A DNA stretch of 64,000 bases from Cyathus striatus (taxonomy: Eukaryota > Basidiomycota > Agaricomycetes > Agaricales > Nidulariaceae): contig JAOVFP010000023.1 in the NCBI GenBank assembly GCA_025738555.1, positions 186,001 through 250,000 of the forward strand. Direction: 5' to 3'. This document shows, piece after piece, positions 1 through 64,000 of this stretch. The first letter of the stretch is position 1. Each line of letters begins with the position of its first letter. Position numbers and translations under genes: made by a program. The notes beneath the pieces were generated by a model, which did no database searches, was not told where the DNA came from, and saw only the letters and a program-made list of their open reading frames with translations.

Positions 1-266
1 ATACACATGCTCCGCAAAGCCTACTAACAAGGCTGAAAAATGACAATAATATACGACTGACCTCATCAGATTCAACTCGATGCTTGTTGTAAACCACTGG
101 ATATGTAACAATCAACTTACATAGGATATGTGAATTGCCTGCGGAAGGCCCAAAAAGTGCTAAAATTAAGTGTACAATGTGAAAGCGAGAAAATCTGACA
201 CCAACACTACTCCACGTCCAGAGACCTTGTCCTGAATGAGATCACACAGATCTCTTGTAGCCGATG

Positions 267-643
267 TTATTTCTTCGTCCCTCCGGCGGCGGCAGCAGCC
301 GCTGCTGCTTTCTCTTCCTCCTTTTTCTGGACAAAGATTAGTAATTTGAGCTATGTGCTATAGTATGCATTACCTTCTGTTTTGCTCTCAAAACCTCAGC
401 ATCACTATAAAAAAGCATTAGTACATGTATTTGAGCGAATAAAGCGATAAACATACGCTTCTTTGCGCTTCGCAAGACTTGCAGCACTCTCCTTTGGTTT
501 CTTCTGATTTGCGGACTTCTTTTGTGCTCGCAGTCGATCTTGCTCTCGCTGATTACCTCCTAATGACGACAGCGTCTTCAGTGAATCGAGCCAGATTCTC
601 AAAGAGAATAGGTGAAAACAAAGAAATGGCACTTACGAGTCAT
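267..643 (-). CDS. SERF/4F5-like small basic protein
   Basis: Four small exons splice to a protein of roughly 67 residues. ATG at 643-641 opens a 7-base first exon (MTR after splicing). The second exon encodes GNQREQDRLRAQKK followed by KKPKESAASLAKRKE. A third gives DAEVLRAKQK, and the last gives an alanine run ending GGTKK before TAA at 269-267. The GNQRE(x)DRxRAxKK start with a lysine/alanine tail is the hallmark of the SERF/4F5 family. Metazoan SERF proteins modify amyloid aggregation and bind nucleic acids; the role in this fungus is inferred only from similarity. All introns are GT-AG and about 50-80 bp. It is transcribed away from CYC8 across a 2.5-kb spacer. Confidence 0.85.
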
Positions 644-3186
644 GGTAGTGCTGGATATGTTGCACGCTGGCGCTTGGATTGTTAGATTCGCGTCGATGTG
701 TTGTCAATGTGAGCGCATTTGAGTCGGAGTGTATCTGAGATTGAACTGTGGAGTCTTCGAGAAAACACCACGGCATTGCTATATCAGGATATGTACATAG
801 GTTCAAGCTTGCATTAACCAGTCGTATTGCGACATGGTCAGTTTATCAGGAAACCAGAGATACGGACAGAAGCTCAACTGCGCACACATAAGTGCCGCTC
901 ATTTTCAGCTCGTGGGGGGCTCGAAAGGGGGACCGCAGATCCCATCGGTAGATGGTTGGAATTCAACGTGAATACATTTTGTAATATACTAATCGCGTAA
1001 TGTGATATCAAGATCTGTCTATCTTTAATACGGGTGGCTTATGTTGTGTGATTGAGACCTATCCTTCAGTCCAATTTAGGAGTATGTGGCAGTGTGCTTA
1101 ACACTCAGTTCTTCCGAGGTTTGACAAGTTTCGTCACGAGAATAAATTGGTCGTATCGGGTTCAATCTGTCCTGTCTATCACCGCAGGAAGTGATCAACA
1201 GATGCTGGTGAAGCACTTGAAGCTGGCACGAATGGTCCACTAAATGGAATAGCCTCCGTTTCGGATGGAATAAGCTTGGATGGATTCGGCAAAAGAAAAT
1301 TGACGCATGCATCCCAAGGACCAAGGTTCGCCCGTAGGATTCGACGTGCCACCACATCGGTCCGGGATCTATGAAGGATGGAAATTCTATGCACGCAATG
1401 CGAATCGCACAACGGCTCAAGAGCAACGTCAACGTTTAAGTGTATCTCACTGGTGCTATAATCAAGCCTCAGAACTTCCGCTGATATCCTTCGCGCCGTC
1501 TACTTACACACCAAAGTACCTAATGGGAGAACATTCTGCAGCATTATGCGTTCATGATGCCTTATTAATGACAACTGACGAGTCCTCGTGCTACGCCACA
1601 TTGTTGGCAAATAACATGATGACTCGTCGGTCACGACATAGATGTCATATCGAGTGGAAACATCAGGCCAGGTACAGGGAAGTATACTATATAGATAAAT
1701 GCAGGTGACGGGTACAGGATGGAACTCGAAGGCGAAGAAGAAGACTCAAGAGGAATTCATATGTTCGCATTAACAGCCTATGCCAAAGTCCATGGAGTGG
1801 TGTACCTGGTCGCAGCTGTTAAAGATAAGTGAGGACAAGACAAAGTGCCGTAAGGAAGAATTGGAACATTCCGATTCGGAGAAGAGATCGCATGGATCTG
1901 GGATTCAATTATAATTAAGCCGGATTATATTTAGACATGCAGCGCCAAACTCGCACGTTCTCGCAGTAGGTCGATTACTGTCGATTTTGAGTGTGGGATG
2001 GAAGACGGTGAATTTAGACGGGCGTGCTGTTATGTACGGGATAATGGATCTGATGTGCGGGACAGCACGGGGAATGGAAGAAAGGGGGCACGCGATGCGG
2101 ACGACCGATGCAAGCGGGCGGGAGTTCAGCAATGGTGAGGTTATTATGAGGAAGGTTGCAAGGGGCTCTAGTACATAAGGACCTTGGCAACTGGGGAAGA
2201 TGGACGAGACGGGTGACCAAACGGGACCGCATCTGCGTGTTCAGTTAAGGTGTTTTCGGAGAGAACAGGAGATCTCGATTTGATCGCAGCTGATAAGATT
2301 GGAACTACTGTAGTGGCAAGCATTTGATAAGCGATCACAGCGTTCCTGGGGGAGCCAAGTCAGTTAAGCGGAGTCTAGCGGGGAAGTTGAAAAACACAGC
2401 TGCAGGGTTCTAGATCCATCGCTGCTCCTGTTCAGTGTTCCCCAGAGCCGGGGCGACGGACATCACATCCGAGATTCCCATCGGGCCTTGGCCGAAGGCG
2501 ACGTGGAGCTTGTCCGGGAACGGCAATCTGCGTCCTAGTTCCAATGACAACAAGCGTACCTTTGTGCTGCAGCGACGAGCACAATTGCTGAGTATTAGCG
2601 TTGCATGCAGCCTGTTGGGTTGGGTTGGGCTGGGCTGCAGGTCGCAGGATGCAGTCGTTGCATTTGGGCACCTCTGATTTGAGATCGATGCTGAATGGGA
2701 ATGGCGGTGGCGGGACGCGGCTGAGGCTGAGGCTGATTGGGAACATTGCTGTCGAGAGACGTGGTTTAAACTTTTTTAGCCATATTTTTGGCAGGAGTCA
2801 ATATATTTCCCAGCCACCACGCGAGGATGCACAGGCAGATCGGCGATGGGATCGATTTGTTTGGCCGGAAACAATCTAAATCCGGCAAAACAAAGGCACG
2901 CGGCTGTTTCGACACGAAGAAGCTTCAGAAGGAGAAATGACATTCAAATGACATGCTAAACTTGCCTGCAACGCGATGGCAATCTCGTCTTCCTGCTTGA
3001 TCGCCATGATCGTGTGAGGGGAGCCGGTTGTTGGGCCCTGATATATTGATATCTTCCACCCCTCTTTGATTATATATATCAACCAACCCTCTCAACTGAA
3101 GGAGTCTTTTCGCCCCCTCTTTCTTTGCTCCCATCCCATTTAAACCGTCCAACCATCCCCCCGCCCTCCCTCCTCTCCCCTCCCCA
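644..3186. other. Long spacer between SERF-like gene and CYC8
   Basis: About 2.5 kb without a supportable gene. Open frames here are short, overlap on both strands and lack family signatures. The last about 150 bases before CYC8 become pyrimidine-rich after a TATATATAT stretch near 3074, which looks like a promoter and leader for CYC8. It is a plausible upstream regulatory region, but no specific operator is visible. Confidence 0.5.
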
Positions 3187-6100
3187 ATGTCCCTCAGGCA
3201 TCTCCGCCAGCCAGATCGGGACGTCCGCATGCACGACCCCCTCCCCCGCCGCCGTCCACCCACATACCCACAACCTCGTTTCCCATCCTCCCCATCCCCC
3301 TCACGTCAACGGAGCTGCTGCTATTCCGACCACTCCCGGGGATTGTCCAATGGATCAGCACATGTCAACGCCATCTCGCCCGCAGCCGTGACCGCTGGGC
3401 CGGCTGCGAATGGAACCACGTCGTCATCAATTGTTCTCAAGCTAAAGGCGGCTAACGAGCAAACCTGGCTCCTAATAGGTGCGCGATCATTTCCCCGACC
3501 GTTTTTACTAGCCGATCGCTAACCATTTGCTGTGTGGTTTATTTTTTTCTTAGGACGAGTTGCCGAACAGATGGGTGATTTGGAACACGCTCTGTCGGCA
3601 TATGAGAATGCCCTGCGGCACAACCAGTCGTCCCTTTCTGGACTTACACAAGTGGCAGGCATCGCTCGGATCAAAGAGAACTATCCAAAGGTAAGTTTTT
3701 TTATAACACTTGGTATCAAAGAGCCCTGCCTGCGGCTGGTTTGGTTTGATGCCGGGGCCTGGTCCGACTTGGGCCACGGGTTATCCGCGGATAAGAATGC
3801 CATCACCGGGGGGGTTCTGGGTTTACAATTGTTTGCACATGTCCGATCGGAGCAGAGATGACGTATCTTCTTTCTGTATTAGGCCATTGATTACTTCCAA
3901 CGTGTTCTGCAGCTGCAAGAAGACAACGGTGAAGTCTGGAGCGCATTGGGTAAGTCTATCAGCTGCACTCGCTTCCCGTTTCGGCTTCGTCCAACTTTGT
4001 TTCTCGAAGGACACTGTTTCCTTATGCAGGATGACCTCCAGAAAGCGTATTCTGCCTACCAACAGGCGCTCTACCTGCTTCCCTAACCCAAAAGTGGTTA
4101 CTTCTTCTTTCCTTCCTTTCGCCGCTCCTGATATCCGTTCTATTGCAGGAAGACCCTAAGCTCTGGTATGGCATTGGCATTCTCTATGACCGTTATGGTT
4201 CCCTCGACCATGCGGAAGAGGCCTTTTCTTCTGTCCTCAGAATGGACAAAGGTGCGTTGCATTTTCTACCTCTCATCCCTGACGGCTGTCTTGATTAATG
4301 ATCAAGATTTAGACTTTGATAAAGCCAACGAAATTCTATTTCGTCTCGGCATAATCTACAAGCAACAGGGCAAGTACGAAGAGTCCCTTGCTTGCTTCGA
4401 TCGCATCTTGCGCAATCCTCCGAGTCCCCTTGCTCATGCCGACATCTGGTTCCAGATTGGACATGTCTACGAACAGCAAAAAGATGTACGTATATATATA
4501 TATATATATTATCATCATCATCATCATCATATCTACCGTCAGCTGATGCATAATCTACACAGCATGTCCGTGCGAAGGATGCATACGAACGTGTTGTCGC
4601 TGATAATCCCACTCATGCCAAAGTCCTTCAGCAGCTTGGATGGCTTTATCATCAAGATGGTTCCTCTTTCCAAAATCAGGATGTTGCTATCCAGTATCTT
4701 ACCAAGAGTCTGGAAGCTGGTTAGTTATTTTATTTATTAAAATACTGACGTATTCATGAACTTCCATCAGATCCTTCGGATGCCCAAAGCTGGTATTTAT
4801 TAGGTCGCGCTTATATGGCGGGCCAAAAATATAACAAGGCATACGAGGCATATCAACAAGCCGTTTACCGTGACGGCCGCAATCCAACTTTTTGGTGCTC
4901 TATTGGCGTACTGTACTTCCAGATCAATCAATTCCGGGATGCACTCGATGCTTATTCTCGTGCTATACGTATCAACCCTTACATTTCCGAGGTTTGGTTT
5001 GATCTGGGCAGTCTTTACGAGAGCTGCAATAATCAGATTACTGATGCCATTGACGCGTATGCGCGCGCCAGCGAACTTGATCCCACTAATCCCGCTATCT
5101 CGCAGCGTCTCCAGCTCTTGAAAAATGCCCAAGCCACTGGTGGTCAATTGCCTGCAGCGCCAGGACCGCAAGATGTACATCCAACGGCTTATGCTAGTGC
5201 AGTTGTTCCCCCTCCTGGGCTTACGGGTCCTCCTTTACTGCTGCAGTCAGCAAATCATCGTCCTGTTTTCCGTACCGAATCTCGCGGCCCTTCGTCCGAG
5301 ATTGCCCTACCTCCTCCTGCTCAGGTTAACGCTGGACGATCTTCCCCACCTTTCCGTGGTGGTCCACCACCTCCCGTCGTTCTTGACGAAACTCGTCACG
5401 CTCCTTCACACACTCCTCTTGCGCCCATGGAAGTTGATCGCCCACCTACCCATGCAAGAGATTACCCTCCTGGCCGTGAAGGACCTAGCCGAGGGCCTGT
5501 TGGACATCAAAGCCTTCTTCTTCAGCATCCTGTTCCTCAGCAACAGACGCCCACTGATGAGTTGCGCGGGAGTGCCCACCCCCATCATCAGGATCCGTAC
5601 TACAGTCGAAACCGAGCTCCCTCTCGTTCTGTCTCTCCTCCTCCGCATCCAAGTCGCAACGCTCGCTCTCCTCCTCCAGGTAGCTTCCAAAATTACCCAC
5701 CACCTATTCACCAGCCTGTTGGGCCTGGTCAGCCAAGTGCTGTAATTCAACGATCTCCTAGGATGTATCCTCCTATTCATGAGAGCTCGCGTCCAGTTGA
5801 TGAGGCAGCGACTTGGGATCGTCGTGGTCCTCCAGGAGACGGTCGTGAGTGGGAGCGCGAGCGTGATAGAAGGTCTCGTCACAGTGGAGATTATCCCCAT
5901 GGGTCGCAGCCACCTTTCTATGCTGCTCCTCGCTCTCCTGCATCTGGTGCTGCTCGTGCGCACAGCCCTCCAGAACCATCCCCTCGGACACATCCTACGA
6001 GATATTGGGACTCTAAGCTCCCCAGTGCTGCTCCCTCAGCTCATCCTAGCCGAACATCTCCGCCTCCGCCGCCTCATCACGAACCAACGGGACGCCGCTA

Positions 6101-7277
6101 TGATCCTCGTTACGATGCTCGCGATCGGGACTATGACGCTGATCAGAGGAGTGAGCCCCGAAGCTATGCTGCATCTCCAGAAGGGCTAAGACGAGGACCT
6201 CCTCCAGCCCATTTAATGTCTGCAAATCGCGATTCCGTATCACCTCACGCAACACCCTCTTTGGACACCAAGTCGCGTCGGCGAATGAAGGAACCCGAAC
6301 TTCCACTTCAGTCTCTCTCTCAGGCACAGCTGCCTCCTCAACCATCTTCTAGCATGATGGATCAGTCCAAGAAGACTAGGAAACGTGTCGGTGGAAAGCG
6401 AGGTAAGGAGGAACCAGACGGTGGAGGCCGTGGTGTTTATTTCCATGAGAGATACCAGTTTACTCATATTTCGTGTCTTTCAGGATCTCCTGATCAGGGA
6501 AGTTCGAATGGATCTTCGAGGTCTGTTCAACCTTCGCCTACCAGTGCACCTCCGCGACCTCCATCTCGTGTAATTGACGAAGATTACGACGAACCTGGAG
6601 CCGCAGATGCATTGATGGGTCTCGCTGGATACCGTGGCCAAGAGACGCCAACCCAAGGTCCATCGCACTCGCCTACTATTTCGTCTGGCAGTCGGCACAG
6701 CGATCCATCTCCACGACCTCCGCCATCGCATCGCAACTCCGTTTCGTCGACACGCAGCCATGCTTCTCCACCTCTTCAATCGGCGCCACTTAAGAGAGGT
6801 CGTAGTCCTGGACCCGAGGAATCAGAGAATAAGCGTTCTAGAATGGAAATTATGACAGGTGGATCAAGTCAATCTACGCGTCCTTCACCAATTCCCTTCC
6901 GCACACAACCAACTTCCCATTCACCGGAATCTCGCCATCCGCATGACCCTTACACATCAAGTACAACGCCACCTTCTTTGGCCCTTAGTCTTCCACCCCA
7001 CCCTAGACCCGTTGGTTCTGGACATGGTCAAGCTCATGGAAATGGCAACAGTAGCTCAACAGCAATGACGTTGCCACCAATCGCTACGCTCTCGAGTTCG
7101 TCTACTGCTCCTTCTCCTTCTGATGAGCGTGATCGGGATGAGAAAATGCAGGTTGATGGTAATCGCTCGATGTCACCTCCATCGAGAGGCAAGGGACCAC
7201 CAGAGGTCATCCAAAGACCTTCAAGGTCTCCACCTTCAAAGCCTACGCCATCACCGCCGACAGATAAAAAGGATTAA
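3187..7277 (+). CDS. CYC8: TPR corepressor Cyc8/Ssn6
   Basis: General transcriptional corepressor subunit that pairs with Tup1 in the nucleus. After a low-complexity leader the protein has a run of about ten TPR units, starting ANEQTWLLIG, RVAEQMGDLEHALSAYENAL and ending near RASELDPTNPAISQRLQLL (about 5100). The exons join without frame errors through seven upstream introns. From about 5140 a long Pro/Ser/His/Arg-rich tail follows, with KKTRKRVGGKRG and acidic IDEDYDE motifs, ending TDKKD. The reading frame is open through 6402-6482, but that 81-bp stretch starts GTAAGG and ends TTTCAG, so it is probably an in-frame intron. The first ATG in the TPR frame is 3187; other frames over the leader are also open and proline-rich, so the N-terminus is uncertain. 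Total length is about 1,100 residues, similar to other basidiomycete Cyc8 proteins. Confidence 0.92.
4491..4531 (+). repeat. Composite microsatellite (TA)n(ATC)n in a CYC8 intron
   Basis: A run of TA dinucleotides directly followed by ATC trinucleotides lies inside the intron after the exon ending VYEQQKD. It is probably length-polymorphic but does not affect coding. Confidence 0.85.
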
Positions 7278-9134
7278 GTTGTAGTGATTGATTCTCGCGC
7301 ATTCGTATGTAACGATATTTTTCCTGTCACTCACATTTTGGACACTTTGTCATGACAAAACATAATTTTGATACCTGTATATGATTGAATATCTAGATTA
7401 TTTTCACATCCCACTTGTAGCATAGTATGTCTTGATGTGAATATTTATACTTCACCCAATGCATCTTGTTTTCCCAGATCTGCGAGAATAGATACTACAG
7501 TGTCAGACTAGTTCATCGTTGGTCTGCAGCCTGTCAAAAGTACTTGTGTGATTAACATGGTACATACTTATGGCATAAAGTACATAATCTTCTGTCACCC
7601 CTTGCGTTGGACGCATGTTGACGTATATAAGTCTTTATCTATATTTCATATTCCGCGAACATAGAACATAGAATACAACAATACAACAATGAATCGATCT
7701 ATTATAAGCAGTTAATATATGGCGGTAAGGTGGCCCAGAATGACTGCGCAGATACACATTACACGGCACACCACAGGGTATGTCCCAGATTACCTTGAAT
7801 GTGAAAGGAGAGGCGCTGCCTTCGATAGGAAGATCATGGCAATTATAAGTAGCCTAAACGAAAGGAAGATGGACCTTGTGAACGCGTGTTTACCGTGAGG
7901 GCCAAGAGAAAATACTCTCATGGTTGGGAACTGCCGCCACTAGATGAATGGAATCCTCGGGATTGCTGTCAAGAATCAAATAGAAATGGAGACCAATGCC
8001 CCGGAAAATGGAACTGATCGTCAGAAGTCAGTTTTGAGTTGGCATGTGGATGAACTGGCGCTTGAATAATCCAAGAATGTTGCAAGATGGGTTACTACTA
8101 TATTCTGTACGGGGAATAAGAAGGAATGAATGATCACCTTACATAGATGGGGTCGCATGATGTGCAAGGTTAGAGAGAACCGAGCATCTGAAACAAGGAT
8201 GGTCCTGCATTGAGGAACGTGATTCTATGAATAAATGAGATGAGAGTCAAATGATGGATGGATGGATGACGGCCAGGATATACACAAGATTTAGGTGCGG
8301 CTTCTATCATGCGCCTATGACCTGTGTACGCGGAGGCGATTATAAAAAGTTTGGGCACAGGATAAATATAGACAGCCGCGGAAAACAGGGGTGGGGGACC
8401 CATGACAAGACAGAGATACTTTAGAGATACACACATTGAGAGATTAGACAGCATCCGAGCAGATAGCACGCTGAGAAGCCATTTGAGCAGAGTCGGGAAG
8501 ACCAGCAATGAACAGCAATCAATGATAATTCCGAGAAGATGGGTTGGTCGATAAACGGAGTAGGGGAATAATTGGTTCCCCTTTCCGAAGCTAGGCAGAG
8601 TACAGAAGCTGGACAAGATGGCTGAGAACAGATAGGCCTGCAACTCATGGCGGCAGAAGATACTGATGACAATGACGGATGTCGAGAAGACTATTAACCA
8701 TTGGAAATTACCATTGGGAACCATGTCGAATCGGTGTTTGGCTGTACATGGAAGATCTAGGGAACCGCGGATGGAGTGGACAAGACATTGACAGAGGAAC
8801 AGTACTACAGTCAAACTTGTATTAGCACATACCTGTATGAAGCTATAATCGGTAATAGTCCATAGTCCACCAAATCACCTAAGAGCACCATACATTGAAT
8901 AACCCATGGGTTTTGACGTCCACCGACCCCTATGGGTTATTACAGGTTGACGACGTTCAAGTTGACAGCGCTGAGTAATAACAGTCACGTGCTTATATTC
9001 CAGACTGGGCAAGTAACTGCTACCTTGACCTCGCTGCATTGACAGTGACCGACCTACTCTTTTGCCCCTTCAATTCAACAGCCCGCTTGCCATCTGCTGT
9101 ACAGTCTCTGCCTCTGGCTGCCTACTTCAATGTC
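7278..9134. other. Intergenic region between CYC8 and ERF4-like gene
   Basis: AT-rich sequence of about 1.9 kb. The first few hundred bases are presumably the CYC8 3' UTR. A 214-codon minus-strand frame at 8170-8814 opens only at TTG, is a string of hydrophobic and cysteine residues, and has no recognisable motif, so it is not called. The only structure seen is the inverted repeat at 8898-8941. Confidence 0.5.
8898..8941. repeat. Short inverted repeat
   Basis: AATAACCCATGGG is followed 17 bases later by CCCTATGGGTTATT, which is its reverse complement except for one extra base. The pair can form a 13-bp stem about 240 bp upstream of the candidate start of the ERF4-like gene. It may be a regulatory palindrome or a transposon relic. 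Confidence 0.7.
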
Positions 9135-10716
9135 ATGACTTCAGAATATATCCCATCCCCCTGCCACCCCAATCTCATTCACCTTCAATCACCCAGGAGC
9201 CAACCTCTTCTAGAAATTATCCAGATTTTGCATCAGACCCTTCCATTCAGCACAGCGGTGATGCATCCGAAATCAACAAACCAGAAACTCCAAGAGCAGG
9301 CAGTGGTTTGGAGCTTCATGATATCACAGTAGTTGCTGAACCAGAGAGCAACTGCTCAGAGAACAGCACACCCTCCAAGTGGAACTCGGATACACGCTCT
9401 GAGGAAGATATTACTGTGCTGATGTCTCCGCCGGCAGTCAATAACGTCCAGGATCAAACACTTTCAGACATGCCCCATCGAGAAGACCTAGACGCCTTAC
9501 AGGGGTCGAACATCACAGCAGACTGGGATCCATTACGCGGCGCAGAAGACGCCAAAGAGCAGCGCCGAGTTCATGATGCAACTTTGGTTATAGAAGGGGG
9601 CGTAGTTGATCCAAACGGGCGCGTCCTATTTACAGATAATGATACAGACTCGTCCCCTGTTGGTTCACGTCGTGCATCTCACCTTCGTCTGGATATCAAG
9701 CCACCGTCTCCACAGCCATGGGATCTTGTTGAGCCCCCTACCAGCAACAATGATAAACCCCATTACTCCCCCGTCGCATCTCAGAAGTTTCATCCCATGC
9801 AGAATGCTACGTGCGTGCGTTTCACAGAGGTCAATTCACTCGCAAACGCTAATATCCACTTGGCGGTTTTTATCTAGACATACCCGTCCTCTTATACCCA
9901 AATCTTCATACTACTTTGGACCACCCCCTTCAGATTCGGCCTACGGAACACCGCCCGTGGGTCAGATTGGCATACATCACCCTCGCGAAATCTTGCGTGT
10001 TGAAAGGGACTACACCGGCGGAGAGCTTATTCAATTTGCTCCTATCTACCCTTTAGAACTTGAAGGACGGGTATGTACATCACCTGACACTTTTCTTCGT
10101 TTTTCCTCCGCGTTAATTGTTTACGTTACCGGCTCGCCCATCTGGTTTGCTAACTTGTTAGTTGCAGATAACGCCGACACAGTTTCTCGAATCTATCAAC
10201 TCCATCAATGAGGTTCTCATCTCCGCGCATAGCCTCCGACATGCCTTCTTGGACAACATGCTCTCTATCTTTACCTTACAGTTGTCGCGGCTCATCCTAA
10301 CAACGCACTATGAAAAGGTTCGTTAACCGCAGCCTCCATCTTCCCTGTTCCTATCTCTGTTTTCTCTCCTATCATGTCATCCTTTAACCTTCGCACATCC
10401 AAGCTGACGGACATTCTTTCTGATTGCGTGCCACCATCAACAGGAAATGCAGCGCCTCAAACACTTAATCGACGATCTTAATGTTGGACTGTATAATCCT
10501 GTCGGTTTGAACATCATGTGGCCACGCGATGTGGCATTCTTATTTGTACGTTCTCTGGTTACCTTATCGTGAAGTGTCCTTGACTTACGGATCATGACTT
10601 GCGTGCACCTTTGGCATTTGCAGCTGGAGATCGAGTACTACGTCAGTAGATTCCATTACTCTAGAACCTGTGGAATGGACGGAATAAGGCTAATGTCGAT
10701 TCTATTTTCGCAGTGA
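9135..10716 (+). CDS. ERF4: ERF4/Golgin-A7-like palmitoyltransferase subunit
   Basis: The C-terminal half is the Golgin A7/ERF4 domain. It runs from ILRVERDYTGGELIQFAPIY and PLELEGR through SINEVLISAHSLRHAFLDN and LILTTHYEKEMQRL to LYNPVGLNIMWPRDVAFLFL and EIEYY. In yeast Erf4/Shr5 is the partner of the DHHC enzyme Erf2 that palmitoylates Ras at the ER. Here the domain spans four exons joined at consensus sites. The N-terminal about 230 residues are acidic and Ser/Pro-rich and not recognisable. The start is unresolved: ATG 9135 is the nearest candidate but lies in a different frame from the main exon, so a small upstream exon is likely. The TGA at 10714 is reached whether or not the last 72-bp candidate intron (10642-10713) is removed. 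Confidence 0.8.
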
Positions 10717-11108
10717 TCCGACATCCTTTGCTACCTCACATCTGTGATTGAGGTGCTGGGCAGAAGCCCTTTCATATATAGGGTTGGGCTTCATGACTGT
10801 TGTGTCCTTTATGCATTGACTGAATGTTGCTGAGCTTCGTCGCAAAGTTCCGAGGAACTCAGTGAGGATAGGGTTTTATCCTTTCCTGGCCTTCGCTGGC
10901 CACTTACATACATATGTGCTGACACTTCTCAATGTTCCAAATTCCCGGTCACCCAGGATCTAACTTTCCCTGTTTCCTTCTTTCTATTATTCGGTAGACG
11001 TGCATCATTCTTTTTTCATATTCATTGGTTCATCGGAAGTATACTTTGCAGAAAGGCACAGGATTTCTAAGCATCTATATTAGTCAAATAGTTTCGCACG
11101 TATACCTA
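10717..11108. other. 3' flank of ERF4-like gene up to the element insertion site
   Basis: AT-rich, no gene seen. The mobile element is inserted about 390 bp downstream of the ERF4 stop, so it does not interrupt that coding region. Confidence 0.6.
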
Positions 11109-11114
11109 CTTATA
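11109..11114. repeat. Left target-site duplication CTTATA
   Basis: CTTATA directly precedes the left terminal repeat and recurs directly after the right one (25898-25903). If the repeat is taken two bases shorter on the right, the duplication can be read as the 8-mer TACTTATA (11107-11114 and 25896-25903). Confidence 0.75.
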
Positions 11115-11140
11115 TATGGAAGGCCGGACTATCACGCTAC
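11115..11140 (+). repeat. Left terminal inverted repeat
   Basis: TAT plus GGAAGGCCGGACTATCACGC and three more matching bases. It matches the reverse complement of 25872-25897 with one mismatch at the ninth base after TAT. Confidence 0.92.
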
Positions 11141-11141
11141 G

Positions 11142-11157
11142 TCGGCCATCAAGCCGA
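11142..11157. repeat. Left subterminal hairpin
   Basis: TCGGC-CATCAA-GCCGA, a 5-bp stem with a 6-base loop, begins two bases inside the left repeat. A similar stem occurs at the right end (25835-25850). CCATCAAGCC is repeated at about 11180. Such sites often serve as transposase binding sites, which is inference here. Confidence 0.6.
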
Positions 11158-11263
11158 TGTGATTTGAGGTTAGGCGACCATCAAGCCCCCGTAACCCTTT
11201 CTATACCAGATGCAGACAATTAAGAAATTATATGTTGTAGTGATATCTAATCTATAGTCCAAT

Positions 11264-12473
11264 CTAACATTCCATTTTTTGATATTTCCCAATCCCAGTA
11301 TTAAAGTAGCTATTTAATGCATGATGGGATCGCTTTGAAGCTGCACTGTCTTCTCCAAAGTATTCAGCATCACCTTTCATACCATGCTCAGTGAATCTAA
11401 AGATAGCTGCTGCTGCGAATTGCGTAAAGGAGAACCTCTTTTCACTTCCAGAAATTGGAAGGTTGCTATGTGTGATAATTGCAGATGGGATCAGAATAGT
11501 GTAACCTGGAGGGAATTCAATGGCAAGCATAAATTCATGGAGGACCAAATGCCCCCCAGCAGCCCAATCATAATTCCCCAGCGCAGTGATTGCGCACCAG
11601 CCAAAGGATAGATTTTTGACATCACGATGGCAGCTGCAAATAGTCCTGGGCCCAAAGTTGACAGTTAAGGCTGGGTAAAAGCTTTTTGAAAAGGGGTAGC
11701 AAAGGCTACTCTCTTTGTGCTTTTGTAGCGCAGATAAATGCAGCTGAGTGTAGCTGCACACTTTTGGATTCCATTTTTTGTATGAGCCTAAGTATAAGAT
11801 CCTTATTATTTCCCAATACGCTGAATGACTTGAAGCCATCACTCACACCACTGAAGCTCAGCAAGCTTTTGAAACTCACTATCTTCTGTTACCTTCAGCA
11901 GCACAGATGCAGTCACCCTGTCAGCGTTAAAGTTAAGTGGCTCTGTCCGGCCTTGTCCATGAGAGAAGCCAATAGTTCCAAAGGAGAACTCTCCACGAGC
12001 AAGGTGCTGATGCATCCTGTCAGGAAGCTCCTTCTGCCAAATTTCCAATTTGCCAGCCATTAGTTGTGAAGAAGGTTGAGCACTGTTAGAAGCAGGTATT
12101 ATAACACCTACAATGCGACGCTTGGAATCAACAATAGGGGAGTCACGCCTAATAGAGAAGGGCTAAGAAAGGAGCAAGAGTCCAAGCTGCTAATTAAAAC
12201 ACACACAGCAGAGGGTCAGGTTTAACAATTCTATAGCCCTTCAGCTTCACAGCATCCAAAGTTATAGGTAAGCTGCTCAAGTAAACCTTATCGGAGAGTC
12301 GTGCTTCAAATCCAGGTATGGTAACATTTTCACTGGTGCTCTCAATATCATACTTGATGCGGATGTGGCGCGTAGGGAGCTGTGCTTTCAGATGCAAAGG
12401 CAGCTTTTGGTGATAGGGAGGCTAGTTAACTTATTAAAGGTTGTATACATTGAATAAATAGCAATCTTACCAT
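11264..12473 (-). CDS. TET/JBP-like 2-oxoglutarate/Fe(II) dioxygenase
   Basis: The catalytic exon has the double-stranded beta-helix signature of the fungal TET/JBP-like family. VNFGPRTICSCHRDVKNLSF gives the HxD iron ligands (HRD near 11619-11627). It continues GWCAITALGNYDWAAGGHLV and LAIEFPPGYTILIPSAIITH, where THSN holds the distal His. KRFSFTQFAAAAIFRFTEHG follows, its Arg being the 2OG-binding candidate. Upstream exons supply DSKRRIVGVIIPASNSA and a FSFGTIGFSHGQGRTEP region, as in relatives. The ATG at 12473-12471 is followed directly by a GTAAGA donor, so the start codon is alone on its exon; this is plausible but unproved. TET/JBP enzymes oxidise 5-methylcytosine or thymine in DNA; for this protein that is inferred. 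Length is about 310 residues. It lies at the left end of the element and reads outward. Confidence 0.75.
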
Positions 12474-12684
12474 TAGAAAACTGCAACAAGCTTCAGGGAG
12501 CAGCAGTTGGTTGATGAATTGGCAGCAATGGATAACTTGTTGAGCGTTATAATCTTCGCGACCAAGGTCATGTGAGCGCGTCATCGCCGTTCTGCATCTC
12601 TTCAACTTTCAAGCTCAAGCCTGCGACTCCCTCCGCCTCCACCTCACCCTGCGCCAAGCCCGCTCTACTCCTCAGCCACCGAGC

Positions 12685-12809
12685 TCTCTTTTTTAACCCA
12701 GCGGCCGAGCGACTTGACGAAATCAACACGGACGCAAACGTCGCGAGGATAATTGGCGGAAGGCAACAGATAGAGGAGAGAGGCGGCGAGGTAGAGATAT
12801 CGTGAGTAC
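12685..12809 (+). repeat. Duplicated exon-like cassette, copy 1
   Basis: Encodes LDEINTDANVARIIGGRQQI then EERGGEVEIS, followed by a GTGAGTAC donor-like sequence. Copy 2 at 14279-14414 has diverged in DNA but keeps the peptide pattern LDEI-x3-AN-x-ARI-x-GGRQQIEE and the same donor. No family recognised. Confidence 0.65.
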
Positions 12810-13398
12810 GCCTTCTGACTTCGGATTGCATTGCAATTCTACTGAAGTGTACTCTACAGGTAGTCTAGAAGGGGGAAAATTCAACGCAGGGCGCTTCTGC
12901 AAGTCAAAAAATCTTCGAGACGAGCCGCCCCCTCCGCTACATCGTCGCGATGAGGACATCCAGCCCCTTCCTCCGCTATCTCGCCTCCACAGCCACCCCT
13001 CCTCCCTTAGTGTCGACCTCCCTCTTCCCCTCCTGTGACACGAAGGCAGCGACGCAAGCTGGCAATAGTGGCGTCGATGCCAGGGCGCCCAGTCCATTCC
13101 TTCACCACCTCGTCTTCACATCCGCCATTCGCGCCCACTCCCTCTCATCCACAACAACGATGGCGCTTCCTCCTGCGCCGTGTTGGAAGTCGGACCGTTT
13201 CGGCGCTGCTTCGTTGCTTCGGTTCTCTTGCTCTCTTCTCTCTGGTCTGCCTTCTCGCCTCCAATCGTGCACTCGAGCTTTGCACAGCTCCTCCGCAACC
13301 CAAACTAAAGGTGCTGTCCCCTCTCTACCCCTCAATTGTCCGCAGATGCACTGACACACCACCCCCCAGTGTGCGATCCCCGCTTCCAGAGCATACTC

Positions 13399-13920
13399 CG
13401 ACGCCGGCACCTCCTCCCTTAGGCGACGACGCTGCTAGCATGAGCAGCGTCTGCATGAAGTCGCTCACCCACCTCCCTCCTCGCTCCTCTCCTCATCCCT
13501 GCGCAACGAAGACGTACCTCCTCCCCTAAGCGACGACACTGCTGGCATGAGCAGCGTCTGCGTCTGCGTCGCGCCAACCGCCCGCCTCCTTGCTCCTCCC
13601 CTCATCCCTGCGCCATGCACACAACGACAACGACGCCGGCACCTCCTCCCTTAGGCGACGACGCTGCTGGCATGAGTAGCGTCTGCATGAAGCCACACGC
13701 CCACTCCCCTCCTCGCTCCTCCCCCCATCCCTGCGCCATGAAGACGCCTGCGCCTCTCCACCCAAGCAACCCCCTCCTCCCCTCCTCCCCTCCTCCCCTC
13801 CTTGCTCCTTCCCCCGTGCGTCGCAACGACGCCGGCACCTCCTCCCTTAGGCGACGATACTGCTGGTACGAGCAGCGTCTGCGTGAAGCCACCAACCCAC
13901 CCCCTCCTCGCTCCAAGATG
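13399..13920 (+). repeat. About 115-bp minisatellite, about four units
   Basis: Units begin GACGCCGGCACCTCCTCCCT (about 13399, 13631 and 13829; a more diverged unit at about 13516). They contain GACGACGCTGCTGGCATGAG and run through AGCGTCTGCATGAAGCC to a CTCCTC-rich tail. A CCCTCCT homocopy run sits near 13770-13800. Open frames here are products of the repeat. Confidence 0.8.
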
Positions 13921-14113
13921 CGCATCCATCAAAACGGTACTCGCTGTTGTACTCTCAGGTTTTTTGATACAAACCGCTCTAGGACAGACATCTAACGCGG
14001 TATGCTTGCCTTACTATCAATGGGTAAGTTTTATTCAATTTATGCTTTAAAATGTTTAACCGTGCTCTCATCCCTAGGCTTTCAATACCCAGGCTCTAAT
14101 TGCGGGCCTCGAC

Positions 14114-14152
14114 GTCACGAGGGAATTTGTAGAAAACAAATTCCCTCGTGAC
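14114..14152. repeat. 39-bp palindrome A
   Basis: GTCACGAGGGAATTTG, a 7-base TAGAAAA spacer, then the exact reverse complement of the 16-base arm. Same orientation as copy C. Confidence 0.95.
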
Positions 14153-14213
14153 CTGCATTGTGCGCGCTAACGATTTCGAAAGCGCGCTAAACTCTAATTA
14201 TATAATCATTAAA

Positions 14214-14252
14214 GTCACGAGGGAATTTGTTTTCTACAAATTCCCTCGTGAC
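14214..14252. repeat. 39-bp palindrome B (inverted)
   Basis: Exact reverse complement of palindrome A (spacer TTTTCTA). A and B face each other across 61 bp that itself holds an inverted GCGCGCTAA motif, so 14114-14252 could be a 139-bp miniature inverted-repeat unit. Confidence 0.95.
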
Positions 14253-14278
14253 TCCTTGCTTCCTCCCCTTGCCCAGAC

Positions 14279-14414
14279 CTCTTTTTCTTGCCCAGCGGCC
14301 TAGCGCTGCTTGACGAAATTACCATGGGCGCAAACGCAGCAAGGATACTTGGAGGAAGGCAACAGATAGAGGAGAAGGCAGTCATAGGTAGTGGGACAGA
14401 GATAACGTGAGTAC
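14279..14414 (+). repeat. Duplicated exon-like cassette, copy 2
   Basis: Encodes LLDEITMGANAARILGGRQQ then IEEKAVIGSGTEIT and ends in GTGAGTAC. See copy 1 at 12685-12809. Copy 2 lies just downstream of palindrome B. Confidence 0.65.
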
Positions 14415-14749
14415 AACTCCTGACTTCTCCTTGCGTTATAGCTCTACTAAAATATGTTGCAGGGTGTTCTGTGGCCGTCTGGGATTCAAACTATCTTCCA
14501 GACAAGCCGCCCTCCTCTAAGTCGTCAGGAAGAAGATGACGCTCCGCTTCAATGACCCAGTGCCGCCTACACCTAGTAGACGGCACATACTGCTGGCCCA
14601 CCACCCTCCACCGTGCTCTATTACCCAGAGCGCTGGCTCCCTCTCGCCCTCCTCCCAGTCCCTTATGCCAACGACCCCCTTCACCCCAACAGCGGCGTTG
14701 GTATCATGATCTAGGTCACACAGCGTCCCTGCTTCTCGACTCCACAATC

Positions 14750-15480
14750 ACCACTCGCGCCCACTCCTTGTCCACATCAAAGACGAAGGCGCATCGTCCA
14801 CTCCCTTCCTCCCTGCGCCTGGATGTCGACGACGACGCTGGCATGTGGCGTCGGCGTCCACATCAACAACGACGGCGCACCATCCACCCCCTTTCCTCCC
14901 TGCGCCTGGATGAAGGTGACGATGCTGACATGCGGCGTCGGCATCCACATTAGCGAGGAAGGCGCATCATCCACCTCCTTCCCCCCTGTGCCTCAGTGTC
15001 GGCGTCCACGTCAACGACGACGGTGCACCACCCACCCCCTTCCTCCCTGTGTCTGGATGAAGACGACGATGCTGACATGCGGCGTCGGCATCCGCATCAA
15101 CAACGAAGGTGCATCATCCACCCCCTTCCTCCCTGCATCTCAGCGTCGGCGTCCACATCAATGGCGGCGGCACACCATCCACCCCCTTCCTGCGTCTGGA
15201 TGATGGCGGCGGCGCATTGTCCACCTCCGTCCTCCCTTTGCCTCGGCGTCAGCGTCCATATCAATGACAATGACACGCCGTTCACCCCCTTCCTCCCTGC
15301 GCCTGGATGACGACGACGCTGGCATGTGGCGTCAGCGCCACGTCATCTATCCCCCCTCCTCCCTCAGCGCATGCCACAACTCCACAATCACCGCTCGCGC
15401 CCCACCCTTCTCGTCCGCATCAATGACGACGGCGCATCATCCAACCCCTTCCTCCATGCGTCTGTACGATCACGCCACCT
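14750..15480 (+). repeat. Mosaic GC-rich tandem array
   Basis: At least seven units of alternating about 60 and about 87 bp, each marked by CCACCCCCTTCCTCCCTG-like and GGCGTCGGCGTCCACATCAA-like blocks. The open frames on both strands reflect the repeat rather than a gene. Confidence 0.75.
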
Positions 15481-15778
15481 AGCCCCCTCCTTCCTCAGCG
15501 TCGCCTGGACGCCTCTCCCACAGCTGCAACCTTTTCCTCAGCAGTAACTCGCCCGCTACTGCCTTCCTTTCTTCCCAAGCGGCGCCGCTACTGTTTTTCC
15601 CCACTGCAATGGCACCATCGCTGTGCCGTTCAGCCATTCGTTTTGCATTGGTATTGGTAGCTTATTATATTAGTATAGCTAAATCATACGTTAGAGCTGT
15701 AATAATATAAAATTTTATTGTTAAAAGTTCAATTTGTGAGTCTAAGTGTGAGGGGCCACTGAGGGCTGCAAGCGACAG

Positions 15779-15817
15779 GTCACGAGGGAATTTGTAGAAA
15801 ACAAATTCCCTCGTGAC
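15779..15817. repeat. 39-bp palindrome C
   Basis: Identical to palindrome A including the spacer, and also followed by CTGCA. It lies about 60 bp upstream of the JmjC gene start. Confidence 0.95.
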
Positions 15818-15879
15818 CTGCAAATAGCACACGTAGGCCTCATTTTATCCCTCCTTCCTCTTTCAACTCACTGCTAAAA

Positions 15880-18800
15880 ATGGCGCATTCTTCAACTCTT
15901 CGTTGCTTGATTCCACTTTCGACATCAGTGCTTATACAAAAGCAACCAATTTATAAGCAACTTCCTAGCGGCAGCATATATCTGGTATTCCTTATTCAAT
16001 TCCATCTTAGAAGCAAGCTTACTCTTCTCAGCCTCTGTTTATGCAGCTTCATAACTTTGATGAAGGAATTAAAACCATGGGAGGCTGGACTATTTATAAG
16101 CCTTCTGACATTCTTCTTGATGAAGGTGCTGAATGCATGCCTAAGACTGTCCTGCTCAGAGGTGCAACTGGCAAGCTGCCTAGCTTGCTAATGGAGAACC
16201 TTTGCAACTACATAGCTGCATGCAGGGCTACAGATACAATTTTCAGGTTAAAAGGAGTTGCCTCAATTCAAATGGAGGAGGTGCTATGCCACAAGAACCA
16301 GAAAGTCTGGGTGGGACAGCAAAATGTGAGCAAGCTGTTGTCGCTTCATCTCTAGCACCTAACCCTACTTTTACACAGAATTTGGAGGCGCTCTCCAACC
16401 TTCAAGATACACTTGTTGCATTTGTATCTGATGGGGACTACGTTGTCCAGCTCATCAGCAACAGGCTCATTTCAAAGGAGCCTGATGTATCTGTAAGGCT
16501 AGCGAATGAAATTGCTGAAATGAAGGGAGGAAAGAAAGCTCTAACCATAGTTAAAAACTTGGCTAGCGTAGCATTTTGCTTTGCAGTGATGATAAAGGTG
16601 CTTTTCCTGAAGAGCCTGCTTTGCTTTATTTTCTTAGCTAGCCTTTTTTAGGGAGAGGGGTGTTTGCAAGTCCCAGAAAGCTGCACAGACCTTGGGCTTT
16701 CAGAAGACCTAGAGGTAACAGAGGCTGTTGATCAATTGTTCCACAATCCCCAAAGATTAAAGAACTTGAACTCTCTGCTCTCCAACTTCAAAGAATTAAG
16801 GCACTCCCTGCAGCTTGTTGCCCTTATTTCCCCCCTTCTTGCCATTGTTCCCAAGGAGCTGATCAAGACACGCATTTGCTATGAGGAGCTAGTATTAGTA
16901 AGCTATTTGGCTATACCTATTTATTTACTGAATCCTAAGGCTTACCTCAGAATATGAAGCTTATTGGGAACCAGCAGCCTCCTTTGGTTAAAACCCTAGA
17001 AGATGGTGTCTGGTTAAGCATTTTGGGTATAGTTGAAGGAACCAGCACTGCATTCAGTGCATTTCTAGATCTTCACACCAAGTGGAAAGGCTACATTCAG
17101 AGCAATTCTTTGGATGAAAGCCAGGTAGAATATTTTGCTAAGAGTAAGCAGCTTTCTTATCAACCACTTCCCTGCTCATTGAGGCTATTTTAGAAAGCAT
17201 GTTTAAATTTGGTGCTTCTATATTTATCTTATCAATCCTTTTCTCACTTATTGAGGCTCTTTTAGAATATAATGAGGATAAATATGGCACCTCTATGTCT
17301 ATATTCACTGCATACGTGGACTTGCCAGCTCCCACCAACTGGCCTCTACCTGCAGCAGCAGCTGAGCACTTATCAGCTGGCTGGGGTAAATCCAAACCCA
17401 GAGGTGCTCCTAGTGAGAGCTCAGCAGCTGTCAAAGCACCAGCTCCAAAAGCTCCTCAGAGACAATCAGAGAGAGTTCAAAGAAGAGCGCCCCAACCTCC
17501 CAAAGCTACTGTGGCTTCAAAAGCAAATTACAGCTCAAGAAAGTCAAAGGTAAAGCTCAGACTCAATGCCAACAAGCCAAAGAGAGCTGCACCTTCTCTG
17601 GGGCAAGATGACCTGGAGTTCCAGCCAGAGGAGTTTCTCACATACTCTGACCTTCTATCTAAGAATGCTCTTGAGCGCCAGAAGATTTATGATGAATTTG
17701 CAACTATGTTAGAGACTTTGAAGGTGGCGCCTTGCTTTTATGCATTTCTTATAACCCTTATAACCTAACGCTTGCTTTAGAATCAAGAATCCTTTGAAGA
17801 AAAACCAACTTTGACCTTAGAGCTTCTGGCTGAGGTAAGCTTTCTTTACAGCAAGCAACTTGTGAACTAAATCATTTTGCCATTGGTTTAGAAGTACTCA
17901 GATTCTCAGAATGATAAGTTGGTCCTGTGGAGTGCTAGTGGAAGCTCTGATTGCTACAAGCTGTCTTGCCATGTAGGCTTCTTGCTTTACCTATATCTCA
18001 AGCTTTCATTCAATTCTTATCCTATCCTCTTAGACCAAAGAGGATCACAAATCTTGGTTGCTGATGTACCGGTCAGCGATTAAAATTTATTCTGACGTTA
18101 AAGGAAGCGGCATTTATAGACCACTTTTTGTGGACAATCCTTCTAACTCCCTGCTACGTCATGTTCTATGGAATGATTTTGACAACATGTCCACTCAGGA
18201 GGTGCAGGCTATGCTGCAGACTCAGAATATTGTGATTGAGGGCAGTAAAGAGAAGAAGGTACAATTTGATGAAGCTGGTCTAGAATCTCTAGGATGGGAT
18301 CTAAATGACCCTGTTGACATTCATGGTGTGTGGAATACCTAGTAGTGCTATAGCCTGCTGAAATTTAACAGACCAGTCAATTGAGGTTTCTGAAGATGAT
18401 GGAGATTTTCAAGAACGCGTTGTGACTGGCTCGCTAATGGACCTATTAAAGTCATCAGCTGCTCTTCCAGGCAAGAAGAAAAGCCTGAATGGCCTTTCCT
18501 TTCCTGCACCTCATGCAGCAGTGGAGGCAAGTTCATATGCCAGCGATGTTCGTGCAGCTACTAGAACCAAATGGGAGACTTACTGCATTCGCAACATGCC
18601 CACTGCAGATATTCGGTTTGGTCTAGCAGCCACTGAAGGAGCGAGCCATTTTTGGCATATAGATAGCCGAGGAGATGGAACTATGGTTCGTGTAGCCGCC
18701 GGCTTAAAGCTTTGGGCTGTTGCAGAGCCCTATGACCCAGATGTTCTCTCATCCACTACTGTTTGGACTGATCCAAACTTTGGAGTTAGATACCTTGACC

Positions 18801-20062
18801 CCTCCAAGTGGAAGATTGAGATGGTAGTTTTGAAACCAGGCGACACTCTGTAAGTTTCTTAAGGAATGGAAGTTATTCATAATGCTCAATTTTGTCTAGC
18901 CTTATGAGGCCCTGTACTCCACATGCTGTGTACACCTTAGATGACGCCATCTGCCATGGTGGACATTATATACCTATATCCTGCATTTCAAGAGTTATAT
19001 GTGGATCTATTCACAGCTTCTTTGCTGGATACGTTATTACCAATGCAGATAACCCTTCCTTTCAATCTAGAATGAACTTAATAGCTTGCTTTCTGTACAA
19101 AACTTTAGGGAGCGGTAATATCCAAGCCCAAGGTGAGAATCCACAATTCAGGCCCTGAGATGCTAACTTATTTGCCTTAAAGACAAAGGCCACCTTCTGA
19201 ATATTGAAACAGAGTCTGGACTCAAAGATCTCATGTTCTTTGCATGCTATATAGAGCTTCAGAATGCTCTTTGCACTTCAAGCTACCTCCCTACAAACGA
19301 TCAGGTTCTCATTGACAAACTTTTGTCTAACGGATTAGGGTCTGGAGATGAATCTCCTGAAGATGAGGCGCTAATGAGGCACGATATATCCCTAATGGCC
19401 CATGATTTGCGGATGCAAAACATATGTAGCAGAAGCCGGATGGAAATTCTTCTTCATAAAGTCTCCAAAAGATTTTCAATTATTTTGGAGGGTGAAGCTG
19501 AAGCTCGGGACCCATGGAACACTCTTTTCATACCTATGCTTGCCTGGCTAATCCACTCCCTTAATTTCTACCATCTTGGTTCTTTAGATCTAAGAGAGTC
19601 TGGCATTGTTGGGAATAGGTTCGCAACTCTCTTTGAACGCCAACTGGAATGGACGTCAGAGCGCTGGCCTGAGCTTGAAGCTGAGCTGGAACGCATGCAA
19701 AGAAAGGGCATAGTAGCTCAAAATTTGATGTGGAGTGCACCAAAGTTTGAGGTACTTTTGAATGCCCAAAATATGGGTCCTAATCAAGGTACCTTCTTTC
19801 TCAATTCCTTTTGCTCTGCATTAATATATATATATATTTTTAAGATTCTGTTAAAGAAATTGGGGAAGAGCCTTTAGATCTTTATCGACATGGGAGGAGG
19901 GCTGGTGATTTGCTCTACCTATCAGTATATACTGCAAAGCTATCTAAGCGCTGCTCTCCTAATGAAATTCCTTCACAGCAAGGTAAGCAAGCTTTAAACC
20001 TTACCAATGCTAATTAAATTAATCTTCATTCAGAGTCTGCAAAGCGCTCCAGGCAAAGTTGA
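15880..20062 (+). CDS. JmjC-domain protein carried by the element
   Basis: A large multi-exon protein of about 1,150 residues. The C-terminal third holds a JmjC-type cupin: ASHFWHIDSRGDGTMVRVAA has the HxD iron ligands (His codon 18656, Asp codon 18662). It is followed by GLKLWAVAEP, a VVLKPGDTLLMRPCTPHAVY segment with the distal His at 18922, and DAICHGGHYI. JmjC proteins are Fe(II)/2OG oxygenases, usually histone demethylases or hydroxylases; the substrate here is unknown. Upstream are a leucine-rich N-terminal region and a basic stretch RQSERVQRRAPQPPK...SRKSKVKLRLN that could bind nucleic acid. The end is SAKRSRQS. I could splice all junctions in frame except one near 16330. It ends 50 bp from the convergent integrase-like gene. 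Confidence 0.75.
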
Positions 20063-20111
20063 TAATTTGTACTAGATAGATAAAGTAAAGATACACGTTT
20101 ACTATCTAATG

Positions 20112-21927
20112 CTAATTAGTGGAAAGAAAAAGAGGCTGAGGATTCCAATCTTGAGTCGCATCTCCCTCGTCATCTGTGAAATCTACTGAGATAATATTAT
20201 CGCTACCACCGGTTGGATCAAAGTCATCAAAATCATCATCATTATTAACCTGCTGTAAAAGACTTTGATCTGCATTCTCTTCATGAGCTACTGATGCAGG
20301 ATAGGTAATCCATTCTTGAATGGTTTCAGGAGCAAAGCAGTTATGGCTACGCATATCAATCAAATGCTCCAGTATGCTTCTATACACCTCCCAAACATTT
20401 GAACGAGTTATAGGAGGCCTTCCAACTGAGAGGTATGCCTCTGATATATGGGGCTCAAATGTAGCTGGCACCAATGCCATAACTGGGTGGTCTTCAGGCA
20501 CCAATAAGGCTCGCACCTCTGCAACTCCTTCTGGGTCAGGTATAATCTAGCAATAGAAGGGGTTAGCTCTTTATTGAATAGGACACGCCTGCCCACTGAA
20601 TAGCTTACTCCATAGTCTCTTGCATCAAAATTTTCAGGCCTGTTCCAGATATCAGAAGGTCGGCCATGCGGAGTAAGCTTATGCTTGTTTTTTCTCTTTA
20701 ATTTATTATTTACCCTATCTCGATAACCATCCAGCTCCCTCTGCAGCCAAGGTATAAATACCCATTGAAAGACAAGGCTAGAATATATAAGATTAGATGC
20801 ATCGCCCAAGGTAAATTTTAATGCTTACCAATGCAGATAGTCATTGGTGTTGTAGAGTGCAGGGTGATCTTCTTGCTCTTCTATTCCATAGCATAAGATT
20901 TCCTCAAATCCTGGAGTAAATCTCCTCCGAAGCTGGCTCCATTCAATTTCTGGCTTGATGTTTGTCTTCTTGCGCTTCCAAAGGTGTTGAATGCTATCTT
21001 CTGGAAGGGAAGGGTCATGCCAGCGTCGCAAAAAGGTATTGGCTTGAGCTATTCGCACATTTTCAGTTCCAGGATCACTTTGAGTAAGCAAGGGCATCTC
21101 TATAACTCCATGTAAGCTTAGGCCACGCTTCTGCCTTGCTAAATTTTATGCTTACTCTTAAACTCCTCTACCGCAGATAGATAGTAGTGGCAGGTTAATC
21201 TTGGATTGGAGTTGTTCCACCAAATTCGCAGCCATAGAATATAACCTGCAAATGGATCAACCCCAACATGAAGGCAGAGCCCAAAGCGCGGCTTCCATTT
21301 GTCATGCTGGTCAAAGCACCAAAGATTATTTGGGCCTGCAGACCAGAACTGCTTTCTAAGAAGGTTCCTTGCCTTTCTTGCTGCTATGAGCTCAGGCTCA
21401 AATCTAAAGAAGTATTCTGTTATAACATTGCTAGAAACGTATTACTATAAGAAGCCCAAGCAAGCTACAGTTTATGCTTACCGTGATACCTTCTCCTTGT
21501 ACTCTTGGAAGAATAGGCTTCCCATTTCATCTCGACCAGCATTGGGATACATTCTCCTCAGCTCTACCATCCTAGCTAGAATTGTATCGCTAGTGTTGCC
21601 TTGCTGTCTTACCCCAAGAAGGCCCATATCCTTCCTCATTTTTCTATACTTTGTAAATCTAGAAAGCATTAGATTTCAGAGCATAAAAGTAAATATTAAG
21701 ACTTACCCGAGAGAATATCTTGCAATGTCTACATGCTCATCCCTCACAGTCTTCCAGATATCTACATCTGACTTTTTCTGGTACCAGTATTTTACAATAT
21801 ATGGCGCAACTAGCTCTTGTGGGACTTTTAGTATCAAGTGAGTCAGGAATATCCTTTACATATTAGATTCACAACACTCACCTAGCGGATTATACTGGTT
21901 TCTACCTCCACCTCTCTCTGCAGGCAT
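20112..21927 (-). CDS. DDE integrase-like protein, candidate transposase
   Basis: Six introns can be removed with no stop codons to give about 510 residues from MPAERGGGRNQYNPL to PLFLSTN. The core resembles a retroviral-integrase (rve) fold. NNLWCFDQHDKWKPRFGLCL carries the first Asp (codon 21310-21312). LLTQSDPGTENVRIAQANTF carries the second (about 21060-21080). TNIKPEIEWSQLRRRFTPGF carries the Glu (about 20940), about 42 residues later. The tail VFIPWLQRELDGYRDRVNN plus HKLTPHGRPSDIW is typical of a family of integrase-like proteins scattered in mushroom genomes. The C-terminus is acidic (NNDDDFDDFDP). As the only recombinase-like gene between the repeats, it is the probable transposase; this is inference. 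Confidence 0.75.
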
Positions 21928-22167
21928 GTTTGAGCTTAGAAGATAAAGTTGAATTTTTGATGCGACTTGCACTGCATCCAAACCTTAATATCCCTAAAGA
22001 AAATCTTAAAACGAATGTAATTGGTTTTGTTTTGTTCCATTAGCTTCTCTATTTTTCTCTTACTCTTATCGACGAAACATAAATCTTTCTATTCCTCAGC
22101 TTATTTCCCTCAATAACTCCAACTTATTTTACCATTGCTTTTCACTACGCTATCAATTACATTTCAT

Positions 22168-25100
22168 ATGCCTGAGTCTGATATTCCACTGGCTAGTTTT
22201 ACTGGTGATAATCCACCCCCCACTATCTGTGAAAAAAAAGATTGCCAGAATGCAATTCCAGCTGATAAGCTGGCCATTTTTTGCCTTAGAAAGAAAGGGG
22301 ATCCTTCAGGAAGAATCATACACTTATGTGAGGGCTGCTACTTTCATTATTCCAACAAACCAAGCACAGTGCAGCCCTCCAGCCACAGCGCCAGTAAGTA
22401 GAGCTCTTTAGACTTGTTTCACTCATAGGAGCTATTAACTGTGCTTTACAGGTAATGCATTCTCACATAGTTCTGAGGCTACAGGGAGATTAGTGCAGCC
22501 TATACTTAATCTCCCTCATCAAAGCTCTGCTAAAATAGGTCAGCAACTTTCCTATTTAGTTACAATCTTATGGCATAGTGATTTACATTCTTTTAGCCTC
22601 CCACGCACTTGCTTCTAGCCATCATTCATCAAGAAGTATAAACCTTCAAAGTATCAAACAAAATACACTTGCAGCACAGCGACCTGGTGCGTTTAAGCCT
22701 GCTCTTATTTTTCTGCTTGAGCTCATTTAAGATATATAAAGACCTAGGGTACAAGCCACCCAGCGTATTATCTTTGCCCAAGCAACCAGTTGGAAGGCCT
22801 ATGCCTTTGTCTGCTGCTCATCAGAGCCCCTACTCAGCTTCTGGCCTTTCTATGGGCCCTCCTGGGATTGCCTCAATGGGAAGGCCAGTGATTAATACCC
22901 CTTCCTATGGGTATAACTCCAACCACCAGCATTACTATGATGACCGCAAGCGTTGGGCAGCTGGAAATCCATCTAGACAAGGCTCTGTAACAGCAGAGGA
23001 GAAGTACAAATTTCCTGTTACTGTATCATTTGCCTATAATCTTCAAAAGCCAGAGCGAGGAAAGCGGTATGGGGACCTTTTGGTGAGGTTTTCATTCTGA
23101 ATTTGGTTTAAATATCTAATAGCACCCTTATAGAACGTTGCTGAAACCGTATACTTTGCAGCCAATTCCTCAGGGGAGGAAATTGCCTCTGTTGCAAGGC
23201 AAACTATTAAAGATGCTATTCAGAAGCGCCCTGATTTGATAACCTTCAGTTGGGATTTTGATGCAGCTTATGTACGAGATTTGAAATGGACCAACCTAGA
23301 ATCAGATGAGGCAGTCGCTAGATCTGGAGGCTACTTTTATAATGAAGTTATGGCTGAGCCAGCAGCTGCAGCAGTTAAGGCTGCTGCAAAGCGGGGTAAC
23401 ATTAGGGCGAAGGCTACCTTCAAACCGCCTAAAAACCCCTTCCAGGTACTGGTTATCGTATCATACAGTGAGTATGAGAAGTGGGATGGCATAATGAATC
23501 AGGATGATCAGGTTAGTCACTGGAGCTGTTAACTTTTATAGCCATTCTTTGCTAACTATCCTTTAAGTATGAGATGGATGCCGTTAGCTTTGGTTCCACT
23601 TTTACTTCAGTAAAGCAAAAGGGCAAAGGGAAAAGACCTAGAGCGGCAAGTCCATTCTACACCCCTACTGAGTGAGAAACAGTATTCACAACTTATAACT
23701 TAGGACTCTTATACTGCTGATGCTGCCCAAAATAAGAAAACTGGAAGCTCAAAGAAAGAGCTAAAGAGCGCAGCTATAGTTATTTCTGATTCCAGCGAGG
23801 GAGAAGAAATAGAGGTAACTGAATTGCCAACTATCAAGGTATATTTAACTATGCCCCTATTATGACAAGCTTATAACAAGTTCTTCAGGAGCTAGCTTCA
23901 AATGAGCTGCAGGAATCTGAGAGGGATAAGGAAGAAAATGAAATGGCTTTAGAGATTTCCAAGGCAAATAGATCTTTCATTGTTAAGCTAGCTCTAATAT
24001 CATTTCTTCTATGTTCAGGGACTAGTTCAAAGCTCTAGAAGACTAGATCAAGATCAAGAAAAGGGAGATGAGCATCTTCAGCAGCTCAAGCCCAGTATGC
24101 TACCAGAAGTGGTTAAGCTATTTGGATTCCCAAACAACATTTTAGTCTCAAATCGCTCACCAAGAAGGCCAAAGCTCAAGGCTTCAAACAAGGGCTTTGC
24201 CAGAAACGTAGAGCCCCCCTCAAGCCCCCCAAACCCAAACTCAGCTAGCTGCTTCCCTACTAGTTCAAATTTTTCAAGCAACGAGCTGAAAGATGCACTT
24301 AAGTCTGGAGGAAGGGACTCGATCTCAAGATCTGACATACTAGCTTGTAAGAAGCCTTCCATACCTTTGTGATAAAGTTCTGAATCCAGTTACTTAGTCC
24401 ACCAGAAGCAGGAAATCGTATCTCTTTATCACATTGAGTCCAAGTCATTGGAAGAACTGGTTGAACTGGCCAAACTTGGACAAGGGTCGCTGCTTAGTGC
24501 ATGGGCTAAGAAATGCTCTTCTGAGACAGCTAGGCTAAGCGTGTCCTCAAAGGATGGAAAAAAAGGTAGCTTTAAGATCTCCAATCCTGTCAACTCTCTG
24601 GAAATGTTTGGACACACGCCCGCCGCTGGCTTGCCTGAGGGCCACATCTGTCACTATGATCTAGTGGCAAAAAGGCCATATGATTCTGCATTCCCAAACA
24701 AGACGCCTAGGCTCTCAGGCAGTGCAGAGCTTGAGTTCCTTTTGAAAGAGGGAAATATATTGATGTGGGCGGGAGCATTGCTTGATGCTACATACCAGTG
24801 GGTAGACTCTCAACTTTCTGAGAGAAAAGCAACTGCTCTTCCCTTCGCCATCCCCCGGTTGCGCTTTGCAAAGGCTGCTATTGCTACCTCAACAGCTACC
24901 ATAAGCAAGCCTTCTGGATCTTCTGGTACTCACACCATGGCATCAGCAGTGGTCTCTGCTTACCTACTGGAAGAAAAGATTGAAGGCGTATTTGTTAAAT
25001 TTCTTCACAATGCGCATGCAGGACTACCAGAGAAATGGTCTGAAAAGGATCATGGAGATTTCTATAGAACCGCTGAATTCCTTGCCTTTTCACAGCACGT

Positions 25101-25434
25101 GCAGTACATGCTTACTGGATGCTTAGCCTATATATCTGACTACCAGGGTGAGTTTTAAAGCGCCTTTGGTGAAAAAAATTCTTATTCTTCTGCAGGAAGC
25201 TGTACAATTTTAACAGACCCACAGATTATGACTTCTCCTGAGTGCGCTGTTTTGTAAACTTTAATCCATCCCACTATGGTCTACTAATGCTTTTATTTGG
25301 CTAGGGAGTTCACTGGTACTCTATTTGGTGGAGGAAACCTTGCAGAAGGATTCAGGGCCTTTCCAAAGCAACACCCATGCAATAAATATTGCATCTGGTT
25401 CCGCCTCCCTTCAATTTTCCCTACAGAGGAATAA
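22168..25434 (+). CDS. Alpha-type protein kinase with N-terminal zinc-binding cluster
   Basis: About 870 residues after splicing. The N-terminus has a cysteine cluster: CEKKDCQNAI, a later single Cys in AIFCLRKKG, then HLCEGCYFHY, likely a small zinc-binding domain. A middle domain includes VSFAYNLQKPERGKRYGD, DLITFSWDFDAAYVRDLKW and VLVIVSYSEYEKWDGIMNQD, which I do not recognise. The C-terminal third is an alpha-kinase: AYLLEEKIEGVFVKFLHN, TAEFLAFSQHVQYMLTG, AYISDYQGSCTILTDPQI, GTLFGGGNLAEGFRAF and HPCNKYCIWFRL. This matches the FxAFxHxxY, DxQG, LTDPxI and zinc-ligand HxCNxxC pattern of the family. Key residues look intact. Alpha-kinases are expanded in mushroom genomes; a link to transposition or host signalling is speculative. 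Confidence 0.8.
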
Positions 25435-25871
25435 ACTGCTACTGCCCAAGGTCCACTTTCACCTAAGCCCTCTTCTTTCTTTTCTTTCTTTCAAGCCTTT
25501 GACTTTGCAGAGCACCCAGTGCACTGCAATGTACCCTTTCAACTTTCTATTATTATTGCTGTAGTAGTTGTATATGCTATCTACTCAATATTCACTTAAT
25601 GTTAAAGGCACCTCCCTTAAATTGATAACAGGAAGCTATCTCTAGTCAGAACTTAGAAGTGCATTGAGAGCCAGCACGACCAGCTCAGGGTTAATCATCT
25701 GCCAGGTTGATTAGATCCATGAAGCTTGATTAGATGTGTATGCTTTCTGCTTCCCTGGCGGCTAAAAGAGAAGCAAAAATATTTATTTCTTGTTTTCCAT
25801 ATTTGGGCTGTGCATAGTTTTTGGGGTCCCATACTCGGCATGTGTGCCGATGCTGATCCAATCAAAAAAAG
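25435..25871. other. Right subterminal noncoding region of the element
   Basis: AT-rich tail between the kinase stop and the right inverted repeat. No gene seen. It holds the hairpin at 25835-25850. Confidence 0.6.
25835..25850. repeat. Right subterminal hairpin
   Basis: TCGGCA-TGTG-TGCCGA, a 6-bp stem sharing the TCGGC/GCCGA core with the left-end hairpin at 11142-11157. It lies 21 bp inside the right inverted repeat. Confidence 0.6.
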
Positions 25872-25897
25872 GTAGCGTGATAGTCTGGCCTTCCATA
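25872..25897 (-). repeat. Right terminal inverted repeat
   Basis: On the minus strand it reads TAT plus GGAAGGCCAGACTATCACGC, matching the left repeat with one mismatch. It is followed by the CTTATA duplication at 25898-25903. Confidence 0.92.
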
Positions 25898-25903
25898 CTT
25901 ATA
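25898..25903. repeat. Right target-site duplication CTTATA
   Basis: Identical to 11109-11114. Confidence 0.75.
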
Positions 25904-28392
25904 ATATATACTTTAAATATATAATCCAGAGACAGAGTTACAGTTTTACTGTTTGGTGTGTTTCATTTCATCCAACGGCCATCTAGGCTCTGCTTGCATG
26001 GTGACATATGGTTACGTCTTGGTAACAACGTTTCTTATACGGGTTGTTCAGGTCCGACGTCAATCGAAATTTGATGTAGTCTAATCCAAGGTCGTCTGAA
26101 TGAAGGCCGATATTCATCCATGTTCAACTTGATACAGCCTTGATCCACAGGGGTCAATGAGGGTGCACAGGTCGTTTATTCATAATCTCCTGAGGACCTG
26201 CGTAGTAACTACGGGTTCAATCCCGTATGGGATCATCCTTTTTCACAAAAATGCGAATATCGTTGCAACGACGTACAATATGAGCTCAATATTTTACAAA
26301 CGTGTATTAATAGTAGTTGAACTCCGCGATGACGATCCTTAGGTTAGAAGATTAGATCTAGCGACCGATGCTGAGATACAAGCACAAGATACAATCTGAC
26401 ATAATTTATGAGATTTCGCATGATACATATTGTTCATTTGAATTTCGAATTCATTTTTATTTGAAATTGCGATCCGTGAAAAAGGACTGAAAGGAAAGAA
26501 ATAGCCGGATCAGCGATAGACAGATGTGGAACGATGGGGCGTCTTGGAATGTTGGGTCGCAACGCGGAGCCAATTCCCGGTCGAGAATTAATGGGAAAAT
26601 GTGATTGTCATGTGAGCGAAGGTGATAGAAAGGGGAAGATGCTTCGCTGATGTCGGGACGATCAGTGCCGGACTGTCGTTCCCTGGAAGAGGAGGCCCTG
26701 AAAAGGAAGATAACAGAAGATAGCCCTGTGAAGGGAAGTGTAGATGTTATGAAGGGGTGTGCGTTAATCGAGCCCATGGTCGGTCGTTTGTCGGCGAGAA
26801 GTAGGTCTTATGGACGGTTTTAATCAGAAGTTCCGAGACTCGGAAGGGAAGAACGGTTGGGGTAAGTAGAGAAAGTCAATTCAAAATTCAAGGCTGCTTT
26901 GGGGGGTTATGACTCGAGTCAAGGCTCGGGAGCGAGGGGGCTTGGTTATCGGCGAGTCGAAGAGGCACGAGGACGACGGCAAAGGACAGGTAGCATTTGC
27001 GTTATGTTTCAGGCGTGTGGCGGAGAGAACCATAGTCTATAGCTGAAGCTTTATTAGCAGCTGTTCTAGTTGAGCGGTGGCTAGAATGCTGCGAGAACGT
27101 TCTTGAAGAAGATGCACTTTGCATATGTGGAAAGTCTGCCAGAAAGAGATATTTAGACGATATAAATATGAACAATAATTGATTGTCGGTGTGCATCGAT
27201 GCAGATAAGAAGTAGATAGATAGACAAAGTGTTGCAACACTGGGATAAAATTAGGACTTGTTGATGTATATGTACGGCGATGAACGGGCTGGGTTAAGTA
27301 GTATGCGGTGAGTGCGGGGGAACGTGGAGATAGTTGCTTATCAGATATGTACTGAACTGGATAGACAAGTTAGAAGCCTATTCAACAGCAGAGCCCAGGG
27401 ATTGAAAGCCAACAGAAAGGAATGTGACAAGGAAACAGGACCGACGGACAATCTCAGACAACTTCGAAGGATGCAGACAGGCACGGAGAAAGATAGGAGA
27501 GGGGAGAGAGTATACATAACACAATATGACCGGACGAGATCTAGGGCGAGAAGGACGTCATTCAAGGAGAGATAAGTAGTGGGACGATCAAGAGAGCCAG
27601 AGGCAATCAGGGAAGGATTCTGGGTAAATTGTAAATGAAGCTTGGAAGAATGCATGCTGGTGAGATATAGAAGGCAGGACAACCGCGGCATGGACGGAGG
27701 GTGAGAGGAAGAGGATAAAAATGGAGCGATAATAGTCCCTGACTCGTACGCTTTGGATTTGATGTCCACTGCGAAAGGAGGGACGAAAGAGCCGGATCGT
27801 AAACAGAGGAAGGTGGCAAATGCCTGTTGGGATTTACGATATTGACATTGGACAAGCACTACTAGTAATGGGATGTTTACTGTCATCCGGAAAAAGAGCC
27901 GGGATGGAGCGTCTAGTGTGGGATGGTGGCAGATAGCCGTGGCCGTTAAGGGGGTTAGCAGATGGTTAGCAGAGAACGGAAGGCAAGCCGCTGATGACGC
28001 GTATCAGAAAGGAGGACTTAGCAGGACATAAAAATGGAAATAAAATAAAACAAGGAAAACAAGAGCGATAAATTAGTCATGTGCGTGCTTTGTCATGGTG
28101 GCCGATGGAGGGGCTGTCTCGTCGCTCCTTGTCTCTTTCCCCCACCTCCACTCGCCTCAAGACCCGAAGCTTGCAAGCCATCCGCTTCAGCGTCCTGCGT
28201 CCAGCATAGCACATTCCTGGGTTTTCTCATTTAATTCCTTATTTCTGCTTTATTTGACTTGTTTTACTTATCCATTTCCCATATATCTATTCCAATATCT
28301 TATCCTAAAGCAACTTTCCACCCCGCTCCCTCTTCTGCCCCCACACCCATCTCGTTCTCTCCTTTCATCTTCCAGCCCTCCCTCTCATCCCA
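25904..28392. other. Spacer upstream of the bZIP gene
   Basis: About 2.5 kb with no supportable gene. Long frames at 27341-27886 (-) and 28095-28463 (+) lack motifs and are Ser/Leu/Pro-rich composition artefacts. The last 300 bases are pyrimidine-rich with several TATAT stretches and probably form the bZIP promoter and 5' UTR. Confidence 0.5.
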
Positions 28393-30435
28393 ATGGACCC
28401 CTTCCAGGAAGCAACACCCCTCTGGGACCTCTCCCATGCTTCAAATTTCTCCCAGCTCCCTGATGATGACTTCCTCGCCCTCCTTCAGAAGCAGTTCCCG
28501 CCCGTCAACGCAGAGCAGTCCTACGCCCCAGGTGTAAATCCTCAGTCGATCAGCCAGTACCCTCTTCCAAGCCTTACGCCGCCCTCAGAAGATAGCAGCC
28601 CAAGTCCTCCAAATCTCAATTCCCAGGATAATTCAGAGGAGCCCGAGGGCAGTGCCCCCAAGAGGAAGGCAAGCAGTGAGGAGTTGCAGGAGGGTCCAAG
28701 TCAAAAGTCACAGCATACTCGTGAGTCTAAAGCATCCTCTGCGCCTCTCCGTGTCTCCCCACGGGCTCACCGGCGCCCTCCAAAATATTCAGTGAGCAAC
28801 GATAAGAAGGGTGCTAGCACAACATCTTCCTCTGCTGCAAGGCGCAAGTCCTCGGGAACACCGGGACCTGTAAGTGCTGTTTATCTTATCTCTATTTCTA
28901 GCACATTCTAATATATTCTGTCAAGGCGAAGGACGAAACTCGCCTGCTCAAGCGGAAAGAACAAAACAGGGCTGCACAGCGTGCATTCAGGGAAAGAAAG
29001 GAGAAACATGTCAAGGATGTAAATGCTCTTGTCCTAATTCACCTGACAATTCCGACTAAAAACATTAATCATGTAGCTTGAGGACAAGGTCGCAGCTCTG
29101 GAGGCAAAGAACGAACAAGCACTGCATGAGAATGAAAATCTCCGGGATCTACTGAATCGACTGCAGAATGAGAATGTCATGCTGAAACAATCCAGCTTCA
29201 CCTTCTCTATGCCCAAGGCGCCCGGAGTGGAGCAAAATTCAATTCCCAATTCCATGGCCGCTCAATCGCCCTCCTTCTCATCAGTTTCCCCGCCGTCCCG
29301 GCAGTCATCTGCCGTTTCGCCGTCTGCCTCAAATCAAGCCTCGCCAAAGCCAACGAATCCCATCGACTGGAGCTCATTGACGTCTTTTGATCCAAACGTT
29401 CTTAATCTCCTTGATGACAGCCCTCAGCCTACGGCAACCGAAGGTGCGATGCATATGGATTTTGGTTTCGGCGAAAGCTCCACGGGTTTGGCGTCAAATG
29501 CGCCGTACACCACTATTGCCAGCAATCCAATGTTTATGTCCTTCGCTCACACGTTTGATACTTTATCACAGCCTCTGGCAGAGTCGATTTCGCCAGGGTC
29601 TAGTTCAAGTAATGGAACTGGGAATGGAGCTGCAGGAATCAACGGCAATGGTAATGGCAATATTAGCAACGTATTCAATTTCGACATTAATTCTTTATCA
29701 ACGTGGTCTTCACCTCCGGGCTCTGTTCAGGAGACAACATCTCTTGATGACCTCTTTGCTGGATGGGGTGCCACAAGTTCCGTAGATCTGCCGCCGTATT
29801 TGACTCCTTCGCAGTCATCGATAAGCCCTGTTGCACACCATTCTGATGTCAGCTCTGTATTTAAAAATACCAACAGTTCTTCAAATACACCACTAACTAC
29901 CTCCAACGTCGAAGTAAGGTCACCGGCTACGTCATCGTCATCGTCGCCATCGTCATCAGCGTCGGATCCCTCGTATAATTCACCCCGAGAGAGTTCCATG
30001 TCGGACTCAGATGCTCTATCTTGTACTGGAGCTGGTTGTCCAAAGACCAAGACGGAGTTAACCCAGCGAATTAATTCGGAGGGTCCTTCGCCTTTTGCTC
30101 CCAGCTCAACGCCACTTAAAAAGAGCACTGATAACGTATTGGGGACAATGATAACTTGTGCTGGATCAAGCTTTCCCAAAACGCAGAAGAGCGATAAAAA
30201 TGTGGAGGTTCTCAGTGCATGGCGGAGTATCACACAGAACCCAAATTTCAAGGTTGGTTATTAATTTCTATTGCTCCGGAAGTGTGCTTTAAACTAAAAT
30301 GTTGTGCAACAGGGCGTGGATATTAATGAGCTATGTCATGAATTTACGAGCAAGGCACGGTGTGATGGGACTAAGGTCGTGTTGGAGCCTCAAGGCGTCC
30401 ATTCGATCTTAGAGAATCTGGCAAAGAAACAGTAG
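28393..30435 (+). CDS. YAP1: Yap1/Pap1-type bZIP transcription factor
   Basis: A nuclear AP-1-like regulator of the oxidative-stress response. The first exon (MDPFQEATPLWDLSHAS...) is a Pro/Ser-rich region. The bZIP basic region LLKRKEQNRAAQRAFRERKE spans the second exon at about 28940-29010. The leucine zipper LEDKVAALEAKNEQALHENE, NLRDLLNRLQNENVMLK follows from about 29079. A long Ser/Asn-rich activation region leads to two cysteine-rich regions: CTGAGCP (about 30025-30045) with a further Cys in MITCAGSS, and a C-terminal LCHEFTSKARCDG (about 30330-30365). These sit where the n-CRD and c-CRD of Yap1/Pap1 control redox-dependent export, so regulation by H2O2 is likely by analogy. Ends ILENLAKKQ. 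Introns are short and GT-AG. About 620 residues. Confidence 0.92.
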
Positions 30436-31447
30436 CGGATAGGGCAGCCTTGATGCTGCTCTGCAACAAGCATAAATTTTGCCGCTACTTTGGATATCTT
30501 TGCTTCTCGATAGATCAAATCATTAGGGGCAACGGCGATAAGATGCATCCATTTGCTCTTGGGCTGATGGCGTTTGTGTCTTTCGTTACCTCGATATATA
30601 CCCTGCCTTGTCCTCCGCCTCATACCATCCCACCTTGTCTGCCCCAGCCAATATGACAATCAACATAGCAGCAGCATTCCTTTTGTTTTGTTGGCTGTCT
30701 CGATACCGCATCCATGAATGATCATACCAGCGTTCATGCCATCCAACAATCACAACCTATACCAACCAGAAATGGTGTTAGTCATTACCCACTACACTTC
30801 GGGTTTCGCTATCGCTAGATTGCTACTTGGTGGATGTCACTGGTCTGGTTTTTCGATGATCTTCCGATCTCGCGATCAATAAAATCAATGGAAGTGAAAT
30901 TTAGAAGTAAGTTCTGGGTGGAATACCCAATTTTCAGCATGGTAACCCTGGAATCCACCCCAAGAAGTTATATGTCAATGTGCCTAATCACAGCTCATCC
31001 ATCCTATTTTTACCATTCTGTTCGAAATTACTAAATTGTACCTATCTGTCTTTCTCGTCGTTGTACTTAGTACCCTGCATGTGTCACACCAACGCTTTAT
31101 ATTTTGCTGCTCTTTTCCTTTTCTATTCCATTATATACTTTCGTATGGCTCTTTTCAAAATTAGTCTTTGGTGGGAGATGTTGAAGCTGTGAACAGATAT
31201 GCCTAATAAATTCGCTTTTGTTATTACTTTTTTTCCGAATCACCTTGGGCTATAAAAGATATAGTTTGTATTTGTGCCTACACATTAACGCTACTAAATG
31301 AAATTTATCATTTTTAAACAGAATATCCTAGAAAGCAACAGTAAGATTCATAAAACACCTGGAAAATACACATATAAAGGCACAGAAAGTCAGTCTTAGT
31401 AGAAACCAAGAAAGAATGTAAACTACGATATCAAATCAGAATGTCCA
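30436..31447. other. Convergent intergenic region YAP1-SNF2
   Basis: About 1 kb of AT-rich sequence between the stops of two convergent genes, presumably both 3' UTRs. Nothing else seen. Confidence 0.6.
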
Positions 31448-34400
31448 TCACTCGTCATCGCTAGGGTTTGTCAAATACTCTTCATCGCTGAGGAGCACTT
31501 GTCTTCTCCCCGTACTCCTGCTCCTTGTTGGCGGTGGTCGTTCATCTTCATCCATCGGGGTGAGAGCAGAATCATACGATCCTTCGCCCGGTGCTGGAGG
31601 TGCGCCGGGTAACCCAGAGCCTACTATGACACGGTCGAACGTGGCATTGAAAACCTTCTCCATCTCATCGGCATCAACATAGACCCAAGATCCTTCTTGA
31701 TTATAAGTCCGTGCATTGTTGAACATGAGACGCCAGTCATCTCGATACTGTATAACGTTCTTGTAGTAATTTTGATTAGCACGCTTTCGCAATGTCGATA
31801 GGGCAATAGGTTGAGAGATGAGCTGATAGTAATCGGGATAATCCTAAGGGCATTGAGTATGATCGATGAACAGAATATTAAATTGTAACGCACCCTTTTA
31901 TCCGGTAGATCACGGAAAAGTTCGCAACGTTTACGACCATCCTCAGCCTCACAAGCTAATACCGCCTTGTAACATTCTGCGAAGGCTTTCTTCATCTTGT
32001 CACGGATAGCGGGAGTCAATTCACTACCACCAGTCGATTTGGTTTTGCGACGTTTCTACGGCTATAGTAAGGTCATGCCATCGGTGCAGTTACACTTCGA
32101 CGTACCTGATCATGCTCCTCGTCTTCGTCGTCAGCTATAGATGGTGTCACTGACATCGACTTAGCACCACGCTTCCTCTTCGACCCAGCGGGAATATCGT
32201 AGTCGTTGGCTTTTGCTTTACCTTTCTTGGATTTACGACCGCGGCCATCTGTATCAGAAATAGGGGTACCACGACCGGATGCTTCGGCGTCCCTAAGCAG
32301 CTTGTTGGTCGCCCGACGGTCCTTCTTCTCCCGTGCTCGCTCAGATAGTTCTTGCAAATCCTCGCCTTCCTCCAATGCCTTGATAGCCGATCAGACCGAA
32401 CGGTTGCATGAAGTTACAACAGATCATACCTGCGCCCATGCATCATCACTGAGACCGTCATTATAACTAACTACGTTCCTTTTCCGCTGACCACGACCTT
32501 CAATAAGATCTTCCTCCGTATTATCAGCGAATGGCTCATCAGTTTGATAACATTCCGGTAATTCTTCAACCTGGATGAGGGATGGAGGAGGCTTGCCGCG
32601 ATTGCCCTGAGCACGCCAACTCTCCAGCATTTCACGCTCACGTTTGACATCCATTTCACGGAAAACAATAGATTCGTTGTCACTGCGGGCAATCAACTCG
32701 TTAAGTTCATCATCGTTCATATCGCCGGCTTCCTCATTTTCTTCCTCTTGATCAGCCTCGAGGATGGATCGCTTACAACACAGTTTAGTATAAATTAGAT
32801 GCCAACGAGGTCTTTAAGCTTACCAAAAATTCCTCTTGCTCTTCCTGCGTAGATTTGTTATCGAACCGACCAGCTTGAATGACCTTGTCATCAATATCAA
32901 GCTTGTAGCGGGCTCGTTGGTACATGGCCTCCTCTACACTCTTCTCTGTTATGAAACGGAGAATGAGCACCGCTTTGGTCTGGCCAATACGATGGGCACG
33001 ATCCTGAGCTTGCAAATCGGCATGAGGATTCCTGGTTGAACAAGGTATCAGTATGGGATTAGTTTAAGTGTATCGCACTAAGCATGTCTTACCAATCACT
33101 GTCGAAGCTGTAAAAGAAGGATAGGCTCTCATCAGCCAAAGATGTAAACGCATTTCACGGTAGTTTACTCACATAACCACCGTATCGGCAGTTTGTAGAT
33201 TCAGGCCTAGACCACCGGCACGGGTTGACAGAATAAAGACCTTGTACTCATCTGAAGCATTGAATTGTTGCACGAAAGAGGCACGCTCATCGGTCTTGGT
33301 TCCACCATCTAAACGAAGGTACTTCCATCCCATCATCTTGAGAAAATCTTCCATAATGTCCATGACCTTGGTCATCTGGAAGAAGATCAAGACCTAAAGC
33401 ACAGTGATTAGAAGGGTGTACAAGCATCGTCATGACAAACCAACAGGAGCTTACCCTATGGCCTGTGGCAAAGAACTTGGGTAAGATACGGTTGAGCAAC
33501 TCAATTTTTCCCGAGGTGCGGACAATCTTCTCGTCAATAACGCCACTTGGGTTGACTTTATCTTCGACACTTTCAAAGAGATAAGGATGCTGACAGATCT
33601 TTCGGAGCTGCATCAGTTCGTTACTCAATCCCTTGACACCACCAGATTTGCTGTAGATGTAAATAGCAGGTAAGCATGGGTCAGCTTTTGGTAATCTGCT
33701 ACGTACCCCTTTGCGTCCTTTCCGTCGGCAATCATCTTGTGCTTCTTCATTTGTTTGTAAAGCTGGGTCTGAAGCCCGCTCATCCTAACCTTGATCACCT
33801 TCTCGACCTTATCAGGCAGCTCACTCTCGACGTCCTTCTTCAGCCTACGGAGCAAGAAGGGACGAAGCACCTTGTGTAGACGACGAATAATCAGCAGTGC
33901 CTCTTCTTCGTTCAGCTCGATCTTGTCACCAGTGCCAGAGTTGGCAAAGGGAGTGTTGAACCATTCGTCAAACGATTTGACTGAATTAAAGATCTTTGGA
34001 AGAACGAAGTTAAGCAAGGACCACAATTCGGGAAGGTTGTTCTGCAGCGGAGTACCGGTGAGAATGAGACGGTAACGAGAGTGGTAATATGTGGTAAGTG
34101 TTTGGGAAAGCTTAGATTGCGTATTCTTCATACGATGACCCTCATCAATAATCATGTGCACCCATTTAATTTTGCTTAGGTGTGGGCGGTCCTTTATGAT
34201 GTATTCGTACGTCGTCAGAAGAACCTGGAACTGACCCACACGAAGGTCGCCCTGAAGTGCACGACGCTGCGCAGGATTTCCCTTGTACGCAACTGTTCTT
34301 ACCGATGGTGCCCACTTTGCAAATTCGCCGGACCAGTTGGTCATGGTAGAGAGTGGGACGATGACAAGGTATGGCCCACGTTGTCTCTTGACTTCGATAA

Positions 34401-36515
34401 GGAATGTGATGAGTGAAATCGTCTGAATTGTTTTTCCGAGACCCTTTGCATCGTGTCATTAGTATGCAACGTAGTCACATCATGATAGATAATTAACGCA
34501 CCATCTCATCTGCCAAAATACCATTGAGCCTGTTATTGTACAAACTGACCATCCACTGGAGACCCTTGACTTGGTATTCCTTCAATGTACCACCAACAAG
34601 AATGTTAGGTTGTTTGGTGACCTTCTCTGAAATTCTGTGTGCCACAGCGTAGTAATCGACCTTCTGGTTGTCAGTATCATCGCGCATGACTTGGGCACCA
34701 AAGGTAGCCTCGGTGGTCGGGCCCTCTTCTTGATCGAAGGCAGTGTCCATTGGACCACCTTCGTTCTGCTGAGCAACGACAGCCTGGGCAAGGGAGTCAA
34801 GGTATGCATCGGTTTGCCTGAGCAAGTGCGTGATACGTGTATCCTTGGCCGTGTCAATCAGCTTCATGTACGCTTCTTCATCGTCAGCTTTGAGAGCCTT
34901 AAGACGTTCTTTCGCGAGTCTCTCGATACGCTTCTGCTCCTCCTTTTCAGTGTGCGCATGGAAGCTGAGCACAGAACGCCCAAGGCGGATAACACGATCC
35001 TGGGCAGCACGGTTAGCAGCGATAACCTCCCTGCCGTGTTGGCAGATGACACCAAGCTGTTCAATGTGCTTGTGCTTCGCGCGGCGCTCGCGGTCAGCGC
35101 GCTGTTTGCGCTCTAGTTGCTCCGTCATTCGTGCGTCGCGGATGGTGGGCTTGCGCACCCTGCGGAAGTCGGGACGGTTAAGGGGCAGCATCGATCCGTG
35201 GGTCAGACGCTCGGCAACTTGTGCTCGGAGTGCCCGTTGACGATCAAGAAGGCGGAGAGACTTGAGCTCGATTAGGGCGCGGATCTTACCGTGGGCCGTC
35301 GGGCTTGGGTGAGCGAGCGAGGCGAGGAGGGAGGATTGGGGTTTCAGTGTATCTAGAGGGGTAGTTAGAGCGGAAGAGTCGTTCTCCTTTTCCTCCTTGA
35401 GTTCGGCGTCTGTGCCTTCGAGAGGATTGTCAAAGGATCCGTCGCCGATGGTTGCCGGAAGAGACTCGAGCTCGCGGATGCGCTGCTGGATACGGGCTTC
35501 AATGTACCGGTCTCGCTCGTTGAGTATCTGATGGGCATCAAGGCCTGCAGGCATAATGGTGGGTATGACAAGGCGCTGGAGGCGGGTGGCAAAGAGGGCG
35601 GGATCCATGTCAGCTGGACGCTTGAGGTGGGAGAAGGGGTGGCGATAGGCATTGTACGGGTATATACCTGAATTGACATTGTCCTCTAGGAATGGGCCTT
35701 TCGGGTAATCAGCTGGGTTTATGGCTGGAGAGGCGGAGGTGGTCGCTGTACTTGTAGATGCTGTGGGAGAGGGATCATGTTCCTCTGTTTTGACGGCATC
35801 GTCGACGGGAGCTGGCACGGTGGGAGCAGGGGTGAGAGACTCTGCTTTTGCAACCTTAACGGCAGCGTCGACGACTTTGGAGGGCACATCCTGAGGCTGG
35901 AGGAGCTGTTCAAGCTCTGGGATGGCATTGTTAGGGACGCGCATAGACTTTTGTATGTGGTCTGGGACGGGCATTCCGCGGGAGAGGAACTTGAATGCCT
36001 GTATTTGTGCTCTTAGGGCATTGATCTGATCTGGGGTGAAAGAGACTGGGGTCTGCGAGGTGCTCGGGAAGGATTGAGCGGGGGTGGGACCTGAGGATGG
36101 TATCAAGCCAGGATTGGGAGAGCCATTTGTATTGGGCTGTGTGTGACCATTTGCAACGGGCTGGCGGGGGAGGGCCTGCTGGAGATGGCTAGCCTGCTGG
36201 GCCTGATTCCGCTGCTGCACTGGGGGGAGAGTGAGGGCGGAGAGAGTAGGGGAGGATGGGGGACATACTGTGGGTGATAGCTTGTATGTATTTGGTGAGG
36301 CTCTCAAGCTCGCCCGGCTTCTGCTCGACGGGATTGCTGCGCAAAAAGTTTGCGCGCTATGGAGAAGACGAAAGTGAGGAGGAAGAAAAGGGAAAGAGGG
36401 GTGGAAGAAGACATACGGCGACCATTTGGTTGAGATCAGGCATTTGCTGTTGCCTGGGGAGGATCTGCTGGGGCATGGACTGAGGGATGCCATTGCCCAG
36501 GATGGGGGCAGACAT
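31448..36515 (-). CDS. SNF2: SNF2/STH1-type chromatin remodelling ATPase
   Basis: Catalytic subunit of a SWI/SNF or RSC complex. ATG at 36515 begins [19 protein letters not shown]. In order: a QLQ motif ([20 protein letters not shown], about 36020); an HSA region ([20 protein letters not shown] onward, about 35260-34960); then a SNF2 helicase with GLGKTIQT, whose codons are split from DEM by an intron at about 34440-34503. [24 protein letters not shown] and [19 protein letters not shown] follow. The C-lobe has [37 protein letters not shown] and [14 protein letters not shown] SnAC-like acidic segment, a basic AT-hook-like stretch ([14 protein letters not shown]) and a bromodomain ([20 protein letters not shown] to [12 protein letters not shown]) close the protein. 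About 1,430 residues. SNF2 versus STH1 cannot be decided by eye. It is divergent from KU80. Confidence 0.93.
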
Positions 36516-36782
36516 TGGGGGCAGCTGGACAGTGGACAGTGGACAGTGCTAGTGAACAGCAGACAGAGGACAGAGAACACTGAACAGGACAATCGAAGAC
36601 AGTCTGAGTCGCGTATGGATAGCTCAAGTCCCAGTCACTTCAAAGACACATCCTCCTCTCTTATGTAAGCACACGTCTCTGCACAACACACACAAACACA
36701 CACCACACCACTCACGTGCTTCATTCAAGACGCGTCCCAGTCATTAGCACTAACTATAGCCTCTTGACCTCCAACCTTCACC
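36516..36782. promoter_or_regulatory. Shared 267-bp promoter region of SNF2 and KU80
   Basis: The two start codons face away from each other 267 bp apart, so both promoters must lie here or overlap the neighbours. GTGGACA-like units repeat at about 36527-36548 in the SNF2 leader, and a CACACA-rich stretch lies at about 36677-36710. No clear TATA box. Confidence 0.6.
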
Positions 36783-39700
36783 ATGCCTGCAGAACGCGCC
36801 GGGGTACGTCCACTGCCTCCTCCTAACCATCCACCTCACACCCCCGCAGTACACCGTGACCATGTTTCTCGTCGACACCTCCCCCTCCATGGCCAACCTC
36901 CGCACCGTCCAGCTGCCCCCCGGTCCCGCAGCCGAGGACCGCACCATCGAAATCACCCATCTCGAGTGGGCCCTCCAGTTTGTCAAACTAAAGATACAAG
37001 AAATGGTCAGAACCACGCCTCCACTCCCTCCCCTGCATTCTCACCGCCCCACAGATATTCAATGGCCGCAAGACCGACCAGTGTGGCGTCATACTCTTTG
37101 GCTCACAGGGTAAGAAACACATACGGACCTACACCCGTTTCATTTAAACACCCACCAACACTAGAAACCAACAATATCGTGTCTGACAAGAACGGTGGAT
37201 ACTACAATGTTTCCGAATATATCCCCATAGCACAACCCAGCTCTCACACCCTCGCAAAACTCGACCTTCTCCACCCTTCCGATGTAACTGGTGATCGTGC
37301 GTGCTCACATCTACTCCCTGTTCCTCTTTCATACCAATTTTACCAGCCATTGATGCCCTCATCGTTGCCGTTGAGACTCAGGCCCAGTACCTTGCCTCCA
37401 AGAAGACTTGGACACGCAAGATTGTCATCATCACCGATGCCGAGAATCCCATCGAAGTCGAAGACTGGGAGGCAACCGTCCGAAAGATGGATGCCTTTGA
37501 CATTAATCTTACTATCGTGTTGGTCTCATCCTTTACTGGCCATGCTTCGTTCTGACGTACCATAGCGGTGTAGACTTTGACGACCAGGAACTCCCCTTCG
37601 AGGAACCCAATAAATCTTCAATCAAGGTCAGCTCGCTCTTGCCCAATTAACATCAACTAATAACTATCGCAAAGGCTGTCAATGAGAAATTTTATCACGT
37701 CCTAACCGACGCCATGAAATTCGGCATCGTAGGAAACCTCGAATTCGCACTTTTAGAGACAAACCGTCCCGATGTTAAGCAAGTGCGCTCCACCCTTATG
37801 GGCACCGTACTTCGCCTCGGCGATGTTGACACTCGTGCCGATACAGCTGTCGAAATCAACATCAAGACCAGCAAGTGCACTGCCCTTGCTCGTCCCAAGA
37901 GCTGGAAGAAATTCGGCTTGCGCGAGAAAAAGAAAAAGAAGACGAGATGGATGTGGACAAGGAAGAGGAGAAGGAGAAGGAGAAATACCAATTGTATGCT
38001 ACGCTGAAGATGCGTACAGAGTACTATGTCGACCGAGAGGAGGAGGATGGGGACCTGAAGATGGACGAAGGGGAGGATGACGGGACGCTCCTGCTAGGTG
38101 CGGATCAGGAGGAAGAACTGGACGAAGACGCGGTCAAGAAGAAGATTGCGGATAAGGAGAGAGCGAAGAGGGAAAAGATGCTGCAGGTGGAGAAGGAGGA
38201 TTTGGTGAGGGGCTTCAAGTACGGGACTACGTATGTTCCTTGTCCAGATGGACAATTCCCGAGGTTATCAACGAGAAAGGGAATTGATATCTGTGGATTC
38301 TTTTCTGCGAAGCATGCGAGTTTTTCTTTTATCAGTCGAATGTGTCAACTAATTCTTTGACCAGTTCCGTCGAGAGTTAATGATGGACGAAGTCCAGTAC
38401 GTTTGGGCTGATCCAAACAGTCCTGAACAAGAGGTGGCACTCTCATCTATCGTTCAAGCTATGTACGAGAAGAACGTAATGGCCATTGCGCGTTGGGTAT
38501 CTAAAGATGGTATGGACCCAAAGATGGGTGTTCTCTTACCTATGCCATTCGATGAGGTCGACTGCCTCCTTTGGGCGCGGGTATGATTCCGTTATTTTAC
38601 TCTCGAGCAACCACGGAGACTAATAGTAATTGACATCTAGATGCCGTTCGCAGATGACTTGCGGAAGTATTCATTCGCGTCGTTGAGTAGCCTTGTCTCA
38701 AAGAAAGGCGAAGTAATTACGGAACACCCATATTTACCCACAGAGAAACAGCAAGAGGCAATGGACAATTTTGTGGATGCCATGGACCTCATGGAAGCCG
38801 GAGACAAGGACGACGAAGGGTAAGTATTCAGCCTCTTCCATTCATTTTAGGTACGATGTTGATAAGTGTCTGCGCTGCAGCAATCGTATGCCGTGGTTCG
38901 ACACGCGTCTATCTTTCAACCCTGCGATCCACCGTGTGAAGCAAGCAATGTTCCACGCCGCAGTCGTACAAGATATCCAGTCGAACCCTCTGCCACCCCC
39001 TCATCCTGAGCTACTAAAATATTTCAACCCACCGAAGCGTGTTCTGAAACGTGCCCATGATACTGTGGAGGAATGTAAAACTGTGTTCAAAGTCAAACAA
39101 GGTTGGTGCCTGCGCCCTCCCGCGCGTAGAGATCTATAAATCTGATTTGTTTCTTCTTTGATCACAGTTCCTAAAAAGGTGGCAAGGGCACGCAAGGATG
39201 CACATCAGCATGCGGCAGCAGAGGACGAGACTGTACTCCTACTTGATCGGAAACAGAGCGGCCGTGGGGAAATATTCCAATCCCAAACTCAGATTACGCA
39301 GACATCGCCTATTGCCTCTGAAAAGGCAAAGGGAAAAGCCAAAGCTGTAAATGACCCGAATGATAGCGATACCGAGGATGATGATGATGATGACGAAATG
39401 ATATTGGATAAGAAGCCAGCCTTGTCATCTCCGGTGGAACACGGTAGGAAGGGACCCCCATTACCCACACCTGCGCGATCTGTCTCTCCTGGGATCGATC
39501 CTGGTCGCGCACCTGGAAGAATAATTGGGTCAACCTATCCTTTGAAGGACTTCCAGAAGAATATCGCCCAGGGCGATGTTGTTTCCAAAGCAGTGGAAGA
39601 TCTTGGCGAGGTGATCAAGGAAGTCATAATGCGTCCTTTTGCATCTCGGAGAAGTGAAGAAATATTGGAATGCATGAAAGTTCTAAGGGACACATGTTTG

Positions 39701-40029
39701 AAGGTGTGTTTGTCTTTTTCCTTGACTTCGTGGGTCACTCTGGACTTATATTAAATTCATTTATTTCCAGGAGGATGAGATCGATGCATGGAATGGGTTC
39801 ATTGAGGACCTGAAGGGCAAGTGTTTGGCAAAGCCTGGGAATCCCGCTTTTTGGTCGCAGGTGAAGAAGGAAGGCCGGGTACTTGGCCTTATCACACAGG
39901 AGGAGGCAGAAGAAATTGGGGGTGTTTCAACAGTCTCTGGAAGGAAGGCGGATTTGGTATGTCATTTCATATCCTAGCTTCGATCGTGTTAGGTATGCTT
40001 ATCCATGCCTGTCACAGTTTATGTCTTGA
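36783..40029 (+). CDS. KU80: Ku80 DNA end-binding protein, with apparent frameshift
   Basis: Subunit of the Ku70/Ku80 heterodimer that starts non-homologous end joining and protects telomeres. ATG 36783 (MPAERAG) is spliced to YTVTMFLVDTSPSMANLR, the vWA domain. The core includes IKTSKCTALARPKSWKKFGL and ATLKMRTEYYVD, then VRGFKYGTTYVPCPDGQF and MPFDEVDCLLWARMPFADDL. The C-terminal part has PPKRVLKRAHDTVEE and a helical IIGSTYPLKDFQKNIAQGDV region. Between KKFGLRE and EKEDEMDVDKEE (about 37925-37950, an A-rich GAGAAAAAGAAAAAGAAG tract) the reading frame changes by one base, and no plausible intron explains it. The end is DLFMS at 40029 if the 61-bp candidate intron 39957-40017 is removed, or 39977 if it is read through. 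Confidence 0.88.
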
Positions 40030-40166
40030 ATTCGTTTACTATCTATGTATTCTTATCTCCTTTATATTTCTAGATCATATCATTGGCTTTGATTTACACC
40101 GTGCTACGATCGATTTTTTTTTCACTGGTATATGTCGCATATAAGCAGGTTATATTATACACTCGC

Positions 40167-42232
40167 TTAACTTTTACCCCACCAACCACCGAGTAAACTA
40201 CCGAGACCACTGCGGGCTGGCGCTTGAGGTTCTGGAGTCGCAGGCCTGACTTCTTCTACCTTTGATTTTGATAATGTCTTCTTCTCAGGGACAGGTTCTT
40301 GTCTACTGACTGCAGCTGGAGTGGATGTTGGTTGTTTGCCTGCCCTCTCTAGTAGCCTATCCATGTTAAGTTCAACGTAGTTCAATGCAATGTTGAAGAA
40401 GAGAGGCTTCTTGTATGTCCTAGGGTCTGCAGTATTAGATCCACCATTATAGGCAAACCAGTCACGTTTGTACTGCGATGCATCTGCTGCCAAATCCTTC
40501 TCCAGGTCCTTTATCAGGGTGTTATCGAGCGGGAAGAAGCAAGACTCGCTATCTGAGATCGGGTCTGTATCCAATATAGCTAATGTTGATGTGGTTTCAC
40601 GAATAAGAATTCCAGCATGTTGGAGGATTGTTAACGTTTCCGCAAACTTCTTGAGAGGTGCGTAGCAGCGTGCTAGATAGAGACTTCTGCGGGCTTTAGT
40701 GTATGAAATTCTCACCTCTACTGCAGAGGCGAGGTCGGGGCTGTCGTCGACGATACTAAGCGTTCGCATTTGCGTTAAGCTCTGCAGAACGGTATCCAGA
40801 AGCTTGACAACAGCAGGATACAGTCTGCTATCGATAGCGTCCGCCTTTGATGCAACTGACTGGTTTCCGGCACTCCTTCCGTCTTTTGGTCCTTGTTCGT
40901 CTACAAGTAACGCAGAAACGAGAAGTAGATCTCGTTGAATTCTGCGAGATAAAAGCTGGTAAACGATGTAGGCATGAACAAAGGATATATCGCGACCACT
41001 AGAAGTGGAGGCACTTCCTTTGCTCAACTGTAAGGAATGATTTAAAAAGGTTGTAAAATACCTTCAGTTTAATTACACACCTGCTGAGCCTCAACAAGTT
41101 TTCGAGCAACCTCTTCAGCATCACTTAGTGAAGATAGAACTGCATCATAAGCTGCGACGCTTTTCTTGGAGTTCCTTGCTTTCTTATCGATACCAGTTTG
41201 TTGCCCACTGAGTTTCGCCTCCGCTTCCTGCACCTTGAGGAGCACATCCACCAGCTCCGGATTTCGAATGGGAACTAGTTGACCTTCCCAGTTCAGCTCC
41301 TCGAGCTTTTTTCTGCTCTCACCCTTCGCAGACACTTGCACCTCGGACTGCATCTTTTCAGTAAGAGTATCACACCCCTCGATTATATCATTCCGGTTTT
41401 TAGGAGCGAGCTCATGTACAATGGCATCCACATCGTAGGATTTAGATCGGCCAAGCTCATGAGCACAGTAGCGGATTTCTGGACCAATTTCATCGGCAAA
41501 CAAAATAGCCAGAGCTTGATCACGACTCGTATTTGCAGCTGCAGCTAGTTGGTCTAAAAGATCGCGGGCGACGCAAAGTTGCATCAGAGCGTCTTCAAAA
41601 TCGTCTCGATAACGGAGGAAACGGCCGTTCAAAATAATCGTATATACAGTCGCCTCAAGAAGGTTTTCAGCAGAAAGCCTAGACGAAGCATACAGTGATT
41701 GACAGTGGGAAAGAAGCTGAGTAGACCAGTTGACTGCTCTGCGGAATCGACCAGTGGCACTGTGACGAAGGGTCCTGGCTTTGACTTCACTGTCTGACTG
41801 CAGAGCAAGATTAGATAATTCTTGAGAATACGCCCAGGCGCGTTCAGCCTCGAATAAGAGAAGCTGTAGGCTATTTCTAGTGAACAAAGTTGTAATATGA
41901 TAGAATAGGCATAGACGAACTGTCCCTCCCGAAGCATGTCCGTGGTAAGTGGGGGTAATTTCTTGAAGTCTTTGCCCTTCCCGTGAGTCATCTTTAAGCT
42001 AGACCTCAAGCGATGGGTACGATTGGCACAGTGCTTCCTGATTTTCATTGAGCAGGATTTCATCCACGTATCGTTGTAGCCTTACCTGTAACGGCCATAA
42101 TCGTTGTATCGAATTCCATACGCGTTGCGCTGTTCGTTAGCTAGGTGAAGAGCTGCAATGTCGTCAGCACCACTATTAACCTCGCATCAAGTTATCTTCA
42201 CCTTTAAAAATGGCGTTTGGCACCTGTGACAT
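40167..42232 (-). CDS. SRP68: Signal recognition particle subunit SRP68
   Basis: RNA-binding SRP subunit that pairs with SRP72 in the S-domain of the cytosolic SRP, which targets nascent secretory proteins to the ER. ATG at 42232 gives MSQVPNAIFK, spliced to ALHLANEQRNAYGIRYNDYG and then KHCANRTHRLRSSLKMTHGK. These match the SRP68 N-terminus (short YGxRxxDYxRYR segment, then a Cys/Arg-rich helix). Further motifs are LLFEAERAWAYSQEL, LLEATVYTIILNGRFLRYRD and EIGPEIRYCAHELGR. The C-terminus is FFNIALNYVELNMDRLLERA followed by a basic tail and GLGSLLGGWWGKS. Introns are short; a 48-bp one separates the first two conserved segments. About 620 residues, normal for the family. Confidence 0.92.
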
Positions 42233-42447
42233 GTCGAGAAAGCAGTAAGTAGTAAGAGGTACTGAGTGATTATGCAGGGTGTAAGTATGGGAGCAATACG
42301 TGCGGTGACCGGTCTGACGCGCGCTTGATTGATCTGATTCGTATCTCGTATCCCCGACGCCAACTATTCCATTTATCTAAGTACTACTTGACCACGTAAC
42401 CCCCTCATCACTTTTTTTGCTTATCTCACTCTTCAAGCTTCAGTGTC
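42233..42447. promoter_or_regulatory. Shared 215-bp promoter region of SRP68 and GET3
   Basis: Head-to-head start codons 215 bp apart. No distinct TATA box on either strand. Confidence 0.6.
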
Positions 42448-43847
42448 ATGGCAGATGAGCTAGAGCCCACCCTTCAAAATGTTCTTGACCAGAAGACCCT
42501 GAAATGGATATTTTGTGGTACGTACATCCGTTGAGTAACATCGAGCTGTATATTGAGCTAGTGATTAGGTGGTAAGGGTGGTGTAGGCAAGTCTGGTATT
42601 GTTAGCGCTCCATATACTGTCTAATACATAATGGATAGGAAAGACCACTACTTCATGCTCATTGGCTATTCAGCTTGCAAAAGTCCGCGAGTCTGTCCTC
42701 CTGATTGTATGTTTCGTCTTAGTTATGAAATTTTAACATAGTCTAACCGTAGGAACGGGATGGTAGTCGACAGATCCTGCACACAATCTCTCTGATGCTT
42801 TCAGTCAAAAGTTCTCGAAAGACGCCACAAAAGTTAACGGATTTGATAACCTCTTTGCAATGGAAATCGACCCAACAAGCTCAATCCAGGAGATGATTGA
42901 ACAATGTATGCTTATCTGTATCGTGTTCAATGCCTCCGTATCTCATGCCATTTTATTCAGCTGATTCGAATGGAATGATGGGTTCCATGATGCAGGATTT
43001 GGCCTTTGCTATTCCTGGTGTCGATGAAGCTATGAGTTTTGCTGAAATCATGAAGTAATAGTCCCTTGTTTCAGCTATTTGACCTGACTTGACTATATAT
43101 GCAGACATGTCAAGTCGATGGAATTCTCTGTCATTGTCTTTGATACCGCACCGACAGGCCACACTCTCCGTTTCTTGTCCTTCCCAACTGTACTGGAGAA
43201 AGCTCTCGGAAAGCTAAGTTCTCTAGGTTCGAAGTTTGGTCCAATGATTAGTCAGGTACGTCGAGGAAGGTATATCCATATGATTCAACCCCCCAGTAAG
43301 ACTTTTGAAGATGTCTAGCATGATGGGTGGAGATGCTGGTTCCCAGGAAGACATGTTCGGCAAACTTGAGTCCATGAGAGCCGTCATCACCGAAGTGAAT
43401 ACACAATTCAAAGACCCTGTAAGTAGCGTCAGCACAAGTACGCCATTAGTTTCTAATTCATTTTCTTAGGAGAAAACCACTTTCGTTTGTGTCTGCATTT
43501 CGGAGTTCCTTTCATTGTACGAGACAGAACGACTTGTGCAAGAGCTCACAGCATATGAAATTGATACCCATAATATTGTTGTAAATCAGCTTCTGTTTCC
43601 CAAGAAATGTGAGTCTATTATATTATTCGATGATGTATGTACCTGAAATTTTGTAGCGTCTAACTGCGACCAGTGCCTTGTGAGACATAAGATGCAGCAG
43701 AAGTACCTAGCTGAAGCTCATGAACTTTATGATGAATTCTTCCACATTGTACAACTTCCCTTGCTAACGGAGGAGGTCAGGGGACCCGAGAAGTTGAAGG
43801 AGTTCAGCAAAATGCTTGTCCAACCCTATGTTCCTCCACAAGATTAA
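42448..43847 (+). CDS. GET3: Get3/TRC40 tail-anchored protein targeting ATPase
   Basis: Cytosolic ATPase that delivers tail-anchored proteins to the Get1/Get2 receptor at the [22 protein letters not shown] leads to the deviant Walker [15 protein letters not shown], assembled from three exons. The A-loop/switch I segment [16 protein letters not shown] follows, then [16 protein letters not shown] (switch II) and a Met-rich client-binding helix ([20 protein letters not shown]). The zinc-binding CxxC ([17 protein letters not shown]) is present, and the end is [12 protein letters not shown]. The second intron (42587-42638) needs a GC donor (GCAAGT) to keep the P-loop in frame. About 330 residues, as expected. 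Confidence 0.95.
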
Positions 43848-44103
43848 CTGGCTGTTTATTTTGTAGTTGTAGTTTCTTGTCTCTGGAATATGATGGTATA
43901 AAAACAGAAGTTAGAAACGCTTTTTGACGCCTCGGATCCATTGAGATTTTTATTTCGTCCTAGAAAGAGCGATAGAAATTACTGTTAATATATGCTAATT
44001 ATGAGTAAGAGTGTAGCAATTACAACTGATGCATACAATAATATACATTATAAATTACAGCAAATCACGAAAAGAAATATGGCTTCCAACAAAAAAAAAT
44101 ACG
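43848..44103. other. GET3-MIP1 convergent spacer
   Basis: AT-rich 256-bp 3' region shared by convergent genes. Nothing else seen. Confidence 0.6.
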
Positions 44104-47100
44104 TTACATTTCTTGAAGAAGCCGTTCCATGGTCTCTGACCAGTCAAATCCTTCTCCGTTACCAAGAGGAACATTATTTTGGCGCCGCTTTTTAGGCCTT
44201 AAATTCGTAAAAGTTATCCCATGGAACTGTTTTGCCAGCCCTTTCACTTCACCAAAGTCGTTAGTAGCTTGTGCCCGCAGAAATTCAGCACTGTTCGCCC
44301 GGTGATTCAGACAATTGGGTTCCATGTATCCATCCAAAGTACCCAGCAGAGAAGCATCTTCGCCTACGCTCATAGGTTTACCGTCACGCCAGAGTGATCC
44401 GCCGTTCGTATTCGATAGAACACCAGCAATGTCCAGACTTTCCCCTGGAGGAATAGGGTTGGGCTGCGAAGGCGTCACACAAGGCATATCCACTTCTTTG
44501 CGAAGAACTTTATCGACATCTATAGCGGAGAAGAATGCTACACCTTGAGGCAAGTCGTCCATGCCCAGTTTGTATGCAAACATACAGCGAGTCCAAAGAT
44601 TGGCGATCTGGAGGGCTAACGCAGCGCGATATCGATCCTCCTCTTTAACGAGATAACGCAGTTCGTCATGTACCGAGATGAGATAACGTGCATGAATGTT
44701 GTACTTTTCGATAAGATGACTCATGGAAACTATGAGTAAATGCAAGTAGTCCACTCCAGATGACTGCACGACCCAATTAATGCGTGAGGGCATATAATCC
44801 GAACCAAATTCAGCGGGAAGATATTCCTTTGATAAGGCATACGTTACACCACAGCCAAGTGCGGGTGTCTGCGGCTTATCAGACAGTGCAATCTCTTCCA
44901 ACTTGTTGAAGACAAAACTTTCCGTGCCTCCAAACCAGAACTTTCGTCCAAACATATCTTGTCGATGTGTATTTTTACCTTTGGTGGATGCGTATAGGTT
45001 TTCAGCCAGCTTCTGTGCTTTCTCTGGAAGCATTCCTGCACTCGACTGCAGCAGAAGAAGCATGGCGTGTCGCATGCCAGCACCATAGATCCGAGAGTAG
45101 TTAAAGACCTTTGCTTGATCACGAGAAATTCCGAGAATACTGGCTGTCTTGGAATGAAGGTCGGTCCCGGCTGCCTTGGTACCCTCGAGTGTCATCCATC
45201 CAATAGCTGTTGCGCCGTGAAGTCCAAACTGCGCGTCACCCATGCAACTAGAAATCCATAGCTCCTCTGAGTCTACATCGGCGCCAACTATCGCATACCC
45301 TGGTGGGGCACGCACCATGGCCTTCAACTCCGAGCCAACTCGATTTTTCTTCGCATTGCTAGCCGTTAACCATGTCTTTTCGATCGCTCGGCGGGTCACA
45401 GTACCCATAGTGATTACCTGGGGAAGAATAATGCCCCACTTTTCTTGTGATTGATCTTCCGTGGATGGTATTTTGAATCCGAGATCGTTCTCGTTCTGCC
45501 AAACAACCATCTGATTTAAAATGCGATCGCGAGCACTGATCCAATAGCTACACTGAGTATTCATATCCAATGCTTCTTTGGCTTCGTCCCCCGGGCTTTT
45601 GAGTGTCCCGTCTTGGGCATATTTCATAAATGTTTTTGCCAGCGGGCTGCCGACGTTTGCTTCTTCTCCATCTTTATGCGGAAGTTTATAAAATCTATAT
45701 CCTCCATGAAGAACTGCATCTGCTAGAGCCTTGTCAGCAGTATCATAGAAGCTGAGGGGTGTTGCTCGAGTTTTGTAATGTGCTTCTGCAGGCACGCGAT
45801 ATGACCATCCATGCTCTCGAGAATGAAAAAGAGGCCATTCTTGCCAAGACAGACGGAGAAGAAGAGGAGCAATACGATTTCTAACAGTTATTTCAAGAGT
45901 TCCAGGCGGGTACCCTTTCTTCGGCTTAGTAGCGTCCCAGTACCATTTGGGCCACATTACAGGTGGTGGTTTTGGGGCCTTAGGTTTGTTAACCTTCCTC
46001 TTAATTTGACCTTCATGGCCCTTCCCAGAACTACCTTCTACCTCTTTTTTAGCTGGCTTCCACTTCAGCTGCTTAAGCCACGGATCCTCAACGATTGCAC
46101 GTTCGTCCGCGTTGCGTAGCGTGGCCTCAGCAAGCTCAGATATGCGTACTGCTACCACTGAAGATTTATCACCACGTGATACATCGAAGGCAAGCTGGTA
46201 GTCGCTCGACGTCATGTCTCCGCTTTGCAGTAACCGGAATGCATGCTTTCTGGACAAGACGGAACTGGTTTTCAGCTCCTTCGCTGTTTCCATGCGACAA
46301 GGTGTGCCATCCTTGATGATGTGCCAGCTCTCCTGATAAGAAAATTGCAAAGGGCAGCCTTTGTAGGAAAGTCTGAGGAGCAATGGTAGAATACGTTCCA
46401 GTGATCTGTTGTTAAGAGGATTTGACCTTATTTCCGAGTACCACTGGGGAATTGAGGAATTGGACTTAGGCGCTAGGGTAACATCATGATCTTCGGGACA
46501 AGGTGGAGTTAAGTGCTCCAATGCCTCGTCTGTGAGCTGAAATAAATCAAGATGAATATAATTATTAAATTAGACAAGAAAAATCGAACCTCTGGAAGGA
46601 TGATTCCGCGAGATTTTCCAGCTATCTTTGGAGTCCAGTCTAATTGACTCAACCACGGGTCGTCCTTCCATTTATCATCTGCTTCGGAAGGATCCATCAG
46701 AGATTTTGCATCTTCAGCCAGTTTCTTGAGTTTCGTTTGTACACTATCTTGCATGTCCTGATATACCTTTTCAGCGCGTCGAATATACGCTTCCCATTCT
46801 TGATTGACCGTAAGAAAACTTGACCCCATCGTTAATATACCCGCAAAAGATACTGGATGCGGGCATGCTTGGAGAAATGCAGGAAGGGCAACTGAGTATA
46901 CACGATGTGTTACATATACATCATTTGCACAATAGTCGAGATAGTCCGTGATGTCCGCAAGGATTTCAGTTCGCCCGAGGTCCATAAAATCAGAACGAAT
47001 TTGCTTGTCCATATGTATACCACAATGTAGTTTGGCGACATCTGCCAGTGAATTAGCAGAAGTAATGTCCTCCCATCGCTTCGATACCAGTGTCGGATCA

Positions 47101-48307
47101 TCTACATCGACACTAGCGCTATCTGCTGTAGAAAGAGCTTCCGTAGCTTCTGCCCTTGCTATCTGCAGCTGATATAATGATTCTGACATTTCACCACGCA
47201 GTCTCTCTAACTCCTCCTTTTTTGAAGGGTCTGCTTCCCTTGCTATACGCTCGTCAACTGCTTGTATGAGTTGAACTACAGCTTCAACCGCCTCTTGCTG
47301 CCTTTCCAATTCTGTTTCCTTCGACTTTCTGTATTTCATCCATGCTGGGCGCTGGTGTGACGATATACCCTTGACAGCAACATGAAGAGCCATTGTATCT
47401 ATGAAGCGATTTCGAGTCTCTTCTACACTGTACTCTTCCAGTATTCTTCCGCGGTCATAAGAGACGTTATGTCCAACGATGACTCTGGAAACCGAAGGGT
47501 CTCCAAGCGGGACCAGGTGCTGAGTATCACTTGACTCACCGAGTAACCAGGGCGATATCCATGCATACCAGGCATTCTCAGAGGCAGCGCATGCCATAAC
47601 AGCATATGGATGATGCGGAGGCATTGTCTCAACGTCAAAGGTCAACATATGCTCTGGCTTTCCGTCGTGCATGGGATATGGAACGTGTTCGCTGTAGCCG
47701 GCACCATCTGAGCGAAAAACATACTTGGTCCATCCGCTTTGTATTTCCCAATGATCCGGTTTGGGAGGAAGTTGCACCGAAGTGAAGTTCTTTGCAAGAT
47801 CGAGCCATGGCTGGGAAGCATGGGCGCCAATCCGGTGGAAGTGCTCTAAAAGGTTGGATCCCTGGAGAGGGGGTAACTGGAAACCTGTGTCCGGCAGAAG
47901 GGAGCCTTGAGCTGGGTCAAGCCCATGCATTTTAAGATGTTCACGCGCAATCTGAATAAAACTGGCATTTGGAGGAGGAAACGAGATGTTACGAAATATT
48001 TGAGAGTGTAGCTCGCGTGAAAGTAGCTGTACACCGAGCTCATTTCGCTTGGCTGTGTCAGACGGTGTCGTTCAGTATGTTGCCTGTCATGGATATATAA
48101 GATATGTATACCATGACGCTTTACCTGAACTTCTTGCGGTTTGGTATGCTCAGCATTTGGCTTGACGGACGAGAGATGGGGCCTTTTGTATGGATGATTC
48201 ACCGGGGAAGAGTTTTCCTTGAGGATCTGGGTGTGGACGGTGGAAGATTGGATGAAAGGCGAGGAAGTTTGCGGTGATTTTGTAAACCTGGCAATGGGCC
48301 TCAGCAT
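44104..48307 (-). CDS. MIP1: Mitochondrial DNA polymerase gamma catalytic subunit
   Basis: Family A polymerase that replicates mitochondrial DNA. ATG at 48307 opens MLRPIARFTKSPQTSSPFIQ, an Arg/Ser/Thr-rich presequence without acidic residues, fitting mitochondrial import. After one intron come KRNELGVQLLSRELHSQIF and the exonuclease motifs: LTFDVETMP (Exo I), VIVGHNVSYDRGRILEEY (Exo II) and YCANDVYVTHRVY (Exo III). The polymerase domain has VGADVDSEELWISSCMGDAQ (motif A), RDQAKVFNYSRIYGAGMRHA (motif B) and ISVHDELRYLVKEEDR (motif C). It continues to a C-terminal tail ending MERLLQEM. About 1,330 residues, close to other fungal Mip1 proteins. Start codons of MIP1 and CCT3 are only 141 bp apart. 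Confidence 0.95.
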
Positions 48308-48448
48308 TATATGGGTTGAGAATAATATTACATTGGAATTTGAAAGGTGAAGATGGCTTTCCCACGCACTCGGACGCGTCTTGCCCTGACCGCGACTCCA
48401 AATTCTGATCTTTACGACCTCCGCCCCTCCATCTTCACCATCTCCGCC
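48308..48448. promoter_or_regulatory. Compact 141-bp bidirectional promoter of MIP1 and CCT3
   Basis: Only 141 bp separate the two opposite start codons, too little for two independent promoters with full 5' UTRs. Transcripts probably start within or close to each other's leader. Confidence 0.65.
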
Positions 48449-50579
48449 ATGTCTCAAACACCAGTATTCGTCATGAGTAATTATATTTATTCTCTCTCCT
48501 TTGACTGTCTTTCTCTCTTACTTTTTTCTTTCTTCCCCTAGACACCGCACCCGCACGGCAGTCGGGGCGCAAAGCACAGATCTCAAATATCACTGCCGCA
48601 AAAGTGAGCTTGAGCACCCAATCCTACTCCCTACAGCTTCTGATCCTGCCACTAGACAGTCGCCGACGTCATTCGCACATGTCTTGGTCCCAAGGCCATG
48701 CTTAAAATGATCCTCGATCCGATGGGAGGAATCTTGTGGGCATCCTTTATTTTGTTTCCGCATATGAAGCAATGGCTCACGTCCCACTTCTCAGACTCAC
48801 GAACGATGGCAATGCTATTTTACGTGAAATTGATGTCGCACATCCTGCTGCAAAGAACATGATTGAACTAAGCCGTACCCAGGATGAGGAATGTGGAGAT
48901 GGGACAACGAGTGTGATTATCCTTGGTGCGTATCATCATCTATGCGATAACGAGTGCAGCCGTATTCACCCCCACCAAAGCTGGTGAAGTTCTTGCCCAA
49001 TCCCTTTCACAGCTGGAGAGAGATATCCATCCTGTTGTCATCATCAGCGCATATAACAAGGCGCTTGCCGAAGCGCTTAAAACTATCGAAGACATTTCTG
49101 TTCCAATTGACATCTATAACGATGAAGAGATGCTCAAACTCATCAAAACCTCCATTGGTACAAAATTTGTCGTCAGATGGAGCGACCTCATGTGCACACT
49201 CGCTCTCCAAGCAGTGCGCACAGTCTCTCAGGAGGAAGGTTCATTGAAAACTGTCGATATTAAGCGATATGCTCGTGTGGAGAAAGTGCCTGGTGGCGAG
49301 ATCGAAGATAGTCGTGTTCTTAACGGTGTTATGCTCAATAAGGACATCACCCACCCCAGCATGAGGCGGAGGATTAAAAACCCCAGGATTGTTCTATTGG
49401 ATTGTCCCTTGGAATATAAAAAGGGAGAGTCCCAAACGAACATGGAGTTCTCGAAGGAAGGTGATTGGCAGCGTGCGCAAGATATTGAAGAAGAGCAGGT
49501 CAAGGCTCTTTGTGAGAAGATCCTTGAATTTAAGCCTGATCTTGTGATCACGGAGAAGGGTGTTTCAGGTGCGAGCAGGTAATAGATTGACAATGTGGAT
49601 ATCTGACGCAGTTTTCTGTAGACATTGCTCAGCATTTCTTCATGAAGGCCAATGTCTCTGCCATCCGTCGCGTGCGCAAGTCTGACAATAACCGTATTGC
49701 CCTCGCGGTCGGTGCGACCATTGTCAATAGGGTAGAAGATCTCAGGGAAAATGACATTGGCACCAAGTGTGGACTGTTCAACATCGAGAAGATTGGTGAT
49801 GAGTGCGTAATCATCTACTCAAACGTATCTTTTTTTTTATGTCCATATAGATATTTCACGTTCCTCACTGAATGCGAAGAACCAAAAGCCTGCACAATTT
49901 TACTCCGCGGGCCCTCAAAAGACATTCTTAACGAGATTGACAGAAATCTTGCAGACGCAATGTCTGTAGCCCGTAACGTTGTCTTCAATCCTCGCCTGGC
50001 GCCAGGTGGTGGTGCCACAGAGATGGCTATTTCCGTTCGGTTACGTGAAAAGGCCAAGTCAATTACCGGTGTCGAGAGCTGGCCGTTCCTAGCTGTTGCA
50101 GAGGCCATGGAGGTTATTCCAAGAACACTAGTTCAAAATGCAGGTGGAAACGCCATCCGTGTTCTGACTGAGCTTCGAGTGGGTGTCCTGTCCCGTTTTT
50201 TTTGATCTATTATTTGTTCATTATATTTCGTTGCCCAGGCCAAACACAATATTGGTGAACATTCCTGGGGTATTAACGGCGATGAGGGTAAGGTTGCGGA
50301 TATGAAGCAGTATGGTTTGTATGAATCTGCGAGTGTGAAGGTATGCAGTATATTTGTTACTCAGTAGTTGTATTTATTAAATCTTCCAGGTTCAAATACT
50401 CAAAACTGCCATTGAGGTACATATAAACTGTCTAATAAATGCTCGGTTAAATGACTTACCTCTCTTATTCTGCTTAGGCGGCTCGTATGCTCCTGCGCGT
50501 TGACGATGTCGTGCAAGCCATTCGCAAGGAACGTGAACAGGGTGGTCAGATGGAAATGCCAGAGATGGAGGCGCAGTAA
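48449..50579 (+). CDS. CCT3: T-complex chaperonin subunit gamma
   Basis: Subunit of the cytosolic chaperonin TRiC/CCT that folds actin and tubulin. MSQTPVFVMNTAPARQSGRK is assembled from two exons, then TVADVIRTCLGPKAMLKMIL, LLTNDGNAILREIDVAHPAA and ECGDGTTSVIIL (ATP-binding GDGTTS). Apical-domain sequence RRRIKNPRIVLLDCPLEYKK is followed by VARNVVFNPRLAPGGGATEM (conserved APGGGATE) and LRVDDVVQAIRKEREQGGQM at the C-terminus, ending MEAQ. The pattern of gamma-type residues (for instance DPMGGI and LEYKKGES) supports CCT3 rather than another subunit. About 550 residues with at least eight short introns. Tail to tail with CCT8. Confidence 0.94.
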
Positions 50580-50786
50580 ATGTATGATTAATACTTACAT
50601 GTTTGATGTGAAGAGTATATAGATAAATCAGTTACCATAAATACAAGCACTCAATACCGTGGCTTACTACTTTCCCTCGATAACAACACATCTGGCTTCC
50701 ATGCAAAATCATTAGTACTTAATTTGAATATGATTAGATTCTGCGAAGTATACAAAGAGTCTACTCGTCGTCCGAAATCCCAGCAC

Positions 50787-52857
50787 TTAGTCATCCGCGT
50801 CCCAGTTTCCTGATTGTTGCGGGATCTTCGGGCCACCTGCTGGCTTGCTCATGATGATGCTATCTACGCTAAGAACTGAAATTGCAGCCTCAGTCGCCAA
50901 ACGTAGAGCCCATGTCTTCGCAGCGAGCGAGTCGTATATTTTATGTTGGTCGGCTTGGAGAGTTCCATCGGTCTCAGCCTAAATGAAGAGTCAGATCGCT
51001 ATCCAGGTGAAAGACGACACTGAGCAACGACTTACTTCGACGTCTACACCCCAAGATTCACCGCCCTTGTCAGCATGCTTAGCCCACAGCCGGCTGAGCA
51101 CTTCGTTGCCCTCAGCACCTCCGAGTGCGTTTTCAGCCAAAGTTCGAGGAACAACCTCAAGTGCGCTAGCATATCGCTTGACAGCATGCTGAGACAGGCC
51201 TTTCAGTCCGCCACCGTAAGCATCCACACGCCTTGCAAGCTCGAGTTCCACAGCGCCTGCACCAGGAACCAATCGACCATCCTTCAATAAAGCTTTGATC
51301 ACATTGACACCATCATCGATAGCACGCTCGAGGTCATCAAGATGGTTTTGTGTCGCTCCACGAAGCACGATCGTGGCGGTCTTGGTCTTTTCAGCTTGAG
51401 AAGTTGGGTCGAAGCCTGCATCTCCCGGAGCGAGTTGTCGGAGAACAGTGACGCGGTCACCGCCAACCTCAGTGGTCTCAAAGATATCGACAAAGCCAGC
51501 TTCTTCTCGGGTGGGTGCTCCAATACGAGCAAGAGGGGTTGCGTTGACGACGCGGCAGAGTCGCCTAAGTTCGAACTTGGACAAGACTTTAAGAACAGCA
51601 ATACCGAAACGATTAAGGTAGTGTAATGCAAGGTCACCAATTGATGAACCAGCAATGATAACCTTCACTCCCGAATCAGCAATTTCTTTGAAAATCTACA
51701 GAATATAATCTTAGCTGTAAGTAAATAGCATTGTATGAAAGTCCAACCTTCTCAAGATGTTTCTCCTCTCCAGTGGTGAAGTTGAGCATGTCATCAGCAT
51801 TTTTTATTAGTACAGTTCCTTTGGTCTCTGTCTGAGAGATATCAAGTGCGGACGTGAACACTGCGACTTTGGCCTTTGTGACCTTTTTAACGAGGCCTAA
51901 AATGCTGATCAATCACTACCGAACGGACGTACCAGTGAGTACATACCTTCAGGCTCCCTCCCGAACACCATTCCTTGTACTACCTTGCTCATATTAAGAC
52001 CTCCTCCCATAATTTTTACCACTCGTACATTGTCGACGTTGAAGTTTTTGGGGTTAGGGGGCATGATGGACAGGGCGGCTTCAGCGACGAGAGAAGAAAG
52101 TGTGTCTTCATAACCATATTGTTTTGAGGCGATGGCGGGTTTAAGGGCAGTAACAAGGGATGGTTGGTTCAAAGGGCTAGGGAGAGTAGTCGATGACAAT
52201 TCTAAAGCAAGAAAAGTGAGCAAGAGGTCAAAACAAGGTACCAATATGTGATTTCGTACTCTCCACCTCTTCCAAAGCTTTCACTAAAGCTAATTCGTAA
52301 CCTTTGATAACTTCACTTTGATGTAGACCCATTATAAGCAGGTGTTCGGCCTTTTTGAGGAGTTCTCCTGCAAGGATGATGACCAGATTTGTCGAATCTC
52401 CCATCTATTATTGAAGCATAAGCACTCGATAAACGATGCAATCAATGAATATGGCACACCTCTGCCTCTTGTGCTTGTGAAGCCATCACAACAAGTTTGG
52501 CTGCTGGATGTACTACTTCGATCTCACGAATAATAGTCGCAGCATCAGAGGTAACAAATAGCCTGCCCAGATGGTTGATAACGAGTTTATTCCTGCCTGT
52601 AAATGGAGGGTCAGTGCACGAACGGATATTCTAAAGGAAATAAAACGCGCCGTTTGGGCCGAAGCTCGTGCGAACCATGTCAGTAAGCTCATTTACGGCC
52701 TGGATGTTGCGAAGGACAGCATCGTCGAGACCAGACACTTGCTAAATGGCACCATCCATGAGGACTTTTGATTATTATGGGATATGAAAAAGAATCAGAC
52801 CTTGTAACCATCCTTAAAGAGTTGAATTTGATTTGACTTGGGTACTTTGAGAGCCAT
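50787..52857 (-). CDS. CCT8: T-complex chaperonin subunit theta
   Basis: ATG at 52857 starts MALKVPKSNQIQLFKDGYK, the theta-type N-terminus. Then come SVSGLDDAVLRNIQAVNELT, DMVRTSFGPNGRNKLVINHL and DAATIIREIEVVHPAAKLVV. Apical and equatorial segments are VVKIMGGGLNMSKVVQGMVF, ATIVLRGATQNHLDDLERAI and DGRLVPGAGAVELELARRVD. The protein ends GGPKIPQQSGNWDADD. The LVPGAGAVE version of the conserved loop and the MPPNPKNFNVDNVRVVKIMG segment fit theta. It folds actin and tubulin as part of the CCT ring with CCT3, whose stop codon lies 207 bp away. About 550 residues. Confidence 0.93.
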
Positions 52858-53600
52858 TAGAATGTAGGATTACAGGTAAAAGCAAGGACGGAGGGAGGGT
52901 CTGGCAAAACGCGTCAATCATACAAATCTACTTTCTGTACTGCACAGCCACATCGCGTGCATTATCGCGCATTGTTATTCTGCCGCTTCTCATCCTAACA
53001 GGAACATGGAAAATAAACCTCTACTTATTACGTCATATTTAAGTACATGTTGCAACTGAGCAAGAGGCTACAAATTGAGTTTTGCTTGAACTCGCTCCTG
53101 TATGAGGTTGCTATCATATAGCTACATCTAAGTCGAGTCAGTAGTGTGATGGCTCGGAGTTTCCTTTTGAGACTAACGAATTACTAAGTACTTATATACG
53201 AGCAATAATGTAGCTGGCAAAAAGAGCTCTATTGGCGCGATCTAAGGATATGCAGTGGAATTTCAATAAAATTACAAGTACTGAGAGTTCTAGGAGATAA
53301 ATAAGTATGATTCGCAGAATAGTTATGGGCGGAGAAGAGACGGAGGCGCGGAAGTGTTGATGACGTCACTGGAATATTTCCATTAATGGCAATGAGCAGG
53401 TTGTTTTTCTTGTGGACGTGTGTGTCTCCTGCTCTCGAGAGCAAGAGTCATCAAGCTTCAGCTTCAAGAGTAGCCCGTCCTGTCCATATAATACCTCTTT
53501 TCCATTCTTCCCCTTCCTCCTCGTCCTCCTGTGATCCTCGCGCCACCTCCACATCCTCTCCCCGTTGTTCCATTTACTTCTCTGCTGCTAGTCATACTTT
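52858..53600. other. Divergent spacer CCT8-ABC transporter
   Basis: 743 bp, AT-rich, no gene seen. It must hold both promoters. A pyrimidine-rich CTCCTCGTCCTCC run at about 53515-53530 precedes the transporter start. Confidence 0.5.
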
Positions 53601-56266
53601 ATGGCCCGAAATCGCCGCCAGCGGCTGAATCGAAAGGGAACTTTCAACCCGGACGACACTGGCTCCGTAAAGCATTCTAGAATTGGTGTATGGGATCTCT
53701 ACGAAGATAAGCAGATCCAACTTCCGCACGTTCCAGGCGCGTCACGTTTGGAGTCGTACTTTGAAGTCATTAATTCCTTCCCATATGTCTGGCGCATGGT
53801 AAAGGATATAGGAAGCATTAGATCCTGTTGGCTATTGCTATCTGTCTATCTCCTCGTAGAATTCGTCGCATCTCTTGTTCCAGCTCTTTCCTTATGGTAA
53901 GTATACTTCCTCCCATACCTCCCATTCGTCGTCTCATCTATCCTCTCTTGTTCCGAAGGTACTCTGGGCAACTCCTTAAGATCGTGAGTTCTGAAATTTA
54001 AGGTTACCCGGAGCCCCTTCTCACCTCTATCCGCTAAGGTCCAAACCGCTGTAGACAAGCGCACAGTGGATGCTGAATTGCTGTTCTCTGTATTTCTTGG
54101 CCGACTTGCCTGCTCATTCGTGAATCGCCTACTTCGATATGCAAAGCAGCGTATTGCTGTCCCTCTTAACGTTCGCATTAAGCAATACTATTCAGTGCAT
54201 ATATTTCATGCTATGGCTCGTCTTGATGTCCCTACTTTTGATGATGCAGCAGTACAAAGACAACTAGAGCAGAGCTTCCCTCCCAATTCACGTTCTAGTA
54301 TTGCATGGGATACCGTTGTTATGGCCCTTCACATGATAAGCACTGTGTTACAACTAACAAGCCAGCTGTCTGTGCTTATAGGCGTGCTCAAGGATCAGAG
54401 AGATGGCCCATTGCTTGCTGTCCTCAGCTTCTCGCATGCGTTATTCCAATGGACTACAGTCAGGAAACCTTTTATAAGTGATGGGGGTATGAATCCATTA
54501 CGTTCTTGTGAGAAATCAGCTAAAAGTAAATCTAGTGTGGGCTGCTACAACAAAGGATCCAGATTACATTCGCAACGAAGGTCTCAAACGTGCGGTTTCC
54601 GACATGTCTCATCGGAAAGAGATCGTTGCAGGCGGTATGTGGGAATACATGCTCCAACGTCAGTTTACATGCCGTGATTCCCTGCAACATTTTCGTGCTG
54701 AACCCGATCGCAGAATATCGTTATGGAGTGGAGAACATTGCTGACCGCGCTGGGGATTTTTTTGAGGCAGCTTCTGCTCACCGTACTAAAGATAGGCTCA
54801 GCATCTCCAGCCTTCTCCAAGATCCTTTCAAGGAACTACCACAGGCCAGTGTTGTTTCATTTGCACTATTTCACTCTCTAACTTCAACATTTCTGACACA
54901 GATTGTATTTACGCTGCGTGCAGTACAATACCCAGCATCGATACCTATTTCTCTTGCGTCTCTGAACCTCATCACACAGACGACCCAATCTTTTACATAC
55001 ATCCTTTTTAATCTCTTTGACGAAACAGGATCGATTACAGACAAACTTGCTTCCGTCAGAAAGCTGTATGAGGTCACCAATATCCGCAATAGAATACCTG
55101 ACGGAGAGATACCATTTCCTGAGGATCAGCGCAGCTTAGAGATGGGTCTCAGCATCGAGTTCAGGTACGTAACTCGGTATGGTGTTAGAATCCGTTTTAA
55201 TGCAATTCAGGAATGTATCTTTCTGTTACCCTGGCTCACGTGAGATGGCGTTGAACAACGTCTCTTTTAAAATTCAGCAGGGACAACTATGTGTGATCGT
55301 CGGCGCTAATGGGTCAGGCAAGAGTACCATTCTGAAGCTCATCGCGCGTCTATACGATCCCGGGGAAGGCGACATATTAATCAATGGGAAGGATATCCGT
55401 ACTTTACGCCTAGCTGATCTGCGTCGAGCAACTTCAGTGCTCTTCCAAGACTATACCCACTTCCCCCTTTCTGTCGGTGTTGTCGTGCATCTCGTTTATT
55501 CAAACCGATGTTGACGATTTCGAATAGATAAAAGACAATGTTGCGCTAGGCGATCCTGCACACGCGCATGATCTATCCAGAATTCAAGAGGCCGCACGAC
55601 TCGGTGGCGCTGAAGACTTCGTCCTTAGGCTTCCCGATGGATTCGACACATATCTGGAGCGTCCCGTCAGAGATTACTATGCCGGTCTTCCGGAAGGAAC
55701 TACAACGATCTTTGGGAGACCAGTTGATTATAGTCGCATAAGAGGGATGGGTAGCATGGAACAAGGAAGTGGCAGGGAGCTGAGTGGCGGACAAATGCAA
55801 CGAATAGCATTGTGAGTTCAAATTCTTCTCCAGTAAGATAACCATCTCACCTTATACAGGTCAAGGACATTTATACGCACACTGGTCTCCGAACCAAGTG
55901 TCGGCTTGTTGTTATTTGATGAGCCCTCCGCAAGCTTAGACCCGACGGCAGAGCATGGTATGTCAAAAAATTCCCATCATTTGTATGGATGATTAACTTG
56001 TCCTCAGATCTTTTTGAGAGATTGCGTAAATTAAGAGGAAACAAGACTATGGTATTCTCTTCTCACCGATTTGGAAACCTTACGCGACATGCCGATATGA
56101 TATTGTACGTTTTCCTTTGTTTTCCTGCGTGTAATATTTTTGAACTGTTACGGTCAGATACATGAACGCTTCAGAGGTAGTAGAAGAAGGCACACATGAT
56201 GAACTTCTCAAGAAAGGAGGCGAATACGCGCGTATATGGAGGCTGCAGGCACAGGCTTTCTTATGA
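53601..56266 (+). CDS. ABC half-transporter, exporter type
   Basis: Membrane ATPase with one transmembrane half and one nucleotide-binding half. MARNRRQRLNRKGTFN begins a basic cytosolic N-terminus. Hydrophobic segments follow (CWLLLSVYLLVEFVASLVPA; AWDTVVMALHMISTVLQLTS; VVSFALFHSLTSTFLTQIVF). The ATPase domain starts SIEFRNVSFCYPGSREMALN and has Walker A GANGSGKST (about 55303) and the Q-loop TSVLFQDYTHF. Then come the signature ELSGGQMQRIAL (about 55779), Walker B LLLFDEPSASLDP (about 55907) and the H-loop VFSSHRFGN. An insertion with YYAGLPEGTTTIFG lies between Q-loop and signature. It needs about nine short introns; frames join cleanly. Substrate unknown. About 730 residues. The extended insertion and divergent membrane half set it apart from well-known ABCB/ABCC groups. 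Confidence 0.85.
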
Positions 56267-56974
56267 CCTTTTGACTGTCCACTGGACTAGATGAGAATGC
56301 TTTGTGGAACATAATGACCTTTACGAGTATATATATATAGTAGATTCCTAGATACCCTGGAGTTTCTTTCGCAAACAACGTATATGTTCACCATTTCGAT
56401 ATGATTTCAGTCAACGTTGGACGACCAAATCAAACAATAGTAAGTACTTAACCTGCTATTGGCGGAACTCGCTTGGAGGAAACCGAGAGACTCGTACCAG
56501 CTCGTACCGCCGTCCCGCAGAAAGTACCTCCGAAGTAAAACCTCCCTCGCGCAGAGGTTTCGAAAAACCACCCACCAACCGCTCCATGGAAGAAGTGACA
56601 TAGCAAGCTGCAAGCACCAGACAAAGATTCCAACTTGACCCAAGATCAGTGTCTGAGCTGAGGGCCCGCCTACTCGTCGGTGCTCGTCTCGGCCTCCTAG
56701 AAAGATCAGTCAGGTTGTGAGATGTGCACGAAGTGCACAACCTCACCCACACCCCACCAGCAGTAGCAATTACTCAAGAGTCTTCAGTTCACCAGTCACT
56801 AATAGAGAGCAGACTGCTTTGAGTTTACTACACTAATAATCACTTATGCTATATATTTTTTAGATATACGCTTGCAGCTACCTGGAACAGAAAGTCAGAA
56901 ACCGATAGCGAGAGTCCAAGATTTATATCTGTATACTTATACGAATAAGAGCCGAATTTGATTCCGTACTACAT
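56267..56974. other. Spacer with a GC-rich island
   Basis: Convergent 3' region of 708 bp. The part at about 56455-56765 is GC-richer than its AT-rich surroundings and contains a GTGCAC-GAA-GTGCAC hairpin (about 56727). No coding signature. It could be a remnant of a retroelement or other insertion. Confidence 0.5.
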
Positions 56975-59900
56975 TTACATCGTATATAGCACGGCATCAT
57001 CTTCAACACAGAGGTCTGGTTTTGGCTTCGGTGCAGGTAGTCGTCGATTCGTTACAATTCCTTTCGATGCTATGACCAGGTTGCTGAGAAGACCTTCCAC
57101 AGGTGGGATACAATGGACCATTCTTTCAACCTCGAGGATGCAGTGCTTCAGCTCCTGTCCATCATGCTTGCGATGAAGATGGGACTTCGGATGCAAAAGT
57201 TTTTGTAGTCTTTTGCAATCTTTTGATAATGTACTGTATCAATGATTTTACACTTAGGCCTTAGCATACATTAAGAATGGAATTTGAACGTACTTTATTT
57301 CCGTTAGCCTTTTTCCAAGATTTTCCAGCTCTTGGTGAATTGCTTTAGGCAGCTGTTTCTTGGTTTTCTCTTTGGTTGACACGCAGTGAGCATATATTGC
57401 GTCCAAACACACAAGAGCATGAGGAAGGGGCCCCAGGAACATGAGTCGATAGTATCTAGTAGGCCAGTCCATTGACTTGGACTCAGTCAAACAAGATACA
57501 AAGTGCACATTGAGAGCTGCCTTCTCTGCTTCCTTACGTTGACGAGCTCTCCGGAATGTAGCCAGAATCACCATTGCGGCTTTTAGCTGTTGAGATGATG
57601 GAGCAGTGTTTGTTTCTAAGGTGACATTATTGGCAATAGAGTCCGCGAGTGCTGTAGCACTAAGAATTACAGTAGAATCAACTTCTAGTTCTTCAATTTC
57701 TTCTCCGATATCATATGTTAAAACATCACTGGCTGGTTTCTCTGGCTCTTCTGTGATGGAACTATCATGATTGCGTGGAAAAAAGGTGGGTGCATCTACG
57801 CGAAGATCAGATAAGAAGGCAGATAAACTGCCATTTCCAAGCAGGTGAGGAATATCTTCGACGACCCTGTACAGTAGCCGCTGAACTCCGACAGGAGCAT
57901 GAGTATGCGGTGAATTTGTGGTTTCAAATTGTTGGAGCTGTACCAAGTCATCTAGTGTTGAGTTCATTGTGGATCGCCGGACGGCGCGGGCAATATCAGA
58001 CCATGACCTTGCTTCAGCGTAGCTATATATCGGTATTAATGACTTGACGACTTTAGCAATGTATTAATAAGAATTCCTTACGGGCGGTATATTACTGGTG
58101 CACGAGTTTCGGGTAGAGAGCGAACTAGTTTCAAATGCTTCATGATATTATCCCTCAGCCCAATATTGTTCAAATTATATCCAACTGGATCTATGAATAT
58201 TAACACGACAAAAGGAATTGAGGACTTACGAAGTCCTAGCGTGCGACAGCTTGGTAGATGGGAAGGTCAGCTGGTCCTGGCTTTACTACATGGCATGATT
58301 ATTTGGACGCACATTCGAGAAATGAAGATATTTCGTGCAACATAAACCTTGCTAAGGTCGGTGTTTTCAAACAACAGATGTTCTGAAGCAAAAGATGAAT
58401 TAGCAACCTCTTAGTGCAATAAAACAACTCGTGCCTATTCCTTCGCCTGAGACCAGACGTCTGAGCAACTCTCCCATGAGTTCCATGAAAACTCCAATTA
58501 ACGTAGTTTCTGCACTGCGTCTCCTTAGATGCTTTAATAAATATACAAACCAGCTTCTAGGTAGCGTAACGAAGTTATGCGACTTGAATTGAGACCGAAT
58601 GAGAACTATCGATCCACAGAGATAGTCTAGAAGGTCACAGAGAACACTGATTTGAATAGTGATGTGATTTTGTATAACTTGCCTATTGAAAAAAAAAAAG
58701 TTCAACGATATCTGCATAAGCAATCGCAATGCATACCGTACAAACAAAATGCCCATCGAAATAAACGCCTCACGTTTGGCTTGTAACGATTCTACAAGCT
58801 CATGCATTATACACGGGCTCTGCCTTTTTCTATCTACACGACCTTTCTCCGCGCGTAGAAATATTTCTTTAACAAGAAACTCATTTAGAATAGGCGCTCT
58901 TTCGAGATACGTTGGAGCATTGGATTTGTCGAATAACATCCCTAAGGTTGCTAAGCGGTAGACGGTCGTAACCAGGTCTCTGGTGAAGTGAAATGGGAAG
59001 TAGACAAGCTGTTGAACCCATCTACGCACAACTCGAATAGCTTTTTGTGCCTCGGGGATATTGGAAGTGTTCAAGTTCGAAATTGATCCAAGGCAATATA
59101 ACGAGGGATATAGAGTTTGGTGAAGTTTTTCAGTCCAGTACCTAGAATTGTACTTGAGAACTTATTTCTAAATGTTAAAAATAACTCACTTCTGGTGTAA
59201 TCGTTCCTCAGGTACAGTAAGGTAGCGAGTCGCATACAAAGACTGAGCAATCAAAATTTGTTGCAAGTGGATCCTGACCCGTACGTTGTAATGCGAGGGT
59301 GTCAAAGATACTGCTTCTAAATGCTGTCTGGGACATTTCGGTCTATTGCAATAACCCAAGGAAGCATAGGACAAGCAAGGACTGAAAGCTTCAGCTCCAC
59401 GGCATAAGTTATCCTCCTCTGAGACTCTTGTTCGAATGTATTTTCCCACGCAACGCTTGTAGAGGTTCGCTAGGTTTGCTTCTGATATTAGTACTCCTGA
59501 TTCAGTTCTACCTAGAAGCACTATGGGGATTTCGCCAGTCATGAGGTGCAAATATGTTCCTGCTGGAACGAAGAATACATTGTCTGAAGAGAGACGAAAC
59601 CCAAAGAGTTTCTGAATATCGCGGTTGTTACAAGGGTCCTCCACTTTCCGCAGATCATTTAAGAGTTCGGTGTACAGCAAAAAGTCACCTAGTATGGCTA
59701 CAACCTTTTCTGCATTCGAATTTAAAATGGAAGGAAATTTCTTGAAGTGATAATCGAAGCATAAGACAGCTAAGGTAGTAGCGTTGGTCATGGCAAAAGA
59801 ACGGCCAAGGTCGAGTAATTTAGTCGAATCCCCAGCCAGTATAGCCTCAAACATGTCAAACTATAAGGAAGCAATCAATAAAATCCTTACAACCAGCATA

Positions 59901-62900
59901 ACTGAATAATACCTGTTCATTAGCTTTAGTATGTGTAGCTCTTGGTTTGTGTTTGAGTTTGAACGCTAGTTGTAGCAACCGTTCAGCATGATTGCGCTCC
60001 TCCTCCTCAACAACTACGCCAAAGGTCATAATCTCCCAAAGTCCCTGTAGAATACATTTTGAAGCACGGCTCATGGACTCCTCGTCTTGTTCTTCTTTCA
60101 AGAAAAGTTGAATAGCCTGAAAGACGCGTCCTTCAGCGAGATGAATATCAGCGGCTTCTCTAAATCGCCCGATTCGATCAAGGACACCAGCTCTAGCAAC
60201 ATCAAGATCATATTCTTCCAAATACTCTAGCTCTTCCTCTGTAGAGGAGAAAAGCCTTTTTGCCTTTCTGTAAACAAGGTTACATACAGGATCCCCATAT
60301 GAAGAATAGCAACATACTCGAGATTATTTTCTTGGTAGTAAAATAGTCGCGCCACATCAATCACACCGTTTGCAACATCGAGCTTGACTTGCCCACGGTG
60401 ATTCATAACGATATCAACAGCTTCGTCAAATAACCCACATTTTCTGTATAATTGGACTGCTTCAGAGTAGTCTTCAGCGTTATAATAGGCTTGAGCAGCA
60501 CGTCGATCATTTTGTGCACGTTCAAAGCAATTTCCTGAAGCTCGGAAGTAGGCTATTGTTTCTTTCTTGTTGCCTCCCTCAGAAGCACATTTTAGGAAGG
60601 CTTCTGCTGCTGTGATATATGCTTGCTGATGAGTGACTCTATCCTGGCGAGACCTACCGTCCGGCATCATCCTTGCCTGTTCTCGAAGGTAATAGGTATG
60701 TGCCACAAATGACTTGCGAGGAATCCCTGCACGGTCAAAGCAATGCATGGCCTGCAGATAACGTTTATTTTGAAATAAGGTCCTTCCCATCTTTTCCCAT
60801 TCCTCTGGAGTAGAAGAAGCCGCTAGTTGAGGAACATCAGTTCCTGGAGTACAGTTCTGTACTTGGTTCCGGCTGGTCCAAAGTACCTATGCTCATCAAT
60901 TAATATAAAGGATGGGTAAATACTGCTTATTATGGCTTACTTTCATAGGCTCGCCTTTTTCTGAGCAATCCACTATCCACAAATTTTTCCGTGCCCTTGT
61001 AATAGCAACGTACAGAAATTTTAACTAAAGGTCTGTATATAGATATAGATCTTGGGCAACAAAGAGCTTACTCACCTCACTACAGACTCCTGCATGTCGA
61101 ACTTCGTTGAATCGAGGAGCTGATGAATTATGCGCACCCGAATTTTCAAGGAGGTTCAGAACAACACGCCACTGGGACAAATCAACAGTTGAGTCTTCAA
61201 AGAATTTATACAAAAGCACCTGAAGCAGCGATTAGTTTCGATCAAAACATGAACTCCTTTACAGACATCATCAAATTCTAAGCCTTTGCTTTCATATAAT
61301 GTCCTTTTGGCAACTATCAGCCGCCAATAAATTGATCCGTTAATTGTACTTCACATTATCAATCCTATATCTCCCACTTGGCATTTCAACTCATCACGGG
61401 CAGTTTCATTTCGAACGAGAATGCCTATGGAAGTTATTTAAATCATTAACGGACGGGATACTTAGCAATATCACGATGACTATGACAAACATTGCTGGGC
61501 ACCGAATTCAATTTTAGTTCCTCTGGAACATATGTAAGTAGAATCTAATATGTAGCACGAAGGTAACTGATACTCACGTTGTACCAAATAGAAACTGCTC
61601 CTACAACAAATCATAGGTAACATTCATGAGAGCAAGCTGAAATGCTTACATAAGGAATGGTCTCCTGGTCCCAGCCACTAAAAAAAACAGGTTTAGCACC
61701 ATCGACGACACCATGTTCTTCTGTAAGCATATCAATAGCATATGGCCAGAACGTGGTGATGAGCTCGATTATAGAATGAGCACACTGAACAATGCCACCA
61801 TGAGAACGATAGTTAATCGCAAGTTGGAAAGACTTTGGTGGTTCATGCAAATATTGAGGAACATCCACATTTATATCTTTCCGGTGCTGAAGATTTGTAG
61901 TTAGCTCGATCAGTGTACAATACTAACTGCAGAGTACCGACTTCAAGTCTAAACAAAAATGCTTTCAAATCGTCAAAGCGGAAGCAGCTTCCGACTGATA
62001 TCGTTTGTGCGGTATCGCCTGCCCAGAATAAACCATTTGAATTTCGACACAAAAGACGGAGTACTAAAGGAACCAATAGTTAGAATGAAGGCAATATATT
62101 CGCTAATGCTTACGAAATGCGTCGATTAGTAAATTATCTTGAGCTTCATCGACATAACTAAGACAACTATATTCAATAATGCTCTGCAGAGATTCATTTG
62201 ACTTACAGAAAATCAAGCTTTTGACCCAAAATCCCATGCAGCTGAAGCGCTTGTAGAACTCTATGAGTCCTGCGCATTGGGGGCTCGTAAGGATGGGTAT
62301 ACAACGTAACATTGGTTGATGCCCGCACCTATCAGCCGCATCAAAATCCCCACGAGCACGCTTATGTTTCAGATATGCATTAAAAATATCATATATTGCC
62401 CCACGTTGAGTCGCAAACGTATGCTGAGCTCTATGGCTTAAGTTTTCATATGTGACTTTGTCCAGGAAGCGTTTCTCCTGAGATAGTGTTTCTTCGGAGC
62501 CTTCAATAATTCCTGCATGTATACATAAAACAATAAAGAAAATACTTCGTTTCGTGATTGATACACTTTACCTACTAATTCACTAAAAACCAAGGAAGGA
62601 TCTAGTATATTGTCAGTTTATACTATAGCTCTGAAACATTAATTGTATGTAGCTCACCTAAACCTCTCGTTAAAGTCTGTGAGAAATGAGGCCAGTATAA
62701 CTCTAGGAAGACAGAATATGTTATTAGCTGTCCGCCATTCACTGACGAATTATATGGCAATGTGTCCTGCCGCTGAGCACTAAGACACTTGGCGGAGAAC
62801 AAGTTCATATCGGCTTCTATGAGCTGAAGAAGCTAATTTGTAACTTGTCAGTTATATATAATGCAGATAGCCAATGCACGTACACGGTCAAACGTTAAGA

Positions 62901-64000
62901 ACAGTGGGAAGTGATTGTTGTCCAGAAGACTGAATCTCGAGGGTAAGTCTGCTCTCCAATTCGTATCATCATCAATGTCGATGAGACCTTCCTCCTCTCG
63001 TTGTTCTTTTTTCCTCTTCGCCATTTCTATAAGCTCTTGAGGTGTCCTTCCTGCTGCTGATAGCGATTCCAAAAGTTTTACAAAATACTCCTCCACTCTG
63101 GTTGCCAATACTCGTGATTGTGTCACAAATAACTGTCTGGGCTTGGGATCTATGGCTTTGATGCCGAATGCTCTTTCAATACCGAGCATCTTGAATAACA
63201 TAGTCGTGGTTTTCCTGGTAGCAACTATCTTATTACCCAAGACAGCCAGCAGTCAACGGTACTACATACCCCGTTCCACTGCGCCCAAGAACATAGCAAG
63301 ACGTTGGGTGTTCAATAATTTCTCTTTCTTGTGGTCTGTAGAGGTGTTTTGGCATTAATGCTGGGTAAAAAGCGGAAGTGAGAAGACTTGCGTGACGTTA
63401 AAGACGTGAGCAACATCCAAATCAGCTACTATACCTGTCAAAGACAATTATTATCATTTTAAATAAGTTCATAAATTATGCTCACTATTTAAAAGAGCCT
63501 GGCGCACCAATAGCATACATAGGTCAGCCCTAAAGAAAAGGTACACAAATCTCACTTACCTGTGAAAAAGTGACAAATTTCTCAAGACTAATTATCTTAG
63601 CGGGACCGAAGGTCATGGGAAGGATAAGGACTCACACCAATAAAGAATGTATCTGAAATTGTGAAGATAATCAAATTAATTTCTTGAAGAGCACATTAAG
63701 AAGCTTTCGTTACCTCTTCGAGATCTTCTTGAGGAAGATTTGGCACTGGGGAGGTATTTTCTTCTTGATATTCCCGAGGTGGAAAGCAAGCAGGTTGAAC
63801 TACGTTGTCTCCAGGATGATACGGCTGATTTCTGTAAATACATCGATCACGATATTGTTTTCCCTTGCGTCCAAGTTGTCGCGCCAAAGAGTTCCAAAGA
63901 CGTTTATTTATTTGTGCGTGGGTGTAAATGCCAAATATCTTCAAAACTAAACGACCGTAAAAAGGAGGGTTTATTCCTTCGAGGTGAGAGATACGTACCT
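56975..64000 (-). CDS. TRANK1-like superfamily 1 helicase/TPR protein (5' end beyond window)
   Basis: A giant protein related to animal TRANK1 and its mushroom homologues. From its N-terminal side: KIFGIYTHAQINKRLWNSLA; a UvrD-type helicase with Walker A VLGRSGTGKTTTML, split by an intron at about 63213-63268; Walker B YVDEAQDN (about 62155); AGDTAQTISVGSCFRF; AINYRSHGGIVQCAHSI; SKGLEFDDVLLYKFFEDS; and motif VI YVAITRARKNLWIVD (about 60980-61020). TPR-like repeats follow (YLQAMHCFDRAGIPRKS; GNCFERAQNDRRAAQAYYNA). Then comes a Cys/His cluster CLSYASLGYCNRPKCPRQH (about 59340-59390) and an alpha-helical C-terminus. The last exon probably ends at 56975 (KPDLCVEDDAVLYTM), reached from TEIK by a GT-AG intron. 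An alternative unspliced stop is at 57254. ATP-dependent unwinding is expected; substrate unknown. Confidence 0.85.

What the first reader, a model, noticed from the sequence alone, without database searches (positions are those of the whole stretch)
11115..25897. A 14.8-kb transposon joining a DDE integrase-like protein with two dioxygenases and an alpha-kinase
Seen: matching 26-bp inverted ends with one mismatch, a 6-bp (or 8-bp) flanking direct repeat, and four multi-exon genes that splice without in-frame stops except for one unresolved junction in the JmjC gene. Known: TET/JBP genes and KDZ transposons are associated in mushroom genomes, and alpha-kinases and JmjC proteins are expanded there. 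Inferred: this element is a different vehicle, because its only recombinase is an rve-like DDE protein and no KDZ transposase, DNA polymerase B, capsid or tyrosine recombinase is visible. Cargo able to edit DNA or histone modifications could let the element control its own silencing.
Basis: partly seen in the sequence, partly recalled or inferred. Interest (0 to 1): 0.95.

Follow-up and report, generated by a model that had tools for sequence, protein, structure and literature searches.

The report
Mushroom transposon carrying two epigenetic erasers
A 14.8-kb jumping gene in a mushroom-type fungus carries, beside its transposase and a kinase, two enzymes of the kinds that erase silencing marks from DNA and from histones, and the same enzyme pair also sits in an unrelated giant transposon of that genome.

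Summary
The transposon is real and its coordinates are exact. Its 26-bp ends define a family. All 7 copies found with both ends (3 of 14.8-14.9 kb, 4 shorter) carry a perfect 6-bp target duplication. The collinear contig C24 holds the precise empty site. The element fits the IS3EU superfamily: 6-bp duplications, TATGG..CCATA ends, a PF24764 DDE transposase and a divergent alpha-kinase. That kinase is standard equipment: 33 of 43 kinase loci found in this genome pair with such a transposase, all divergently.

The same pair, with a 63-bp remnant of an IS3EU transposase gene, sits in a 31-35-kb KDZ-type element with 8-bp duplications at two places. I read the pair as a transferable anti-silencing module. 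Enzyme activity is inferred, not shown.

The parts
11109..11114 (.). left target-site duplication CTTATA
   Evidence: sequence; present once in the empty site on C24
11115..11140 (+). left terminal inverted repeat, TATGGAAGGCCGGACTATCACGCTAC
11264..12584 (-). G1: TET/JBP-fold 2OG-Fe(II) dioxygenase-like gene, 4 exons, 390 aa; H270xD272, H323, R334
12600..15640 (.). G+C-rich repeat-filled spacer between the divergent G1 and G2, with three 39-bp palindromes; no Pfam match in the 7 spacer ORFs scanned
16041..20063 (+). G2: JmjC (KDM2/KDM7-like) gene, 13 exons, about 1126 aa; H728xD730 and His800
20112..21927 (-). G3: DDE transposase, 7 exons, 491 aa, PF24764 (rva_4); candidate triad D149, D209, E251
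22168..25434 (+). G4: alpha-kinase (PF02816) with a Cys-rich N-terminus, 12 exons, 879 aa
25872..25897 (-). right terminal inverted repeat
25898..25903 (.). right target-site duplication CTTATA

Best explanation
The segment 11115-25897 is an intact-looking, recently mobile IS3EU-type DNA transposon of what is probably an agaricomycete. Shown: ends, TSD, copy family, insertion polymorphism with a precise empty site, four open genes under purifying selection. Inferred from family knowledge: G3, an IS3/IS481-like DDE transposase, cuts the element out at its TATGG ends and inserts it at a 6-bp staggered cut; G4, the alpha-kinase that accompanies such transposases, assists or regulates this. Inferred: G1 (TET-fold) oxidises methylated bases on the element's DNA and G2 (KDM2/7-like JmjC) removes repressive histone lysine methylation, so that together they reopen silenced copies long enough to express G3. 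The G1+G2 pair behaves as a cassette: it was also captured, with the 3' end of an IS3EU transposase gene, by a KDZ-type element.
Against: No activity, expression or methylation data. G1 has no Pfam match and neither it nor its family profile matches CcTET by sequence. Counting from HxD without gaps it has Asn and Cys where CcTET has Gly331 and Asp337, and PMC12730594 says Asp337 is essential for activity on 5mC. The G1 fold is that of a homologue 35% identical over 82% of G1, not of G1. G2 itself reaches no Pfam cut-off (best JmjC_2, E 0.25); its assignment rests on the family profile and on a model that is poor overall (mean pLDDT 49.9). The other three long copies show exon length differences that break frames, and C10a has one in-frame stop each in G3 and G4: decay or assembly error. 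Ratios of 0.29 for G2 and G4 are moderate. Placement in IS3EU rests on hallmarks, not on a tree with reference IS3EU proteins. Only 4 of 43 transposase loci carry the cassette or part of it, so it is not needed for IS3EU mobility as such.
Confidence: 0.73

Rival explanations
1. G1 and G2 are host-beneficial or neutral passengers, carried as transposon cargo, with no role in escape from silencing.
For: JmjC relatives outside these elements exist at C16, C18 and C9; the C18 gene had no ends of the two types scanned within 15 kb, so the family is not only transposon-borne. Comparing the hit lists, only 4 of 43 transposase loci carry G1 and/or G2 relatives.
Against: All 18 G1-relative matches lie in copies of this element or in the KDZ-type element on C3 and C5 (loose first look). 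Both genes are retained under constraint in a multi-copy mobile family and moved as a pair.
Confidence: 0.2
2. G1 is a TET-fold enzyme with another substrate (for example N6-methyladenine, RNA or a protein), so only G2, or neither, acts against silencing.
For: Asn/Cys at the positions counted as CcTET Gly331/Asp337; both columns are invariant in the 55-member alignment. PMC12730594 section 3.4 (read) reports activity of CcTET on both 5mC and 6mA.
Against: The best fold matches are DNA base dioxygenases by a wide margin.
Confidence: 0.3
3. The element is a stripped Polinton/Maverick: retroviral-type integrase and 6-bp TSD, with polymerase and capsid genes lost.
For: 6-bp TSD and an rve-like integrase are shared with Polintons (PMC10045372 passages).
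Against: Ends TATGG..CCATA with only 26-bp TIRs; the same type of ends and the kinase partner recur in dozens of loci of this genome; no Polinton gene among the 4 gene products and 10 further ORFs scanned.
Confidence: 0.02
4. The shared TET+JmjC pair went the other way (KDZ-type to IS3EU), or both took it from a third element.
For: Direction is judged from remnants only.
Against: The KDZ-type copy holds 63 bp (90%, E 2.5e-18) of the IS3EU transposase 3' end in the same position after G2, and on the other side its match starts inside the IS3EU left TIR (a 23-bp match at 91%, weak on its own, E 0.007).
Confidence: 0.15

Closest known systems
IS3EU superfamily, TET+ families of rust fungi and Tuber indicum (Kojima 2025, PMC12730594)
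   Same: 6-bp TSD; ends TAYGG..CCRTA; transposase and alpha-kinase in opposite orientations; a TET/JBP-type gene on board.
   Different: Host is probably an agaricomycete; TIR 26 bp rather than over 30 as in the rust families; the TET-like gene lies at the far end, not between transposase and kinase; a JmjC gene is added.
IS3EU/GingerRoot in general (PMC10045372)
   Same: TA..TA termini, 6-bp TSD, IS3/IS481-like DDE transposase.
   Different: Cargo of two dioxygenases. No tree was built against reference members.
Styx of Zymoseptoria (PMC10853768, passages)
   Same: Fungal four-gene element with an IS3EU-like transposase and 6-bp TSD.
   Different: 7.9 kb; two of its four coding sequences are described as found only in that genus; no TET or JmjC in the passages I saw.
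TET+ KDZ elements (Kyakuja, Zisupton; PMC12730594)
   Same: TET-fold gene in a mushroom DNA transposon; the same G1+G2 pair occurs here in a KDZ-type element.
   Different: Transposase, ends and TSD length (7 or 8 bp) are unrelated to those of the window element.
CcTET of Coprinopsis cinerea
   Different: 14% identity; Asn/Cys at two specificity positions by ungapped counting.
KDM7/PHF8/KDM2A JmjC demethylases
   Same: JmjC core with HxD and a later His; family profile match E 2e-11.
   Different: No reader domain found by Pfam in G2 or in homologues P0241 and P0242; long unassigned N- and C-terminal parts.

Membership tests
IS3EU superfamily | 6-bp target-site duplication | tested here: met
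   7 of 7 two-ended copies; precise empty site
IS3EU superfamily | TA..TA termini, in fungi TAYGG..CCRTA | tested here: met
   TATGG..CCATA in 7 of 7 copies; definition
IS3EU superfamily | IS3/IS481-like DDE transposase | tested here: met
   PF24764 E 2e-13; D149, D209, E251 conserved in 96-100% of 109 homologues
IS3EU superfamily | transposase falls in the IS3EU/GingerRoot clade of a tree | not tested
   reference Repbase proteins were not on hand
IS3EU, fungal TET+ type | alpha-kinase gene opposite in orientation to the transposase | tested here: met
   G3 (-) and G4 (+); 33 of 33 pairs in the genome divergent
KDZ transposons | KDZ transposase and 7-8-bp TSD | tested here: not met
   no KDZ match in G1-G4 or in 10 further ORFs of the element (not every ORF was scanned); none at C23:197-212k among the listed PF18758 hits (list cut); TSD is 6 bp
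Polinton/Maverick | DNA polymerase B and capsid genes | tested here: not met
   not found by Pfam in G1-G4 and 10 further ORFs, 7 of them in the only spacer large enough for a polymerase gene (not every ORF was scanned)
TET/JBP dioxygenases | 2OG-Fe double-stranded beta-helix with HxD..H..R | tested here: met
   H270, D272, H323, R334; H, D, H invariant and R at least 90% in 55 homologues
TET/JBP dioxygenases | fold closest to TET structures | tested here: met
TET/JBP dioxygenases | Pfam PF12851 profile match | tested here: inconclusive
   none for G1; 16 of 55 homologues at E up to 0.1, best 2.2e-05, below Pfam's cut-off
TET/JBP dioxygenases | oxidation of 5mC | not testable with these tools
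   biochemistry needed
KDM2/KDM7 JmjC demethylases | JmjC core with Fe/2OG ligands | tested here: met
   family profile: E 2.1e-11 to ceKDM7A; Foldseek of homologue P0241, E 3.7e-07; G2 alone only E 0.25 to JmjC_2
KDM2/KDM7 JmjC demethylases | PHD or CXXC reader domain | tested here: inconclusive
   no Pfam match in G2 or two homologues

The most novel reading that the evidence does not exclude
TET-fold plus JmjC form a two-layer eraser cassette (one aimed at DNA methylation, one at histone methylation) that is selected for anti-silencing and is handed between unrelated transposon superfamilies: held in an IS3EU element, then captured by a 31-kb KDZ-type element that has since transposed.
Probability: 0.5. 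Interest if true: 0.87.

Novelty: new variant of a known kind. Interest (0 to 1): 0.72.

Why it matters
Transposon-borne TET genes are thought to help transposons escape methylation-based silencing, but PMC12730594 states that this is not experimentally validated. An element that pairs a putative DNA-mark eraser with a putative histone-mark eraser, has near-identical recent copies and exists as an occupied and an empty site on collinear contigs gives a natural system for the test: compare methylation and histone marks on the two contigs, and between IS3EU families with and without the cassette in one genome. The passage of the pair into a KDZ-type element suggests that anti-silencing functions can be traded between transposon superfamilies as multi-gene units.

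Tried and rejected
Considered and rejected: chance inverted repeats; an 8-bp TSD (7 of 7 copies fit 6 bp with no mismatch); a stripped Polinton (see rivals); the alpha-kinase as special cargo.

Led nowhere: sequence search of G1, of its family profile and of homologue P0219 against solved structures gave no relevant hit. The PF12851 whole-genome search rang neither here nor in the 14 controls, so it says nothing. The C18 JmjC locus showed no ends of the two types scanned. Paper searches, of which I saw listings only: 'Kyakuja-Dileera-Zisupton' with 'JmjC' gave 0 papers; in the mixed searches no title or abstract start among the rows shown reports a transposon-borne JmjC gene, but these lists were cut at 5-12 rows. 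The 2014 PNAS paper on fungal TET/JBP and KDZ (recalled) is not held, so what it says on JmjC partners is unknown to me. Supplementary Table S1 of PMC12730594 could not be read, so an agaricomycete IS3EU TET family listed only there would have escaped me; its main text names Kyakuja, Zisupton, EnSpm, Plavaka and Helitron2 for Agaricomycotina.

Results that count against or limit the reading: frame-breaking differences in the other long copies; 10 of 43 kinase loci and 10 of 43 transposase loci unpaired (I copied one row per locus by hand, dropping further exon rows of the same locus, and both lists are lower bounds); the C9 and C18 related elements were located by a scan that required a 6-bp match, so they are no independent proof of TSD length; window vs C10a synonymous divergence is 0.098 in G2 but 0 in G3 and 0.0085 in G4, so copies are mosaics and one dN/dS per pair is a simplification.
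Full report
WHAT IS THERE. 11115-11140 and 25872-25897 are 26-bp inverted repeats with one mismatch, flanked by CTTATA on both sides. The window is C23:186001-250000 of a 107-Mb, 24-contig assembly.

A COPY FAMILY. Pattern searches for the ends gave 15 hits (control 0) and 16 hits (control 1). Seven copies have both ends: the window (14,783 bp), C10b at C10:2594749 (14,905), C16:1986026 (14,903), C5 (7892), C4 (3827), C12 (4384) and C13 (4434). All 7 of 7 have a perfect 6-bp duplication directly outside TATGG..CCATA: CTTATA, GAAGAG, AGAAAG, GTTATA, AAAGCG, CAAAAC, ATTCTC in the order window, C10b, C16, C5, C4, C12, C13. An eighth copy, C10a, about 97% identical over 10.8 kb, was found with its right end only. 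C10b and C16 are 99.7% identical over 14.9 kb although their TSDs differ, so they are separate and recent insertions. The four shorter copies share little beyond the termini with the window element; in the three shortest the longest stop-to-stop ORF of element plus flanks is 132 codons, so they look non-autonomous.

EMPTY SITE. I joined the flanks of the 7 insertions with one TSD each and searched the genome. The joined window flanks match C24:1285586-1285987 at 100% over 402 bp, spanning the junction with one CTTATA. C24 is collinear with C23 there: left flank 99.88% over 4290 bp, right flank 99.7% over 615 bp and 98.6% over 2724 bp, and a gene with mitochondrial-DNA-polymerase domains 18-19 kb away has a second copy on C24 at 99%. 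C24 is therefore a second haplotype or a duplicated chromosome segment (not decided), and the element inserted on C23 after the two separated, or was lost precisely from C24 (less likely, as one TSD remains). The joined C13 flanks also match three uninterrupted sites on C13 at 91-95% and weaker ones elsewhere, and the C5 flanks one at 75%; for C10b, C16, C4 and C12 only their own flanks were found (that search skips very common words).

FOUR GENES UNDER CONSTRAINT. Splice models made from the window and checked against three other copies give G1 (minus, 390 aa), G2 (plus, about 1126 aa), G3 (minus, 491 aa) and G4 (plus, 879 aa), all open. Window against C10b: dN/dS 0.13 for G1, 0.29 for G2 (0.16 in the JmjC half), 0.14 for G3 and 0.29 for G4; the upper bootstrap bounds are 0.19, 0.35, 0.21 and 0.40. 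The other long copies carry frame-breaking length differences in some exons, either decay or assembly error.

THE VEHICLE. G3 matches PF24764 (integrase core, E 2e-13). D149, D209 and E251 are conserved in 96-100% of 109 homologues. Kojima 2025 (PMC12730594; outline and abstract, passages, sections 3.2.1, 3.2.3, 3.4, part 1 of 2 of section 4, and legends seen) describes fungal IS3EU with TET as having 6-bp TSDs, TAYGG..CCRTA ends, and transposase and alpha-kinase genes in opposite orientations. PMC10045372 (passages) gives TA..TA termini and usually 6-bp TSDs for IS3EU. The element meets each of these. G4 is an alpha-kinase (PF02816, E 3e-13). From the hit lists, 33 of 43 kinase loci lie within 12 kb of one of 43 transposase loci and all 33 pairs are divergent; about 1% of kinases would lie so close by chance. 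Two of these loci were fetched: 7328- and 9075-bp elements with related TIRs, transposase and kinase but no G1 or G2 match. A related TIR pattern at up to 2 mismatches occurs 783 times in the genome (387 + 396), 0 times in the control.

THE PAIR ALSO SITS IN A KDZ-TYPE ELEMENT. The only other G1 relatives found in the genome lie on C3 and C5, each in one unit with a G2 relative. On C3 the window's 11175-12475 matches at 77% and 15853-20093 at 79.6%. Directly after G2 follow 63 bp at 90% (E 2.5e-18) from the 3' end of G3, and on the other side a 23-bp match starts within the IS3EU left TIR (E 0.007). A KDZ transposase (PF18758, E 1.5e-28) lies 7 kb away. The parts of C3 and C5 that were compared are 98.6-98.9% identical; C5:2611500-2617999 was not fetched, and C5 has about 4.2 kb more between two matching parts. 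The borders are sharp: C3:4784917-4816149, 31,233 bp, flanked by AAAGATGT twice, and C5:2598786-2634087, 35,302 bp, flanked by ACAAGAGC twice, ends CACC..GGTG. So a KDZ-type element carrying an IS3EU-derived TET+JmjC segment has itself transposed. Against the window, the C3 G1 and G2 show dN/dS 0.26 each, with one in-frame stop at an aligned G1 codon and none in G2. That the KDZ transposase moved this unit is inferred from TSD length and content.

HOW IT MOST LIKELY WORKS. Shown: mobile unit, precise insertion, gene content, constraint, presence of the pair in two kinds of element. Inferred: G3 catalyses transposition; G4 assists; G1 and G2 erase DNA and histone silencing marks on the element; direction of transfer. 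CG methylation is almost restricted to transposons in Agaricus bisporus according to PMC12730594, which would make such erasers useful to a transposon.

NOVELTY. TET genes in IS3EU, and alpha-kinases there, are known from rusts and Tuber indicum. New as far as my searches go (listings and what I saw of the main text of PMC12730594): an IS3EU element with a TET-like gene in an agaricomycete, a JmjC partner on a transposon, and joint transfer of the two into another superfamily.

Noticed in passing
C3:4784917-4816149 and C5:2598786-2634087 (loci L023, L024, L029-L037): 31-35-kb KDZ-type element with 8-bp TSDs at two sites, carrying an IS3EU-derived TET+JmjC segment and a transposase remnant.
   Followed up: partly
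window 14114-14152, 14214-14252, 15779-15817: Three copies of a perfect 39-bp palindrome in the G1-G2 spacer; genome-wide only 7 hits at up to 3 mismatches, six of them in the window element and at the C10a copy.
   Followed up: partly
C23/C24: C24 carries a collinear second copy of the window region at 98.6-99.9%, while the flanks of four other insertions were found once each: second haplotype or duplicated chromosome.
   Followed up: partly
C5:2619703-2622951 (L024:1704-4952): A 3249-bp insertion with identical ORFs in mirror orientation at its two ends (large inverted repeat), termini TATGGAGGCACTC, 6-bp TSD CTATAG, nested beside the G1 relative.
   Followed up: no
window 17155-17267: 72-bp tandem duplication across an intron-exon border of the JmjC gene, absent from C10b and C16.
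   Followed up: partly
window element vs C10a copy: Synonymous divergence 0.098 in G2 but about 0 in the neighbouring G3 and G4: copies look like recombinants.
   Followed up: partly
C16:1260-1264k, C16:1291-1295k, C18:804142-807873, C9:640-644k: JmjC relatives of G2 outside these elements (31-65% per piece); the C18 one shows no ends of the two types scanned in 15 kb.
   Followed up: partly
C5:2975833-2983718 (L015): Short-type copy with a 4.1-kb extra stretch holding a run of ORFs of unknown kind.
   Followed up: no
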